Positions 1 to 64,000 of a stretch of DNA of 64,000 nt are shown here, piece after piece. Made by a program: the position numbers and the translations under genes. This DNA is from Streptococcus gwangjuense (GTDB taxonomy: Bacteria; Bacillota; Bacilli; Lactobacillales; Streptococcaceae): the NCBI RefSeq assembly GCF_003627155.1, contig NZ_CP032621.1:930001-994000 (forward strand). Direction: 5' to 3'. Under the pieces are notes generated by a model. It had not been told where the DNA came from and ran no database searches. It saw nothing but the letters and a program-made list of their open reading frames with translations. Numbering within the stretch: position 1 is the stretch's first letter; every line of letters begins with the position of its first letter.

Positions 1-1986
1 TTGGAGATTGTAAGGCATACGGTCAAGTGGTACCTTCTTAACTGCTTTTACTCGATTGTAAATCGCTTCTGCTCCCTTAGCCTCAGTATTTCCTGAACTT
101 TGATGATTTGTTGAAGGAGGCGTCAAACCTTTCTCTTTAGCATAAGCTTGCCCTGCTGCTCTTTCAGCTTCAGACAAACTATCTTTCTTAATCCAATGAC
201 TGTGGCTCATATGCGGAGTTACATAGGCATCCCCCTCATCACTGGTGATATCACGGGGGTCAAAGATATAGCCATCTTCTGTTGTATACTTGCCTGCCAA
301 CTTGGCTACTTGAATCTCATCATCTGTGTAAGCTATTTGTGCATTTGGTTTTCCTAAACGTTCTGGATGACGAATCGGCGCTAGAAAAGCAAGGATATCA
401 TCAACTAACTTGACTTTATCACTTGACTCATCGTTGAGACGTTCCAATAGTCTATCCAAAGTGTCAAAATCAGCTTGGCGCCCTTTATTGGAAATCAAAT
501 CTTGATGAACTGTTGCTAGTAAATCATAAACTTTGTTGTAAAATTTTTGATCACCAGATGCAAGATTGGTTTTCTTAGCTCCTAACTCATGAGACAAACT
601 CTCTTGTTTGGCAAGTTTATCATCAATGGCTGCAACAGTTTCTGCTGAAAGTTCCTTGGCAGAAATATAACGCGAAATTCCATTCTCTTCGAAGACATAA
701 CCATCAACCACCTTTCGAATCACCTGTTTTACCAATTTTCCATCAATTGGATTGCTTGGAGTTGGTTTAGGATTTGGTACAGGTTGTGGACTTGGTATTG
801 GGGTAGGCTCTGGAGCAGGAATTGGATTTGGAAGGATTGGAGTCGGAATTGGTTTTAATTCTTTACCACCTGCAGTAGTATGATTTCCTTGATAATTTTC
901 AGAAATCATTCTTGCAATCTTCTGCTCTAAGTCAGACATTTGAGAATAAGGGATAAAGTGATAATGATCTCCGTGCGGCACTGCAACACCATTCGCAGTT
1001 TTTCTTGTAATCTGCGCTGGATCAAAAACAAGCCCATCTGATTCCACATGTCGTTGACTAAGCGGCAAGGCATAAAGCTGTTTCAGGAGACTAGATACGT
1101 CTTCACTCGAACTAGCTTGATAACTATTATCTACTTGTGGGCTAACACTTGGAGCCCATCTTCTGGTATTTGCTTCAACATTGCTTTGATTAGTTTGTCT
1201 ATATGAACTACTATTCGATGTCTCTGATGCGCTACTGCTAGAAGAATTTGTTGAAGGACGATACCCAACTGAGCTTGGGTGTTTACCTTTCCCAGATAGA
1301 AAGGCTCGAGCTGCAGCCAGTTCACTGGCAGACAAGTCACTCTTAGGAATATAGTGGAAATGATTGCCATGAGGAACGATATAGGCATCACCTGTATCTT
1401 CTATAATATCAGACGCATTGAAGATATAACCATCATCCGTTGTATAACGACCCTGAGCTCTAGCAGCGACTACCGCATTATCGTTAGAAACTCCTCCATG
1501 ATTACTACTGTGTTCCTGCTTCTGACGAGTGATTTCTTCTTTTGAGCGAACATTATCAGCATGCGCTGCATCCTTTAGATAGACATAATACTTACCATCT
1601 ACCTTAATCACATAGCCACCCTTGATTTCATTGACAATGTCTGAATCCTTCAACTGATAATTTGGATCCTTCATCAGCAGTTCTTCACTGATAATAGCAT
1701 CATAAGGAACCTTGCCATTATAGTAATGATAATGGTCTCCATGAGAAGTCACATAACCTTGATCCGTAATCTTGATAACGATTTGCTCGGCATTTATACC
1801 TTCTTTTTTACTGACTTCATCAGGTGTCAAAGTCTCTGCCTTTTGGCTTGGTTGGTTGCCATCGATATATGAAACACGATTATTTTCTTTTACAGTTTGG
1901 GCTTGATGCAAACCTAGTTCATAAGCACATACACTTAAAACAAGTGCTACTGCTGACCCAGCTAGATATTTTTTATTGATTTTCAT
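1..1986 (-). CDS. Histidine-triad (Pht) surface protein, partial at the window edge
   Basis: The reading frame is open from an ATG at 1986 to the window edge, so the C-terminus is missing. The N-terminus begins MKINKKYLAGSAAA with a lipoprotein-like signal (LVLSVC), as in pneumococcal PhtA/B/D. Four HxxHxH zinc-binding triads are visible (HGDHYH, HGNHFH, HGDHYH, HMSHSH), with a proline-rich linker between the third and fourth. Pht proteins sit on the cell surface, bind zinc and support AdcAII-dependent zinc uptake; some bind complement regulators. The gene lies directly downstream of another pht gene, in the position phtE has in S. pneumoniae, but its N-terminus is of the PhtA/B/D type. It has its own promoter with AdcR-type boxes. 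The frame was checked in parts against the neighbouring copy and length differences are multiples of three. Confidence 0.93.
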   Translation of the reverse strand, partial: MKINKKYLAGSAVALVLSVCAYELGLHQAQTVKENNRVSYIDGNQPSQKAETLTPDEVSKKEGINAEQIVIKITDQGYVTSHGDHYHYYNGKVPYDAIISEELLMKDPNYQLKDSDIVNEIKGGYVIKVDGKYYVYLKDAAHADNVRSKEEITRQKQEHSSNHGGVSNDNAVVAARAQGRYTTDDGYIFNASDIIEDTGDAYIVPHGNHFHYIPKSDLSASELAAARAFLSGKGKHPSSVGYRPSTNSSSSSASETSNSSSYRQTNQSNVEANTRRWAPSVSPQVDNSYQASSSEDVSSLLKQLYALPLSQRHVESDGLVFDPAQITRKTANGVAVPHGDHYHFIPYSQMSDLEQKIARMISENYQGNHTTAGGKELKPIPTPILPNPIPAPEPTPIPSPQPVPNPKPTPSNPIDGKLVKQVIRKVVDGYVFEENGISRYISAKELSAETVAAIDDKLAKQESLSHELGAKKTNLASGDQKFYNKVYDLLATVHQDLISNKGRQADFDTLDRLLERLNDESSDKVKLVDDILAFLAPIRHPERLGKPNAQIAYTDDEIQVAKLAGKYTTEDGYIFDPRDITSDEGDAYVTPHMSHSHWIKKDSLSEAERAAGQAYAKEKGLTPPSTNHQSSGNTEAKGAEAIYNRVKAVKKVPLDRMPYNLQ
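846..1986. repeat. Near-identical 5' part of tandem pht genes, copy 1
   Basis: About 1.14 kb covering the signal peptide, first three histidine triads and serine-rich linker is nearly identical to 3531-4672. Differences are scattered substitutions and an in-frame 3-bp change in the serine run. Identity falls at the proline-rich linker, after which the proteins remain homologous but diverge. The direct tandem arrangement allows gene conversion, or deletion of one copy by recombination. Confidence 0.9.
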
Positions 1987-2029
1987 TCTTTCCTCTTTTC
2001 TTAACTCTATTTGATTCACTATAAAATAA

Positions 2030-2083
2030 TAAACCAGTTAATTAACTAGTTAATAGTTTACTCTTTTTAGTACTGCTTGTCAA
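2030..2083 (-). promoter_or_regulatory. Promoter of partial pht gene with two AdcR-type boxes
   Basis: Read on the minus strand, a -35 TTGACA (2078-2083) and a -10 TAAACT (2055-2060) are separated by 17 bp. Directly downstream lie a perfect TTAACTAGTTAA box at 2042-2053 and an adjoining one-mismatch box at 2030-2041. The consensus TTAACYRGTTAA is that of the zinc-sensing repressor AdcR, so zinc-bound AdcR probably blocks this promoter. Confidence 0.88.
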
Positions 2084-2104
2084 GAATTTTTCGTATATAC
2101 ACAA

Positions 2105-2142
2105 TAAAAATGAAAGCCTCTTTATCGAGACTCCCATTTTTC
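2105..2142 (-). terminator. Terminator after adcAII-pht
   Basis: An imperfect hairpin (AAAAATG..GAG..CTC with CATTTTT return) followed by a T-rich tract on the minus strand lies just after the pht stop codon. It ends the adcAII-pht transcript before the next promoter. Confidence 0.7.
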
Positions 2143-2143
2143 A

Positions 2144-4672
2144 TTAATTTGTTTTTTCCTTACTTACAGGCGAAGGATTACTACCTTTTAACAACGCAAG
2201 TAATTTTTCTGCTTCTGCCATGATACCATTATTATCCATGGTTTGGAGACTCAAATTATTTCGTAAACCAGCTAGGGTTTCTGTCGCATTTCCTTTCAGA
2301 CTAGCATCCGTTACTTTCGCAAGCAAAGCTTCTGCTTCTTTGAGCTTGGCTTCTACTTTTTCAGTCTCTACTTGAGGAACTTCTGGCTCAGCAGGTGTTT
2401 CCTCTACTGGTTCTTCATCCGCTTTGAAGTTCTTTTTGGGATCTTCACTGTGGTCTTTCTTACCTAAGACATGGTCGCTGGCATTTCCCCATCCGTCATT
2501 AGAATGTGGACGTTCATCAGGATGTTCAACATAGTACTTAATCGTCGCAAATAAGTCTTCCAGAGTATAACCATTTGGAGCTTTGTATGAGTGATCATCA
2601 AACCAAGCAAATTTAATGTTATGGTAATGATCCTTGTGAGGAATAATTAAATTACCATTTTTAATCTCAACTGTATGCTCAACCATGTATGGAAGTCGAA
2701 CGAGTGGAATTCGTTTCTCACCTTTCACACGATTGTAAATGGCCGCTGCACTATCTCCAGTTGGATTTGCTTGAGCATCTGCGTCTGCTGACGGAGGTAG
2801 GATGCCTTTTTCTTTAGTATAAGATTGAGCCGCAGCTTTTTCCTTATCAGAAAGGCTGTCTTTTCCAATCCAGTGACTATGTCCCATATGAGGCGTTACA
2901 TAGGCATCTCCTTCATCACTGATAATATCATGTTCGTCAAAAATGTAACCATCTGAAGTTGTATACTTATCAGCTAATTGAGCAATGCGGACTTCATTTT
3001 CGGTATACTCAATCTGAGAATTTGGTTTGCCAAGTCGCTCTGGATGAGTAATTGGTGCTAGGAATGCCAATAAATCATCTACCAATTTTCCTTTATTAGA
3101 AGATTCATCATTCAAGCGTTCTGCTAATTTGTCTAAGGCTTGGAAATCAGAAGTACGACCCTTATTTTCAGATAAAGCTTTATGAGCCTCGGCCAACAGA
3201 TTATATGTTTTATCATAAAATTCTTGGTCACGAGGAGCAACTTTTTCTTTTTTAGCAGTTAAAGCGTGTGAAACACTCTCTTGTTTTGATAACTTGCTTT
3301 CCAGATTTTTAACAGTGTCAGATGGTAAATCTTTCGCAAAGACATAACGAGAGATGCCCTTTTCTTCGAATACATACCCTTCCCCAACTTTTCGTACCAG
3401 CTGACTAACCAAAGAAGAATTTGAGTCTATTTTAGGATTTGGAGTAGGAGCCGGCTTTACAATAGGTTTCAAAGGTTTTAAGGTAAGAGCTGGCAAAACA
3501 GGAGATGGAATTAAATTTGGAAGACTTGGATTCGGAATTGGTTTTAATTCTTTGCCACCTGCAGTAGTATGATTTCCTTGATAATTTTCAGAAATCATTC
3601 TCGCAATCTTCTGCTCTAAATCAGACATTTGAGAATAAGGAATAAAGTGATAATGATCTCCGTGTGGCACTGCAACACCATTCGCAGTTTTTCTTGTAAT
3701 CTGCGCCGGATCAAAGACAAGTCCATCTGATTCCACATGTCGTTGACTGAGTGGCAAGGCATAAAGTTGTTTCAAGAGACTAGATACGTCTTCACTCGGA
3801 CTAGCTTGATAGCTATTATCCACTTGTGGGCTAACACTTGGAGTCCATCTTCTAGTATTTGCTTCAACATTGCTTTGATTCATTTGTCCATATGAACTAC
3901 TATTTGATGCCTCTGATGAGCTGCTAGAAGAATTTGTTGAAGGACGATACCCAACTGAGCTTGGTTGATTACCTTTTCCAGATAGGAAGGCTCGAGCTGC
4001 AGCTAATTCACTGGCAGACAAGTCACTCTTAGGAATATAGTGGAAATGATTGCCATGAGGAACGATATAGGCATCACCCGTGTCCTCAATGATATCAGAG
4101 GCATTAAAGATATAACCATCATCCGTTGTATAGCGGCCCTGAGCTCTAGCAGCTACTACCGCTTTATCGCTAGAACCACCTCCGTGATTACTACCGTGTT
4201 CCTGCTTCTGACGAGTGATTTCTTCTTTTGATCGAACATTATCAGCGTGGGCTGCATCCTTTAGATAGACATAATACTTACCATCTACCTTAATCACATA
4301 GCCACCCTTGATTTCATTGACAATGTCTGAATCCTTCAACTGATAATTTGGATCTTTCATCAGAAGTTCTTCACTGATGATAGCATCATAAGGAACCTTG
4401 CCATTATAGTAGTGATAATGGTCTCCATGAGAAGTCACATAACCTTGGTCCGTAATCTTGATAACAATTTGCTCAGCATTTATACCTTCTTTTTTACTGA
4501 CTTCATCAGGTGTCAAAGTCTCTGCCTTTTGGCTTGGTTGGTTACCATCAATGTATGAAACACGATTATTTTCTTTTACAGTTTGGGCTTGATGCAAACC
4601 TAGTTCATAAGCACAGACACTTAAAACAAGTGCAGCTGCTGACCCAGCTAGATATTTTTTATTGATTTTCAT
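2144..4672 (-). CDS. phtD: Histidine-triad surface protein, PhtD-like
   Basis: An 842-residue protein with an N-terminal lipoprotein-like signal ending LVLSVC. It has five HxxHxH triads (HGDHYH, HGNHFH, HGDHYH, HMGHSH, HKDHYH), a serine-rich linker near residue 250, a proline-rich linker near residue 400 and a glutamate/lysine-rich C-terminus. Five triads and this length match PhtD rather than PhtE, which has six triads and is longer. The triads bind zinc at the cell surface, and PhtD is thought to pass zinc to AdcAII. The start lies 7 bp after the adcAII stop with GAGGAG upstream, so the two genes share a zinc-repressed transcript, as adcAII-phtD does in S. pneumoniae. Which pht paralogue name is correct cannot be settled from this window, because the proteins recombine. 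Confidence 0.93.
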   Translation of the reverse strand: MKINKKYLAGSAAALVLSVCAYELGLHQAQTVKENNRVSYIDGNQPSQKAETLTPDEVSKKEGINAEQIVIKITDQGYVTSHGDHYHYYNGKVPYDAIISEELLMKDPNYQLKDSDIVNEIKGGYVIKVDGKYYVYLKDAAHADNVRSKEEITRQKQEHGSNHGGGSSDKAVVAARAQGRYTTDDGYIFNASDIIEDTGDAYIVPHGNHFHYIPKSDLSASELAAARAFLSGKGNQPSSVGYRPSTNSSSSSSEASNSSSYGQMNQSNVEANTRRWTPSVSPQVDNSYQASPSEDVSSLLKQLYALPLSQRHVESDGLVFDPAQITRKTANGVAVPHGDHYHFIPYSQMSDLEQKIARMISENYQGNHTTAGGKELKPIPNPSLPNLIPSPVLPALTLKPLKPIVKPAPTPNPKIDSNSSLVSQLVRKVGEGYVFEEKGISRYVFAKDLPSDTVKNLESKLSKQESVSHALTAKKEKVAPRDQEFYDKTYNLLAEAHKALSENKGRTSDFQALDKLAERLNDESSNKGKLVDDLLAFLAPITHPERLGKPNSQIEYTENEVRIAQLADKYTTSDGYIFDEHDIISDEGDAYVTPHMGHSHWIGKDSLSDKEKAAAQSYTKEKGILPPSADADAQANPTGDSAAAIYNRVKGEKRIPLVRLPYMVEHTVEIKNGNLIIPHKDHYHNIKFAWFDDHSYKAPNGYTLEDLFATIKYYVEHPDERPHSNDGWGNASDHVLGKKDHSEDPKKNFKADEEPVEETPAEPEVPQVETEKVEAKLKEAEALLAKVTDASLKGNATETLAGLRNNLSLQTMDNNGIMAEAEKLLALLKGSNPSPVSKEKTN
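3531..4672. repeat. Near-identical 5' part of tandem pht genes, copy 2
   Basis: Partner of the repeat at 846-1986, in the same orientation and offset by about 2.69 kb. It starts at the pht start codon and ends near the proline-rich linker. The sequences upstream of the two start codons are unrelated: adcAII here, an independent promoter in the other copy. Confidence 0.9.
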
Positions 4673-4679
4673 AATCTCC

Positions 4680-5597
4680 TCATTTCAATTCTTCTACTAA
4701 AATACTCATATTGTCTTCTAGGTTTTCTAGATAAGTCTTATCGTTTTGTGGGTCTGCTTCTAAAGGATTCAGAGTTTTAAGACCTACACCTGTTGATTTA
4801 ACAAGAGTTTCAGCTACTTTCGAAGAAGCATTACTTTCTGTAAAAATTGTTTTAACCTTATAGGTTTTAACAAATTCCTGAATTTCTGTTAGTTGTCTTG
4901 GACTTGGTTCTTGTTCTGGAGAGATGCCTGCAATACCAAGTTGATTAAGTCCAAATCTCTTCGCTAGATAAGAAAAGGCCGTATGTTGGGTTACAAAGGT
5001 TTTCTGAGTCGCTTTTTCAAATTTAGGCTGGAATTTCTTAGTCAATTCTTGAGCTTTTTTGATAAAGGCTTGCGCATTTTTCTGGTAAGTTTCTTTGTGT
5101 TCACTATCAACCTCTGAAAGTTTATCAGCGATAATTTGGGCTTCTTCGCCAGCTTTTTCAGGATCTAGCCAAGTGTGAGGATCATAAAGCGTTTTTTCAT
5201 CAACTCCATCACCTGCTTCCACATCTTCTAGACCAGGGACACGATCCAATGTCATTCCTTCTGAAGCTTCTAAAACTTTAACTTTGGATTTTTTTAGATT
5301 GGGATCCAGACTTCCCGCCCAAGATTCAAGTGTATGCGAATGGTAGACAAAGACATCTGCATCATAGATGGCTGCAATATCATTTGCTGAAGGTTCGAAG
5401 GAGTGAATTCCGCTACTTGACTGGATCATTCGAACATCATTCAAGTCACCAGATACTTCCTTGACCATGGCATAGATAGGATAAAAACTAGTCACAATTT
5501 TCATCCCTTTACCTGACTGGCTCTCCTTCTGCCCACAAGCAGCTAAACACAAAAGAAAGACACTTAACAACACTAAAAACAAATTTTGTTTCTTCAT
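4680..5597 (-). CDS. adcA2: Zinc ABC transporter substrate-binding lipoprotein AdcAII
   Basis: A 305-residue cluster A-I metal-binding lipoprotein. The signal peptide ends LCLAAC with the lipidated Cys at 21. The zinc ligands known for pneumococcal AdcAII have counterparts at His65, His141, His205 and Glu280. The long His-rich loop typical of AdcA is absent, as expected for AdcAII (Lmb-type). It delivers zinc to the AdcBC permease, which is not in this window. It is the first gene of the adcAII-pht operon, with a good AAGGAG ribosome site and a promoter covered by AdcR-type boxes. Confidence 0.95.
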   Translation of the reverse strand: MKKQNLFLVLLSVFLLCLAACGQKESQSGKGMKIVTSFYPIYAMVKEVSGDLNDVRMIQSSSGIHSFEPSANDIAAIYDADVFVYHSHTLESWAGSLDPNLKKSKVKVLEASEGMTLDRVPGLEDVEAGDGVDEKTLYDPHTWLDPEKAGEEAQIIADKLSEVDSEHKETYQKNAQAFIKKAQELTKKFQPKFEKATQKTFVTQHTAFSYLAKRFGLNQLGIAGISPEQEPSPRQLTEIQEFVKTYKVKTIFTESNASSKVAETLVKSTGVGLKTLNPLEADPQNDKTYLENLEDNMSILVEELK

Positions 5598-5606
5598 AAA
5601 AACTCC

Positions 5607-5679
5607 TTAACTAGTTATTTAACTAGTTAATATTCTACTCCGATTTTTTTTATTGTCAAGCATTTTATGAACTAGTTAA
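5607..5679 (-). promoter_or_regulatory. adcAII promoter with three AdcR-type boxes
   Basis: On the minus strand a -35 TTGACA (5654-5659) and -10 TAGAAT (5632-5637) are 16 bp apart. A perfect TTAACTAGTTAA (5619-5630) and an adjacent TTAACTAGTTAT (5607-5618) sit between the -10 and the start codon. A third box, TGAACTAGTTAA (5668-5679), lies just upstream of the -35. The layout predicts repression by zinc-loaded AdcR and induction when zinc is scarce. Confidence 0.9.
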
Positions 5680-5701
5680 TAGATTTTATGATTTTAAACT
5701 A

Positions 5702-5732
5702 TAAAAAAACCTTGCAACTTAGTTGCAAGGAC
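5702..5732 (-). terminator. ptsHI terminator
   Basis: A perfect stem, CCTTGCAAC with GTTGCAAGG, and a following run of seven T on the minus strand, directly after the ptsI stop codon. Confidence 0.93.
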
Positions 5733-5739
5733 TTTTCGA

Positions 5740-7473
5740 TTAATCAAAGTTAACGTATTCTTTTTGAAGTTCAAGAACTTCTTCCATTGTTGAACACTCT
5801 GTAAGGGCACGGTTTGCGTACTCTTCCATCTTAGCAGTATCCAATTTCTTCATCAAGCTACGTGTACGAAGGACAGATGTTGCTGACATAGAGAATTCAT
5901 CCAAGCCCATTCCGACAAGAAGTGGAACAGCTTTTTGGTCACCAGCCATCTCACCACACATACCAGCCCATTTACCTTCAGCGTGAGCTGCCTTGATAAC
6001 GTTGTTGATCAAGCGAAGGATTGATGGGTTATATGGTTGGTAAAGGTATGAAACTTGCTCGTTCATACGGTCTGCTGCCATTGAGTATTGGATCAAGTCG
6101 TTTGTTCCAATTGACATGAAGTCTACTTCTTTTGCAAATTGGTCTGCAAGCATTGCTGCTGCAGGGATTTCAATCATGATACCAACTTGGATGTCATCCG
6201 CAACTGCAACTCCTTCAGAAAGAAGGTTTGCTTTTTCTTCTTCATAAACTGCTTTAGCTGCACGGAATTCTTTCAAGAGGGCAACCATTGGGAACATGAT
6301 ACGCAATTGACCATGAACAGAAGCACGAAGAAGGGCACGGATTTGTGTACGGAACATTGCATCTCCAGTTTCAGAAATAGAGATACGAAGGGCACGGAAT
6401 CCAAGGAATGGGTTCATTTCGTGTGGCATATCGAAGTAAGGAAGTTCCTTATCTCCACCGATATCCATTGTACGAACAACCACTGGTTTACCATTCATTC
6501 CCTCAAGAACAGCCTTGTATGCTTCATACTGCTCATCTTCTGTTGGGAAGTCTTGAGAATCCATGTACAAGAATTCTGTACGGTAAAGTCCAACAGCTTC
6601 TGCACCGTTGTTGTTAACACCTTCAACGTCTTTTGGAGTACCGATGTTAGCAGCCAACTCAAAGTGTTTACCGTCAGCAGTCACTGTTTGAGCATCTTTC
6701 AAAAGTGCCCATTCAGCTTTTTGTTTAGCATAAGCTTCACCAGCTGCTTTAAATTCTGCCGCTTGTTCATCTGTTGGGTTGATAATCACTTCACCAGTAA
6801 TTCCGTTAACGGCAAGGATATCACCGTCTTTCACTACTTCAGTAATGTTATTTGTTCCCAATACAGCTGCAATTTCAAGTGTACGTGCCATGATAGCTGA
6901 GTGGCTTGTACGTCCACCGATGTTTGTTACAAAAGCTTTTACAAAGTTTTTGTCCAATTGAGCTGTATCAGATGGTGTCAAGTCATGCGCAATTACGATT
7001 ACTTCTTCATTGATAGAAGCTGGGTTTGGCAATTTTTTACCAAGAAGGTTAGCCAACACACGTTTTGTCACGTCGCGGATATCCGCTGCACGTTCTTGCA
7101 TGTATGGATTGTCTTCCATTCCTTCAAAGATAGTGATGAACATGTCAGTCACTTCTTTAAGACCTGCTTCAGCATTGACTTTCTTAGCGCGAATTGTTTC
7201 TTTAATCTGACCAATCAATTCTGGGTCAGCAAGAACCATCAAATGAGCGTCAAAAACTTGAGCTGCTTCTTCACCTAGCGTACCTACAGCTTTCTCACGG
7301 ATAAGAGAAAGCTCGTTTTGAGAAGCTTCAAGAGCTACATCCAAACGAGCCTCTTCTGCGTTTGTATCTTCGACTGAAACAGTCTCGAATGACAAATCCG
7401 GTTGAACGAGTAGATATGCTTTTGCAACTGCAACACCATCAGATGCTGCGATTCCTTTAAGCATTTCTGTCAT
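5740..7473 (-). CDS. ptsI: PTS enzyme I (phosphoenolpyruvate-protein phosphotransferase)
   Basis: A 577-residue soluble enzyme that takes phosphate from phosphoenolpyruvate and passes it to HPr, the first step of PTS sugar uptake. The phosphorylated histidine is in [12 protein letters not shown] (His191), and the C-terminal PEP-binding barrel carries GTNDLIQY and the catalytic cysteine in MCGEMAGD. Full family length. The start lies 5 bp after the ptsH stop, so the two are one operon. A second in-frame Met at residue 4 is an alternative start. It feeds every PTS permease, including the GatABC system in this window. Confidence 0.97.
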
Positions 7474-7478
7474 TTTCC

Positions 7479-7742
7479 TTATGCCAATCCTTCTTTTTCC
7501 ATTGTTTCTGAGATTGCAGCGATAGCGTCATCTGCATCTGCACCTTCAGCTGAGATAGTTACATCAGCACCTTGGCCAACACCAAGACTCATAACACCCA
7601 TGATTGATTTAAGGTTAACTGATTTACCTTTGTACTCAAGAGTGATATCTGAAGCAAATTTGCTAGCAGTTTGTACCAACAATGTTGCTGGACGTGCGTG
7701 AATACCTGTTTCTGCCACTACGTGGAAATCTTTAGAAGCCAT
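7479..7742 (-). CDS. ptsH: Phosphocarrier protein HPr
   Basis: An 87-residue HPr. His15 (TGIHARPAT) carries the phosphate from enzyme I, and Ser46 (LKSIMGV) is the regulatory site phosphorylated by HPr kinase. Seryl-phosphorylated HPr is the CcpA co-repressor in low-GC Gram-positives, linking this gene to the cre site in front of gatA. First gene of ptsHI, with AAAGGAGAG before the ATG. Confidence 0.98.
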
Positions 7743-7804
7743 AGTTTGACTCTCCTTTTGTTCTTTCTTTTTTGAGTTATATGTGATAACCCTTACAATT
7801 TGGT

Positions 7805-7833
7805 ATTATATCATCTTCTAGAATTTTTTTCAA
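7805..7833 (-). promoter_or_regulatory. ptsHI promoter
   Basis: On the minus strand, -35 TTGAAA (7828-7833), a 17-bp spacer and a consensus -10 TATAAT (7805-7810). This is a strong constitutive-type promoter. Confidence 0.85.
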
Positions 7834-7964
7834 GCATTTTATGGGATTTATTCGATTTCCTTTCAGATAACTTGCTGAAAATCTTCTATTTTAGATAACA
7901 AAACACAGGATATAGTTTTCCAAAAAACTACTTGTAGGATTATCATCACTATTTCACAAAGCAA

Positions 7965-8022
7965 ACACTACATATTGTGTTTTGTGAGCTCGAGCAGAAA
8001 AATAGACCACTATATTTAGTTT
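7965..8022 (+). promoter_or_regulatory. Two NrdR-type boxes upstream of nrdH
   Basis: Two 16-bp partly palindromic boxes lie at 7965-7980 (ACACTACATATTGTGT) and 8007-8022 (CCACTATATTTAGTTT). They resemble the NrdR box family (ACACTATATATAGTGT-like) and start 42 bp apart, four helical turns, which suits cooperative NrdR binding. NrdR represses ribonucleotide reductase genes in response to dATP/ATP. Confidence 0.75.
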
Positions 8023-8029
8023 CAAATCA

Positions 8030-8057
8030 TTGACAAAAATTTATTTTCTGATATACT
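8030..8057 (+). promoter_or_regulatory. nrdH promoter
   Basis: A consensus -35 TTGACA (8030-8035) and a -10 TATACT (8052-8057) with a 16-bp spacer, just downstream of the NrdR-type boxes. The transcript would start about 30 bp before the nrdH ATG. Confidence 0.85.
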
Positions 8058-8092
8058 AGGAAAGTAATCTATTTTGAAAGAGGAGTTACACA

Positions 8093-8311
8093 ATGGTAAC
8101 CGTTTATTCTAAAAACAACTGTGTCCAATGTAAAATGACCAAACGTTTCTTGGACAGTAATAATGTCGCTTATCGCGAAATCAATCTCGATGAGCAACCT
8201 GAGTACATCGATCAAGTTAAAGAGCTCGGTTTCAGCGCAGCTCCTGTTATCCAAACACCAACTGAAGTCTTTTCAGGTTTCCAACCAGGAAAATTGAAAC
8301 AATTAGCATAA
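8093..8311 (+). CDS. nrdH: NrdH-type glutaredoxin-like protein
   Basis: A 72-residue thioredoxin-fold redoxin with the active-site pair CVQC (Cys10, Cys13). NrdH reduces the class Ib ribonucleotide reductase NrdE after each turnover. The start has GAGGAG upstream. It leads nrdE by 80 bp. No nrdI is adjacent, which fits streptococci that keep nrdI elsewhere. Confidence 0.95.
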   Translation: MVTVYSKNNCVQCKMTKRFLDSNNVAYREINLDEQPEYIDQVKELGFSAAPVIQTPTEVFSGFQPGKLKQLA

Positions 8312-8337
8312 TCTTAGTACATCATCCAGAAGAAACT

Positions 8338-8370
8338 GCTTCTAGGGCTAACTTAGAAGCCTTTCTTTTG
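8338..8370 (+). terminator. Weak hairpin between nrdH and nrdE
   Basis: GCTTCTA (8338-8344) pairs with TAGAAGC (8354-8360) and is followed by CTTTCTTTTG. It looks like a leaky terminator or processing hairpin that could lower nrdE relative to nrdH. Confidence 0.5.
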
Positions 8371-8391
8371 TAATTAGATAAGGGAAATTTT

Positions 8392-10551
8392 ATGGGATTA
8401 AAACATCTTGAGGACGTGACTTACTTCCGTCTCAATAACGAAATCAACCGTCCTGTCAATGGACAAATCATGCTTCATAAAGATAAGGAAGCCTTGGATG
8501 CCTTCTTTAAAGAAAATGTAGTTCCAAACACTATGGTTTTTGATTCAATCAAGGATAAAATCAACTACCTCATTGAACACAACTACATCGAAACAGACTT
8601 TATCAAGAAATACCGTCCAGAATTTTTGGAAGAATTGTCGCAATTTATCAAAGATCAAAATTTCCAATTCAAGTCTTTCATGGCTGCCTATAAATTTTAC
8701 AATCAATATGCTTTGAAAACCAACGACGGTGAATATTATCTTGAAAGCATGGAAGACCGCGTCTTCTTTAACGCCCTTTATTTCGCTGATGGCAATGAAG
8801 CTGTTGCAATCGATATTGCCAATGAAATCATCCACCAACGCTACCAACCTGCTACTCCTTCCTTCTTGAATGCTGGACGTGCTCGTCGTGGGGAGTTGGT
8901 ATCCTGTTTCTTAATTCAGGTAACAGATGATATGAACTCTATCGGACGTTCTATCAACTCAGCTCTTCAACTTTCACGTATCGGTGGTGGTGTTGGAATT
9001 ACCCTCAGCAACCTTCGTGAAGCTGGTGCACCTATCAAAGGCTATGAAGGAGCAGCTTCTGGGGTCGTTCCAGTTATGAAACTTTTCGAAGATAGCTTCT
9101 CTTACTCAAACCAATTGGGTCAACGTCAAGGTGCTGGTGTTGTCTACCTCAACGTCTTCCACCCAGATATTATTGCCTTCCTTTCCACTAAGAAAGAAAA
9201 CGCCGATGAAAAAGTTCGTGTTAAGACCCTTTCACTTGGTGTTGTGGTGCCCGATAAATTCTACGAATTAGCACGTAAAAATGAAGAAATGTACCTCTTC
9301 AGCCCATACTCAGTAGAGCTTGAATACGGTGTGCCATTTAACTACATCGACATCACTGAAAAATACGATGAGCTAGTCGCAAATCCAAATATCCGCAAGA
9401 CAAAAATCAAGGCGCGTGATTTGGAAACTGAAATCTCTAAATTGCAACAAGAATCTGGCTACCCTTATGTAGTCAACATTGATACGGCTAACCGTGCAAA
9501 TCCAGTTGATGGTAAGATTATTATGAGTAACTTGTGTTCTGAGATTCTTCAAGTTCAAGAACCAAGCTTGATCAACGATGCTCAAGAATTCCTTCAAATG
9601 GGGACGGACGTTTCATGTAACCTTGGTTCAACCAACGTGGTTAACATGATGACTTCCCCTGACTTTGGTCGTTCTATCCGTGCTATGGTTCGTGCCCTTA
9701 CTTTCGTTACAGATAGTTCACACATCGTAGCTGTGCCTACCATCGACCACGGAAATAGCCAAGCTCATACCTTTGGTCTTGGTGCTATGGGACTTCACAG
9801 CTACCTTGCCCAACAATTGATTGAATATGGATCGCCTGAGTCTGTTGAATTTACAAGCATCTACTTCATGCTCATGAACTACTGGACCTTGGTTGAGTCA
9901 AACAATATCGCGCGTGAACGTGGTATTACCTTCCATAACTTTGAAAAATCAGACTATGCTAAGGGAAGCTACTTTGACAAGTATATTACAGGCGAGTTTG
10001 TTCCAAAATCAGACCGTGTTAAAGAACTCTTCAAAGATGTCTTTATCCCAAGTGCTGCTGACTGGGCTGAACTTCGCGACAAGGTTCAAGCAGATGGTCT
10101 TTACCACCAAAACCGCCTTGCTGTAGCACCAAATGGTTCTATCAGCTATATCAACGATGTTTCTGCTTCTATCCACCCGATTACGCAACGTATCGAAGAA
10201 CGCCAAGAGAAGAAAATTGGTAAAATCTACTATCCTGCTGCTGGTTTGTCAACAGAAACCATTCCTTACTACACTTCTGCCTACGACATGGATATGCGTA
10301 AGGTGATTGATGTTTACGCTGCTGCGACTGAGCACGTGGACCAAGGACTTTCACTCACCCTCTTCATGCGTAGTGACATTCCAAAAGGACTTTACGAATG
10401 GAAGAAAGAAAACAAACAAACGACACGTGACTTGTCTATCCTTCGTAACTATGCCTTTAACAAGGGAATCAAGTCTATCTACTACGTCCGTACCTTTACA
10501 GACGACGGTGGAGAAGTCGGTGCTAACCAATGTGAAAGCTGTGTGATTTAA
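8392..10551 (+). CDS. nrdE: Class Ib ribonucleoside-diphosphate reductase, alpha subunit
   Basis: A 719-residue large subunit that reduces ribonucleoside diphosphates to deoxy forms, using the NrdF radical and NrdH as electron donor. It shows the expected N-terminal domain, a substrate-site cysteine in SCFLIQV, the barrel motifs NLCSEIL and PNGSISYI, and the C-terminal redox tail CESCVI. Length and lack of an N-terminal ATP cone fit class Ib. A hairpin terminator separates it from nrdF. Confidence 0.97.
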   Translation: MGLKHLEDVTYFRLNNEINRPVNGQIMLHKDKEALDAFFKENVVPNTMVFDSIKDKINYLIEHNYIETDFIKKYRPEFLEELSQFIKDQNFQFKSFMAAYKFYNQYALKTNDGEYYLESMEDRVFFNALYFADGNEAVAIDIANEIIHQRYQPATPSFLNAGRARRGELVSCFLIQVTDDMNSIGRSINSALQLSRIGGGVGITLSNLREAGAPIKGYEGAASGVVPVMKLFEDSFSYSNQLGQRQGAGVVYLNVFHPDIIAFLSTKKENADEKVRVKTLSLGVVVPDKFYELARKNEEMYLFSPYSVELEYGVPFNYIDITEKYDELVANPNIRKTKIKARDLETEISKLQQESGYPYVVNIDTANRANPVDGKIIMSNLCSEILQVQEPSLINDAQEFLQMGTDVSCNLGSTNVVNMMTSPDFGRSIRAMVRALTFVTDSSHIVAVPTIDHGNSQAHTFGLGAMGLHSYLAQQLIEYGSPESVEFTSIYFMLMNYWTLVESNNIARERGITFHNFEKSDYAKGSYFDKYITGEFVPKSDRVKELFKDVFIPSAADWAELRDKVQADGLYHQNRLAVAPNGSISYINDVSASIHPITQRIEERQEKKIGKIYYPAAGLSTETIPYYTSAYDMDMRKVIDVYAAATEHVDQGLSLTLFMRSDIPKGLYEWKKENKQTTRDLSILRNYAFNKGIKSIYYVRTFTDDGGEVGANQCESCVI

Positions 10552-10641
10552 TCTTTGCTTGAGGAAACTACATTTTCTCAAATTAGTGATTCATTCACCC
10601 TGCTAAACTAAACTGGAATAAGCATCTATACTATGGAAAAA

Positions 10642-10672
10642 CACAAAAGTCGGACTTCCGACTTTTTGTGCG
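10642..10672 (+). terminator. Terminator between nrdE and nrdF
   Basis: The stem CACAAAAGTCGGA pairs with TTCCGACTTTTTGTG over a one-base loop, with a T run within the descending arm. It should end most nrdHE transcripts, so nrdF needs its own promoter. Confidence 0.82.
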
Positions 10673-10692
10673 ATACTCCTCTAGAATTATGA

Positions 10693-10698
10693 TAAAAT
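10693..10698 (+). promoter_or_regulatory. Probable nrdF -10 element
   Basis: TAAAAT in an AT-rich stretch 47 bp before the nrdF ATG; no good -35 is seen. It is proposed because a terminator lies between nrdE and nrdF. Confidence 0.45.
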
Positions 10699-10745
10699 AA
10701 AATAATTGTGAGTTCGCAATACTAAACACAGAAAGAGATTTCAAA

Positions 10746-11708
10746 ATGGAAACTTACTACAAAGCCATTAACTGGAATGCCATCGAAGATGTCATCGACA
10801 AATCAACTTGGGAAAAGTTGACGGAGCAATTCTGGCTCGATACACGTATTCCCTTGTCAAATGACTTGGATGACTGGAGAAAGCTATCAAATGTAGAAAA
10901 AGACTTGGTAGGAAAAGTCTTTGGTGGTTTAACCCTTCTCGACACTATGCAATCTGAAACTGGGGTTCAAGCCCTTCGCGCGGACATCCGTACACCACAT
11001 GAGGAAGCTGTTTTCAATAACATCCAATTTATGGAATCTGTCCACGCTAAATCTTACTCATCAATCTTCTCTACCTTAAATACTAAGGCTGAGATTGAAG
11101 AAATTTTCGAATGGACTAATACCAATCCTTACCTACAAAAGAAGGCTGAGATTGTCAACGAAATCTACCTAAACGGTAGCCCACTTGAAAAGAAAGTAGC
11201 CAGCGTCTTCCTTGAAACCTTCCTCTTCTACTCTGGTTTCTTCACTCCCCTCTACTATCTTGGTAACAACAAGCTAGCCAACGTTGCGGAAATCATTAAA
11301 TTGATTATTCGTGATGAATCTGTTCACGGAACCTACATCGGATATAAATTCCAACTCGGTTTCAATGAATTGCCTGAAGAAGAACAAGAAAAGTTAAAAG
11401 AATGGATGTACGACCTGCTCTATACTCTTTATGAAAATGAAGAAGGCTACACAGAAAGCCTCTATGATGGTGTTGGTTGGACGGAAGAAGTCAAAACCTT
11501 CCTTCGCTACAATGCTAACAAGGCACTTATGAACTTGGGGCAAGATCCACTCTTCCCAGATTCAGCAGATGATGTCAACCCAATCGTTATGAACGGTATT
11601 TCAACAGGAACATCTAACCACGACTTCTTCTCTCAAGTCGGAAATGGTTACCTTCTTGGCGAAGTTGAAGCCATGCAAGACGATGACTACAACTACGGTT
11701 TAGACTAA
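10746..11708 (+). CDS. nrdF: Class Ib ribonucleoside-diphosphate reductase, beta subunit
   Basis: A 320-residue ferritin-like subunit that holds the metal centre and tyrosyl radical used by NrdE. Carboxylate and histidine metal ligands are visible in the helices containing FMESVHAKSY and RDESVHGTYIGYKFQ. The acidic C-terminal tail (QDDDYNYGLD) is the NrdE-docking peptide. Full length. It is followed by a strong terminator, so it closes the nrd cluster. Confidence 0.97.
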   Translation: METYYKAINWNAIEDVIDKSTWEKLTEQFWLDTRIPLSNDLDDWRKLSNVEKDLVGKVFGGLTLLDTMQSETGVQALRADIRTPHEEAVFNNIQFMESVHAKSYSSIFSTLNTKAEIEEIFEWTNTNPYLQKKAEIVNEIYLNGSPLEKKVASVFLETFLFYSGFFTPLYYLGNNKLANVAEIIKLIIRDESVHGTYIGYKFQLGFNELPEEEQEKLKEWMYDLLYTLYENEEGYTESLYDGVGWTEEVKTFLRYNANKALMNLGQDPLFPDSADDVNPIVMNGISTGTSNHDFFSQVGNGYLLGEVEAMQDDDYNYGLD

Positions 11709-11732
11709 GTCAACAATTTCAGAAGTGATATC

Positions 11733-11775
11733 AATATCATGGTTTGTTTAAAACAACCATGATATTTTTGTTTTT
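11733..11775 (+). terminator. nrdF terminator
   Basis: AATATCATGGTT (11733-11744) pairs with AACCATGATATT (11755-11766), followed by TTTGTTTTTG. Confidence 0.93.
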
Positions 11776-11795
11776 GTTTTCTTTTGTTTTTTAAA

Positions 11796-11824
11796 TTGAT
11801 TGATTGAATACTTTATGATAAAAT
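11796..11824 (+). promoter_or_regulatory. lacR promoter
   Basis: -35 TTGATT (11796-11801), a 17-bp spacer and -10 TAAAAT (11819-11824). Confidence 0.7.
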
Positions 11825-11849
11825 AGTAATAGAAATAGAGGTGATAACG

Positions 11850-12617
11850 ATGCTAAAGCAGGAAAAACTAGATAATATTCTAGAAACGATAAATACAAAG
11901 GGAACTATTACTGTAAAAGAAATCATGACTCGCTTGGATGTGTCTGATATGACTGCTAGACGCTACTTGCAAGAGTTGGCAGACAAGGATTTACTTGTTC
12001 GGGTGCACGGGGGAGCTGAAAAAATTCGCACAGGTTCTATTTTAAATAATGAACGTTCCAATATCGAAAAACAAAGCTTACAAATCGCAGAAAAACAAGA
12101 AATCAGCCGTTTTGCAGGCCATTTAATCGATGAGGGTGAAACTATTTTTATCGGCCCTGGTACGACCTTAGAATCTTTTGCTCGTGAACTTCCAATTGAT
12201 AATATTCGTGTTGTAACAAACAGTTTACCAGTCTTTCTCATCTTAAACGAACGAAAACTAACAGATTTGATTTTAATTGGTGGGAATTACCGCTCTATCA
12301 CTGGAGCATTTGTGGGAACACTAACCTTGCAAAACTTGGCCAATTTACAATTTTCTAAAGCCTTCGTTAGCTGTAATGGTATTCAGGACAATGCGATTGC
12401 GACCTTTAGTGAAGAGGAAGGTGAATCTCAACGCATCGCCCTCAATAATTCCAATAAAAAATACTTACTAGCTGACAATAGTAAGTTCAATAAATTTGAT
12501 TTTTATACCTTCTACAATATCTCTGATATTGATATCATCGTTTCAGACTCTAAACTGAGCAAAGAAACGTTTGAACAACTTTCAAAACAAACAAAAATTA
12601 TTCTTTCTAAACCATAA
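11850..12617 (+). CDS. lacR: DeoR-family regulator of the lac/tagatose genes (LacR)
   Basis: A 255-residue DeoR-family protein: N-terminal helix-turn-helix (TVKEIMTRLDVSDMTARRYL) and C-terminal sugar-phosphate sensing domain (FIGPGTTLESFA, VVTNSLPV, LIGGNYR). LacR represses tagatose-pathway genes and is released by tagatose-6-phosphate or a related effector. A GTG at 11841 is also in frame but forms part of the AGAGGTGATA ribosome site, so the ATG at 11850 is chosen. The gene faces lacABCD across a shared terminator. Tandem operator-like repeats in front of lacA are the likely targets. Confidence 0.88.
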   Translation: MLKQEKLDNILETINTKGTITVKEIMTRLDVSDMTARRYLQELADKDLLVRVHGGAEKIRTGSILNNERSNIEKQSLQIAEKQEISRFAGHLIDEGETIFIGPGTTLESFARELPIDNIRVVTNSLPVFLILNERKLTDLILIGGNYRSITGAFVGTLTLQNLANLQFSKAFVSCNGIQDNAIATFSEEEGESQRIALNNSNKKYLLADNSKFNKFDFYTFYNISDIDIIVSDSKLSKETFEQLSKQTKIILSKP

Positions 12618-12621
12618 AATG

Positions 12622-12648
12622 ATCCCCACCGATTGGTGGGGATTTTTG
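12622..12648. terminator. Bidirectional terminator between lacR and lacD
   Basis: A perfect stem, ATCCCCACC (12622-12630) with GGTGGGGAT (12635-12643), with T-rich tract on the plus side and A-rich sequence on the other, lies between two converging genes. Confidence 0.9.
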
Positions 12649-12682
12649 TAAGTATTAAAAATTTCAGTTTTAAAAGACTTTC

Positions 12683-13663
12683 TTACACGCGTTCTTTCCA
12701 TGAAGTCGCTGTTGTTTGAAGAACTTTATTGAGCTCATCAATGTTTTCAAATCCAGTTGTGCGAAGCCATTCACGAGCTGCTGCTTCACCATCTTTGATG
12801 TAAGCTTCAACTGATCCAGCCCATGTAGCACGGCCACAAAGAACTCCGTTAAAGTTTGCACCTGATTCATGGGCAAATACAAGAGTATCTTGGAAAAGTT
12901 TAGCTGATACACCAGCACTCAAGTAGATGTATGGCAAGTTAGTTGCTTCATCTTGTGCTTTGAAGAAGGCTGCTGCTTCTTCACGTGTATAAACTACTTC
13001 ACCTTCAGCGAAGCCTTCAACATATTTAATGTTAACAGGAACTTCTACTTTCAAGACGTCAATGTTAAAGCGTGGGTCTGAGAAGACTTTCATAGCACCG
13101 ATAACTTTGTGTGGTTTTACTTTCGCATATTCTACAGAACCGGCGTCAGCAATTTTTTCATCGTAAGCAAGGATTTCAAGGAAGAATGGGATATCTTCAG
13201 CCACACACTCAGAACCGATACGTTCGATGTAAGCTTGTTTTTCTTGGTTAAGTTCGTCTGAGCTATCTACATCATAGTAAAGCAAGAATTTAACTGCATC
13301 TGCACCTTCTTCTTTAATACGTTTTGCAGACCAAACATCCAAGCAGTCTGGCAAGCGTTTTGTGCTTGTTGTATCATAACCTGTTTTTTCATAAGCAAGG
13401 AGAAGACCAGCTTTTTCATCAAGAGCTTTAGTCGCTGGAAGTCCATACTCAGGATCAAGAAGCATTGATGAAGCGTATTTAGTCAATTCATCTGCTACCA
13501 AGACTTTCAGTTCTTCCATTTGAGCTACAGTTGGTTCTTCTGTTTGGTGTTGAGCCATGAGGCGTTTCAAAGCACCACGTTGGTCAAATGCAAGAGCTGA
13601 GATGATTCCATTTTCATCAGAAAGTTTTTCTAAGCGTGCACATTTTTGTTCTGTTAAAGCCAT
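12683..13663 (-). CDS. lacD: Tagatose-1,6-bisphosphate aldolase
   Basis: A 326-residue class I aldolase of the LacD family. It splits tagatose-1,6-bisphosphate into dihydroxyacetone phosphate and glyceraldehyde-3-phosphate, the last step of the tagatose-6-phosphate pathway. Family signatures include the N-terminal [12 protein letters not shown] and the Schiff-base lysine region VLKVEVPVN, followed by LSAGV. It starts 1 bp after the lacC stop, so they are translationally linked. Last gene of lacABCD. Confidence 0.96.
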
Positions 13664-13664
13664 T

Positions 13665-14594
13665 TTATACCTCTTTTACTATTAATTGATCATATAGAGC
13701 TTGATAATTGGCCATGTTGATATGACCAGTCATTTTTTCTTGAGCATTGAGCATACCAAGGACATTTGCCTTGATGAGTAATTCTGCATCCGATTCTTTG
13801 TGAAGAAGTCCTGAAGAAATTCCTGCTACAGTAGAATCTCCAGATCCAACAGGATTTACCACCTGAATTCTAGGAATATCTACCTTGTAGAAAGTGTCTC
13901 CATGTTTGGCAAAGGCACCGTTGGCACCAAGTGAAACGATAATCCATTCAATACCTGCAAACAAAGGTTCTTGAAGAACTTCTTTTAATTCATCCAAATC
14001 CTCAGAAACTTCTCTTCCTAGAAGTTGAGACAATTCCTCATTATTTGGTTTGATGACTGTTGGTTTATGTGGTAATTCAAGAACAGCCTGAAGAGCAGCA
14101 CCAGAGCAGTCCAAGACTACAGGTTTACCAGCTTGATTAGCAAGTTCTACCAAGCTCGCATAGTAATCAACTGGAAGACCAGCTGGGAGACTACCTGAAA
14201 TAGCGACTACTTCAACTGAATCCAGGAGATTTTTGAAATGTACCAAAAAGTCTTGACCTTCCTGATCCAATACAACAGGACCTTTTTCAAGAACTTCTGT
14301 TTGATTGTCTCCGTGGAGAATAGCGATACAGTTCCGAGTTTCTCCCTGAATTGAGAAGAAATCTTTCTTTACTTGATCATCGATATTTTCAACCAAAAAC
14401 TCACCAAGTTTGCCACCCACTAAACCAGTAGCAAGAACAGAATCCCCAAATTCTGAAAGTACTCGGGTAACATTGAGTCCCTTACCACCAGCCGTTTTGG
14501 TTACATCCACCACACGATTGACAGTATCAATCTTCAACTCATCCAAGGGATAGGAAATATCAATGGATGGGTTCATTGTGACTGTTAAAATCAT
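13665..14594 (-). CDS. lacC: Tagatose-6-phosphate kinase
   Basis: A 309-residue PfkB-family kinase that phosphorylates tagatose-6-phosphate to the 1,6-bisphosphate. Seen are the N-terminal [19 protein letters not shown] sugar-binding loop and the C-terminal [12 protein letters not shown] anion-hole/catalytic-base signature with Asp. It lies 10 bp after lacB. Confidence 0.95.
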
Positions 14595-14604
14595 AGGTCA
14601 CCTC

Positions 14605-15120
14605 TTAGTCGTGGTATTCTCCGCGATCCCATTTTTCAAGGAATTCAGTGAAGAAGTTTGCGTCTGTTTGTTGAGCATTGTGACTTTCAACGTGTTCAAT
14701 TTTCGCAATCAATTTCTTGTTTTCTTCAGATGGTTTGTATTCAGCATGGATGAAAGCTTCGATGATATCGCACATGAGCAATTCACCAGTAATCTTACCA
14801 CCAAAACCGATAACGTTAGCGTTCAATTGCTCTTTAGCATAAAGAGCTGTTGTCATATCACGAACCAAGGCAGAACGAACACCTGGAACTTTATTTACAG
14901 CGTTGTTGATACCAACACCAGTACCACAGATACATACCCCAAGATCAGCTTGACCGCTAGTTACAGCTTCACCAACTTTTTTACCAAAGATTGGGTAGTG
15001 AGTACGTGTATGGTCATATGTACCAAAGTCAATGACTTCATATCCTTTTGATTTCAAAAATTCTGAAACCGCCATTTTTTCATCTGTTACGATGTGGTCA
15101 CATCCAATTGCAATTCTCAT
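14605..15120 (-). CDS. lacB: Galactose-6-phosphate isomerase subunit LacB
   Basis: A 171-residue RpiB/LacAB-family protein with the family motif [10 protein letters not shown] and an N-terminal IAIGCDH. With LacA it converts galactose-6-phosphate, the product of PTS galactose uptake, to tagatose-6-phosphate. A BOX-like hairpin element separates it from lacA. Confidence 0.96.
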
Positions 15121-15167
15121 TAGTTATTCCCTCCGATTAATTATGTAAATCTAATATCATTTATCCC

Positions 15168-15268
15168 TACTCAAGAAAAATCAAGATTAGCTTAGGAAGC
15201 GAGCTGCAAGCATAACTGAGGTTAGCTAAAGTGAGCTGACAACAGATTATCTTGATTTTTGAAGAGTA
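15168..15268. repeat. BOX-like intergenic hairpin element between lacA and lacB
   Basis: A 101-bp element bounded by inverted ends: TACTC..AAAAATCAAGAT on the left and ATCTTGATTTTT..GAGTA on the right. On the minus strand it begins ATACTCTTCAAAAATC and contains GTCAGC, recalling BOX-type repeats of mitis-group streptococci, which start ATACTCTTCGAAAATC. It lies inside the lacABCD transcript, directly after the lacA stop codon. The assignment to the BOX family is by resemblance only. Confidence 0.6.
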
Positions 15269-15694
15269 TTAGCACATTTTGTTCAACATATCGACACGAA
15301 TTTGGTGACGTCCACCATCGTATTTACCGTTAACAAATCCTTTAGCGATGTTTTTAGCCAATTCATCACCAACAAGTTGTGCACCCATAGTGATCATACG
15401 TGAATTGTTGTGACCACGAGTCATATAAGCTGAACGTTCGTCAGATACCTCTGCAGCAACCATTCCTTTGATCTTAGTTGCAACCATAAATGGACCAGCT
15501 CCATAAGCATCAATCACGATACCAAGGTTTTGTTCTTCTTTATTTACTTCTGCAGCAACAGCAAGAGTCACATCAACAAAGTCTTGACCTTCAGCTGTAA
15601 CATCCACAACGTGGAAGTTTTCTTTTTCCAAGAAGTCTTTCACAACTTCTTTCAATCTCAAACCTGCAGCATCTGCACCGATAACAATAGACAT
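15269..15694 (-). CDS. lacA: Galactose-6-phosphate isomerase subunit LacA
   Basis: A 141-residue RpiB/LacAB-family subunit (N-terminus [16 protein letters not shown], then [18 protein letters not shown]). It forms the heteromeric isomerase with LacB. First gene of the lacABCD operon, with AAGGAG before the ATG and a leader of about 190-220 bases carrying tandem operator-like repeats. Confidence 0.95.
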
Positions 15695-15882
15695 ATTGTA
15701 TACTCCTTTTTATTTTTCTAGGCTAGTAAAGACTTTTATAGTTAGCAGTTTACCTACAAAAAGCTTTCTAGCAGTTTATTGACAAATTAGATTGAATGAG
15801 ATTAATGACACCTTATTCAAGTTTAGGAAACCATTTCCCTAGAAATAATCTTTCTCCACGAAAGAAAATATAACAATTGATT

Positions 15883-15950
15883 ATTTGTTTGTTACAAACA
15901 TCATTTGTTGCTTACAAACATAATATACTCCTATTTTCTGAAAAAGTCAA
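15883..15950 (-). promoter_or_regulatory. lacA promoter with tandem LacR-type operator repeats
   Basis: On the minus strand, -35 TTGACT (15945-15950), a 17-bp spacer and -10 TATATT (15922-15927). Overlapping and following the -10 are two head-to-tail copies of a 22-base unit whose starts are 20 bp apart: 15883-15904 and 15903-15924. Each has the form ATTTGTT, two bases, TTACAAACAT, one base, AT, and is itself partly palindromic. They are the likely LacR binding sites. Confidence 0.75.
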
Positions 15951-15980
15951 CAGTTTATGTTTGTTTTTGTGTTTTTTTAA

Positions 15981-16877
15981 CTAAAAAATTTCGATGTCAA
16001 AACCAATTTGATCCACTTGACCAGGTTCTAGGAGGCGAACATTCTTCTTATCTTCTAGATGATCTCCTTCTTCAAGGGATGTTGACAAGCCTGACCAGGG
16101 TTCAAAAGCAATGAAAGGTCCTTTATTCAAAGTTGACCATATAATGAGGTTTGGAAACTCTGTAAAGTTCACTTTCAATCCCTTATCATGTTTCCGAGAA
16201 CGAAGCGCAATTGTTCTAGATTGCAATTCATCTAAGGTGACTGCATCTGTACTGAAAAGATCATAGCTGAGGTCTAATTCTTTTTGACCCTCTAGCCATG
16301 GACTTCTATCTTGAAAATCCAGCATACCCGTTTCTAGGAAAGGACGTGGAACAGAGCAAGTCTCTTCTTTCTCAAACTCTAAATAGTAATCTTCATAGAC
16401 TTCATCATCCAGTAAGGGACAATTAAAGCCTGGATGTCCACCAATAAAGTAAGGCATGACCTTGCTAGTTTCTTTATTGAAAATCTTGTATTGAGTCCGT
16501 ACTGTCTTTCCAGTAAGGATATAAGTGATTTCTAGGCAGAAATGATAAGGGTAGTTCTGATAGCTATTCTCATCGTCTTCAATTGCAAAAGTTACACTAT
16601 TATCTGTCTGTTCAACTAATTCAAATTCTTTCTTGCGAACTAAACCATGACGAGGAATGTTTCCTTTGCTGTCCTGCCCCTTCTCATCTATATATACGGC
16701 TGTATCCTCTCTCAATGAACCACAAATGGGAAAGAGAACAGGAGCTTGTCCACTCCAATAAGTAGCATCCCCTTGCCACAAATACTCAAGTCCCTCAGCA
16801 TCTTTTATAGAAGAAAGAGCCCCACCAAAACTGTTAAATTGAACTCTTAATTGTTCTGATTTTAATTCAATTACCAT
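15981..16877 (-). CDS. Aldose 1-epimerase family protein (LacX-like)
   Basis: A 298-residue galactose-mutarotase-fold protein (LYWQGDATYWSGQAP-like N-terminus, GGHPGFNCPL, FIAFEPWSGLSTS). Members interconvert alpha and beta anomers of sugars or sugar phosphates; LacX of lactococci is the closest named type I recognise. It follows gatC with a hairpin terminator between, so it is probably expressed by partial readthrough. The substrate is inferred from its place between the galactose PTS and tagatose genes. Confidence 0.85.
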   Translation of the reverse strand: MVIELKSEQLRVQFNSFGGALSSIKDAEGLEYLWQGDATYWSGQAPVLFPICGSLREDTAVYIDEKGQDSKGNIPRHGLVRKKEFELVEQTDNSVTFAIEDDENSYQNYPYHFCLEITYILTGKTVRTQYKIFNKETSKVMPYFIGGHPGFNCPLLDDEVYEDYYLEFEKEETCSVPRPFLETGMLDFQDRSPWLEGQKELDLSYDLFSTDAVTLDELQSRTIALRSRKHDKGLKVNFTEFPNLIIWSTLNKGPFIAFEPWSGLSTSLEEGDHLEDKKNVRLLEPGQVDQIGFDIEIF

Positions 16878-16903
16878 TATTTTCTCCGATTTCTTGATAG
16901 TTT

Positions 16904-16948
16904 ATAAAAAACTAGGCTGTCACTCCTAATGGTATGACAACCTAGTTT
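16904..16948 (-). terminator. Terminator/attenuator between gatC and the epimerase gene
   Basis: AAACTAGG..GTCA pairs with TGAC..CCTAGTTT and is followed by a T run on the minus strand. It lies between the gatC stop and the epimerase start, so the epimerase would receive only readthrough transcripts. Confidence 0.82.
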
Positions 16949-16975
16949 CAACAATTTACATTTTATAGGAGCGCA

Positions 16976-18451
16976 TTATTTTGCTTTTGCTGCGTACTCT
17001 TCGTTACGTTTGATCATTTGTTTTCTGTACCAAGCAAAGATACCGATATAGAATACAAGGAAGACTACAGCACCAAGGATTGCTTTGATATCACCAGTTG
17101 TAGTGTTACCAATTGTCCAACCAAGAAGTTTTTCGATTGGTCCTTCAAGAGTTGAGTGAGTGATCAATTGAGTTTGGCTCACACCTTCTGGGAAGGCACC
17201 TACACCTTTAGCAAGTTCTGTTGCAAATGGCGCGATAAGTGTACCTGAAAGAAGGAAGAGTGGCAACAAGAGTGTTCCGAAGATAATCATGCGGAGCAAT
17301 TTACCACGTGTTACAACCAAGAGAGCTGGAGTAACACCCATAGCGATGATACCTGCAAGTGGCAAGATACCATTTCCGACGTTTGAAAGAAGTACTGCTT
17401 CAATCAACATAATTGGTGCAAGTACGTTTGCACAAGCCCAGATTTCAGCACGACCAGCGATGAATGGCCAGTCTAGACCGATGTTAAACTTACGTCCTTC
17501 CAAACGTTTAGTAGCAACGTTTGTAATACCTTGTGAAAGTGGTTCTACGGCAGCAATGAACCATGAACCGATAAGTGAGAAGAGTTCCAAAGCTACACCG
17601 GCTGTCAAACCAAGAGATAACCAACCTTTGATAACTTCTTGCCAGTTTGCTGCATCTTTAAGTCCTTCAACTGGATGTGGAGTACCCATCAAACCAATAA
17701 CGATACCAAGGATGAAACCGATGAAGAATTTAGATCCCCAGAAACCGATTTTTTTGTTCAATTTAGCAGCATCAAAGTCATATTTATCTAGACCTGGGAA
17801 GAATTTTTCAAAAATCTTATCCAAAACCATGATAACTGGGTTCATCATGTAGTTCATGTGAGTTGAAGTCATTGGTGATGAACTTGGTGCGTTAAGAAGG
17901 TCATCAAATGTAGGTTTCATCAAATCAGAGTTGATGATTTTAAGAACACCTACAAGGACAACTGCTGCAGTGGCGATGAAGAGTGAAACTCCTTGGCTAA
18001 CTCCATTGTTGTCTGCATACCATTTAATCAAAAGACCTGTGATAGACAAGTGCCAGATATCGAAGATATCGACGTCAAGTGTGTCAGTTTTCTTCATAGC
18101 AAGCATCACTACGTTGACAATCAACATGATGAGCAAGAAGTAAAGTGTCCAAGCAGATCCCCAAGTGATTGTAGCAAGTGGTGCCCAACCAACGTCAGTG
18201 ATGTTCAATTGAATACCAGTATTTTCAACGAATTTTGCAAGTGATGCTGAGAAAGCACCATTTAGCATACCGATGATAGCACCGATACCAGTAAGAGCGA
18301 TGGCAAGTTTGATACCACCTTCAAGCGCTTTGGAGAATTTCACTCCAAAAAGTAGAGCCAATACTGTCAAAATAATCAGCATGATGATTGGTCCACCCAT
18401 ATCCAAGATAGGTTTGAACAGCTTATTGGCTAGTTCGATAATGACATCCAT
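16976..18451 (-). CDS. gatC: PTS galactitol-type enzyme IIC
   Basis: A 491-residue polytopic membrane protein of the galactitol/SgcC EIIC family, with about a dozen hydrophobic segments. It is the transport channel that phosphorylates the sugar during uptake, together with EIIA and EIIB encoded just upstream. Linkage to lacABCD suggests galactose as substrate, entering as galactose-6-phosphate; a comparable galactose PTS linked to lac genes is known in S. gordonii. No lactose PTS (lacFE) or phospho-beta-galactosidase is in the window. Confidence 0.9.
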   Translation of the reverse strand: MDVIIELANKLFKPILDMGGPIIMLIILTVLALLFGVKFSKALEGGIKLAIALTGIGAIIGMLNGAFSASLAKFVENTGIQLNITDVGWAPLATITWGSAWTLYFLLIMLIVNVVMLAMKKTDTLDVDIFDIWHLSITGLLIKWYADNNGVSQGVSLFIATAAVVLVGVLKIINSDLMKPTFDDLLNAPSSSPMTSTHMNYMMNPVIMVLDKIFEKFFPGLDKYDFDAAKLNKKIGFWGSKFFIGFILGIVIGLMGTPHPVEGLKDAANWQEVIKGWLSLGLTAGVALELFSLIGSWFIAAVEPLSQGITNVATKRLEGRKFNIGLDWPFIAGRAEIWACANVLAPIMLIEAVLLSNVGNGILPLAGIIAMGVTPALLVVTRGKLLRMIIFGTLLLPLFLLSGTLIAPFATELAKGVGAFPEGVSQTQLITHSTLEGPIEKLLGWTIGNTTTGDIKAILGAVVFLVFYIGIFAWYRKQMIKRNEEYAAKAK

Positions 18452-18498
18452 AATAGTTCCTCCCTTATTATAGTTATATGAATGTTAACAAATTAAAA

Positions 18499-18804
18499 TT
18501 AGCTTAATCCGTGTTCTTTGATAGCTGCTTCAATATTGTCAAATACTGGAGCACTCATAGCTGGTATACGGAATAAGATTGGTCCAGCTTCGATAACTGG
18601 AATACCTGGTTCAAAACCAAGGTCTGTAGCAGCAATTGGTGTGAAGATGTCATAACCTTTGATAAGGTCTTCGTTAACGTCTTTGACCATGACTGCATCA
18701 CAGTGGACATCAAAACCGCGGTTTGAAAGTTCTTCTTCAAGAGCACTTTTAATTTGGTGGCTTGAGTTAACACCTGCACCGCAGGCAGCAAGAATTTTAA
18801 TCAT
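18499..18804 (-). CDS. gatB: PTS galactitol-type enzyme IIB
   Basis: A 101-residue EIIB with the phosphorylated cysteine in the N-terminal loop ILAACGAGVNSS (Cys7). A longer frame opens at 18840, but the ATG at 18804 has a strong GGAGGAAA site and matches the family N-terminus. It passes phosphate from EIIA to the incoming sugar at EIIC. Confidence 0.92.
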   Translation of the reverse strand: MIKILAACGAGVNSSHQIKSALEEELSNRGFDVHCDAVMVKDVNEDLIKGYDIFTPIAATDLGFEPGIPVIEAGPILFRIPAMSAPVFDNIEAAIKEHGLS

Positions 18805-18842
18805 ATGGATTTCCTCCGATTTAATATTTTTAATAGACAAGA

Positions 18843-19319
18843 TTAAGCAATTGCTTCAGCAATATAAGCATAGAGGGCTTCTGGTTCAGAAATTTTTGAT
18901 AGGTCTTCAAGATGACCATTTCCAGTAAAGAAGTCCATCAACTGAGCAAGAATGTTCGTTTGACTTGAACTTGAGTTATTAATGATAAAGAAGAGTAAGG
19001 ATACTTCTACTTCCTTATCTGGCGCAATCATATTGTGGAAAGTCACTGGTTTTTCTAATCGAACGACCACAACTTTTTCGGCTAGATTATGAACAATATC
19101 CGTGTGAGGAATAGCCACATTCGGCAAATCTTTACCCAAAAATTCCATATCTAAGCCAGTTGGAAATGACTTTTCACGCGTGATCAAGGCTTCACGATAA
19201 GTTGGAGTTACGATTTCTCGTTCTTCCAATAAAGTTGCAACCTGATCAAAGAGATGTTCTTGATTATCCGCTTCTAAGCAAAACACAAGGTTTTTGTCAA
19301 AGAAATGATCTAATCCCAT
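18843..19319 (-). CDS. gatA: PTS galactitol-type enzyme IIA
   Basis: A 158-residue EIIA of the fructose/mannitol-galactitol type, with the phosphorylated histidine in NVAIPHTD. An upstream in-frame ATG at 19340 precedes the GAAGGGA ribosome site and lies only a few bases after the predicted transcription start, so the ATG at 19319 is chosen. First gene of gatABC, behind a promoter covered by a cre site. Confidence 0.9.
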   Translation of the reverse strand: MGLDHFFDKNLVFCLEADNQEHLFDQVATLLEEREIVTPTYREALITREKSFPTGLDMEFLGKDLPNVAIPHTDIVHNLAEKVVVVRLEKPVTFHNMIAPDKEVEVSLLFFIINNSSSSQTNILAQLMDFFTGNGHLEDLSKISEPEALYAYIAEAIA

Positions 19320-19355
19320 AAGGTTTTCCCTTCTTTCCATTAACTTTATGCTATA

Positions 19356-19384
19356 AGTATAACACTATATGAAACCGTTGTCAA
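19356..19384 (-). promoter_or_regulatory. gatABC promoter overlapped by a cre site
   Basis: On the minus strand, -35 TTGACA (19379-19384), a 17-bp spacer and -10 TATACT (19356-19361). The 15 bp at 19370-19384, TTGACAACGGTTTCA on the minus strand, match the CcpA cre consensus WTGNAANCGNWNNCW with one mismatch and cover the -35. This predicts catabolite repression by CcpA with seryl-phosphorylated HPr. Confidence 0.82.
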
Positions 19385-19445
19385 TATTTTTTGTTGTTTT
19401 TTGTCCTTTTTTTGATTGTTTTGTTTATTTTTTATCTTTATAACC

Positions 19446-19475
19446 AAAACAAACATTAAAAACAAACATTAAAAA
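19446..19475. promoter_or_regulatory. Direct repeats upstream of gatA, candidate LacR site
   Basis: AACAAACATTAA occurs twice (19448-19459 and 19461-19472), 13 bp apart, about 65-90 bp upstream of the gatA -35. The ACAAACAT core is shared with the repeats in the lacA promoter, so the same regulator may bind both. Confidence 0.45.
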
Positions 19476-19494
19476 CGGTTTTTAATGACTTAAA

Positions 19495-19521
19495 CAAAAA
19501 AAACAGGATACCAATCCTGCT
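19495..19521 (-). terminator. Terminator of the lipoprotein gene
   Basis: GCAGGAT pairs with ATCCTG over a short loop, and a T run of eight or more follows on the minus strand. Confidence 0.85.
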
Positions 19522-19528
19522 TTAATAA

Positions 19529-20140
19529 TTATTTTTGAATTGTCCAACTCTCTTCAATCATGGGAAGTAGATTTTTTAATGTTTCTGGAGTCCCTTCTAA
19601 AGCAACATATCTGAACTTACCATCACTAGATTTAAAAATCCATGTAATGATGTATTTTCCAGACTTAGAAATTGCGTTAACTACATAGGCTTCATAACCT
19701 CCAATAGTTGACTTAGAACCCCAAACTTTAGTGAATTCTGGATTACTTTCTTTTGAAGTGAAAATACTATCAGAAATACGAACTGTTTCAAGTTTTTGAA
19801 ATTCATTATCAGAAATACCAAATTGTTCTGCTTTAAAAGTATTCAAGGTGACAATATTCACATCCGTACCGTCTGAATATTGAATATCATTGCCTCCCTG
19901 TACTTCATTAAACTTAATCCAAGACTTTGGCACTTTAACGAACCCATACTCATCAGAACCAATAACCTGTGTTTCTTCAGTCTTCTTATCAGAATTTGTA
20001 GTCGTCGAGGTAGACGCTTCCTGACTACTTGAAGAACTAGTAATCACATTCGTGCTAGATTCTGTTTGACTCTTATTTGAACATGCCGTTAATGCAAAAC
20101 TTGATATAAAAATTGTTGCTAAAACTAAACTTTTTTTCAT
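19529..20140 (-). CDS. Putative lipoprotein of unknown function
   Basis: A 203-residue exported protein. The signal peptide ends FALTAC, giving a lipidated Cys at about residue 20, followed by a serine/threonine-rich spacer to about residue 60. The rest is a compact domain (EYGFVKVPKSWIKFNE...VALEGTPETLKNLLPMIEESW) that I do not recognise with certainty. It has its own promoter and terminator, so it is a single-gene unit between gatABC and lepA. Confidence 0.85.
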   Translation of the reverse strand: MKKSLVLATIFISSFALTACSNKSQTESSTNVITSSSSSQEASTSTTTNSDKKTEETQVIGSDEYGFVKVPKSWIKFNEVQGGNDIQYSDGTDVNIVTLNTFKAEQFGISDNEFQKLETVRISDSIFTSKESNPEFTKVWGSKSTIGGYEAYVVNAISKSGKYIITWIFKSSDGKFRYVALEGTPETLKNLLPMIEESWTIQK

Positions 20141-20158
20141 AAACTTCCTCCACTACCT

Positions 20159-20187
20159 ACTATAGTAGAAGTAAGGATAGATGTCAA
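20159..20187 (-). promoter_or_regulatory. Promoter of the lipoprotein gene
   Basis: On the minus strand, -35 TTGACA (20182-20187), a 17-bp spacer and -10 TATAGT (20159-20164), followed by GGAGGAAG before the ATG. Confidence 0.85.
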
Positions 20188-20203
20188 ATTATAACAGTAA
20201 TAA

Positions 20204-20236
20204 CAAAAACTCTTGAGAAATCTTCAAGAGTTTTGT
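20204..20236 (-). terminator. lepA terminator
   Basis: AAAACTCTTGA (20206-20216) pairs with TCAAGAGTTTT (20224-20234). A T tract follows on the minus strand just after the lepA stop. Confidence 0.9.
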
Positions 20237-20244
20237 TTTCATTT

Positions 20245-22068
20245 CTATTCCTCATCCATACTCAAGACGCTAAGAAAGGCTTCTTGTGGAACTTCTACTG
20301 ATCCGATGGCTTTCATACGTTTCTTACCAGCCTTTTGTTTTTCAAGGAGTTTACGTTTACGAGAAACGTCACCACCATAACATTTAGCAAGTACGTTCTT
20401 ACGAAGGGCCTTGATATCTGTACGAGCCACAATCTTGTGTCCAATTGCTGCTTGGATTGGTACCTCAAATTGTTGGCGAGGGATGATTTTCTTAAGCTTA
20501 TCAACGATGAGTTTCCCACGTTCGTAGGCAAAGTCCTTGTGAACGATAAAGCTGAGGGCATCCACCTTGTCTCCATTGAGAAGGATGTCCATTTTGACCA
20601 GCTTAGATGGACGGTACTCTGACAATTCGTAGTCAAAGCTTGCATAACCACGTGTCGAAGACTTAAGCTTGTCAAAGAAGTCAAAGACGATTTCAGCCAG
20701 TGGAATTTGATAGATAACATTGACACGGTTATCATCGATATAATCCATAGTCACGAAGTCTCCACGCTTACGCTGAGCCAATTCCATCACTGCTCCAACA
20801 AACTCTTGCGGTACCATGATTTGCGCCTTAACATAAGGCTCTTCAATGGTCGCAATCTTAGTTGGGTCTGGAAACTCAGATGGGTTAGACACATCCATTG
20901 ATTCACCATCGGTCAAATTAACTTTATAAATAACAGATGGAGCTGTCATAATGAGGTCGATGTTGAACTCGCGTTCCAAACGTTCTTGGATAACATCCAT
21001 ATGGAGAAGTCCAAGGAAACCACAACGGAAACCAAATCCAAGTGCTTGAGATGTTTCTGGTTCAAACTGAAGACTAGCATCATTTAGTTGCAATTTTTCA
21101 AGGGCTTCACGCAAGTCATTGTACTTGTTTGACTCGATAGGATATAGACCCGCAAAGACCATAGGATTCATCTGCTTGTAACCATGTAATGGCTCTGCTG
21201 CAGGATTGGTTGCTAAGGTAACGGTATCACCCACACGAGTGTCCTGAACTGTCTTGATAGAAGCTGCAATATAACCAACGTCACCCGTCGCAAGGAAATC
21301 ACGACCAACTGCTTTGGGTGTAAAAATACCAACTTCTGTCACATCAAAAGTCTTGCCATTGCTCATAAGCTGAATCTTATCGCCAGGTTTAACTACTCCA
21401 TCCATGACACGCACTTGGAGAATAACCCCACGGTAAGCATCGTAAACAGAGTCGAAAATCAAGGCCTTAAGTGGAGCCGTCACATCACCCGTTGGTGCTG
21501 GCACTTTTTCCACGATTTGCTCGAGAATTTCTTCAATCCCAATACCAGCCTTGGCAGATGCTAAGACTGCTTCACTGGCATCCAAACCAATGACATCTTC
21601 AATTTCAGTACGCACGCGCTCTGGATCCGCTGCTGGCAGGTCAATTTTGTTAATGACTGGCATGATTTCCAAATCATTGTCCAAGGCTAGATAAACATTG
21701 GCAAGGGTTTGAGCCTCAATCCCTTGAGCGGCATCAACCACCAAAATCGCCCCCTCACAGGCAGCTAGCGAACGTGAAACTTCATAGGTAAAGTCAACGT
21801 GCCCCGGCGTGTCAATCAAGTGGAAAATATAAGTTTCGCCATCTTTTGCAGTATAATTCAGCTCAATGGCATTTAACTTAATGGTAATCCCACGTTCTCG
21901 CTCTAGATCCATGCTATCCAAAAGCTGAGCTTGCATTTCACGACTGGAGACTGTCTCTGTTTTTTCCAAAATGCGGTCTGCTAGAGTCGACTTTCCATGG
22001 TCAATATGGGCGATAATAGAGAAGTTACGGATCTTCTCCTGTCGTTTTTTCAATTCTTCTAAGTTCAT
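20245..22068 (-). CDS. lepA: Elongation factor 4 (LepA)
   Basis: A 607-residue translational GTPase: G1 [10 protein letters not shown]3 DTPGHVDF, G4 NKIDLPAAD, followed by EF-G-like domains and the LepA-specific C-terminal domain. It acts on ribosomes during elongation and back-translocation. The frame extends 21 codons further upstream, but the ATG at 22068 has an AGGAAGAGA site and gives the normal N-terminus [16 protein letters not shown]. It has its own promoter. Confidence 0.97.
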
Positions 22069-22096
22069 GATTCTCTTCCTTTCAGGGTATCTATTT

Positions 22097-22125
22097 ATTA
22101 TAAATTGTTTTTGACATTTTGACAA
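22097..22125 (-). promoter_or_regulatory. lepA promoter
   Basis: On the minus strand, -35 TTGTCA (22120-22125), a 17-bp spacer and -10 TATAAT (22097-22102), placed between the phosphatase stop and the lepA start. Confidence 0.78.
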
Positions 22126-22146
22126 GACCATACCCTGCTAGGAGTA

Positions 22147-22875
22147 CTAATCTTCAGCGATAAAGCCGTCATTTTCGATAAAGTGATGTTCTGTCATTCC
22201 TTGGTCTGTAAAGACAATACCGTGAAGGACACCACCATAAACAGCTCCTCCATCCATTCCAATCTTGCCATCTTCTGTAGTCCAGAGCTCAGCTGTACCA
22301 CGCTCCTGCTTCAGCAAACCATAAACCGGTGTATGACCAAAGACAATGATTTTTCCAGTATGATTTTCTGCTTCGTGGAATGGTTTTCTAAGCCAGACTT
22401 TTTTATAATCTGTGGTTTCATGCCAGTCTTCCAAGGTCAAATCAATACCTGCGTGAACAAAGATATACTTGTCTGTCTCTACCACAAACGGCATTTGACG
22501 AATAAATTCGACCAAGTCTGCTGCTTCAGTAGCAACACGCTTGGCATCCTCAACTCCATCAACTGGTGCATCCAAGGGACGACCTAGGATAGAGTTAATG
22601 GTTGTATCTCCACCATTGCGACGATAATGGTCATAGCTTTCTTCTGGGTTATCGAGCCATGTCAAAAACATATACTCGTGGTTTCCTGACAAACAGATAG
22701 CCCCTTGATTGTCCACCAAGTCCTTAACCATCTCTAGGACACGGCGACTATCCTCACCGCGGTCAATCAAATCACCCAAAAAGAGCAACTGAGTCTGACC
22801 ATCCCAAGTTTTGAGAAGGTCTTCCAGCATCCCAGCTTTTCCGTGAACATCTCCAATTACATAATAGTCTGTCAT
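22147..22875 (-). CDS. Metallophosphatase, Ser/Thr phosphatase or Ap4A hydrolase type
   Basis: A 242-residue calcineurin-like phosphoesterase with the metal-binding motifs GDVHGK, GDLIDRG and GNHEYM, then FVHAGI and FGHTPVYG. Related proteins hydrolyse protein phosphoserine/threonine or diadenosine tetraphosphate (PrpE/PphA type); the substrate here is unknown. It begins 1 bp before the recN stop region, so it is the last gene of the recN-side operon, with lepA starting from its own promoter beyond. Confidence 0.88.
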   Translation of the reverse strand: MTDYYVIGDVHGKAGMLEDLLKTWDGQTQLLFLGDLIDRGEDSRRVLEMVKDLVDNQGAICLSGNHEYMFLTWLDNPEESYDHYRRNGGDTTINSILGRPLDAPVDGVEDAKRVATEAADLVEFIRQMPFVVETDKYIFVHAGIDLTLEDWHETTDYKKVWLRKPFHEAENHTGKIIVFGHTPVYGLLKQERGTAELWTTEDGKIGMDGGAVYGGVLHGIVFTDQGMTEHHFIENDGFIAED

Positions 22876-22876
22876 C

Positions 22877-24544
22877 TTATTTCTCCCTGTTTCTCAACAA
22901 TTCTCTAGCTTGCGTCAGGGCTGCTTCCGTCACATCATCACCTGCCAACATCTTAGCAACTTCTTCCACTCGCTCTTCAACCGTCAAGAGACGAACAGTC
23001 GAAACCGTTGAATGCTCATTGCTAATCTTCTCAATAAAGAATTGGTAATCCGCAATCGCAATCACTTGTGGCAAATGGGAAATAGCCAGAACCTGACCAT
23101 GTTGGCCAATCTTGTGAATCTTCTGTGCAATAGCTTGAGCTACACGACCTGAAACTCCTGTATCCACCTCATCAAAGACAATGCTAGTCTTGCCTTCTTT
23201 ACGTGAAAAGGCAGACTTAATGGCTAGCATGAGACGAGATAATTCCCCGCCAGACGCAACCTTAACCAAGGGTTTAAAGTCTTCACCAGGGTTGGTTGAA
23301 ATGTAAAACTCGACCATTTCATTTCCTTCACGACTAAATTTGCCCTTGCTAAAACGAACTTGAAACTGGGCTTTTTCCATATATAGGTCTTGAAGCTCTT
23401 GTTTAATCTCTGCTTCGAGCTGCTGAGCCAAGTCATGACGAGCAGATGCAAGCTGACCTGCCAAATCAACAAGATTGACTTCCAATTTCTTGAGCCCAGC
23501 TTCCATATCCTCAGACGAAAGATTATTGCCAGTCAAGAGATTGTATTCTTCCGTAATCTTGGCAAAATAAAGTAAGACATCATCTACAGTCCCACCATAC
23601 TTACGGGTAATGGTATGAAGGAGGTCCAAGCGATTCTCGACCTGCATGAGGCGATTACCATCAAAATCTAAATCCTCAATGATTGCTTCCAAACGTTTGC
23701 TAATGTCTTCTAAGACATAGTAGGTCTCAGATAGTGAGCTTGAAATTTCACGATATTCAGGGTCATACTCTTCGACACTTTCCATGTCATTCATGGCTGA
23801 ACGAACGTTGGCCAGACTTGAAAAATCTTCATTGTCTAACATACTGTAGGCATTGGTCAGTGTATCAGCAATATTTTTATGGTTGAGAAGTTTCTCTCGC
23901 TCTTGATTGAGAGATAAGTCTTCACCAGCTTGCAAGTTTGCTGCCTCAATCTCTGCCATTTGAAATTCCAACATTTCAATACGAGCCTTGTGTTCCTGTT
24001 GGTTTTTCTTGACTTCCAGAACCTGCTTACGCATTTTACGATAGGCATCAAAACTCGTTTGATAGGTTTCTTTCAATTCCCAAAAAGCTGCGTCTCCAAA
24101 TTCATCCAACATCTGGATATGAAGTTGAGGTCGCATTAACTCCTCTTGGTCATGCTGACCATGTATATCCACCAGATGTTGCCCAATAGCACGCAAAACA
24201 GACAGATTAACCATCTGGCCATTGACACGGCTGATACTACGACCATTTTGCAAGATTTCCCGACGGATGATAATTTCATCCCCCATTTCTAAACCTTGCT
24301 CATCAAAAATTTCCTGTAAAAGGCGACTATTCTCAACTGAGAAAAGTCCCTCAATCTCTGCCTTTGGCGCACCATGACGAATAACATCTGTCGTCGCACG
24401 AGCTCCCAACATCATATTCATGGCATCAATGATAATTGACTTCCCTGCACCCGTTTCACCAGTCAGGACAGTCATACCTTTCTCAAAATTGAGGGAAATA
24501 GCCTCAATAATGGCAAAGTTTTTTATCGAAATTTCAAGTAACAT
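22877..24544 (-). CDS. recN: DNA repair protein RecN
   Basis: A 555-residue SMC-like ATPase. Walker A is GETGAGKS (29-36), a long coiled coil fills residues about 150-370, and the C-terminal ASGGELSRLMLA signature is followed by Walker B IVFDEVDTGVSG. It acts early in double-strand-break repair and during transformation. It follows argR by 6 bp, an arrangement shared with other streptococci. Confidence 0.97.
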   Translation of the reverse strand: MLLEISIKNFAIIEAISLNFEKGMTVLTGETGAGKSIIIDAMNMMLGARATTDVIRHGAPKAEIEGLFSVENSRLLQEIFDEQGLEMGDEIIIRREILQNGRSISRVNGQMVNLSVLRAIGQHLVDIHGQHDQEELMRPQLHIQMLDEFGDAAFWELKETYQTSFDAYRKMRKQVLEVKKNQQEHKARIEMLEFQMAEIEAANLQAGEDLSLNQEREKLLNHKNIADTLTNAYSMLDNEDFSSLANVRSAMNDMESVEEYDPEYREISSSLSETYYVLEDISKRLEAIIEDLDFDGNRLMQVENRLDLLHTITRKYGGTVDDVLLYFAKITEEYNLLTGNNLSSEDMEAGLKKLEVNLVDLAGQLASARHDLAQQLEAEIKQELQDLYMEKAQFQVRFSKGKFSREGNEMVEFYISTNPGEDFKPLVKVASGGELSRLMLAIKSAFSRKEGKTSIVFDEVDTGVSGRVAQAIAQKIHKIGQHGQVLAISHLPQVIAIADYQFFIEKISNEHSTVSTVRLLTVEERVEEVAKMLAGDDVTEAALTQARELLRNREK

Positions 24545-24550
24545 ACAGAC

Positions 24551-24982
24551 CTACCAATTTTTTACTTGTTCAAAGATTTCCTCAGCTAGACTTTCACTTC
24601 TGGCAATGACTAAAATCGAGCTATCATCAGCTAAACAGCTAAAAATCTTGTCCGCAAAAGTCTCAATTAACTGAGCTTTTACAAAAGCCGTATTCCCTGG
24701 GATGACTTGGAGATTGATCATCTTATCCATCAATTCAGCTGACTCAATATTGTCTTCAGCCAGTTGCAAACTTTTTACGATTGATTTTGGTAATTCATAG
24801 ACATAGGTGTTGTCTCTCAAAGGAATTTTGACAATCCCCAGTTCTTTGATATCTCGGGATACCGTTGCCTGAGTGGCAGTGATGCCTGCCTCTTTCAAAT
24901 GTTCTACGATTTCTTCTTGTGTACCGATTTGATAATCTGTCACAAATCGTCTAATTTTTTCAAGTCTCTCTTTTTTATTCAT
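24551..24982 (-). CDS. argR: Arginine repressor ArgR/AhrC
   Basis: A 143-residue ArgR-family regulator: N-terminal winged helix (TQEEIVEHLKEAGITATQATVSRDI region) and C-terminal arginine-binding oligomerisation domain (GNTAFVKAQLIE, ADDSSILVIAR). Streptococci often carry several ArgR paralogues acting as hetero-oligomers. It overlaps the end of tlyA by 8 bp. Confidence 0.93.
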   Translation of the reverse strand: MNKKERLEKIRRFVTDYQIGTQEEIVEHLKEAGITATQATVSRDIKELGIVKIPLRDNTYVYELPKSIVKSLQLAEDNIESAELMDKMINLQVIPGNTAFVKAQLIETFADKIFSCLADDSSILVIARSESLAEEIFEQVKNW

Positions 24983-25790
24983 TTTTAAATTGACTATGCG
25001 CCCTCTCTACTACTTCTTCAATCTCAGCAAGAACCTGATGGCTTGCTGACTCTTCTTTTTTCAAATACGCTAAAAATTCAATATTTCCATGCCCACCTTG
25101 GATGGGAGAAAAGTCCAAACCAAGGACTGAAAAACCTTCCTCTACTGCCATTGTTGTGACAGATTCAAGAACATTCTGGTGAACCTTGGAGTCTCGAATG
25201 ATTCCATTTTTCCCAATTTGCTCACGGCCTGCCTCAAACTGAGGCTTAACCAGAGCCACAACCTGACCCTGATCTGCCAATACACGGTGCAAGGCCGGAA
25301 GAATCAGACTGAGGGAAATGAAACTCACGTCAATACTGGCAAAGCTCGGTTCCTGCTCGAAATCAGTCTTTTCAGCATAGCGGAAATTGAACTGCTCCAT
25401 GCTAACAACTCGTGGGTCTTGGCGTAATTTCCAAGCCAACTGATTGGTACCAACATCGACTGCAAAGACCAACTCGGCACCATTTTGCAACATGACATCG
25501 GTAAAACCTCCAGTAGAAGCCCCGATATCAATCGTGGTCGCGCCATCCACTGACAAATCAAAGACCTGCAAGGCCTTTTCCAATTTCAAGCCACCACGGC
25601 TGACATACTTGAGTTTCTCCCCCTTGAGTTTTAGCTCGGTGTCATCTGGAATTTTCTCTCCTGGCTTGTCAAACCGTTCTCCATTAAGTACTGCTACGAC
25701 TAGGCCAGCCATAACACCACGCTTGGCCTGCTCTCTCGTTTCAAACAAGCCCTGTTTATAAGCTAGTACATCCACTCTTTCCTTAGCCAT
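24975..25790 (-). CDS. tlyA: TlyA-family rRNA (cytidine-2'-O)-methyltransferase
   Basis: A 271-residue protein with an N-terminal S4 RNA-binding domain (ERVDVLAYKQGLFETREQA) and an FtsJ-like methyltransferase domain whose SAM loop is DIGASTGGFTDVML. In other bacteria TlyA methylates 16S and 23S rRNA, affecting capreomycin sensitivity; older annotations call it haemolysin A. It overlaps ispA by 8 bp and argR by 8 bp. Confidence 0.93.
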   Translation of the reverse strand: MAKERVDVLAYKQGLFETREQAKRGVMAGLVVAVLNGERFDKPGEKIPDDTELKLKGEKLKYVSRGGLKLEKALQVFDLSVDGATTIDIGASTGGFTDVMLQNGAELVFAVDVGTNQLAWKLRQDPRVVSMEQFNFRYAEKTDFEQEPSFASIDVSFISLSLILPALHRVLADQGQVVALVKPQFEAGREQIGKNGIIRDSKVHQNVLESVTTMAVEEGFSVLGLDFSPIQGGHGNIEFLAYLKKEESASHQVLAEIEEVVERAHSQFKNE

Positions 25791-26658
25791 TGATTCTCAA
25801 ACTTTCTACTACTTCTACGATCGATTCTATCTCAAAGGGAACCTGCTGGGCAATTTCTTCCAATTTTGCATTAGCTTGATTCAGAGTCTGGTTACAAAAG
25901 GCAATAGCCTCTTTCAATCCTAACAAAGCAGGATAGGTTGATTTTTCTGCCTGCAGGTCCTTTTGTGGTGTCTTGCCAATTTCCTCAAAACTGGCGGTCA
26001 CATCTAACACATCATCTCGAACTTGAAAAGCAAGACCAATTAGTTCACCAACAGTTTTCAGCTTTGCCTGCATTTCAGGTGCCAATTCGGCTATGATGGC
26101 TGCTGCTTGGAAGGGATAGGCTAGTAACTTTCCAGTCTTATTAGCATGAATAGTCTGGAGTTCTTCTAAGGACAAGTGTTGGTGCTCGCCCTCCATATCC
26201 AAAACCTGCCCTGCCACCATGCCCAGACTTCCTGAAGCAAGAGATAAGTTGGCAATCAAGTCCACCTTGATCTGACTTGGCAAATCTGCCTGTGATATCA
26301 AGGCATAAGGATCTAGGAATAAAGCATCTCCAGCCAAAATGGCCATAGCTTCACCGAATTTCTTGTGATTGGTCAAGCGTCCCCGACGGTAATCATCATC
26401 ATCCATAGCTGGAAGATCATCGTGAATCAAACTACCTGTATGAATCATTTCTAATGCTGCAGCCACCTGCGCGTGAGCAGGTTTGATGGTAACTTGTAAG
26501 GCTTCCAGAACTTCTAACAAGAGAAAGGGTCGAATACGCTTGCCACCAGCATGAATGGAATAGAGAACAGACTCTCGCAAACTAGAGGCAAACTGCTGGT
26601 CTCCATAAAAATCTTCCAAGGCTGACTCGACAAGAGCTAATTTTTCTTGCTTTTTCAT
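25783..26658 (-). CDS. ispA: Polyprenyl (farnesyl/geranyl) diphosphate synthase
   Basis: A 291-residue trans-prenyltransferase. The first aspartate-rich motif [14 protein letters not shown] and second motif DDVLDV, with the upstream GGKRIRP, bind magnesium-diphosphate. It makes farnesyl diphosphate for undecaprenyl phosphate, the cell-wall lipid carrier. It overlaps xseB by 4 bp (ATGA). Confidence 0.95.
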
Positions 26659-26867
26659 TCAAAATCACTTTCTGTTCCATCTTCTTGCATGACCTTAACT
26701 AAGGTCTTTTCAGCCTTGTCCAGCGTCGCTTGGAGTTCTTTTGACAAGACCATACCCTTTTGAAAGGCAGCAATCGCATCTTCCAGAGCAATTTCACCAT
26801 TTTCCAAACTTTGGACAATGGTTTCCAGTTCTGCTAGATTTTCCTCAAATTTCTTTTGTTTTGACAT
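26655..26867 (-). CDS. xseB: Exodeoxyribonuclease VII small subunit
   Basis: A 70-residue helical protein typical of XseB ([19 protein letters not shown]). It binds XseA to form exonuclease VII, which degrades single-stranded DNA. It overlaps the 3' end of xseA by 23 bp, indicating coupled translation. Confidence 0.95.
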
Positions 26868-28185
26868 CTTTAACCTCTAATTCTACTTGACCATCTCGCA
26901 TCAAAAGCGTCACTTGGTCTGTTCTCTTTAAATTCTCAACCGAATCTACAACGGACTCTTCTTTTTTGACAATAGCATAACCACGCGCCACGATTCGACT
27001 GGTATCCAGCATCAGCAAGGCTTCCGAAAGTCGTTTCACCTCAGCAACCTTGGCATCATAAACCAAAGCCATTTGGCTACGGAGGAGCTTGTCCAACTGA
27101 CCAAGACGATCTTGATAACGTTGTATTTTAGTAACAGGTGATAATTGTACCAGTCGATGCGTCCTTTCTTGGACGACTTGTTTGTTATCAGAAATCCGTG
27201 TTCGCAAACTTTGTTTTAAGCGCAGTTGCAGCTGATCCAAGCGTTGCAAATAACCATCATACAAACGCTCTGGCTGTCTAAAGATGACTGACTGACTGCA
27301 TTTTTTCAAAGCTTCTTGTTTCTTAGATAGCACATTTCGAACTGCCGTTGCCATCCGTTTTTCCTGATTTTGCAAATGAGCCAACACATCCAACTTGGTC
27401 ACAGGTGTCGCTAGTTCAGCAGCTGCTGTTGGCGTTGCAGCCCGGCGATCTGCCACAAAATCTGCCAAGGTCACATCCGTCTCATGCCCCACACTAGAGA
27501 TAACTGGTAAACGAGATTCAAAAATAGCTCGTACCACAATTTCTTCGTTAAAGGCCCAGAGATCCTCGATAGAACCTCCACCACGACCAATAATCAGCAA
27601 ATCCAAATCGTCCCGTTGATTGGCACGCGCAATATTTCGAGCAATTTCCTCCGCAGCTCCCTCACCTTGTACCTTTGTCGGATAGAGAAGAATGTCCACA
27701 CCTGGAAAGCGTCTGCTAACGGTCGTGATAATATCTCGAATAACGGCTCCGCTGCGACTGGTTACTACCCCAATTCTCTTAGAAAATTGGGGCAGAGGTT
27801 GCTTGAAACGTTCTTGAAACAGGCCTTCTTCTGTCAATTTTTTCTTGAGTTGTTCAAACTGAATCGCAAGCGCACCAACTCCATCAGGCTCTGCCTTTTC
27901 AATGATGATGGAGTAGCTACCACTTGGTTCATAGACCTGCACACGTCCAATCACATTGATTTTCATTCCTTCTTCCAGGTCAAAACCTAATTTCTGATAA
28001 ATTCCAGACCAGATGGTCGCTTGAATGACTGCATGATCATCTTTTAGGGAGAAATATTGGTGAGTAGGTCGTTTACGAAAATTGGAAACTTGACCAGTTA
28101 AATAGACCCGTTCCAAGTAAGGGTCTTTATCGAATTTCATTTTCAGATACTTGGTCAAAGTTGTTACCGATAAATACTTTTCCAT
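26845..28185 (-). CDS. xseA: Exodeoxyribonuclease VII large subunit
   Basis: A 446-residue catalytic subunit: N-terminal OB fold, nuclease core ([41 protein letters not shown]) and a C-terminal coiled coil. It degrades single-stranded DNA in repair. A GTG at 28191 is in frame but lies inside the GGTGGAG ribosome site, so ATG 28185 is chosen even though the site is close to it. First gene of the xseAB-ispA-tlyA-argR-recN operon. Confidence 0.96.
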
Positions 28186-28225
28186 CTCCACCTACTATTC
28201 ATTTTCTTGCTCTTTCATGGGTATT

Positions 28226-28231
28226 ATTATA
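28226..28231 (-). promoter_or_regulatory. xseA operon -10 element
   Basis: Consensus TATAAT on the minus strand about 40 bp before the xseA start. The -35 region is weak. Confidence 0.55.
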
Positions 28232-28278
28232 CCAAAAATATGCCTAAAAATCTCCATTTATGTACCATTATGAGGGAA

Positions 28279-28305
28279 AAATAAAAAAGGAGGCAAGCCT
28301 CCTCA
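28279..28305 (-). terminator. udk terminator
   Basis: A perfect stem, AGGAGGC with GCCTCCT (28288-28303), followed by a T run on the minus strand directly after the udk stop. Confidence 0.93.
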
Positions 28306-28310
28306 TCTGA

Positions 28311-28949
28311 TTATTTACTGTTTCGAGCTTCTTCCAAAATCTTTGCAATCTTGGTTGTCAACAGGTCGATAGCCACTATATTGCTGACCCCTTCAGGAAT
28401 GACGATATCAGCATAACGCTTAGTTGGCTCGATAAACTGATGGTACATAGGTTTGACTACGCCTAAATACTGGTCAATAACACTATCAAGGCTACGGCCA
28501 CGCTCTTCCATATCACGCTTGATACGACGAATAATGCGCACATCATCATCCGTATCCACAAAAATCTTAATATCCATCAAATCGCGCAGACGCTTGTCCT
28601 CCAAGACCAAAATCCCCTCAACGATAAAGACATCTTGAGGTTCTTGACGATAGGTCTTGCTACTTCGTGTATGCTCTGTATAGTCATAGGTCGGGATGTC
28701 CACCGGACGCCCTGCCAACAATTCCTTAATCTGCTCGATCATCAAGTCTGTATCAAAGGCAAAAGGATGGTCGTAGTTGGTTTTGACACGCTCTTCAAAG
28801 GTCAAATGAGACTGATCCTTGTAGTATGAATCATGCTCAATCATGGAAATCTTTTCATCAGGAAAATGCGATAAAATGGCTCTTGAAACACTGGTCTTAC
28901 CACCACCAGAACCACCTGTCACTCCGATAATGATTGGTCTATTTTGCAT
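28311..28949 (-). CDS. udk: Uridine kinase
   Basis: A 212-residue P-loop kinase ([12 protein letters not shown]) of the Udk family with DSYYKD and YDYTEHTR motifs. It phosphorylates uridine and cytidine in pyrimidine salvage. It sits downstream of truB and ends at a strong terminator. Confidence 0.97.
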
Positions 28950-29058
28950 GCTATCCTCCGTTTTTTTATCCGTCGTCTATTCTATCATATTTTTTACAAA
29001 ATTTATAGTCTGGTTTGGATAATCTAGGGGAAACAACACTCCTTACACCCCAGTTAGA

Positions 29059-29937
29059 CTAGCTAAAAACCTTCCTTGGCTTGTAGAGATTGTCCCGTTT
29101 TTCTAGAATAGCTAACAATTTATCTCCTTCAAAAGCAGCTAATTCCTTATCCGACTGTTCTAACTCAATAAAACGACCAAAGCGTACTTCTGTAGCCTCT
29201 TCTTGAGTTAGGAAAACTTTGACAAGGTCTCCTGTCCCAATCTCTAGAGGATGAAGAAAGTCCAATTGGCCAGCCCCCACTTTTGCAGCAATTTCTTCCA
29301 AGGTAAGAGCATCTTCTAACTGTAAACCAGCTGCACTAGTTCGAGTCAGGTGAGACATATGGGCCGCATAACCAAGCTTCTCTCCCAAATCAACTGACAA
29401 TGTACGGATGTAAGTCCCTTTACTGCATTTTACACGAAAAGTAAAGCGTGCAAGATGACCCTCATAAGAAATTGGACTTGTCCGCTCAAATTGATAAATG
29501 GTCACCTGACGCTCTGGACGCTCTACTTCTTGACCTGCACGCGCATACTCATAGAGTTTGCGACCATTAACCTTAACAGCCGAATACATAGGTGGTATCT
29601 GGGTAATAGGCCCAGTCAAGCTAGCAATCGCTTCATCGACAAGCTTTTCATCCAAGGGCGATAAAACAGGTGTCTCTGCGACCACTTCCCCACTAGCATC
29701 CTCTGTCGTCGTTGAATAGCCAAGAGTGATTTCCCCCTCATAGACCTTGCCCTCGTCCTGCATAAACTCGACCATGCGGGTTGCCTTGCCAACTGCAATA
29801 GGCAAAACACCCACCACATCCGGATCCAAGGTCCCACCATGACCAATTTTCTTTGTTCCCAAAATCTTACGCAGTTTAAAAACCGCATCATGCGAGGTCA
29901 TCCCTGCTTCTTTTTTTAAGTTGATAATACCGTTCAT
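29059..29937 (-). CDS. truB: tRNA pseudouridine-55 synthase
   Basis: A 292-residue TruB with the catalytic aspartate in [15 protein letters not shown] and the [11 protein letters not shown] motif. It makes pseudouridine 55 in the T loop of tRNAs. It starts 10 bp after the DUF2130 gene, so the two are probably co-transcribed. Confidence 0.97.
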
Positions 29938-29947
29938 ATGTTACTTT

Positions 29948-31222
29948 CTACTCCCCCTTCAATGCTTCAAACTTCGCTTTCATGGTTGGATTTTTACGGG
30001 TCAATTTTTTAACAGAAACATCTTCCAATTTATTGTTCGCTAGACGGAGTTGGTTTTCGGATGTAGTTAGGAATTTCTTAACCTCTTCCATCCGTTTTAT
30101 GGCCTTGTCAATTTCATCGATAGCTTTGCCAAAGTTAGTCGAAGCTGAATTATAGTTCTTAGCAAAGGCCTGTTTAAAGGCATCCAAGTCTTCTTCAAAA
30201 TGAGTAATATCAATATTTTGCTCACGAACCAAGGCCAACTCCTGCTTATATTTAAGAGAATTAAGCGCAGCATTACGCAAGAGCCCAATCAACTGGATAA
30301 AGAATTGAGGACGAACCACATACATCTTTTCATACTCGTGGCTGACATCAACAATCCCCGTATTAAAGTAGTCATTATCGGCCTCTAGCATGGTCACCAA
30401 AACAGCATATTCGCAATTCTTTTCACGACGGTCCTTATCCAATTCCTTATAAAAATCGGCATTCTTGTGCTTCTTCTCTGTTTCATCTGCTTCATTTTTC
30501 ATCTCAAACATGATAGAAATGATTTCAACCCCATTTTCATCACATTCACGGAAGATAAAGTCTCCCTTAGACCCACGCGCGGAGACCTTGTTATCCTTCT
30601 CAAAGTAGGCATTTGGAAAGGCAAAACTACGGACCTTGTTAAACTCACTCTCTGCATACTGTTCCAGACTTTCCCCGATAGCTTTTGTAGACTGCTGTGC
30701 CTTGAAATTCTTATAAAATTCGACTTGTTCACTAGCTGCTTTAAGCTGGGCTTCATAGTTTTGCTTAACAGAAGCCAAAGATAACTCATTTTCCTTTTCT
30801 TGCAAAAGGAGTTGATTTTTGACCTGATCGCGTTCTTTTTCTAGGTCAGATAGGGTCTTCTGTAGTTGATTTTCATGCTCCAAACGCAAGGTCGCCAACT
30901 GGTTTTCCAAGGCCTGTACTTCCTTGTCCTTTTCTAATAAAGCCTGATGGCTTGTCTGTTCAACCTCTTTCTTGGCCAATTCTTTTTCTGTATCAAAGTT
31001 TTGGATTTGACTCTGTAATTGCGCAATTTCTTGGTCTTTTTGAGCTAGTTTAGACTGTTGTTCATTCATTGCCTTTTGCTCAACCAAAGCCAGTTCCTGC
31101 TTCATCCGATCGTGCAATTCCTTATCAAACTCTGCTGTTCTCACTTGGGATAAAAGTTCGGCATACTGACTTTCATTTACTGTAAAGACTTCCCCACAGT
31201 TAGGACATTTGATTTCGTTCAT
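29948..31222 (-). CDS. DUF2130 domain protein
   Basis: A 424-residue protein. It begins with a CPNCG pair (only one CxxC, so a complete zinc ribbon is uncertain), then a long charged coiled coil at about residues 30-190, then the conserved DUF2130 core (SEFNKVRSFAFPNAYFEKDN, GDFIFRE, EIISIMFEMKNEAD) that resembles nuclease-fold proteins. Function is not established; RmuC-like roles in DNA handling have been suggested by fold resemblance only. It lies upstream of truB. Confidence 0.85.
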   Translation of the reverse strand: MNEIKCPNCGEVFTVNESQYAELLSQVRTAEFDKELHDRMKQELALVEQKAMNEQQSKLAQKDQEIAQLQSQIQNFDTEKELAKKEVEQTSHQALLEKDKEVQALENQLATLRLEHENQLQKTLSDLEKERDQVKNQLLLQEKENELSLASVKQNYEAQLKAASEQVEFYKNFKAQQSTKAIGESLEQYAESEFNKVRSFAFPNAYFEKDNKVSARGSKGDFIFRECDENGVEIISIMFEMKNEADETEKKHKNADFYKELDKDRREKNCEYAVLVTMLEADNDYFNTGIVDVSHEYEKMYVVRPQFFIQLIGLLRNAALNSLKYKQELALVREQNIDITHFEEDLDAFKQAFAKNYNSASTNFGKAIDEIDKAIKRMEEVKKFLTTSENQLRLANNKLEDVSVKKLTRKNPTMKAKFEALKGE

Positions 31223-31276
31223 ATCGTTCCTCTTTCTAGACTTCTTTAACCATTATATCATGCCTAAGGGAAAATC

Positions 31277-31304
31277 AAAAACAGTGAGTCGAAACCCACT
31301 GTTT
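31277..31304 (-). terminator. metY terminator
   Basis: AAACAGTG pairs with CACTGTTT, followed by TTTG on the minus strand just after the metY stop. Confidence 0.85.
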
Positions 31305-31317
31305 ATCTTCTTTTACT

Positions 31318-32598
31318 TTAAATTTTTTCCAAGGCCAAGCGCAAGTCTTCAATCAAATCATCTACATTTTCAAGTCCGATAGACAAGCGGATTTGGTTTG
31401 GTGTAACACCTGCTGCTTCTAGGTCCTTTTCTGACAATTGACCATGAGTGGTTGTTGCTGGATGGACAACAAGCGATTTGGCATCTGCCACATTTGCTAG
31501 GTCAGAAAAGATTTCTAAATGATCAATTACCTCGCGGGCTTCGGCCTCCCCACCTTTGACATGGAAGGTAAAGATGGAACCCACACCTTTTGGTAAATAT
31601 TTCTCAGCCAAGGCATGGTAAGGACTATCTGCAAGTTTTGGATAATTGACCTTTTCTACCTTAGGATGGTTAACAAGGAAATCAACAATTTTCTCTGCAT
31701 TTTGTACATGGCGTTCCACTCGAAGTGACAGGGTTTCAAGTCCTTGGAGCAAGAGAAAGGCATTGAATGGTGACAAGGCTGCACCTGTATCACGAAGCAA
31801 TTGAACACGGACAGCGATAATAAAGGCTGCTGCCCCCACATCACGAGTATAGCTCAAATTGTGGTAGCTTGGGTCTTCCTCAACAAATTGAGGGAATTTT
31901 CCTGAAGCTGCCCAATCAAAACGCCCGCTATCGACAATCACTCCTCCAATTGTCGTACCATGTCCACCGATAAACTTAGTCGCAGAGTGAATGGCAATAT
32001 CTACACCGTGAGAAAAAACGTTAATCAAATAAGGTGTAGCAAAGGTATTATCGGAAACAAGTGGAATCTGATGTTTATGAGCAATCTCAGCCAATTTTTC
32101 CAAGTCAGGAATGTTAATCAAGGGATTGCCCAAGGTTTCAATCAAGACAAGCTTGGTATTGTCTTTGATCGCTGCTTCCACTTCCTCTAAATTATCCACG
32201 TCCACAAAGGTTGTTGTGATACCATAACGAGGAAGGGTTTCTTTCAAGAGATTGAAGGTTCCACCGTAAATAGTTGATGCTGCCACTACATGGTCACCTG
32301 CATGGGCAAGCGCCAAAATCGTATAAGTCACTGCAGCCATACCTGATGCGGTTGCAAGAGCTCCGACACCACCTTCAAGGGCAGCAATTCTTTCTTCAAA
32401 GGCAGCTGTTGTAGGGTTGGTGATACGAGTATAAATGTTCCCTGGTTTTCTCAAGGCAAACAAATCGGCACCTTCCTGCGTGTCATCAAAAACAAAGGAT
32501 GTTGTTTGATAAATCGGTACTGCACGAGACTTAGTTGCTGGATCAACTACTTGCCCAGCATGCAATTGTAAGGTTTCAAATTTTAAATCACGAGTCAT
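31318..32598 (-). CDS. metY: O-acetylhomoserine sulfhydrylase / aminocarboxypropyltransferase
   Basis: A 426-residue PLP enzyme of the Cys/Met metabolism family. It has YTRITNPTTAAFEERIAALEGG and the PLP lysine in HSATKFIGGHGTTIGG. It makes homocysteine from O-acetylhomoserine and sulfide, feeding methionine synthesis. Single-gene unit with its own promoter and terminator. A palindromic AATAGCTATT upstream of the -35 may be a LysR-type site (MetR/CmbR family), which is a guess. Confidence 0.93.
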   Translation of the reverse strand: MTRDLKFETLQLHAGQVVDPATKSRAVPIYQTTSFVFDDTQEGADLFALRKPGNIYTRITNPTTAAFEERIAALEGGVGALATASGMAAVTYTILALAHAGDHVVAASTIYGGTFNLLKETLPRYGITTTFVDVDNLEEVEAAIKDNTKLVLIETLGNPLINIPDLEKLAEIAHKHQIPLVSDNTFATPYLINVFSHGVDIAIHSATKFIGGHGTTIGGVIVDSGRFDWAASGKFPQFVEEDPSYHNLSYTRDVGAAAFIIAVRVQLLRDTGAALSPFNAFLLLQGLETLSLRVERHVQNAEKIVDFLVNHPKVEKVNYPKLADSPYHALAEKYLPKGVGSIFTFHVKGGEAEAREVIDHLEIFSDLANVADAKSLVVHPATTTHGQLSEKDLEAAGVTPNQIRLSIGLENVDDLIEDLRLALEKI

Positions 32599-32629
32599 AA
32601 AACGACCTCCAAATAGTTTGATTAAGGAT

Positions 32630-32658
32630 ATTGTAGCACCTTAAGGTATAGTTTACAA
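32630..32658 (-). promoter_or_regulatory. metY promoter
   Basis: On the minus strand, -35 TTGTAA (32653-32658), a 17-bp spacer and -10 TACAAT (32630-32635). Confidence 0.7.
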
Positions 32659-32710
32659 ATATCAGTTTTCTATATTTTGATATAAGAAATAGCTATTACC
32701 CTATTTTAAA

Positions 32711-32738
32711 AACGAAAAAGCACGACTTAATCGTGCTC
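32711..32738 (-). terminator. FNT transporter terminator
   Basis: AGCACGA pairs with TCGTGCT (32719-32737), with TTTTTCG following on the minus strand. Confidence 0.92.
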
Positions 32739-32744
32739 ATTTTC

Positions 32745-33542
32745 TTAATCTACGTAAGTATCTTCATTTTTATTGAGGAAGGCATATGGAAGACCCATCA
32801 AGAGGCCTCCTCCGATAAAGTTTCCAATGAAGGTTACACCCCAGTGACGAAGCATATTTCCAACACCGAAGTTAGCAATTGAATCAGCAGCAACACTGAA
32901 TTTTACAATCGCGAAAGAAGCAAAGTTCGCAGCGATGTGCTCGTTTGTTAAGAATACAAACATGTAAATCGCTGATAAAACGAGCCATAGTTTAGCACCA
33001 CCATCTTTGACCAAAACAAATGAAAGAATCGCAATATTAACGAAAATATTTGCCAAAATCGCCTCAAGCAAGATTAATTCATTTGAACGGCCTAACTTCA
33101 TCTCAACAACACCTGAGATGAAGCTATCGTGAGTTAGATGTGCATAGGCTGCCGAATGAGCAAAGCCCCAACCTGCTATCAAGGCCCCGATAAGGTTGAA
33201 CAAGGTACAGTAAAGTAAAATCTCAGCTGTTTTTCTCCAAGAGATTTTTTTCAAGAAACTACCAGCAGTTAAGAACATCATGTTTGATGTTACCAACTCG
33301 GCATTCAAGAAAACAATGTAGGCCAATCCCCAAGCAAAGACAAATGGGAATAGGAAGCGTCCACTACCCGGTGCAATTTTATTAATCAAGTCAGCTCCAA
33401 CTGCACCTGCAGCTGTACTGAAGGTTAAAAATGCACCTGCGAACATCGAACGAATCGCATACTTAAATTTGCTTTGACTATAAAGACTTTCTTTCTTCTT
33501 GCAAGCAAATTCAATCTTTGAGATAAATTCTGAAGAAACCAT
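32745..33542 (-). CDS. Formate/nitrite transporter (FNT) family protein
   Basis: A 265-residue membrane protein of the FNT channel family with six hydrophobic segments. Conserved features include the pore-loop region LNAELVTSNMMFLTAG and FVFLTNEHIAANFASFA. FNT channels move formate, nitrite, hydrosulfide or lactate; here formate or lactate is plausible given the fermentative metabolism and nearby ldh. Its -10 sits within a strong palindrome. The start has AGGAG upstream. Confidence 0.92.
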   Translation of the reverse strand: MVSSEFISKIEFACKKKESLYSQSKFKYAIRSMFAGAFLTFSTAAGAVGADLINKIAPGSGRFLFPFVFAWGLAYIVFLNAELVTSNMMFLTAGSFLKKISWRKTAEILLYCTLFNLIGALIAGWGFAHSAAYAHLTHDSFISGVVEMKLGRSNELILLEAILANIFVNIAILSFVLVKDGGAKLWLVLSAIYMFVFLTNEHIAANFASFAIVKFSVAADSIANFGVGNMLRHWGVTFIGNFIGGGLLMGLPYAFLNKNEDTYVD

Positions 33543-33563
33543 AATAAACTCCTAAAACTTTTA

Positions 33564-33585
33564 TTTGTGATAATTATATCACAAA
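33564..33585. promoter_or_regulatory. Palindromic operator over the FNT gene -10
   Basis: Perfect 9-bp arms TTTGTGATA and TATCACAAA, separated by 4 bp. The minus-strand -10 TATAAT lies inside the palindrome. It resembles Rex (TTGTGA..TCACAA) and Crp/Fnr (TGTGA..TCACA) sites, but the gap is 2 bp longer than usual for both, so the regulator is not assigned. Confidence 0.7.
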
Positions 33586-33639
33586 CTTTAGAATTAAGGA
33601 AACGTTTTCTGTATTTCATAAAAGTTTATTTTACGAAAA

Positions 33640-33681
33640 TATTAAAAGAATCAATGAAACTTAATCTTCACTGATTCTTTT
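33640..33681 (-). terminator. srtA terminator
   Basis: AAAAGAATCA..TGAA pairs with TTCA..TGATTCTTTT, directly after the srtA stop on the minus strand. Confidence 0.82.
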
Positions 33682-33685
33682 AGAA

Positions 33686-34429
33686 CTAATAAAATTGTTT
33701 ATATGGTTGATTGAAGGCTGTCAAAATTTCGTCAGATGTTTGTGAATAATCTTTTGTTTCTTTCAAATCACCCTTTACAATGATCCGCTCAGTAGCTGCT
33801 GCATCCTCACAAGTTACTAAAGTAATTTCATCAACACCAGTTCGGTCATCAATTTCATCTACTCTATCTGGTGTAACTCGTTTCACTTCACTAATTTCAT
33901 AGGTATACACTTTATTCTTATCTGTCAAGTGAATTTTCATCCCTTTTTTCGCACGATCTAGTGGAGAAAAAAGCATCTGACTAGCATTATCACCTGTGAA
34001 AATATGATGGCTAGCTAATGAATAATTCCCTTTACCCATTTCTTGGTCACGCTTCATGGTACCCGCACCGTATAAAAGATTGACATTTGCAATCCCCTTA
34101 AAGATAGGTAAATTAATTTCAAGCTCAGGTATTGCAATTCCTCCGATAACAGGTAATTTTTGATTATCCCATTGAGAGGCTAAAACAGCTTCAGAGGAAA
34201 TGGCTTTTACTGAATCAAAATCAAAATTTCCCTCTGTGTCCTGATTTTCTTCTATTTTTTCTTTTGATACTTGACTAACTTGGTATTTATTACTATTCCA
34301 AGCAATAAATGCATCACGAATCTTTGCATTAAAAATTAAAGCAATAGAGATCAGTATGAGAAATACAGCCAAGATATTTGTCAGCAGATTTTTTCGTTTG
34401 ATTTTCTTATTATTCTTTTTATGAGACAT
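33686..34429 (-). CDS. srtA: Class A sortase
   Basis: A 247-residue membrane-anchored transpeptidase: N-terminal hydrophobic anchor (about 14-34), then the sortase barrel with catalytic His141 (SLASHH), Cys207 (TLVTCED) and Arg215. It cuts LPXTG surface proteins and joins them to the cell wall. The start overlaps the gyrA stop by one base (TAATG), so translation is coupled to gyrA, as in other mitis-group streptococci. Confidence 0.96.
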   Translation of the reverse strand: MSHKKNNKKIKRKNLLTNILAVFLILISIALIFNAKIRDAFIAWNSNKYQVSQVSKEKIEENQDTEGNFDFDSVKAISSEAVLASQWDNQKLPVIGGIAIPELEINLPIFKGIANVNLLYGAGTMKRDQEMGKGNYSLASHHIFTGDNASQMLFSPLDRAKKGMKIHLTDKNKVYTYEISEVKRVTPDRVDEIDDRTGVDEITLVTCEDAAATERIIVKGDLKETKDYSQTSDEILTAFNQPYKQFY

Positions 34430-36897
34430 TATGCTTCACCTTCTGTTTCGTTTTCTGTCCCAACTTCTTCTTTTTCTGCCGCTGCAACCGTAGTAAAGGT
34501 TACAATTTTAGCATCTTGGTCCAGGCGCATCACTTTAACTCCCATAGTTGAGCGACCTGTTTGTGAAATATTGGCAACGTTAGTTCGAATCATGACACCA
34601 GTATCAGTGATAATCATCAAATCTTCATCACCTTTAACTGTCATAAGACCAGCAAGGGAACCATTCTTTTCAGTAATTTTAGCAGTTTGCATCCCTTTAC
34701 CACCACGACCTTTTGTTGGATATTCAGTCGCAACGGTGCGCTTACCATATCCTTTTTCAGTGATGATAAGAACTTCGTCCTGGTCTGTAATCACACTAGC
34801 ACCAACAACTGTGTCTCCGTCACGGAGATTAACACCTTTCACACCCGTAGCGATACGACTCATACCACGAACAGCTGATTGATTAAAGCGAACTGCATAA
34901 CCAAACTTTGTACCAATGATAATATCCGTGTCTTCTTCCGTCAACAATACATTAATCAACTCATCTTCATCCTTGAGGTTCAAAGCCTTGAGTCCATTCT
35001 GACGAATGTTAGCAAATTCCTTGACGCTGGTTCTCTTCACAATGCCATGACGGGTTGTGAAGAAGAGATAAGCATCATCACTGCGTTCAGACTCAACATT
35101 GATAATAGTCTGAATACTTTCGCCTTCATCCAATTTTAAAAGATTGACAATCGGCAATCCCTTGGCTGTACGGCCATATTCAGGAATTTCATAACCTTTA
35201 AGACGATAAACACGTCCTTTATTTGTAAAGAAGAGCAAATGATCATGCGTGCTAGTTGATACTAACTCACGAACAAAATCGTCATCCTTAACACCTGTAC
35301 CTTGAACACCGCGCCCCCCACGTTTTTGAGCAGTAAATTCGCCTTGGTCCAGACGTTTGATGTAACCCTTGTTAGACAGTGTAATTAAGACATCAGCTTC
35401 TTCAATTAGATCCTCATCTTCAAGACTCAAGACCTCACCAACCATCAATTCAGTACGACGTTGGTCACCAAATTTACGCTTAACTTCGTCTAATTCATCT
35501 TTGATGATCTGTGAAACACGTTCCGGCTTAGCAAGAATATCTGCTAAATCGGCAATCAGAGCCAAGAGATCATCATACTCAGACTGAATCTTATCACGTT
35601 CCAAACCTGTCAAACGACGAAGACGCATATCAAGAATGGCTTGACTTTGACGTTCAGATAACTTGAATTTACTCATCAACTCAGCTTGTGCTTCCGCATC
35701 CGTTTCACTAGCACGGATGATACGAATCACTTCGTCGATGTGGTCTAGCGCAATCAAGAGACCTTCTAAAATATGAGCACGCGCTTCTGCTTTTTCCTTA
35801 TCAAAACGAGTACGACGAACAACCACTTCTTTTTGGTGTTCGATATAAGCATCCAAAATCTGACGAAGAGACAAAATCTTCGGCACCCCATTTTGGATAG
35901 CAAGCATATTGAAACCAAAGTTGGTTTGCATCTGGGTCATCTTGAAGAGGTTATTGAGGATAACATTTGCGGATGCATCTCGTTTGACCTCGATTACGAA
36001 ACGAACTCCTTCACGGTTTGACTCATCACGGACTGCTGTGATGCCCTCAATGCGTTTTTCCTGAACCAAACGAACAATATGCTCATGCACCTTTGTTTTA
36101 TTGACCATGTAAGGAAATTCTGTTACAACGATGCGCTCACGGCCAGTCTTAGTTTCTTCAATTTCAGTACGAGAACGAAGAACAATAGAACCTTTACCAG
36201 TTTCGTAAGCCTTATGAATGCCTGATTTCCCCATAACCAGGGCACCAGTTGGAAAATCTGGCCCAGGCAAGACTTCCATCAAATCCTTAGTGGTCACTTC
36301 AGGATTGTCCATGACCAACTTCACAGCATCAATAGTTTCACCCAAGTTATGAGGTGGAATATTGGTCGCCATACCGACAGCGATACCAGTAGCTCCATTA
36401 ACTAAAAGATTTGGAAAACGAGCTGGAAGGACTAAAGGTTCACGTTCATTGGCATCATAGTTATCAACGAAATCAACCGTATTTTTATTGATATCACGAA
36501 GCATCTCCAGAGCAATCTTGCTCATACGTGCCTCAGTATAACGCTGGGCGGCAGCACCATCACCATCCATGGAACCAAAGTTCCCATGACCATCTACAAG
36601 CATGTAACGGTAACTCCACCATTGAGCCATACGGACCATGGCTTCATAGATAGAGGAATCCCCGTGTGGGTGATATTTACCCATAACATCCCCTGTAATA
36701 CGAGCAGATTTTTTATGAGGTTTGTCTGGAGTAACACCCAGTTCATTCATTCCGTAGAGAATCCGACGGTGAACAGGTTTCAAGCCATCTCGAACATCAG
36801 GAAGGGCCCGCGCTACGATAACACTCATGGCGTAGTCGATAAAGCTCGTCTTCATCTCCTTTGTCAGATTGACATTCACTAAATTTCTATCCTGCAT
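34429..36897 (-). CDS. gyrA: DNA gyrase subunit A
   Basis: An 822-residue gyrase A. The catalytic tyrosine is in [11 protein letters not shown] (Tyr120), followed by the coiled coil and the C-terminal wrapping domain with the QKRGGRG gyrase box. In the quinolone-resistance region the residues are Ser81 and Glu85 ([11 protein letters not shown]), the susceptible type. An in-frame ATG five codons upstream (36912) is possible, but [10 protein letters not shown] is the usual start. It is first in the gyrA-srtA operon and divergent from ldh. Confidence 0.97.
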
Positions 36898-36933
36898 TAA
36901 TAAATGCCTCATTTCACTATTAGTATAAAATAT

Positions 36934-36962
36934 ATTATACCATAATGTCCGCCATATTTCAG
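36934..36962 (-). promoter_or_regulatory. gyrA promoter
   Basis: On the minus strand, -35 CTGAAA (36957-36962), a 17-bp spacer and -10 TATAAT (36934-36939). Confidence 0.75.
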
Positions 36963-37011
36963 GTATCTAAAACCACTAAAACGTTTACATCAAGAACTGC
37001 AAAGCATATCC

Positions 37012-37040
37012 GTGACAAAGCTTTTTAAAAGTGATAGAAT
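37012..37040 (+). promoter_or_regulatory. ldh promoter
   Basis: -35 GTGACA (37012-37017), a 17-bp spacer and -10 TAGAAT (37035-37040). It is divergent from the gyrA promoter in a 190-bp intergenic region. Confidence 0.8.
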
Positions 37041-37048
37041 TGAAATAA

Positions 37049-38077
<1,029 letters not shown>

Positions 38078-38115
38078 TTGTAACTAGGTTCTCATTAAAT
38101 GAGAACTCCATACCG

Positions 38116-38147
38116 AAGACAAACATTATTCTAGTGTTTGTCTTTTT
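38116..38147 (+). terminator. ldh terminator
   Basis: AAGACAAACA pairs with TGTTTGTCTT and is followed by a T run. The terminator after the lactonase gene (42369-42403) is almost identical. Confidence 0.93.
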
Positions 38148-38345
38148 TATTTCTCCAGATCTCCTATCCTTAAAAAATTTGAAACCTCTACAAAATACTT
38201 TTCAATGCAAAACAAAAAACTTTCCCTCCCTGTTTTCCTTGCTTTTTCCGAACTAAGTCAATCTTAACTTCCAGTTACTCACTTATAAACTTAGCTTGAT
38301 TATCAACACTTTGTGAGTATATTTGTGGTTATTGGATACGATTCA

Positions 38346-38473
38346 GTCATAGATGAAGGAAAATCAATAACTTGTCCAATCTGACTAAGAAAATGTTCTT
38401 GCGGAACGAGTTCATCTAGCGTGTAAAAGACAACCTGATTGCGGTTATTGTCTGGATTTTCTTTATGAAACAT
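38346..38473 (-). pseudogene. IS1182-type transposase remnant (N-terminus only)
   Basis: On the minus strand an ATG at 38473 opens MFHKENPDNNRNQVVFYTL, which continues DELVPQEHFL, very like the N-terminus of IS1182-family transposases common in streptococci. After IGQVIDF the match resumes one frame over (FSFIYD) as if one T has been lost from a T run, then ends. About 43 codons are left of a gene of some 450-550 codons. It lies in a 696-bp gap between ldh and the TPR gene that otherwise holds only hairpins and AT-rich sequence. Confidence 0.75.
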
Positions 38474-38516
38474 AGGAAACATCTCACAACTTTTCTGACA
38501 TCTATTATACGACTTT

Positions 38517-38560
38517 AGAAAAAATGCCCTTAGAAACTTTTAATCTAAGGGCTTTGTTTT
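38517..38560. terminator. Bidirectional hairpin in the ldh-TPR gap
   Basis: GCCCTTAGA (38526-38534) pairs with TCTAAGGGC (38544-38552), with T-rich sequence beyond it on both strands. It could end the minus-strand TPR transcript about 220 bp after the stop codon, or be left from the IS element. Confidence 0.6.
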
Positions 38561-38773
38561 CAGTCTGAGTTTCTTATAAAATGAGAACTTTTCTTTTTAT
38601 TGTTATAAAATCTAAGATTGTACTTTTAAAAATATTACTTATCTCACTTCTTATGTATTGTATTGTAAATTCGAATACAAACACAACAACTCAAATATAC
38701 TCTCACCATACAATAGATAAAATAACCTGTAGATGATACTATGAAAAATGATAAGATATAGATTTAAAACATT

Positions 38774-40009
38774 TTATTCCTGCAATCTCTCATACAATTC
38801 TTGCATTTGCACATCATCTGGAACCAGTTTTAAGTAAGCTTGCGCATTGACTTTTGCTTCTTCAAAATAACCCAATTCACGCAAGAGATAGATATAGTGT
38901 TCCAGAAACTCTGGATTGTCCTTTAAATCTCCTGCCAACCCTTGATAATGCTCGTAGGCAGTATCCAAATCGTCCATTTCTTGATAGGAACGAGCAATCA
39001 TCCACTTGGTCAAAAGATTCTCTGGCTCATCATTTTGCAAGTCTAGAATGTCCTCATAACGTTCCTGTTCTAGATAAATAGTGGCTAGACGGAGTAAGAT
39101 TTCTTCCGTATCCTCAGCGTCTTCTTTTGCAGTAAGGAGGTAGTTTTCTGCACCACTGGCATCATGCAATTCATAAGAGAATTGTGAAGCAGCCAGCAAG
39201 AGGCGAGTTTCAAAGGGATTTTTCTCTAAGCCTTGCTTAGTGATACGCAGGGCTTCTTGAACTTGATGTTCCTTATGTAAGGCCTGACTGTAACCATACT
39301 CATATCCTTCAAAATCAGGTGAAATGGTATCAAGTTGCTTAAAGTAGAGGACAGCTTTTTGGTATTCTTCTCTATCAAAGTAAAGACTGGCCAACTCAAA
39401 AGCTGTTAGGTCATCGTATTCTAACTCCAGGGCTTTTTCTAAAAACTCTGTAGCTGTTTCAAATTTCCCTAACTGGGCATAGGCAAAGCCAATCCGTTGA
39501 TAGGTAGAAATGCCTGTTTGCTCATAAATAGTACGATTATCTAACTGGGCATAGCCTTGAATAGCTTCTTGGTAATTTTCCAACTCACTATCCAACTCTG
39601 CCAAGCCCAATATCAAGAGTGGATCCTCTGAATAGCTCAAGGCTTCTAGTAATTTCTCACGCGCCACATCTGTCAAACCTTCCATCTGGTAAAGGTCTGC
39701 CTTAAGCGCCAAAGCCGAAACATACCAGTCACTGTCAGCTTGTATTTCCTCTAGATAGGCAAAGGCTTCCTCGATTTGACCATCCTCGCTAGCAATAGCT
39801 GCTAGATTAAGATGAACCTCTGGAAAGTCCTCTACGATTTTCAGGTAAATTTCCTTGGCCTGAGGATAAAAACCAATTCCTTCAAGATAAGTAGCTAACT
39901 CATACAGAAGGTCACTTGGATCATTTTCTAAAGCTTTAGCGAAATAATGCTCAGCCTTGGTTAAGTCTTGCTCCTCCAAAGCCTGTAACATCTGTTGACT
40001 ATTGTTCAC
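38774..40009 (-). CDS. Tetratricopeptide-repeat protein
   Basis: A 411-residue, acidic, all-helical protein made of about ten TPR-type repeats (for example AEHYFAKALENDPSD, ATEFLEKALELEYDD, AVLYFKQLDTISPD). No signal peptide, so probably a cytoplasmic scaffold. The start is GTG, with GAGGAAA 8 bp before it, and lies inside the end of the upstream permease gene (11-bp overlap), so the two are translationally coupled. Function unknown. Confidence 0.88.
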   Translation of the reverse strand: MNNSQQMLQALEEQDLTKAEHYFAKALENDPSDLLYELATYLEGIGFYPQAKEIYLKIVEDFPEVHLNLAAIASEDGQIEEAFAYLEEIQADSDWYVSALALKADLYQMEGLTDVAREKLLEALSYSEDPLLILGLAELDSELENYQEAIQGYAQLDNRTIYEQTGISTYQRIGFAYAQLGKFETATEFLEKALELEYDDLTAFELASLYFDREEYQKAVLYFKQLDTISPDFEGYEYGYSQALHKEHQVQEALRITKQGLEKNPFETRLLLAASQFSYELHDASGAENYLLTAKEDAEDTEEILLRLATIYLEQERYEDILDLQNDEPENLLTKWMIARSYQEMDDLDTAYEHYQGLAGDLKDNPEFLEHYIYLLRELGYFEEAKVNAQAYLKLVPDDVQMQELYERLQE

Positions 40010-41165
40010 TCTTGATTTCCTCTCCCTCTAGTTCATATAGGCCACTAACTACCTTATACCATTCAAAAATCGCTGAAATAACAACCTTTGCAGAGGCATA
40101 AACTGGAATACCGAGCAAGACTCCCCAGATACCAAACATAGAGCCCGAAGTTAACAAGACAAAGAGAACATTAATAGGATGGATGTTTAATTGACTTCCC
40201 AAAATCAATGGAGAGACAAAACGGCCTTCAATAGTTTGTTCTACGATAAAGACAATCACTACTTTTAAAAGCATGACTGGCCCAGCAATCAAGCCCAATA
40301 CTAGGGCAGGAAGCATGGCTAAGAAGCTACCCAAATAAGGAACCAGATTTAAAATACCAGCAGTAACCCCCAACGTAACTGCATAGCGTAGACCAATGAT
40401 TTTGAAGAAGATGATAAACATTACTGCTACAATAATAGCCACTGTTACTTGTCCTCTAACATAGTTGGACAACTGTTGATTCACATCTGACAAAACCTGT
40501 CCTACAGGTTCCTTCAATTTCGTTGGCATGAATTGGGTTAAATAGTTACGCAAGCCTTTCCCATCACGCAAAAGGTAAAAGAGCATGAAAGGAACGATAA
40601 TCAAGGCAACAATCACTTGAGATGCCCCGCTAATAAATGCACTCACCCAGTTGACAGCCTGAGATGAAACCTTACTTGCCCAAACTGTAGCCTGACTAGA
40701 GAAGTTTGTTAAAACTTGCTCTAATTGAGGTCTGAAATCATCTGGTAAACGCTTGGTGACCAAATCATTAACAACTCTGTCTGCATCTTCGAGGTAGACT
40801 GGAACATTCCTTGCAAAACTTAAAACTTGACGTTGCAGATTTGGAATGGCGACTGCCAAGCCCCAAATGATAAAGAGAGCGATGATGACAAAGACAATAC
40901 TGATTGCGATGACACGATTAATCTTATGCTTCTCCATCCAATCAACGATAGGATTTAATAAATAATATAGCAAACCAGATAGAATGACTGGCAACATAAC
41001 AACTGCCAAAAAGTCTAGAACCGGTGAAAATAGAAAACTAATCTTACTTAAAATAAAAAGATTCAGTCCCAATAATAAGGTTACCAAAAATACCGTAATT
41101 GCCTTGTTATCCAAAAACCACTTGAAAAACCAAGATAGGCTAAAATGTTTCTCTTTTTGCTCCAT
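39999..41165 (-). CDS. AI-2E family transporter (first of two)
   Basis: A 388-residue polytopic membrane protein of the AI-2E (PerM/YdiK-like) family. It has hydrophobic segments near the N-terminus, a soluble middle region (about 120-185) and a conserved C-terminal block (GVTAGILNLVPYLGSFLAMLPA, EGRFVSPLILGSQLNIHP). Family members have been linked to AI-2 export or cation/proton antiport; the substrate here is unknown. A paralogue lies at 44018-45127. Confidence 0.88.
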   Translation of the reverse strand: MEQKEKHFSLSWFFKWFLDNKAITVFLVTLLLGLNLFILSKISFLFSPVLDFLAVVMLPVILSGLLYYLLNPIVDWMEKHKINRVIAISIVFVIIALFIIWGLAVAIPNLQRQVLSFARNVPVYLEDADRVVNDLVTKRLPDDFRPQLEQVLTNFSSQATVWASKVSSQAVNWVSAFISGASQVIVALIIVPFMLFYLLRDGKGLRNYLTQFMPTKLKEPVGQVLSDVNQQLSNYVRGQVTVAIIVAVMFIIFFKIIGLRYAVTLGVTAGILNLVPYLGSFLAMLPALVLGLIAGPVMLLKVVIVFIVEQTIEGRFVSPLILGSQLNIHPINVLFVLLTSGSMFGIWGVLLGIPVYASAKVVISAIFEWYKVVSGLYELEGEEIKSEQ

Positions 41166-41281
41166 AAATACTTCCTTTCTATTGTTCTCTCATTATACCA
41201 TTTTTAAATCAAAATAACTCTTTTTTAAAGTGCTTACATTCCATTGAATTGCACCGCATAGCATATTATAAATTCATTTTG

Positions 41282-41290
41282 TGATATAAT
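41282..41290 (+). promoter_or_regulatory. Lactonase promoter with extended -10
   Basis: TGATATAAT gives an extended -10 (TATAAT at 41285-41290). No clear -35 is seen. Confidence 0.6.
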
Positions 41291-41318
41291 AGACTTATCT
41301 TTATAAAGAGGTAAAGTT

Positions 41319-42332
41319 ATGAAAGAAACTGTTTATTTTGGAACTTATACACGTCGGACTTCCCAAGGGATTTACAAGGCAGACTTCGATACAGAAACTG
41401 GTCAGCTTTCAAATCTAGAACTTTTTGCAGCTGAGCCAAGTCCGACCTACCTTGCCTTTGACCAACACCAACATTTATACACTGTTGGTAGTCAAGACGA
41501 TAAGGGGGGGATTGCAGCCTATCAAACTGATGGAACCTTATTAAATCATGTCGTGGAAGAAGGAGCTCCCCACTGTTATGTTGCCGTTGATGAAAAGCGT
41601 GATTTGGTGTACGCAGCAAACTACCACAAGGGACAGGTCCTTGTTTATAAACGTCAGGAAGATGGTCGTCTTCTACTTAGTGATGTGGATCAACACAGTG
41701 GCCAAGGTCCACATGAAAATCAAGCTTCTCCACATGTTCACTATACAGATTTAACACCTGACCACTATCTAGTGACTTGCGACTTGGGAACTGACCAAGT
41801 CATCACTTATGATCTTGATCAAGAAGGAAAATTATCTAAACTCTATACCTATCACAGCCAGCCAGGAGCAGGCTCACGCCATATTATTTTCCATAACCAT
41901 TATAAAATTGCTTATCTCATTTGTGAACTTAATAGCACTATCGAGGTTCTAATCTACGATGGTGTTGGCGAATTTGAACGCATGCAAGTCATTTCAACTC
42001 TACCAGACGGTTATGAAGGCTTTAATGGTACTGCTGCTATTCGTCTCTCTAAAGACGGTAAATACCTCTACGCTTCTAACCGTGGTCATGATTCTATCGC
42101 AGTATATACAATCCTTGCGGACGGTAGTTTAGAGTTGTTAGAAATCGTTCCGACTCATGGTCAGACTCCACGTGATTTTGATTTGACACCGGATCAAGAA
42201 TTTATCATTGCTATCCATCAAGACTCTGACAATGCAAGCGTTTTTAAACGCAATCCTGAAACTGGTCGTCTTGCAGAACTTTCTAATGACTTCCATGTCC
42301 CAGAAGCGGTCTGCATCAGATTTGCTAATTAA
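41319..42332 (+). CDS. pgl: 6-phosphogluconolactonase-type beta-propeller lactonase
   Basis: A 337-residue seven-bladed beta-propeller of the YbhE/Pgl family (N-terminal VYFGTYTRRTSQGIY, HYTDLTPDHYLVTCDLGTDQ, YLYASNRGHDSIAVY, C-terminal IIAIHQDSDNASVF). It is expected to hydrolyse 6-phosphogluconolactone in the pentose phosphate route, though not every member has been tested. Good AGAGG site before the ATG. Single-gene unit with its own terminator. Confidence 0.88.
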   Translation: MKETVYFGTYTRRTSQGIYKADFDTETGQLSNLELFAAEPSPTYLAFDQHQHLYTVGSQDDKGGIAAYQTDGTLLNHVVEEGAPHCYVAVDEKRDLVYAANYHKGQVLVYKRQEDGRLLLSDVDQHSGQGPHENQASPHVHYTDLTPDHYLVTCDLGTDQVITYDLDQEGKLSKLYTYHSQPGAGSRHIIFHNHYKIAYLICELNSTIEVLIYDGVGEFERMQVISTLPDGYEGFNGTAAIRLSKDGKYLYASNRGHDSIAVYTILADGSLELLEIVPTHGQTPRDFDLTPDQEFIIAIHQDSDNASVFKRNPETGRLAELSNDFHVPEAVCIRFAN

Positions 42333-42368
42333 CATAATTATAACTGACCAACTAACGGAGCTACACAC

Positions 42369-42403
42369 CAAAGACAAACATCATTTTAGTGTTTGTCTTT
42401 TTT
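42369..42403 (+). terminator. Lactonase-gene terminator
   Basis: AAAGACAAACA pairs with TGTTTGTCTTT, followed by TTTAT. Nearly the same hairpin as after ldh. Confidence 0.92.
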
Positions 42404-42541
42404 ATATCAACAAATTACTCCCCCAAAAAAAGATGGAACCTTTCTCAAAACAATTTTTCCATGAAAAGTAAAAATATTTCACAGCCATCATTTATTTGTC
42501 TCACACCTAACGGAGCTAGACGAACTAATAGTGACATAATG

Positions 42542-42571
42542 AAAAAGAACCTTGCAAAGCAAGATTCTTTT
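42542..42571 (-). terminator. tuf terminator
   Basis: AAAGAATCTTGC pairs with GCAAG.TTCTTTTT on the minus strand, 44 bp after the tuf stop. Confidence 0.9.
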
Positions 42572-42614
42572 AGTGTCTGACTTAAATAATTGTTCTTCTG
42601 GGAACTAAATCGAA

Positions 42615-43811
<1,197 letters not shown>

Positions 43812-43882
43812 TTGAGTAAAAGCCTCCAATAAAATATATTTTATAGATAGACAGTAGGCAATACAGTCTAACTTTCCTTACT

Positions 43883-43910
43883 ATTTTATCAAATTTCAGC
43901 TAAATTGCAA
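43883..43910 (-). promoter_or_regulatory. tuf promoter
   Basis: On the minus strand, -35 TTGCAA (43905-43910), a 16-bp spacer and -10 TAAAAT (43883-43888). Confidence 0.7.
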
Positions 43911-43990
43911 GTGTTTTACAAAGTTTTTGTGAATTATTCTTAATCTACTAATCTAAACGACACTTCTGCTCCTATCACTTAGCTAAACAA

Positions 43991-44018
43991 AAAGAAAAAT
44001 CAGGAATTTCCTGACTTT
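43991..44018 (-). terminator. Terminator of the second AI-2E family gene
   Basis: AAAGTCAGGAA pairs with TTCCTGA.TTTTTC on the minus strand, overlapping the stop codon of the gene. Confidence 0.85.
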
Positions 44019-45127
44019 TACTTAGCTAATTCTCTTTCTCGTTCTTTCATTATTTTATGATTTTCATACAAACGTGATAAAAACTTAGAAATTTCTTTCA
44101 AGATAGAATAGGTTGGTACTGCGACAATCATGCCAATGACACCATAGATATTACTTGATAACAAAAGCAATACTAAAATCGTAATTGGATGAACCTTCAT
44201 TACCCCACCAACGATTCGAGGGTAGAGGATATTTCCATCCACTTGTTGAATAATTAGCATATAAACAACTGCAATCAGCATTCTATGAGGATCAGTAAAG
44301 ACATTAGCGATAATCATTGGAATCAAGCCAATACTTGGTCCTACATAAGGAATGAGATTGGCTAATCCTGAAAAGATGGCGAAGACCAAAGCATATTTTA
44401 AACCAATAATACTATATCCAATAAAGGCCAAACACCCAATAATAATCGCATCAATTGCAACTCCACTAATATAGCGAGCAATTGTCGCATTCAAATTCTT
44501 TAATAGGCCTGCAATATGTAGCTTATCTCTCTTTAAAACAGTACGTTCAAGCATCGGCAAGAACTTGTTACCGTCTAACAAAAAATAAATTAAGAACACA
44601 GGGGTCATGATAATAATCAAAACGGTACTAAAGAGCGCAGATAAGACACTTCCAACACTATTCGTCACACTATTTAAGATATTTTGTAGAATATCTACAT
44701 AGGATAGATTTAATTGTTGAATTGTCGCTTGAATATCTATATTTTGAAAGGCTGGATAAGTAGATAAATCCACAATCAAATCTTGCAAACGACTATAAAT
44801 TGTCTGACTTGTTGCTATCAAACTGGTCAACTGATTAATCAAAATCGGTAAAAGATAAACTACCCCAATAACTAGCCCCCAGACCAAGGTACACAAGGTT
44901 AGTAAAATACCAATGATACGGTTAATTTTGAAATACTTTTGTAAAAAATTTACAATAGGATTGGTCAAATAATATAAAAAACCACCTAAAAGAAAGGGAA
45001 TCATTATAGTGTTTGCAACGCTTACAAAAGGTGTAATAATCGCTCCCATCTGTCTCCATAAATAGAAGATGATGGTTAATAGTAAAATCTCACTGGTCCA
45101 AAAAAATAATTTATTCTTACGAAACAT
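44018..45127 (-). CDS. AI-2E family transporter (second of two)
   Basis: A 369-residue polytopic permease of the same family as the one at 39999-41165. It shares the PIVNFLQKYFKINRIIGI / PIVDWMEKHKINRVIAI type helix and the C-terminal block FSGLANLIPYVGPSIGLIP, then RIVGGVMKVHPITILVLL. The two genes are diverged paralogues about 3 kb apart. It is divergent from dacA, with about 100 bp between. Confidence 0.88.
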   Translation of the reverse strand: MFRKNKLFFWTSEILLLTIIFYLWRQMGAIITPFVSVANTIMIPFLLGGFLYYLTNPIVNFLQKYFKINRIIGILLTLCTLVWGLVIGVVYLLPILINQLTSLIATSQTIYSRLQDLIVDLSTYPAFQNIDIQATIQQLNLSYVDILQNILNSVTNSVGSVLSALFSTVLIIIMTPVFLIYFLLDGNKFLPMLERTVLKRDKLHIAGLLKNLNATIARYISGVAIDAIIIGCLAFIGYSIIGLKYALVFAIFSGLANLIPYVGPSIGLIPMIIANVFTDPHRMLIAVVYMLIIQQVDGNILYPRIVGGVMKVHPITILVLLLLSSNIYGVIGMIVAVPTYSILKEISKFLSRLYENHKIMKERERELAK

Positions 45128-45211
45128 GAAGTACCTCCATTCATCTATTTTACCACACTTTCAAAAAAGCTTCTTTCTTCTATCATGAAACTGGGAATAT
45201 TTTTTTCTTTA

Positions 45212-45220
45212 TGATAGAAT
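45212..45220 (+). promoter_or_regulatory. dacA extended -10 promoter abutting the start codon
   Basis: TGATAGAAT gives an extended -10 (TAGAAT at 45215-45220); the -35 is poor. The expected transcription start, about 45227, is only about 3 bases before the dacA ATG, and there is no Shine-Dalgarno sequence. Confidence 0.7.
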
Positions 45221-45229
45221 AAACTTACT

Positions 45230-46471
45230 ATGAAAAAAATAATTTTAACTCTTTTAAGCCTTTCCATTATTGGCTCAGCATCTACTGTTGCTGCTCAAGA
45301 TTTTAATATTGCTGCTAAACATGCAATTGCTGTTGAGGCAAATACTGGTAAAATTCTCTATGAGAAAGATGCAACCCAGCCAGTTGAAATTGCTTCAATC
45401 ACAAAGTTAATTACTGTTTATCTTGTCTATGAAGCCTTGGAAAACGGCAGTATTACACTATCAACTCCGGTAGATATTTCTGATTATCCTTACAAATTAA
45501 CGACAAATTCTGAAGCGAGTAACGTTCCTATGGAAGCTCGTAATTATACCGTCGAACAACTACTTGAGGCAACCCTGGTATCTAGCGCCAACAGTGCGGC
45601 TATTGCGCTAGCTGAGAAAATTGCAGGCTCAGAAAAAGATTTCGTCGATATGATGAGGGCAAAACTCTTGGAATGGGGAATTTCGGATGCAACTGTTGTC
45701 AATACGACGGGGCTTAACAATGAGAGTCTAGGTGATAACATTTACCCAGGCTCTAAAAAAGATGAGGAAAATAAGCTCAGTGCTTATGATGTCGCTATCG
45801 TTGCTCGCAACCTCATCAAAAAATACCCACAAGTCTTAGAAATCACGAAAAAACCTTCTTCTACTTTTGCTGGAATGACAATCACTTCTACCAATTACAT
45901 GTTAGAGGGTATGCCTGCTTATCGCGGTGGTTTTGATGGATTAAAAACAGGGACCACAGATAAGGCTGGAGAGTCTTTTGTTGGTACTACTGTCGAAAAA
46001 GACATGAGGGTTATCACAGTTGTTTTGAATGCGGATCATCAAGACAATAATCCTTACGCTCGCTTCACAGCTACATCTTCACTAATGGATTATATCTCTT
46101 CTACATTCACACTTCGCAAAATCGTTCAGAAAGGTGATGCCTATCAAGATAGCAAAGTCCCTGTACAAGACGGAAAAGAAGATACAGTCACTGCTGTTGC
46201 TAAAGATGATATTTCTCTAATTGAACGTATTGGGAATCAATCTTCTCAATCTGTTCAATTCACACCTGATTCTAAGGCAATTCCAGCACCACTTGAAGCC
46301 GGAACAGTGGTTGGACATTTGACTTATGAAGACTCAGACTTGATTGGTCAAGGTTACATCACCACAGAACGTCCTAGTTTTGAAATGGTAGCAGAAAAGA
46401 AAGTAGAAAAAGCCTTCTTCTTAAAAGTTTGGTGGAATCAGTTTATCCGCTTTATCAACGAGAAGCTATGA
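45230..46471 (+). CDS. dacA: D-alanyl-D-alanine carboxypeptidase (PBP3)
   Basis: A 413-residue low-molecular-mass penicillin-binding protein. The signal peptide covers about 1-22. The active-site motifs are SITK (Ser56-Lys59), SAN (Ser119-Asn121) and KTGT (239-242), the same positions as pneumococcal PBP3. A C-terminal beta domain follows and the gene ends with an amphipathic membrane anchor (FFLKVWWNQFIRFINEKL). It removes the terminal D-Ala from peptidoglycan pentapeptides and controls cross-linking. The start codon lacks a ribosome site and follows the -10 closely, suggesting a leaderless message. Confidence 0.96.
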   Translation: MKKIILTLLSLSIIGSASTVAAQDFNIAAKHAIAVEANTGKILYEKDATQPVEIASITKLITVYLVYEALENGSITLSTPVDISDYPYKLTTNSEASNVPMEARNYTVEQLLEATLVSSANSAAIALAEKIAGSEKDFVDMMRAKLLEWGISDATVVNTTGLNNESLGDNIYPGSKKDEENKLSAYDVAIVARNLIKKYPQVLEITKKPSSTFAGMTITSTNYMLEGMPAYRGGFDGLKTGTTDKAGESFVGTTVEKDMRVITVVLNADHQDNNPYARFTATSSLMDYISSTFTLRKIVQKGDAYQDSKVPVQDGKEDTVTAVAKDDISLIERIGNQSSQSVQFTPDSKAIPAPLEAGTVVGHLTYEDSDLIGQGYITTERPSFEMVAEKKVEKAFFLKVWWNQFIRFINEKL

Positions 46472-46516
46472 TATAATAAACTTCTTAAAGCTAAAAAATA
46501 AATATTATGTTTAAAG

Positions 46517-46560
46517 AAAAAGAAGGGGAATCTGTATAATACAGAACTCCCTTCTTTTTT
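46517..46560 (+). terminator. dacA terminator
   Basis: AAAAAGAAGGGG pairs with CTCCCTTCTTTTTT with an inner TCTGTATAATACAGA hairpin. Confidence 0.9.
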
Positions 46561-46580
46561 AAACTTAATTTATTGATAGC

Positions 46581-46628
46581 AAAAATCCCCTAAATCTTAG
46601 ATTAATACTATCTAAAATCTAGGGGATT
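46581..46628 (-). terminator. Terminator of the thioredoxin-ccdA operon
   Basis: AATCCCCTA..TAGAT pairs with ATCTA..AGGGGATT on the minus strand, with TTTTTG following, about 33 bp after the stop codon. Confidence 0.88.
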
Positions 46629-46660
46629 GATTGTATAAATACTATTTTAAAATCTTGATT

Positions 46661-47227
46661 CTAGTTCATTTCTTTAAAGGCTGCTTCTGCATCCTCGTTG
46701 CTGATGACACCAAATTGAATCTTTCCAATCTTTCCTTGACTATCAATCAGGTATTCTGTAGGAATGCTTCGAATTTGATAAGCTTGGAAGGTGGTTCCTT
46801 TTGTGTCATAAAGTACTGGGATATCTTTATATCCTTGATCTTGGAACCATTGTGGAAATTGCTCGACAGTTTTTTCACCTTGAATTCCTGGTGCAATGAC
46901 ACTAAGAATTTCAAAATCACGATCTGGTTTCGCTGCTAATTCCATCAACTCAGGCATACTTTTCTTACATGGACCACACCATGAAGCCCAAAACTTCAAG
47001 TAGACTTTTTTCCCCTTATAATCAGATAACTTAACTTCTTTACCATCCATAGATTGCAAGGTGAAGTCTGGAGCATCTTTTCCAACAGCAATTTGTTGTA
47101 CAGGCGTTTGTTGCTGTTGTTTTGGGGATTGTTCTGGTGCTTGAGTCTTTTTAGTCTCTTCCTCGCCACAGGCCATCAATACAACTAGTGACAAGAGGCT
47201 TAAGCCAGCAAACATTACTTTTTTCAT
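46661..47227 (-). CDS. Surface-exposed thioredoxin-like lipoprotein (TlpA/Etrx type)
   Basis: A 188-residue lipoprotein. The signal ends VVLMAC (Cys20), followed by a Q/P-rich spacer and a TlpA-type thioredoxin domain with WCGPC (Cys84, Cys87). It reduces disulfides or methionine-sulfoxide repair enzymes outside the membrane, taking electrons from CcdA, encoded 11 bp upstream. In S. pneumoniae two such lipoproteins (Etrx1, Etrx2) pair with two CcdA proteins. No msrAB gene lies beside this pair, which fits the Etrx2 arrangement. Confidence 0.92.
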   Translation of the reverse strand: MKKVMFAGLSLLSLVVLMACGEEETKKTQAPEQSPKQQQQTPVQQIAVGKDAPDFTLQSMDGKEVKLSDYKGKKVYLKFWASWCGPCKKSMPELMELAAKPDRDFEILSVIAPGIQGEKTVEQFPQWFQDQGYKDIPVLYDTKGTTFQAYQIRSIPTEYLIDSQGKIGKIQFGVISNEDAEAAFKEMN

Positions 47228-47238
47228 CTTTTTCTCCT

Positions 47239-47946
47239 TTATTCAAAAATACCAGCTAGAACATTTACTTGTCCTAATAGTAACAAAATTCCCATTAAAA
47301 TAATGAGGAAACCACCAATTTTCTTCAGTAGCATCATATGACGCTTGATTTTACTAAAATAAGGCATCACTACGCCTGAAGCTAGAGCCAAGACCAAGAA
47401 AGGAATGGCCATACCCAGAGTGTAAATAAGAGTATAGATTGCACCTTGCCAAGCGCCATTTCCTCCAGAAGCCGCAAGCGCTAAAACAGAACTCAAAACA
47501 GGACCAATACAAGGCGTCCAACCAAAGCTAAAGGTAATACCGAGTAAAAAGGCCGACCAATAACGATTGGCTTCTGATTTCTTAAAAGTAAAGCTTTTTT
47601 GAACCTCTAATTTCTTAAAATGAAAAATTTCCATCTGGTGAAGGCCTAAAATGATAATAATTGTTCCCATGGTATAGCGAAACCAATTGGCATAGAGAAT
47701 GTTACCAAAGTAACCAGCACCGAATCCTAGAATAAAGAAAATGAGTGAAATGCCTGCGATAAAGCAAAGAGTTCGAATCAGACCTGACCAGGCAACCTTT
47801 CTCCCAAACAAAGAAAAACTTTTTGCGCTTTCTTGATCATCCAATAAAATTCCAGTATAAACAGGTAACAGAGGGAAAATACAAGGTGAAAAGAAGGACA
47901 AAATTCCTGCTAAAAAAACGGAGATTGAAAATACTATCGTTTCCAA
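47239..47946 (-). CDS. ccdA: CcdA-type transmembrane electron carrier
   Basis: A 235-residue membrane protein with six hydrophobic segments. The paired redox cysteines are in FFSPCIFPLLP (helix 1) and GWTPCIGPV (helix 4). It moves electrons from cytoplasmic thioredoxin to the surface thioredoxin encoded next. The start codon is TTG (47944-47946) with only a weak ribosome site; no ATG is available nearby, and METIVF matches the family N-terminus. Confidence 0.92.
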   Translation of the reverse strand: METIVFSISVFLAGILSFFSPCIFPLLPVYTGILLDDQESAKSFSLFGRKVAWSGLIRTLCFIAGISLIFFILGFGAGYFGNILYANWFRYTMGTIIIILGLHQMEIFHFKKLEVQKSFTFKKSEANRYWSAFLLGITFSFGWTPCIGPVLSSVLALAASGGNGAWQGAIYTLIYTLGMAIPFLVLALASGVVMPYFSKIKRHMMLLKKIGGFLIILMGILLLLGQVNVLAGIFE

Positions 47947-48104
47947 TAAAAAACCAACTTTCTTAATAATTCTAATTCTATTTTACTATAATCAATTTCA
48001 TTTGTATGATTTCTGCTACGCAAATTGAACTATGCAATCTTTTAATTATCTTTTATATCTCTAGACAATTCTAATTTTGCATCAGTTTTGCTCCCTAAGA
48101 AAAC

Positions 48105-48141
48105 ATAAAAAATGAACTTGGTAACTCAAGTTCATTTTTTT
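48105..48141 (-). terminator. ATP synthase operon terminator
   Basis: AAAAAATGAACTTG pairs with CAAGTTCATTTTTT, directly after the atpC stop on the minus strand. Confidence 0.93.
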
Positions 48142-48142
48142 C

Positions 48143-48562
48143 TTATAGTCTATTTCCGACATTAATACGGTTAATGGCACGTTGCAGTGCAATCTTCGCA
48201 CGACGTTCTTGGTCAATCAAGTGTTTGTCGTGTGCTTCTTCAATTTCACGCTCTGCTCGAAGTTTGGCACGTTCTGCACGACTAACGTCGATATCACGAG
48301 CACGTTCTGCAGAGTCAGCAACAATTGTGACAACGCCATTGGCAACTTCGATAACGCCTCCGTTTACTGCAATCCAGTTCACGTGATTTTCATCATCTAC
48401 ACGTTTAACCTTAACCTCATCAACTGCTAAAACTGCAATCATATTTTCATGTCGTGGCAAGATTCCCATCTCACCATCCAGAGTTCGAACTGATACAAAG
48501 CTGGCATGGTGATCATAGACGAGACCATCTGGTGTCACGATCTGGACAGTTAACTGAGCCAT
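48143..48562 (-). CDS. atpC: ATP synthase F1 epsilon subunit
   Basis: A 139-residue epsilon subunit: N-terminal beta sandwich ([36 protein letters not shown] region) and a C-terminal two-helix tail. It couples gamma rotation to the ring and inhibits hydrolysis. Last gene of the operon, 10 bp after atpD. Confidence 0.96.
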
Positions 48563-48572
48563 AGATCACCTC

Positions 48573-49988
<1,416 letters not shown>

Positions 49989-50010
49989 CTATTCTATATA
50001 AGATACTGTC

Positions 50011-50081
50011 GGTCCCTAGCTTAACTAGGTCCTAAGTTCATTTTCATACGAGCTGGACTAGTGCCTATTCTAAGGCACTAG
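50011..50081 (-). other. Two stem-loops between atpG and atpD
   Basis: CTAGTGCC (50058-50065) pairs with GGCACTAG (50074-50081); this stem holds the atpG stop codon. A second stem, CCTAG with CTAGG (50015-50029), lies in the 85-bp gap, the largest inside the operon. No T run follows, so they look like RNA-processing or translation-control structures rather than terminators. Confidence 0.65.
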
Positions 50082-50943
50082 CTCCTGCTACGATTTCTGT
50101 AATTTCTTGTGTAATCGCCGCCTGTCTGGCACGGTTATACTGAATTGTCAAATCATTAATGACTTTCTTAGCATTATCTGTCGCTGTTTGCATGGCGGTC
50201 ATACCCGCAGCATTTTCAGCTGTCTTAGCATCGATAATAGCCCCGTAAATCATACTTTCTGCAAACTGAGGCAACAACTGCTCCAAAATTTCTTCTCGGC
50301 TAGTTTCCAATTCAAAGGTCAAGCTGTAACTGTCATCTGCTTCATTTGGATCCAAGTCAACAATTGGAAGCATTTGCTCCACACGCATTTGACTAGTTAG
50401 CGTATTGACATGGTGGTTGTAGCAGACATAGAGTTCATCAAAAAGTTCATTTTGGTACATTTCAACAGTTTTTGAAATAATCTTACGAACTTCATCAAAG
50501 CTAGGTTGGTCTGCCAAGCCACGTAATTCATAAAGTGGTTGAATACCACGAGCCTTAAAGAAATCAGCTCCCATTCCACCAATACAAATCATTTCAAAAC
50601 CTTTACCGTCTGGATGGTATTCTTCTTTCAGCTCCATAACGGCTTTCAGAATAGAAGAATTATAACCTCCAACCAAACCGCGGTCTGAAGTAATGACGAT
50701 ATAGCCTGTCTTCTTAACTGGACGACTAATCAACATCGGATTAGTTGAACTACCAGCTCCATTACCATGAAGAATATCCGTCAAAAGTTTACGAACTTTT
50801 TGAGCATAAACTTGGAAGTTGCGAGCAGCTTCTTCAGAACGACCTAGCTTAGCAGCTGATACCATCTGCATGGCATTAGTGATTTGACTCGTATTTTTTG
50901 TTGAGGCGATTTTTGTTTTAATATCATTTAGAGATACTGCCAT
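50065..50943 (-). CDS. atpG: ATP synthase F1 gamma subunit
   Basis: A 292-residue central-stalk subunit: N-terminal helix ([24 protein letters not shown] region), Rossmann-like middle ([15 protein letters not shown]) and C-terminal helix ([17 protein letters not shown]). It rotates within alpha3beta3. It follows atpA by 15 bp. Confidence 0.97.
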
Positions 50944-50958
50944 CTGACACCTCTATTC

Positions 50959-53014
<2,056 letters not shown>

Positions 53015-53015
<1 letters not shown>

Positions 53016-53509
53016 TAAGCTTCTCCTAACTGATCGATATACTGATCAATGAGTTCTTTATGGGCATGACCGTCAAGGTTTTGTGAGATGATTTTACCAG
53101 CCAAGCTGATTGTCAAATCTGCTACCTCACCCTTAACGCTTTGTAAAGCTTCAGCTTTATTTTGAGCAATTTCTTGGTTCGCTTTTTCTTTCAAGCGTCC
53201 TGCTTCTAGCTTAGCATCTGCTAAAATACTAGCTTTGCTTTTCTCAGCTGTTTCTTTCGCATTCTCAATGATTGTCTTAGCTTCTTTACGGCTACCAGCC
53301 AATTCATCTTCGCGTTTCTGAGCCAATACTTCTGCTTTTTGACGTGCTTGTTCAGCTCCGTCAATATCTGCTGCAATTTTTTCTGCTCTTTGTTCGAAAA
53401 TGCTAGTCAAATTTGACCAAGCGTATTTCTTAACCAAGACTAGCAAGAGAATAAAGGAACCAGCGATTAGTATAAAATCACCAAGTAATTCACCTACTGT
53501 TACATTCAT
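53015..53509 (-). CDS. atpF: ATP synthase Fo b subunit
   Basis: A 164-residue peripheral-stalk subunit: one N-terminal membrane helix (about 10-28), then a long charged coiled coil rich in Ala, Lys and Glu. 13 bp after atpB. Confidence 0.96.
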
Positions 53510-53522
53510 AAACTACTCCTTT

Positions 53523-54233
53523 CTATTCTTCATCATTAATTTTATTTCCTAGGTACATTGAAGATAACAATGTAAATACATATGCTTGTACACAAGAAAT
53601 AAAAACAGAAAATGCAGTCCAGATTAGATTTGTTCCAAAAGCAATAGGATACCAATAGAAGGCCTGATGAGAAAGTAGGACTAACATACTTGCCATCACT
53701 TCCCCTGCAAAGATATTACCAAAGACCCGCAATGCAAGTGAAAGGAGATTGGTAACTTCTTCTAAGAGATTCATTGGTGTCATAAAACCTGGTGTTACAA
53801 ATGCTTTTAAATACTTTTTGATTCCACGACGACGAATTCCTTCTACGTGGGTCATCAAGATAATTGTAAAAGACAAGACCAAGTCAAATGACAAATTTGC
53901 TGTTGGTGAGGTCCAAAGATTTACACCATCTGTAGTCTGAATTCTAGCCATTAAGCCAATATTATTTGCAATGGCCATAAATAGGAATAAACAGAAATAA
54001 AAGAGAGAATAATCCTTTATCATTGGACCAAGGTTTGATTTTGTAAATCCAACAACAAAATCAAATAAATACTCTAATACATTTTGTTTTCCTGTGGGTC
54101 TCAAAGTCATATTTCGAGTTGCCCAATAAATAAAGCCAAAAATAAGTGCTACAGTCAACAAAGTCAAAACTACTATGGTTAAATTAAAGGTAACAGGACC
54201 AATATTGATGGTTGGATTAATACTTTCTTCCAT
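53523..54233 (-). CDS. atpB: ATP synthase Fo a subunit
   Basis: A 236-residue membrane subunit with five or six hydrophobic helices and the conserved arginine in [15 protein letters not shown], which handles proton transfer with the c ring. 33 bp after atpE. Confidence 0.96.
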
Positions 54234-54266
54234 CTAAAATCCTCCCTTTTTCAATTTATACTTCTT

Positions 54267-54467
54267 TTATTTGATGATAAATGAAAAGACAAGAGTAACA
54301 AAGAAAGTACCTTCAATAAAGGCAACCCCTAGGATCATCAAACTACGTAGTTCTGAGATGATATCTGGTTGGCGAGCAACTGATTTCAACAAACCGTTCA
54401 TCAACATACCTTCACCAAGAGATACACCCATACAGGCAAGACATAGACCGAAAAATGTTAAATTCAT
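54267..54467 (-). CDS. atpE: ATP synthase Fo c subunit
   Basis: A 66-residue two-helix proteolipid with the polar loop ARQP and the proton-binding Glu52 (AFIEG). Short c subunits of this type are usual in streptococci. Residues tied to optochin response in pneumococcus, Gly14, Gly20, Met23 and Ala49, are of the sensitive type, but several other positions (for example Phe6, Leu10, Leu17, Met21) differ from the pneumococcal sequence as I recall it. First gene of the operon, with AAGGAG before the ATG. Confidence 0.97.
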
Positions 54468-54502
54468 GACGAATTCTCCTTTTAATTAAAATTTACTTAC
54501 TT

Positions 54503-54531
54503 AGTTTAGTCCTAAAAATTGGATTTGTCAA
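54503..54531 (-). promoter_or_regulatory. ATP synthase operon promoter
   Basis: On the minus strand, -35 TTGACA (54526-54531), a 17-bp spacer and -10 TAAACT (54503-54508). Confidence 0.82.
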
Positions 54532-54662
54532 CTTTTTACTAACATTGAAAGCGTTTAATGAAAATTATTTACAATTTTACTATTTTTTAGCTTATTATAT
54601 AGAAAACTTTGGAAAAAACTTGTAATAAATCCGTCCATTATCTAGGTCTTTCTGAAAAATAA

Positions 54663-54691
54663 TGAAAAAATCCGAGATGAAATCTCGGATG
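54663..54691 (-). terminator. Terminator of the U32-family gene
   Basis: ATCCGAGAT pairs with ATCTCGGAT over a 3-base loop, followed by a T run on the minus strand, about 90 bp after the stop. Confidence 0.9.
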
Positions 54692-54782
54692 GAAATTAAT
54701 ATATTTTCTTTAACCTAATGCTCTTTTAGTAAGAAGAATTAAAGGGAAAGCAACTAGAAAACTTTCGTCCCCTACATGTTTA

Positions 54783-56069
54783 TTAAGCACGCACTGTGAC
54801 GCTGGTTCCATCTTCCTTATAAAGATTGATGAGTCCTTCTTTGAGAGCTCGAACCATGTCTCCTGCTTGAACAGGTTGAGGCACCTTAATAGTCAATAGT
54901 TCCATCGGATTTGGAGCGCGGTCGATTTTATTGCCTTTGGCATCATGTAAATCTTCGATATACGTTTCAAAATGACGGAAACCTGGGCCATAAAACTCAA
55001 CTTGGTCGCCTTCGTTAATGACATTCCGTTGACGAATGGTCGCTGTTTGTGTCGCTTCATCATAAGAAACCACTTCAGCGACAAACTTGTACTCAGGAAT
55101 TTTACGACGAGCACCAAACAACTGCTCATTTTCAGATGGTGTACCGTAGTAGAAACCTGTTGCCAATTCACGTTGGGCGACCTTCCACATCTCATCAATC
55201 AAGTCTTGTTTGATCGCTTCAAACTTTTCAGGACTTTCTAGATAAGCATCAACAGCAGCCTTGTAGCAGTTTGTTACTGTGGATACGTAGTGAATAGACT
55301 TCATACGTCCTTCGATTTTGAGACTGTCTACTCCATTTTCAATCATATCTGGAATATGGTCAATCATAGACATATCAACGGCTGACATTGAAAATTCTTC
55401 AGGAATCTCACCTTTCAAGCTCTTACGTTCTTTCCCAAATGGCATATCGTAGAGATCATATTTCCAACGGCAAGACTGAGAACACCCTCCACGGTTGGCA
55501 TCACGCATACTCATGTGGTTTGAAAGAGTACAACGACCTGAGTAAGAAATACACATAGCTCCATGGACAAAAGCTTCAATCTCAACGTCTGTGCGTTTGC
55601 GAATTTCTGCCAATTCTTCCATTGAAACCTCACGCGCCAAAACGACACGCGTCAAGCCAAGTTCTTTCCAGAACTCAAGAGTTTCATAGTTAGTGGCGCT
55701 GGCTTGAGTAGAGAGGTGAATTTCAAGCCCCGGTGCTTCAGTCGCTGCAATCATAATCAAGGCTGGGTCAGATACGATAACTGCAGCAATCCCGATATCA
55801 CGCAGTTTACGGAACCACTCACCAGCACCAGCTTCATTTCCTTCGTGCATAACCATGTTGGCAGCCACATAGACCTTAGCCCCATACTTGGCAGCAAACT
55901 GCACGCCTTCTTCCATCTGTTCGAAAGTAAAGTTACCTGCACGACTACGAAGACCATAGGCCTGACCACCGATAAAGACAGCATCTGCCCCATACTGAAC
56001 AGCTACTTTTAGCTTCTCTAAAGTTCCTGCAGGTGATAAAACCTCAGGACGTTTTAATGTTTTTGTCAT
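54783..56069 (-). CDS. trhP: U32-family protein, probable tRNA 5-hydroxyuridine synthesis factor
   Basis: A 428-residue protein of the U32 'peptidase' family: N-terminal barrel (PEVLSPAGTLEKLKVAVQYGADAVFIGG) and the cysteine cluster CISYSGRCTLSNHMSMRDANRGGCSQSCRW-like region that binds an iron-sulfur centre. Members of this group (TrhP/YrrO type) make 5-hydroxyuridine at tRNA position 34 using prephenate; older annotations say protease. The ATG at 56069 with GGAGAAAAC is preferred over an in-frame ATG six codons upstream. The exact paralogue is not settled. Confidence 0.85.
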   Translation of the reverse strand: MTKTLKRPEVLSPAGTLEKLKVAVQYGADAVFIGGQAYGLRSRAGNFTFEQMEEGVQFAAKYGAKVYVAANMVMHEGNEAGAGEWFRKLRDIGIAAVIVSDPALIMIAATEAPGLEIHLSTQASATNYETLEFWKELGLTRVVLAREVSMEELAEIRKRTDVEIEAFVHGAMCISYSGRCTLSNHMSMRDANRGGCSQSCRWKYDLYDMPFGKERKSLKGEIPEEFSMSAVDMSMIDHIPDMIENGVDSLKIEGRMKSIHYVSTVTNCYKAAVDAYLESPEKFEAIKQDLIDEMWKVAQRELATGFYYGTPSENEQLFGARRKIPEYKFVAEVVSYDEATQTATIRQRNVINEGDQVEFYGPGFRHFETYIEDLHDAKGNKIDRAPNPMELLTIKVPQPVQAGDMVRALKEGLINLYKEDGTSVTVRA

Positions 56070-56186
56070 GTTTTCTCCTATTTGCAATATAAAAGTTTGA
56101 CGTTTTTCCTTCTCATTTTATAGTAAATAAGCCATAAAATCAAGCCTAGACAGATTGTTTTGACAATTCTAATCTTTTAGGAAATC

Positions 56187-56213
56187 AAAAAACTAGCCTT
56201 TCTAGACTAGTTA
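56187..56213 (-). terminator. gntR-family gene terminator
   Basis: AACTAG pairs with CTAGTT, with a T run on the minus strand. The stem includes the stop codon. Confidence 0.75.
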
Positions 56214-56905
56214 TTTTCAAGATAAAATTCAAAACGTTCGCCAACATACTGACTTTTCACGTATTCAAAAGCTGTCCCATCTTCTAGATAGGAAACCTGG
56301 GTTAATCCAAGAATAGCATGTCCTCTTTCAACTTCCAAATAGTGAGCAATCTTTTCTTTAGCTAGACGAGCGTAAATAGTCTGCTGTGATTTACCGATAC
56401 GGTAGCCGTGTTTTTGCAGGGTTTGGAAGAAATGACTGGTGATTTCTTCTTTTTTAAAGTCCTTAATGAATTTTTCAGGAATAGAAGCAACTTCATAAAC
56501 TAGAGGAACTTGGTCGGCATAGCGGACCCGTTCCATTCGGATAATATTTTCGGTAGGAGAAATTCTTAGCTTGGCAACTTCCTGCTCATTGGGAATTGTT
56601 TTTCTGTAGGAAATGAGCTGGCTAGAGGGTACTTTACCTTGGGACTTAACAATTTCAGTAAAACTGGTTGTCCCTCGCATCTTTTCTTGTACTCGAGTAC
56701 TAGAAACAAAGGTGCCACTTCCTACGCGGCGCTCTAAGACGCCTTCTTCGACTAACAGAGATACAGCTTGGCGGAGAGTCATGCGACTAACCGCAAACTG
56801 CTCTGCTAAATCTCGTTCACTGGGAAGTCTCTCACCAATGGCCCAACGATGTTCGTCAATATCCTTTTTAATCTGATCATGGATTTTCATATAAGCGGGT
56901 AACAT
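56207..56905 (-). CDS. GntR-family (HutC/UTRA type) transcriptional regulator
   Basis: A 232-residue regulator: N-terminal winged helix (PSERDLAEQFAVSRMTLRQAV) and a C-terminal UTRA ligand-binding domain (RVRYADQVPLVYEVASIPEKF, YVKSQYVGERFEFYL). Ligand unknown. A GTG at 56914 is also in frame; neither start has a strong ribosome site, so the start is uncertain by three codons. It is divergent from guaA, with a 140-bp gap, and could act on that region. Confidence 0.9.
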   Translation of the reverse strand: MLPAYMKIHDQIKKDIDEHRWAIGERLPSERDLAEQFAVSRMTLRQAVSLLVEEGVLERRVGSGTFVSSTRVQEKMRGTTSFTEIVKSQGKVPSSQLISYRKTIPNEQEVAKLRISPTENIIRMERVRYADQVPLVYEVASIPEKFIKDFKKEEITSHFFQTLQKHGYRIGKSQQTIYARLAKEKIAHYLEVERGHAILGLTQVSYLEDGTAFEYVKSQYVGERFEFYLENN

Positions 56906-56980
56906 ATTTTTCACTTCATTTCTATCTTTTCTCTATTGTACCCCAATAAACTAGAAAAAGTCAAACTTTGCCTTGTTTAG

Positions 56981-57010
56981 TTGGTAATTCGCCCTTATTT
57001 GTGATAGAAT
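56981..57010 (+). promoter_or_regulatory. guaA promoter
   Basis: -35 TTGGTA (56981-56986), an 18-bp spacer and an extended -10 TGATAGAAT (-10 TAGAAT at 57005-57010). Confidence 0.65.
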
Positions 57011-57046
57011 ATTGGAAAAAGATATTTCTTTTGAGAAAGGAAAAAG

Positions 57047-58609
57047 ATGAGCAACATTTCAACTGATTTGCAAGATGTAGAAAAAATCATCGTTTTGGAC
57101 TATGGTAGCCAATACAACCAGCTGATTTCACGCCGTATCCGTGAGATTGGTGTTTTTTCAGAATTAAAGAGCCATAAAATTTCAGCTGCTGAAGTTCGTG
57201 AAATCAATCCGGTAGGAATCATTCTTTCAGGTGGTCCAAACTCTGTATACGAAGATGGTTCATTCGATATTGACCCAGAAATTTTCGAACTTGGAATTCC
57301 TATTTTGGGAATCTGTTATGGTATGCAGTTGTTGACCCATAAACTTGGAGGAAAAGTTGTTCCCGCAGGTGATGCTGGAAATCGTGAATATGGTCAATCA
57401 ACCCTAACTCACACACCATCAGCTCTTTTTGAATCAACACCTGATGAACAGACTGTTTTGATGAGCCATGGTGATGCAGTTACTGAGATTCCTGCTGACT
57501 TTGTTCGTACAGGGACTTCAGCTGATTGCCCTTACGCAGCCATTGAAAATCCAGATAAACACATTTACGGTATCCAATTCCACCCAGAAGTTCGTCATTC
57601 TGTATACGGAAATGATATCCTTCGTAACTTTGCCCTTAACATCTGTAAAGCTAAAGGCGATTGGTCAATGGATAACTTTATTGATATGCAGATCAAAAAA
57701 ATCCGTGAAACAGTTGGAGATAAACGTGTCCTTCTTGGCCTTTCAGGTGGGGTTGACTCTTCAGTTGTTGGGGTTCTTCTTCAGAAAGCAATTGGCGATC
57801 AATTGATCTGTATCTTTGTAGACCACGGTCTTCTTCGTAAAGGAGAAGCTGACCAAGTTATGGACATGCTTGGTGGTAAGTTTGGTTTAAATATCGTTAA
57901 AGCAGATGCTGCAAAACGTTTCCTCGACAAACTTGCTGGTGTTTCTGACCCTGAGCAAAAACGTAAAATCATCGGTAATGAATTTGTCTATGTATTCGAT
58001 GACGAAGCAAGCAAGCTCAAAGATGTGAAATTCCTTGCTCAAGGTACCTTATATACAGACGTTATCGAGTCTGGTACAGATACAGCTCAAACTATCAAGT
58101 CACACCACAACGTGGGTGGTCTTCCAGAAGACATGCAGTTTGAATTGATTGAACCACTCAACACTCTTTATAAAGACGAAGTTCGTGCCCTTGGTACAGA
58201 GCTTGGTATGCCAGACCATATCGTATGGCGCCAACCATTCCCAGGACCAGGCCTTGCTATCCGTGTCATGGGAGAAATTACTGAAGAAAAACTTGAAACC
58301 GTTCGTGAGTCAGACGCTATTCTTCGTGAGGAAATTGCTAAAGCTGGTCTTGATCGCGATATCTGGCAATACTTCACAGTTAACACAGGCGTTCGTTCAG
58401 TCGGCGTTATGGGTGACGGTCGTACTTATGACTACACGATTGCAATCCGTGCGATCACTTCTATCGATGGTATGACTGCTGACTTTGCCAAAATTCCATG
58501 GGATGTCCTTCAAAAAATCTCAGTACGTATCGTAAACGAAGTGGATCATGTTAACCGTATCGTCTATGATATTACAAGTAAACCACCTGCAACCGTTGAG
58601 TGGGAGTAA
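57047..58609 (+). CDS. guaA: GMP synthase (glutamine-hydrolysing)
   Basis: A 520-residue enzyme that converts XMP to GMP. The N-terminal class I amidotransferase has Cys90 in GICYGMQ and HPEV, the middle ATP pyrophosphatase has LSGGVDSS, and the C-terminal dimerisation domain ends PPATVEWE. The last codons (GTTGAGTGGGAGTAA) contain the left copy of a 13-bp direct repeat that flanks the downstream island. The coding sequence is intact. The start has AGAAAGGA upstream. Confidence 0.98.
58596..58608 (+). repeat. Attachment-site copy at the guaA 3' end (attL)
   Basis: TTGAGTGGGAGTA, identical to 62664-62676. The guaA 3' end is a known integration target of mobile islands in many bacteria, and the repeat restores the guaA stop (TAA here). 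Confidence 0.85.
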
Positions 58610-58696
58610 TGGAGAGGCTTGATTTACCTTCAAAATAGCGATTCTACAGCAGTTTAGCAGGAACAAAATAGTCTAAAAAGGGTGTATCTTCATTTG

Positions 58697-58714
58697 ATTC
58701 CCCCCTAAATCCCC
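58697..58714 (+). repeat. C-rich direct repeats near the left end of the island
   Basis: ATTCCCCCCTAAATCCCC: two C-rich units about 12 bp apart. A similar pair, same orientation, lies near the right end (62581-62601). They could be arm-type binding sites of the element's recombinase, an inference only. Confidence 0.4.
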
Positions 58715-58738
58715 TCGAAAAGTTAGTTAAAAATTTTT

Positions 58739-58770
58739 TTGACCAACATTTTTGGAGGGATTTTTATAAT
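58739..58770 (+). promoter_or_regulatory. Possible promoter of the island operon
   Basis: TTGACC (58739-58744) and TATAAT (58765-58770) are 20 bp apart, longer than ideal; an overlapping TTTATA two bases earlier gives 18 bp. About 60 bp before the first gene. Confidence 0.45.
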
Positions 58771-58829
58771 AAAAAGTACAAAGTATTTTTATAGCACGTA
58801 ATTTTATTTTTCAAATGTAAAAAATATAT

Positions 58830-60845
58830 ATGATTTCTAGAGTAAAATTTTATGATGTAAATGACTTATCTATCGGTTTCTATTTTCCAAGAATTCAAGA
58901 AATTTTAGATGCTTATTTATCGAATTCTTATAGTCTAAATTCTTTTTTGGAAGCCCTTGAATTTTATAATATTATCAAATTCATAGAAAATGAGGTTTTT
59001 TCAATTGACTGGTCGCTAAGCTATATTGAAAAAATAAAGAAATCTCTTCCTTCGATGATTCAACTACAAAATAATTATTTTGGTTCTGCTCCGAAAGATG
59101 AGATTTTAAATAACATAAAACTTCTACAAAGCGAATATAACTATCGTGAAGACTTTTTTGAGATATTTACATTATTTAACTATGGTCAAAAAATTAGTGA
59201 AGTAGAGTTTGTGCAATATTTTATAGAATCCAATCTACATTTATGTCATCTCTTAAAAAATACCTATTTTCTAAAAAAGTATCCTACTTTCATTAAGCAA
59301 TTTTTTCTGAGTTCACCCTCTCATCTTGAAATATTACTCGATAATTTTGTAGATTCAAATTCATGTAAAAATGTTATCCCAAGTAATATCACAAATTTAG
59401 AGTGGAATGATTTAATTGAAAAATATATTTGTGACCCCGATGTGAATATAAATTATTTAAAAATTTTAAGAAACCCTATAAAAGGTTTCGATAAGAATAG
59501 ATACTTTCAACTTACAGATAAACAAAAACTGTTGATTGACAAAAAAATTCAAGAATTTAATTCTAGTTTTAATGATAAGGATTTTGGAATTCAAGTTGAT
59601 ATTAGAGTATATACAAAGAAGGAAGCGTACTATTACGCAATTAAAAAGAGTAGGGAACTTCATATTGAGGGAATTGAAAAAGGTTTGTATAATCCTATTG
59701 CAGTCGCAACAGGTGGATCTAGGCCAAAACAATATGAATATACAATATCAACTTTTATAGATAGTGCTAAACTTTTTGAAAAACATAATTTTCAAAATAT
59801 ATTAGACTATTTTTGTAAAGACTTTGAACTGAGCACAAGTGTTGGTACTTTTGCATTAGCAAGCTTTCCTCAACTAGAGATGGGGGTACTTGAAAGAACG
59901 TTAGGCATTTCGACTAGAAATCACTATAAATTTGGTTTTTACTTCTCAGTCAAGCATCAACTATACGTGATGAAACTGATTGCTTTATCAAAAATACTAC
60001 AGAAATTCAGTCTAAGAATTGAAGATTTCATTACTTGGTTTTTCGATATTTTCCTGACTAATCAGTACGGTATTGATTGGATACATTTTGATGTGCCTTC
60101 AATTTCAGAAACAACGGGAAATAAAACAGCAACACTTTTTAGAATCGAAGAATCATTAAGAAAACAATACAAATTATTGAGTGAAGAAGGGCTTATTGAT
60201 GTAAATTTATATAATATTACTTCTACTCCTTCAATTGAATCTTTGCAGAGTTTTACTAAAAGAAAATACTTCTCAATGAATAATTCAGATAATAATATTC
60301 AACAGATTGTTAATTTATTATTCTCTGACCAAAGTCCTATTCATTTTATTAATGAGGAATACAAAGGAAGCAACTTTAAGGAATTAATTTCACAACAATG
60401 CTTGAGTTATGCAAATTTTCATGAATATCAAATAGATTACATAAAACTACTAATAGATGCTGGAATTTGCCAAAATGATACAGGTGTTATATCTTTTAAA
60501 GATATGTCCCAAATAAGTCTTTTAGAAAAAATGTTCTTATATGGCTCTGTTAATAGTATATCTTTATCTGAATCTGAAAAACTCAGTGCTGATAGGATGC
60601 TTGATAATGGATGGTTAATATTTTCGGATACCTTATTTTCAATTCAAGAAATTAATTATTTGAATTTTGTCCTAAATAACAAATCATATGACAATAGCTG
60701 GGGAATCAGAAATAAGTATTTGCATGGAGTACCTATTTATGATTCTATTCAGCAATATGAGTATGACTATCATCTCATTCTGCTCATATTAATTTTCTAT
60801 ATTATCAAAATAAATGAGGAACTCAAACATCGTAGTTATTGCTAA
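58830..60845 (+). CDS. Large protein of unknown family with C-terminal HEPN-like motif
   Basis: A 671-residue protein, rich in Ile, Asn, Lys and Tyr, that I do not recognise as a whole. No signal peptide. Near the C-terminus, WGIRNKYLHGVP contains R-X4-H (Arg627, Asn628, His632), the hallmark of HEPN ribonuclease domains, followed by a hydrophobic helix (LILLILIFYIIKI). No Walker or helix-turn-helix motif was seen in the rest. The start ATG has no ribosome site. It lies 50 bp before the TIR-like gene on the same strand with no terminator between, so the two form an operon. By analogy with HEPN effectors it may be an RNase toxin of a defence system; this is inference. Confidence 0.8.
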   Translation: MISRVKFYDVNDLSIGFYFPRIQEILDAYLSNSYSLNSFLEALEFYNIIKFIENEVFSIDWSLSYIEKIKKSLPSMIQLQNNYFGSAPKDEILNNIKLLQSEYNYREDFFEIFTLFNYGQKISEVEFVQYFIESNLHLCHLLKNTYFLKKYPTFIKQFFLSSPSHLEILLDNFVDSNSCKNVIPSNITNLEWNDLIEKYICDPDVNINYLKILRNPIKGFDKNRYFQLTDKQKLLIDKKIQEFNSSFNDKDFGIQVDIRVYTKKEAYYYAIKKSRELHIEGIEKGLYNPIAVATGGSRPKQYEYTISTFIDSAKLFEKHNFQNILDYFCKDFELSTSVGTFALASFPQLEMGVLERTLGISTRNHYKFGFYFSVKHQLYVMKLIALSKILQKFSLRIEDFITWFFDIFLTNQYGIDWIHFDVPSISETTGNKTATLFRIEESLRKQYKLLSEEGLIDVNLYNITSTPSIESLQSFTKRKYFSMNNSDNNIQQIVNLLFSDQSPIHFINEEYKGSNFKELISQQCLSYANFHEYQIDYIKLLIDAGICQNDTGVISFKDMSQISLLEKMFLYGSVNSISLSESEKLSADRMLDNGWLIFSDTLFSIQEINYLNFVLNNKSYDNSWGIRNKYLHGVPIYDSIQQYEYDYHLILLILIFYIIKINEELKHRSYC

Positions 60846-60895
60846 CCAAATTCATTCATAAATAATATTCTACTGATTAACTATCGGAGCTTTTT

Positions 60896-62053
60896 ATGAC
60901 TACAATATTCTTTTCATGGCAATCTGACTTACCGAATAAAACAAATAGAAATTTAATTGAGAATTCTATAAAATTAGCATTGAAAAAAATGAACCAAGAT
61001 TCTCCGTACTCTCTTATCACTGAAATTGACAGAGATACAAAAGGTGTTCTAGGTAGTCCAGATATTGTTGATTCAATATTAACCAAAATTGATAAGTGTG
61101 GCCTATTTATAGCAGATATATCAATTATAAACAGTAGTTTAAATGGTAAAAGAACTCCTAACCCTAACGTATTATTTGAATTAGGATATGCAGTAAATTG
61201 TCTAGGGTGGGATAGAGTTATTTGTGTGTTCAATTCTGATTTTGGCGATGTTTCAGAACTACCTTTCGATTTACGTAATAGACGAATTCTAACTTATGAA
61301 ACATCCAATATTTCCGAAACAAGGAAAAAGTTAGCTGATATATTTAAACAAATAATTGATAAGAATTACTATACTTTAGAACAAGTCCAAGAAGTTAGTG
61401 ACTTTTATAGTATAAAAATCTATTCATGCTTTATTAATATCATATCAAGAATTATAAAGGTTTTATATGGAAGTGAAACTGTCTGCTCTTTTGAAGCAAT
61501 TACTAATGTTTTAAATATGACTCCTACAGAAATAAATAGACTACTTTCGCATGAATTGCTGGGTTTTAACTTATTTACAAGCTATGACGAGCAAATTAAA
61601 ATATTAACAAACGAGTTAGATAGAATCACCTCTATTAATATGTTTAATACAAACCTGTATGTACCCATTATTAAATTAATTAAGGAATTAAAATCCCATA
61701 ATCTTTTTATTAATAGAGAACATTTTTTTGAAAATTTTAAAGTAAATACACCCATTATGAATGACTATAGTATCATTCATAATAGTGATAATAACGAAAT
61801 TCCGAATAGATATGCTCTAGGAAAGAAAATTGATACCAAAAGAGCAAAAATCGTAGATTTCACCGATATTAAACGAACTGACCATGTTAAATTTGCTTTA
61901 ACTCACTTCTGTTTAGATGTAAATACATATAACGTTTACTATAATCATTATGTTTGTATTCTTAAATATATCAATGAGTTTATTAGTAATAATGATGGGA
62001 AATTTTTAATTGACAATACAGAAATATTAATAAAAAATGTAAAAAAACTGTAA
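60896..62053 (+). CDS. Protein with N-terminal TIR-like nucleotide-binding domain
   Basis: A 385-residue protein. The first ~135 residues form a TIR-like domain: strand and loop IFFSWQSD (4-11), DRDTKGVLGSPDIVDSI, then TPNPNVLFELGYAV (87-100) where Glu95 aligns with the catalytic Glu of NAD-cleaving TIR/CAP12-type domains (NVxFELG motif), and ELPFDLRNRR. The remaining 250 residues are unassigned and may sense or partner. It has a good CGGAG ribosome site and a terminator 45 bp after the stop. Such domains occur in anti-phage systems that deplete NAD. Pairing with a HEPN-like gene suggests a two-part abortive-infection module; function not proven. Confidence 0.82.
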   Translation: MTTIFFSWQSDLPNKTNRNLIENSIKLALKKMNQDSPYSLITEIDRDTKGVLGSPDIVDSILTKIDKCGLFIADISIINSSLNGKRTPNPNVLFELGYAVNCLGWDRVICVFNSDFGDVSELPFDLRNRRILTYETSNISETRKKLADIFKQIIDKNYYTLEQVQEVSDFYSIKIYSCFINIISRIIKVLYGSETVCSFEAITNVLNMTPTEINRLLSHELLGFNLFTSYDEQIKILTNELDRITSINMFNTNLYVPIIKLIKELKSHNLFINREHFFENFKVNTPIMNDYSIIHNSDNNEIPNRYALGKKIDTKRAKIVDFTDIKRTDHVKFALTHFCLDVNTYNVYYNHYVCILKYINEFISNNDGKFLIDNTEILIKNVKKL

Positions 62054-62095
62054 TTAGATGATTAATATAAAATATTACTTACAATCTTACAAGAA

Positions 62096-62133
62096 TAGAG
62101 CCTGATAGATTACATATCAAGCTCTCTTTTTTG
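62096..62133 (+). terminator. Terminator of the island operon
   Basis: GAGC.TGAT pairs with ATCA.GCTC (62097-62124), followed by TCTTTTTT on the plus strand. Confidence 0.88.
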
Positions 62134-62140
62134 GTTTATT

Positions 62141-62466
62141 CTATTTACTTAATGTTACTGTTTCACCACTATCTCCTGCTAAATCAGGCATTGTTACAGA
62201 ATCTCCAGAAACTGAATATTTCAGCTCAGTACCATTGTTATCACTGATAATCTGTTTGTCTGTATCAATAGCTACTTTCTCGGAATAGAGATACTTCACA
62301 TTATTGCCTATCTCTGAAAGGAGATTGATATTAAATATGTTTTCATCACCACTTACTTTTAGTTCGTAATGCAATGTCAATTCTTCGTCTTCGAATCCCA
62401 TTTCAGAACCATCAATACCGCTTTTTTCGTATGAATATGTTCCTGATAGCTGACTATCATTAGTAC
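62141..62466 (-). pseudogene. 5'-truncated lipoprotein-like gene
   Basis: On the minus strand a frame runs from about 62466 to a TAG at 62141. It reads CTSTNDSQLSGTYSYEKSG, then a beta-rich domain ending GDSGETVTLSK. The Cys followed by Ser/Thr/Asn residues looks like a mature lipoprotein N-terminus, but no signal peptide precedes it; instead the frame meets foreign sequence. An internal Met (62401) could open an 86-residue product, without a ribosome site. It is best read as a gene whose 5' end was removed by recombination. Confidence 0.6.
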
Positions 62467-62559
62467 TTGTACAGTGGTGCTGATAAAGAGATAGCTCAAC
62501 TACTTACAAATGCAATTACCGTACAAACCGCATCAGAAACAAGAGTAAAATTTAATTGA
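62467..62559 (+). pseudogene. 3' fragment, possibly a recombinase tail
   Basis: A plus-strand frame of about 30 codons ends at TGA 62557-62559 and is blocked upstream by a stop at the junction with the lipoprotein fragment. It reads LYSGADKEIAQLLTNAITV, then QTASETRVKFN. Its place and orientation, about 105 bp before the right attachment repeat, is where an integrase would end, and the Tyr could be the nucleophile of a tyrosine recombinase. The protein match itself is too short to be sure. Confidence 0.35.
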
Positions 62560-62580
62560 AATCAGCATATGAAAAAATCA

Positions 62581-62601
62581 ATCCCCCCGAAAAATCCCCC
62601 C
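62581..62601 (+). repeat. C-rich direct repeats near the right end of the island
   Basis: ATCCCCCC occurs at 62581-62588 and again at 62594-62601, a 13-bp period, about 60 bp inside the right attachment repeat. It resembles the pair at the left end (58697-58714). Confidence 0.5.
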
Positions 62602-62663
62602 ATTGAAGTATATAACCCTTCTAAACCCTTGATTTACAAGGGATAGGGATATACCAGTCTCAA

Positions 62664-62676
62664 TTGAGTGGGAGTA
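62664..62676 (+). repeat. Right attachment-site copy (attR)
   Basis: TTGAGTGGGAGTA, a perfect copy of the guaA 3' end. The bases that follow read G, giving TAG: the ancestral guaA probably ended here with GAGTGGGAGTAG. Confidence 0.85.
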
Positions 62677-62687
62677 GAGTTTCCTAT

Positions 62688-62732
62688 AAAATAATACTGC
62701 TGGAGCATGGACTACAGTGGTATTATTTTTTA
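62688..62732 (+). terminator. Probable original guaA terminator, now beyond attR
   Basis: AAATAATACTGCTG pairs with CAG.GGTATTATT and is followed by a T run, 12 bp after the right attachment repeat. No comparable terminator lies between the guaA stop and the island operon, so this looks like the native guaA terminator displaced by the insertion. Confidence 0.75.
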
Positions 62733-62894
62733 TAATTTCAATATTAGGAAAATTTCTCGACTCTCAACTCCTCTTTTTAAATCCCTGAAACCATGCTATA
62801 ATATAGTAAGTATAGCTCCAATAACCTAACTATAAAAGTCAGCGATAAAGATTTCTTACATCATCCGTAAGTATTATTCTACTCTGATTCATAT

Positions 62895-62900
62895 TATAAT
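62895..62900 (+). promoter_or_regulatory. -10 element of the BceAB-type operon
   Basis: TATAAT 30 bp before the ATPase start; no clear -35, so an activator may be needed. Confidence 0.5.
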
Positions 62901-62929
62901 GAAAGTAACAAAAAATGGAGGTGTTTCAC

Positions 62930-63703
62930 ATGGAAACCATTTTACGAGTAGAATCATTAAAAAAGCATTATGGGAAAGAGCCCAATATTACCAAAGCCTT
63001 GGATGGCATATCTTTTCAAGTTGTCAAAGGCGAGTTCTTAGGAATTATGGGGAGTAGCGGTTCTGGGAAAACAACCCTTCTTAACTGTCTCGCTACTATT
63101 ATTAAGCCAACTGATGGCTCTATTCAAATGCAAGGAAAAGATTTAGGTCAGTTAAAAGGGAACCATTTGGCTGATTATCGTGGCAAGGAAATTGGCTATC
63201 TCTTCCAGAATTTTGAGCTTTTGGACAATCTGACTGCCAAAGAGAATATTTTACTTCCCTTATCTTTGCACAAGGTCGATACTAATGAAAGCAAGGTTCG
63301 GTTAGAATTGCTTTCCCAGTATCTGGATATTTCTGAACTTCTAAATAAGTTCCCATCTCAATTATCAGGTGGTCAACGGCAAAGGGTAGCTGCTGCGCGC
63401 GCCTTAATTTTAGACCCTAAGATTGTATTTGCGGACGAGCCCACAGGGGCTTTGGATTCAAAAAATGCGACCATTTTGATGCAAAAATTATCCGAAATGA
63501 ATCAAGTGGAAGAAACCACCATTCTCATGGTGACCCACGATTCCGTAGCAGCTAGCTTTTGCAACCGCATCTTGTTTATCCAAGATGGAAAACTATTCCA
63601 TGAAATCCGTCGCGATTATCCAAGAGAAAGTCAAGAAGACTTCTACCACAGAATACTAAAGGTCATGGCTGCACTAGCTGGAGGTGATGGTAATGTTTTC
63701 TAA
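62930..63703 (+). CDS. ABC transporter ATP-binding protein, BceA type
   Basis: A 257-residue ATPase of the MacB/BceA group: Walker A MGSSGSGKTT, Q-loop FQNFELLDN, signature LSGGQRQR, Walker B IVFADEPTGALD and the H-loop VTHD. BceAB transporters remove or detect peptide antibiotics such as bacitracin. A strong GGAGGTG site selects the ATG at 62930 over one five codons upstream. It overlaps the permease gene by 11 bp. Confidence 0.92.
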   Translation: METILRVESLKKHYGKEPNITKALDGISFQVVKGEFLGIMGSSGSGKTTLLNCLATIIKPTDGSIQMQGKDLGQLKGNHLADYRGKEIGYLFQNFELLDNLTAKENILLPLSLHKVDTNESKVRLELLSQYLDISELLNKFPSQLSGGQRQRVAAARALILDPKIVFADEPTGALDSKNATILMQKLSEMNQVEETTILMVTHDSVAASFCNRILFIQDGKLFHEIRRDYPRESQEDFYHRILKVMAALAGGDGNVF

Positions 63704-64000
63704 ATTAGTCTCAAGAAATAGCAAGAGAGATCGAAAAAATAACGGCTTGTATTTCAGTTCTATGGTTCTGTCTATTATCTCCTTTTACATCATCCTTTCT
63801 TTGTCTCATCAAGATGTGATGCACTTTCTAAAACAAATAGAAAGTGACGCTGTAAATAAACTCTTTAGCATGATTCCCATTCTTTATGTAGCAACGCTCT
63901 TTATTCTCTTTTTTCTAGTCTACTTCTCAAGCAGTATGCAGATGGAAAGGAGAAAACATGAATTTGGTGTCTATCTCACACTGGGAATGCGAAGAAGCAA
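63693..64000 (+). CDS. ABC transporter permease, BceB/FtsX type, partial
   Basis: The frame opens at ATG 63693, preceded by GGAGGTGATGG, and runs past the window edge; 102 codons are visible. It starts MFSKLVSRNSKRDRKNNG, then has two hydrophobic segments (LYFSSMVLSIISFYIILSL and IPILYVATLFILFFLVYF) and a coupling-like helix EFGVYLTLGMRRSK, as in BceB-family permeases. It forms the transporter with the ATPase just upstream. Confidence 0.88.
   Translation, partial: MFSKLVSRNSKRDRKNNGLYFSSMVLSIISFYIILSLSHQDVMHFLKQIESDAVNKLFSMIPILYVATLFILFFLVYFSSSMQMERRKHEFGVYLTLGMRRS

Follow-up and report, generated by a model that had tools for sequence, protein, structure and literature searches.

A small mobile island at the guaA end of Streptococcus gwangjuense codes for two candidate defence effectors

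Do the two genes that follow guaA in Streptococcus gwangjuense form a single defence system with obligate partners, or do they code for two effectors that are carried together? The locus lies in a stretch of 64,000 nucleotides (NCBI RefSeq assembly GCF_003627155.1, contig NZ_CP032621.1, positions 930,001 to 994,000 of the forward strand), here called the window, whose numbering is used throughout. P1 (58830-60845, plus strand) codes a protein of 671 aa and P2 (60896-62053, plus strand) one of 385 aa. The list of open reading frames places them on the same strand with a spacing of 50 bp, at the positions initially assigned to them. The three 1-kb windows over 59001-62000 have a GC content of 27-28%, compared to 32-46% in the remaining 1-kb windows. 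P2 is followed by a terminator-like hairpin (62097-62125, plus strand) with an 11-bp stem and then CTTTTTT on the plus strand; the terminator scan assigned this hairpin to the minus strand. The 97 nt spanning it fold with -16.1 kcal/mol (z -2.5), which supports a role as terminator of a P1-P2 operon, and the two genes are probably co-transcribed. The sequence-only reading of an AT-rich two-gene operon with its own terminator agrees with these features. Beyond the terminator lies an 86-aa ORF (62141-62401, minus strand) for which neither Pfam nor PADLOC gave a match at E 0.001, perhaps the leftover of a larger gene. No tRNA gene was found across the 64-kb window.

The two genes occupy an island whose target is the 3' end of guaA (57047-58609, plus strand), named from its sequence as GMP synthase. 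A 13-bp direct repeat, TTGAGTGGGAGTA, is found within the guaA end (attL, 58596-58608, plus strand) and at the right end of the island (attR, 62664-62676, plus strand). Its copies at 58596 and 62664 are 4,068 bp apart, which is the size of the island. The repeat is absent elsewhere in the window at up to one mismatch, and at least two matches occurred in 2 of 100 shuffles. Among the 118 genomes of the genus compared, the last 300 bp of guaA are matched in 117 and the right flank in 39, 14 of these being long matches that include the window's own genome. Six relatives (G541, G538, G540, G028, G082 and G049) have an empty site in which guaA is joined directly to the right flank; the two sequences overlap there by 11-13 bp, corresponding to a single repeat copy with small variations. 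Inside the island there is no gene of size other than P1 and P2 in the list of open reading frames.

The guaA site is used by other DNA in relatives. In G087 it holds a 5.6-kb integrative element that encodes a Rep protein alongside a tyrosine integrase, in G019 a GmrSD-type gene (PADLOC HEC-06, E 1.9e-66), and in G084 a single short gene without assignment. G034 carries there (L165:796-2375) a gene for a 119-aa DUF4062 protein that matches part of PDC-S60 (E 2.2e-20), adjoined by a 410-aa gene without match; this locus may be a further cassette without characterisation, or else a gene that has been split. The repeat pair, the empty sites and these occupants bear out the earlier description of the locus as an integration hotspot. 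They also fit published cases: mobilisable elements of S. suis target guaA according to passages of PMC12479173, and the S. pneumoniae BM6001 island GI-BM6001.4, as described in part of PMC10383233, is likewise inserted at the guaA 3' end with a 15-bp imperfect repeat. Unlike the present cassette, which has no integrase, GI-BM6001.4 carries its own predicted integration/excision module (PMC10383233). The lack of an integrase suggests that the cassette moves with help from other elements.

Movement between species is recorded in the DNA of three further carriers of the island. The guaA genes of Streptococcus sp. HMSC074B11 (L010), S. orisratti (L011) and S. oralis (L012) are 85.6%, 78.7% and 85.6% identical to that of the window, while P1 shows 99.1-99.6% and P2 98.8-99.5% DNA identity across the same copies. 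Cassette genes that are ~99% identical next to guaA genes at 79-86% show that the island is young and mobile. P2 is also present at 99% in two entries named S. suis. The right end differs in S. orisratti, in which only 39 bp of the right flank are matched and no right repeat is seen in the available sequence.

The sequence-only reading had left most of P1 unassigned, a view that no longer holds, since P1 matches the catalogued defence candidate PDC-S56 of PADLOC over its full length (E 3.6e-119, 397 bits; residues 2-666 against positions 5-639 of the 649 in the profile). PDC-S56 is a library entry without description or mechanism, in contrast to the present locus, where the gene is followed by P2 and its product can be assigned a carboxyl terminus of HEPN type. 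The literature search found no paper on PDC-S56; PDC genes are reported as candidates in S. thermophilus, in a part of PMC11514479 that does not name PDC-S56.

The structure model of P1 is confident (pLDDT 92.8). The protein divides into a helical N-terminal region, a linker and a C-terminal region of HEPN type. The latter contains the motif R627-N628-K-Y-L-H632 (60708-60725, plus strand), that is, a HEPN-type Rx4-6H with a polar residue after the arginine (R627-N628-x3-H632). R627, N628 and H632, together with E398 and E607, are identical in all 80 aligned P1 relatives, showing that the R-X4-H motif (RNKYLH) pointed out in the sequence-only reading did not arise by chance. An acidic Ex3[KR] element, found on an upstream helix in many but not all HEPN families, is also present: position 441 is acidic in 79/80 relatives and position 445 is K or R in 72/80, both lying within helix 429-453 of the model. 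An insert at ~480-600 interrupts the HEPN-type region and has in the model a weak resemblance to winged helices.

Among the closest known families is DUF4209/C6orf70 (PF13910), whose members share with P1 a RNxxxHG near the carboxyl terminus, an upstream acidic helix element and a length of ~600 aa. Comparison of P1 with the DUF4209 profile, using halves cut by hand, gave E-values of 9.9e-6 and 0.0086, against at least 0.065 and at least 0.12 for other segments; the similarity lies around RNxxxHG and is collinear with the helix-2 element. The whole-length hhalign comparison (E 0.005, probability 7%; TIR-versus-DUF4209 control, E 0.11) is too weak to use. The Pfam search with PF13910 gave no match to P1 and weak ones to 2 of 20 P1 relatives (best E 0.042), so that P1 is not filed as a member of PF13910. 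The spacing also differs from that of the family: E441 and R627 are 186 residues apart in P1, compared to 62 between E486 and R548 in the DUF4209 reference (L174). By profile, the P1 carboxyl terminus is related to the DUF4209/C6orf70 HEPN RNases, and P1 is a probable RNase. Among the matches listed in the P1 fold search, the only HEPN protein recognised was HepS of prophage Gifsy-1 (PDB 9oik), with a weak score; HepS differs from P1 in being a 218-residue chain, which the title of the PDB entry gives as a complex with a phage tail-tip protein, and the literature search found no paper on it. PDB sequence searches with P1, alone or as a profile, yielded chance-like matches only, and no P1 relative was found in the phage collection.

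P1 relatives are present in several phyla. Among 147 related genomes P1 is matched in six, the window's own included, one of them holding a short broken piece. The relatives outside streptococci most similar to P1 (35-40% identity) in the genome_contigs list are L013, L014 and L015, from Saccharibacteria and Pacebacteria bins. Of the 116 neighbour proteins scanned from 80 P1 loci, 6 give a match to phage integrase, 6 to the HTH_3 regulator model, 3 to a type I specificity domain and 3 to the type I HsdR domain, which are descriptive counts and not an enrichment.

Several individual loci are worth recording. At L054:5938-7875 and L068:5986-7932 the P1 homologues lie, as judged from gene sizes and clusters, between specificity-type and restriction-type genes, which suggests an embedded-defence arrangement inside type I restriction operons. 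In G141 (L171:5964-8921) an AbiH gene (PF14253, E 2.7e-50) starts 3 bp after the P1 homologue, another candidate pairing. A P1 homologue of the Enterococcus hirae plasmid NZ_CP042292.1 (L101:3677-6489) is positioned tail-to-tail with an annotated toll/interleukin-1 receptor domain gene that was missed by the P2-like profile. G087 has a P1-type gene (L172:6743-8611) at a site other than guaA, near ORFs resembling by sequence an integrase and a phage regulator.

This distribution bears on whether P1 acts in defence at all. It could process RNA as part of ordinary metabolism, or be a regulator that binds nucleic acid, as the faintly winged-helix-like insert might indicate and as would be in line with eukaryotic C6orf70 members, which passages of PMC3710099 predict to act at the ER membrane. 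Such a role is very improbable for a gene that is patchy (5/146 other relatives), sits on a mobile island, is spread over several phyla and has homologues next to restriction and integrase genes. The same source reports the DUF4209/C6orf70 family in restriction-related operons (PMC3710099), and a defence association, as initially proposed, is supported. HEPN domains are found in four of the defence systems whose validation is described in passages of PMC13092281.

A different role would be protection against plasmids or integrative elements, or stabilisation of the cassette's own island as a toxin-like module, instead of an anti-phage function; the integrative element at the guaA site of G087 agrees with it. 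HEPN toxins are short proteins, whereas P1 is large and has a long N-terminal region, and its relatives adjoin AbiH and type I restriction genes, making this role unlikely. In its favour, HEPN domains are also described as toxins of toxin-antitoxin systems in a section of PMC3710099.

P2 is organised in a TIR/DNPH1-fold domain (residues 1-~157) and a C-terminal part (~165-385). The initial proposal that it begins with a TIR-type domain featuring NVLFELGY finds support in the fold match and in Glu95 (codon 61178-61180, plus strand), the invariant glutamate of the ELG in PNPNVLFELGY. Glu95 is conserved in 60/60 aligned sequences; of 120 near-identical alleles, 117 have the length of 385 aa, and all of these keep it as well. 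It is the presumed catalytic residue, by analogy with the biochemistry of TIR and DNPH1 enzymes. The fold of the domain resembles that of nucleotide N-hydrolases (DNPH1) as much as that of TIR NADases. NAD cleavage, named in the sequence-only reading among the activities of TIR-type domains, is consequently one of two options for P2: the TIR-type fold stands, while an NADase is not singled out. The small enzyme DNPH1 has deoxynucleotides as its substrates, and P2 differs from the DNPH1/nucleoside 2-deoxyribosyltransferase fold in carrying ~220 extra residues.

In PADLOC, P2 matches the model of a TIR effector (E 7.7e-7). With PF10137 (CAP12-PCTIR) it scores 21.4 bits, below the Pfam cut-off of 24.7, which two of its relatives pass (L094, 27.0; L096, 30.4) and five others fail. 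The C-terminal part of P2 is different from that of the CAP12/Pycsar TIR proteins (PF10137, as in bacterial STING) and of the SPARTA TIR. The locus does not resemble SPARTA, as neither Pfam nor PADLOC matches P1 to an Argonaute and the island has no other gene of size, nor CBASS, as neither P1, P2 nor the 86-aa ORF matches a CD-NTase. The structure model of P2 is poor after residue 157 and no fold is claimed there. No relatives of the C-terminal part were detected outside the near-identical streptococcal copies. Kinship with Shewanella-type TIR proteins in this part was not detectable (E 0.29), and the columns in common and the P2-containing profile that had first pointed to it were set aside. 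PDB sequence searches with P2, alone or as a profile, gave chance-like matches only. Relatives of P2 were found neither in the phage collection nor in viral contigs searched with exact word patterns.

The presence of P1 and P2 in the same or in different genomes bears on the choice between one system and two effectors. The genome_contigs set contains 80 P1 loci, with flanking sequence of up to 6 kb per side and less on short contigs. A P1-like frame is found in all 80 and a P2-like frame in 3, all streptococcal copies of the same island; the other 77 have none within the flanking sequence covered. Among the 147 relatives, the genome of the window is the sole one with a P2 match, and P2 was not detected in the five others with P1, one of which has only the short broken piece. 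A search of 398 genomes of the class found full-length P2 in two, G525 and the genome of the window. For seven P2-like genes on plasmids, the surrounding ~4 kb contain no P1-like frame. The homologues are therefore mostly found without each other: the two families mostly live apart and appear joined once. The sequence-only reading took the pair to be a candidate two-gene module; across genome_contigs, genus relatives, class and plasmids, a conserved two-gene system finds no support and is rejected as the default reading. That reading did not recognise the exact pair among named systems, and likewise no characterised system with it was recognised in the literature searched (HEPN, TIR, guaA).

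An obligate system assembled recently in streptococci, in which one protein senses the phage or produces or alters a signal and the other kills, or in which RNA cutting and NAD loss jointly arrest the cell, is a less likely possibility. The 50-bp spacing between P1 and P2 is shared by the window, L010, L011 and L012, and the island has nothing else of size. In the tree the branch of the window P1 is long (0.87), its relatives there including named streptococci and Listeria. The C-terminal part of P2, for which no relation to that of similar TIR proteins was detected, could be made for a P1 partner. Against such a system stand the 77 loci, five relatives and seven plasmid genes for which the partner was not found, and the near identity of the compared pair copies, which count as a single event. 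P1 and P2 are most likely two defence effectors carried together, with joint function a possibility.

We favour, with middling confidence, a small mobile 4,068-bp defence cassette at the guaA end that has no integrase and codes for two probably co-transcribed, separable effectors of the abortive-infection type. P1 would most likely be a self-contained sensor-effector whose helical N-terminal region, perhaps with the insert, recognises a phage product. Recognition would free the C-terminal HEPN RNase to cut cellular or phage RNA by means of R627 and H632. P2 would most likely be a TIR/DNPH1-fold nucleotide hydrolase that splits NAD+ or another nucleotide through Glu95, its C-terminal part acting as a regulator whose triggering switches on hydrolysis. 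The action of both proteins would halt the cell before phage release.

A bolder version of this proposal, rather doubtful at present, is an abortive system with dual effectors. A HEPN RNase of C6orf70 type, its catalytic region split by a sensor resembling a winged helix, and a TIR/DNPH1-type hydrolase with an orphan C-terminal domain would be encoded in one operon, attack jointly RNA and the nucleotide pool (NAD+ or deoxynucleotides), and spread via borrowed integrases of guaA-specific elements. If this were true, bacterial PDC-S56 proteins would represent a branch devoted to defence and akin to C6orf70, an ER protein of humans.

The island provides a clear case of an integrase-less defence cassette moving among streptococcal species at guaA, where relatives have other genes of defence type. 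It links PDC-S56, a defence candidate that is catalogued and widespread, to an old family of RNases that has a member in humans, and offers for it a testable mechanism with named residues (R627, H632, E441, E607 and E398).
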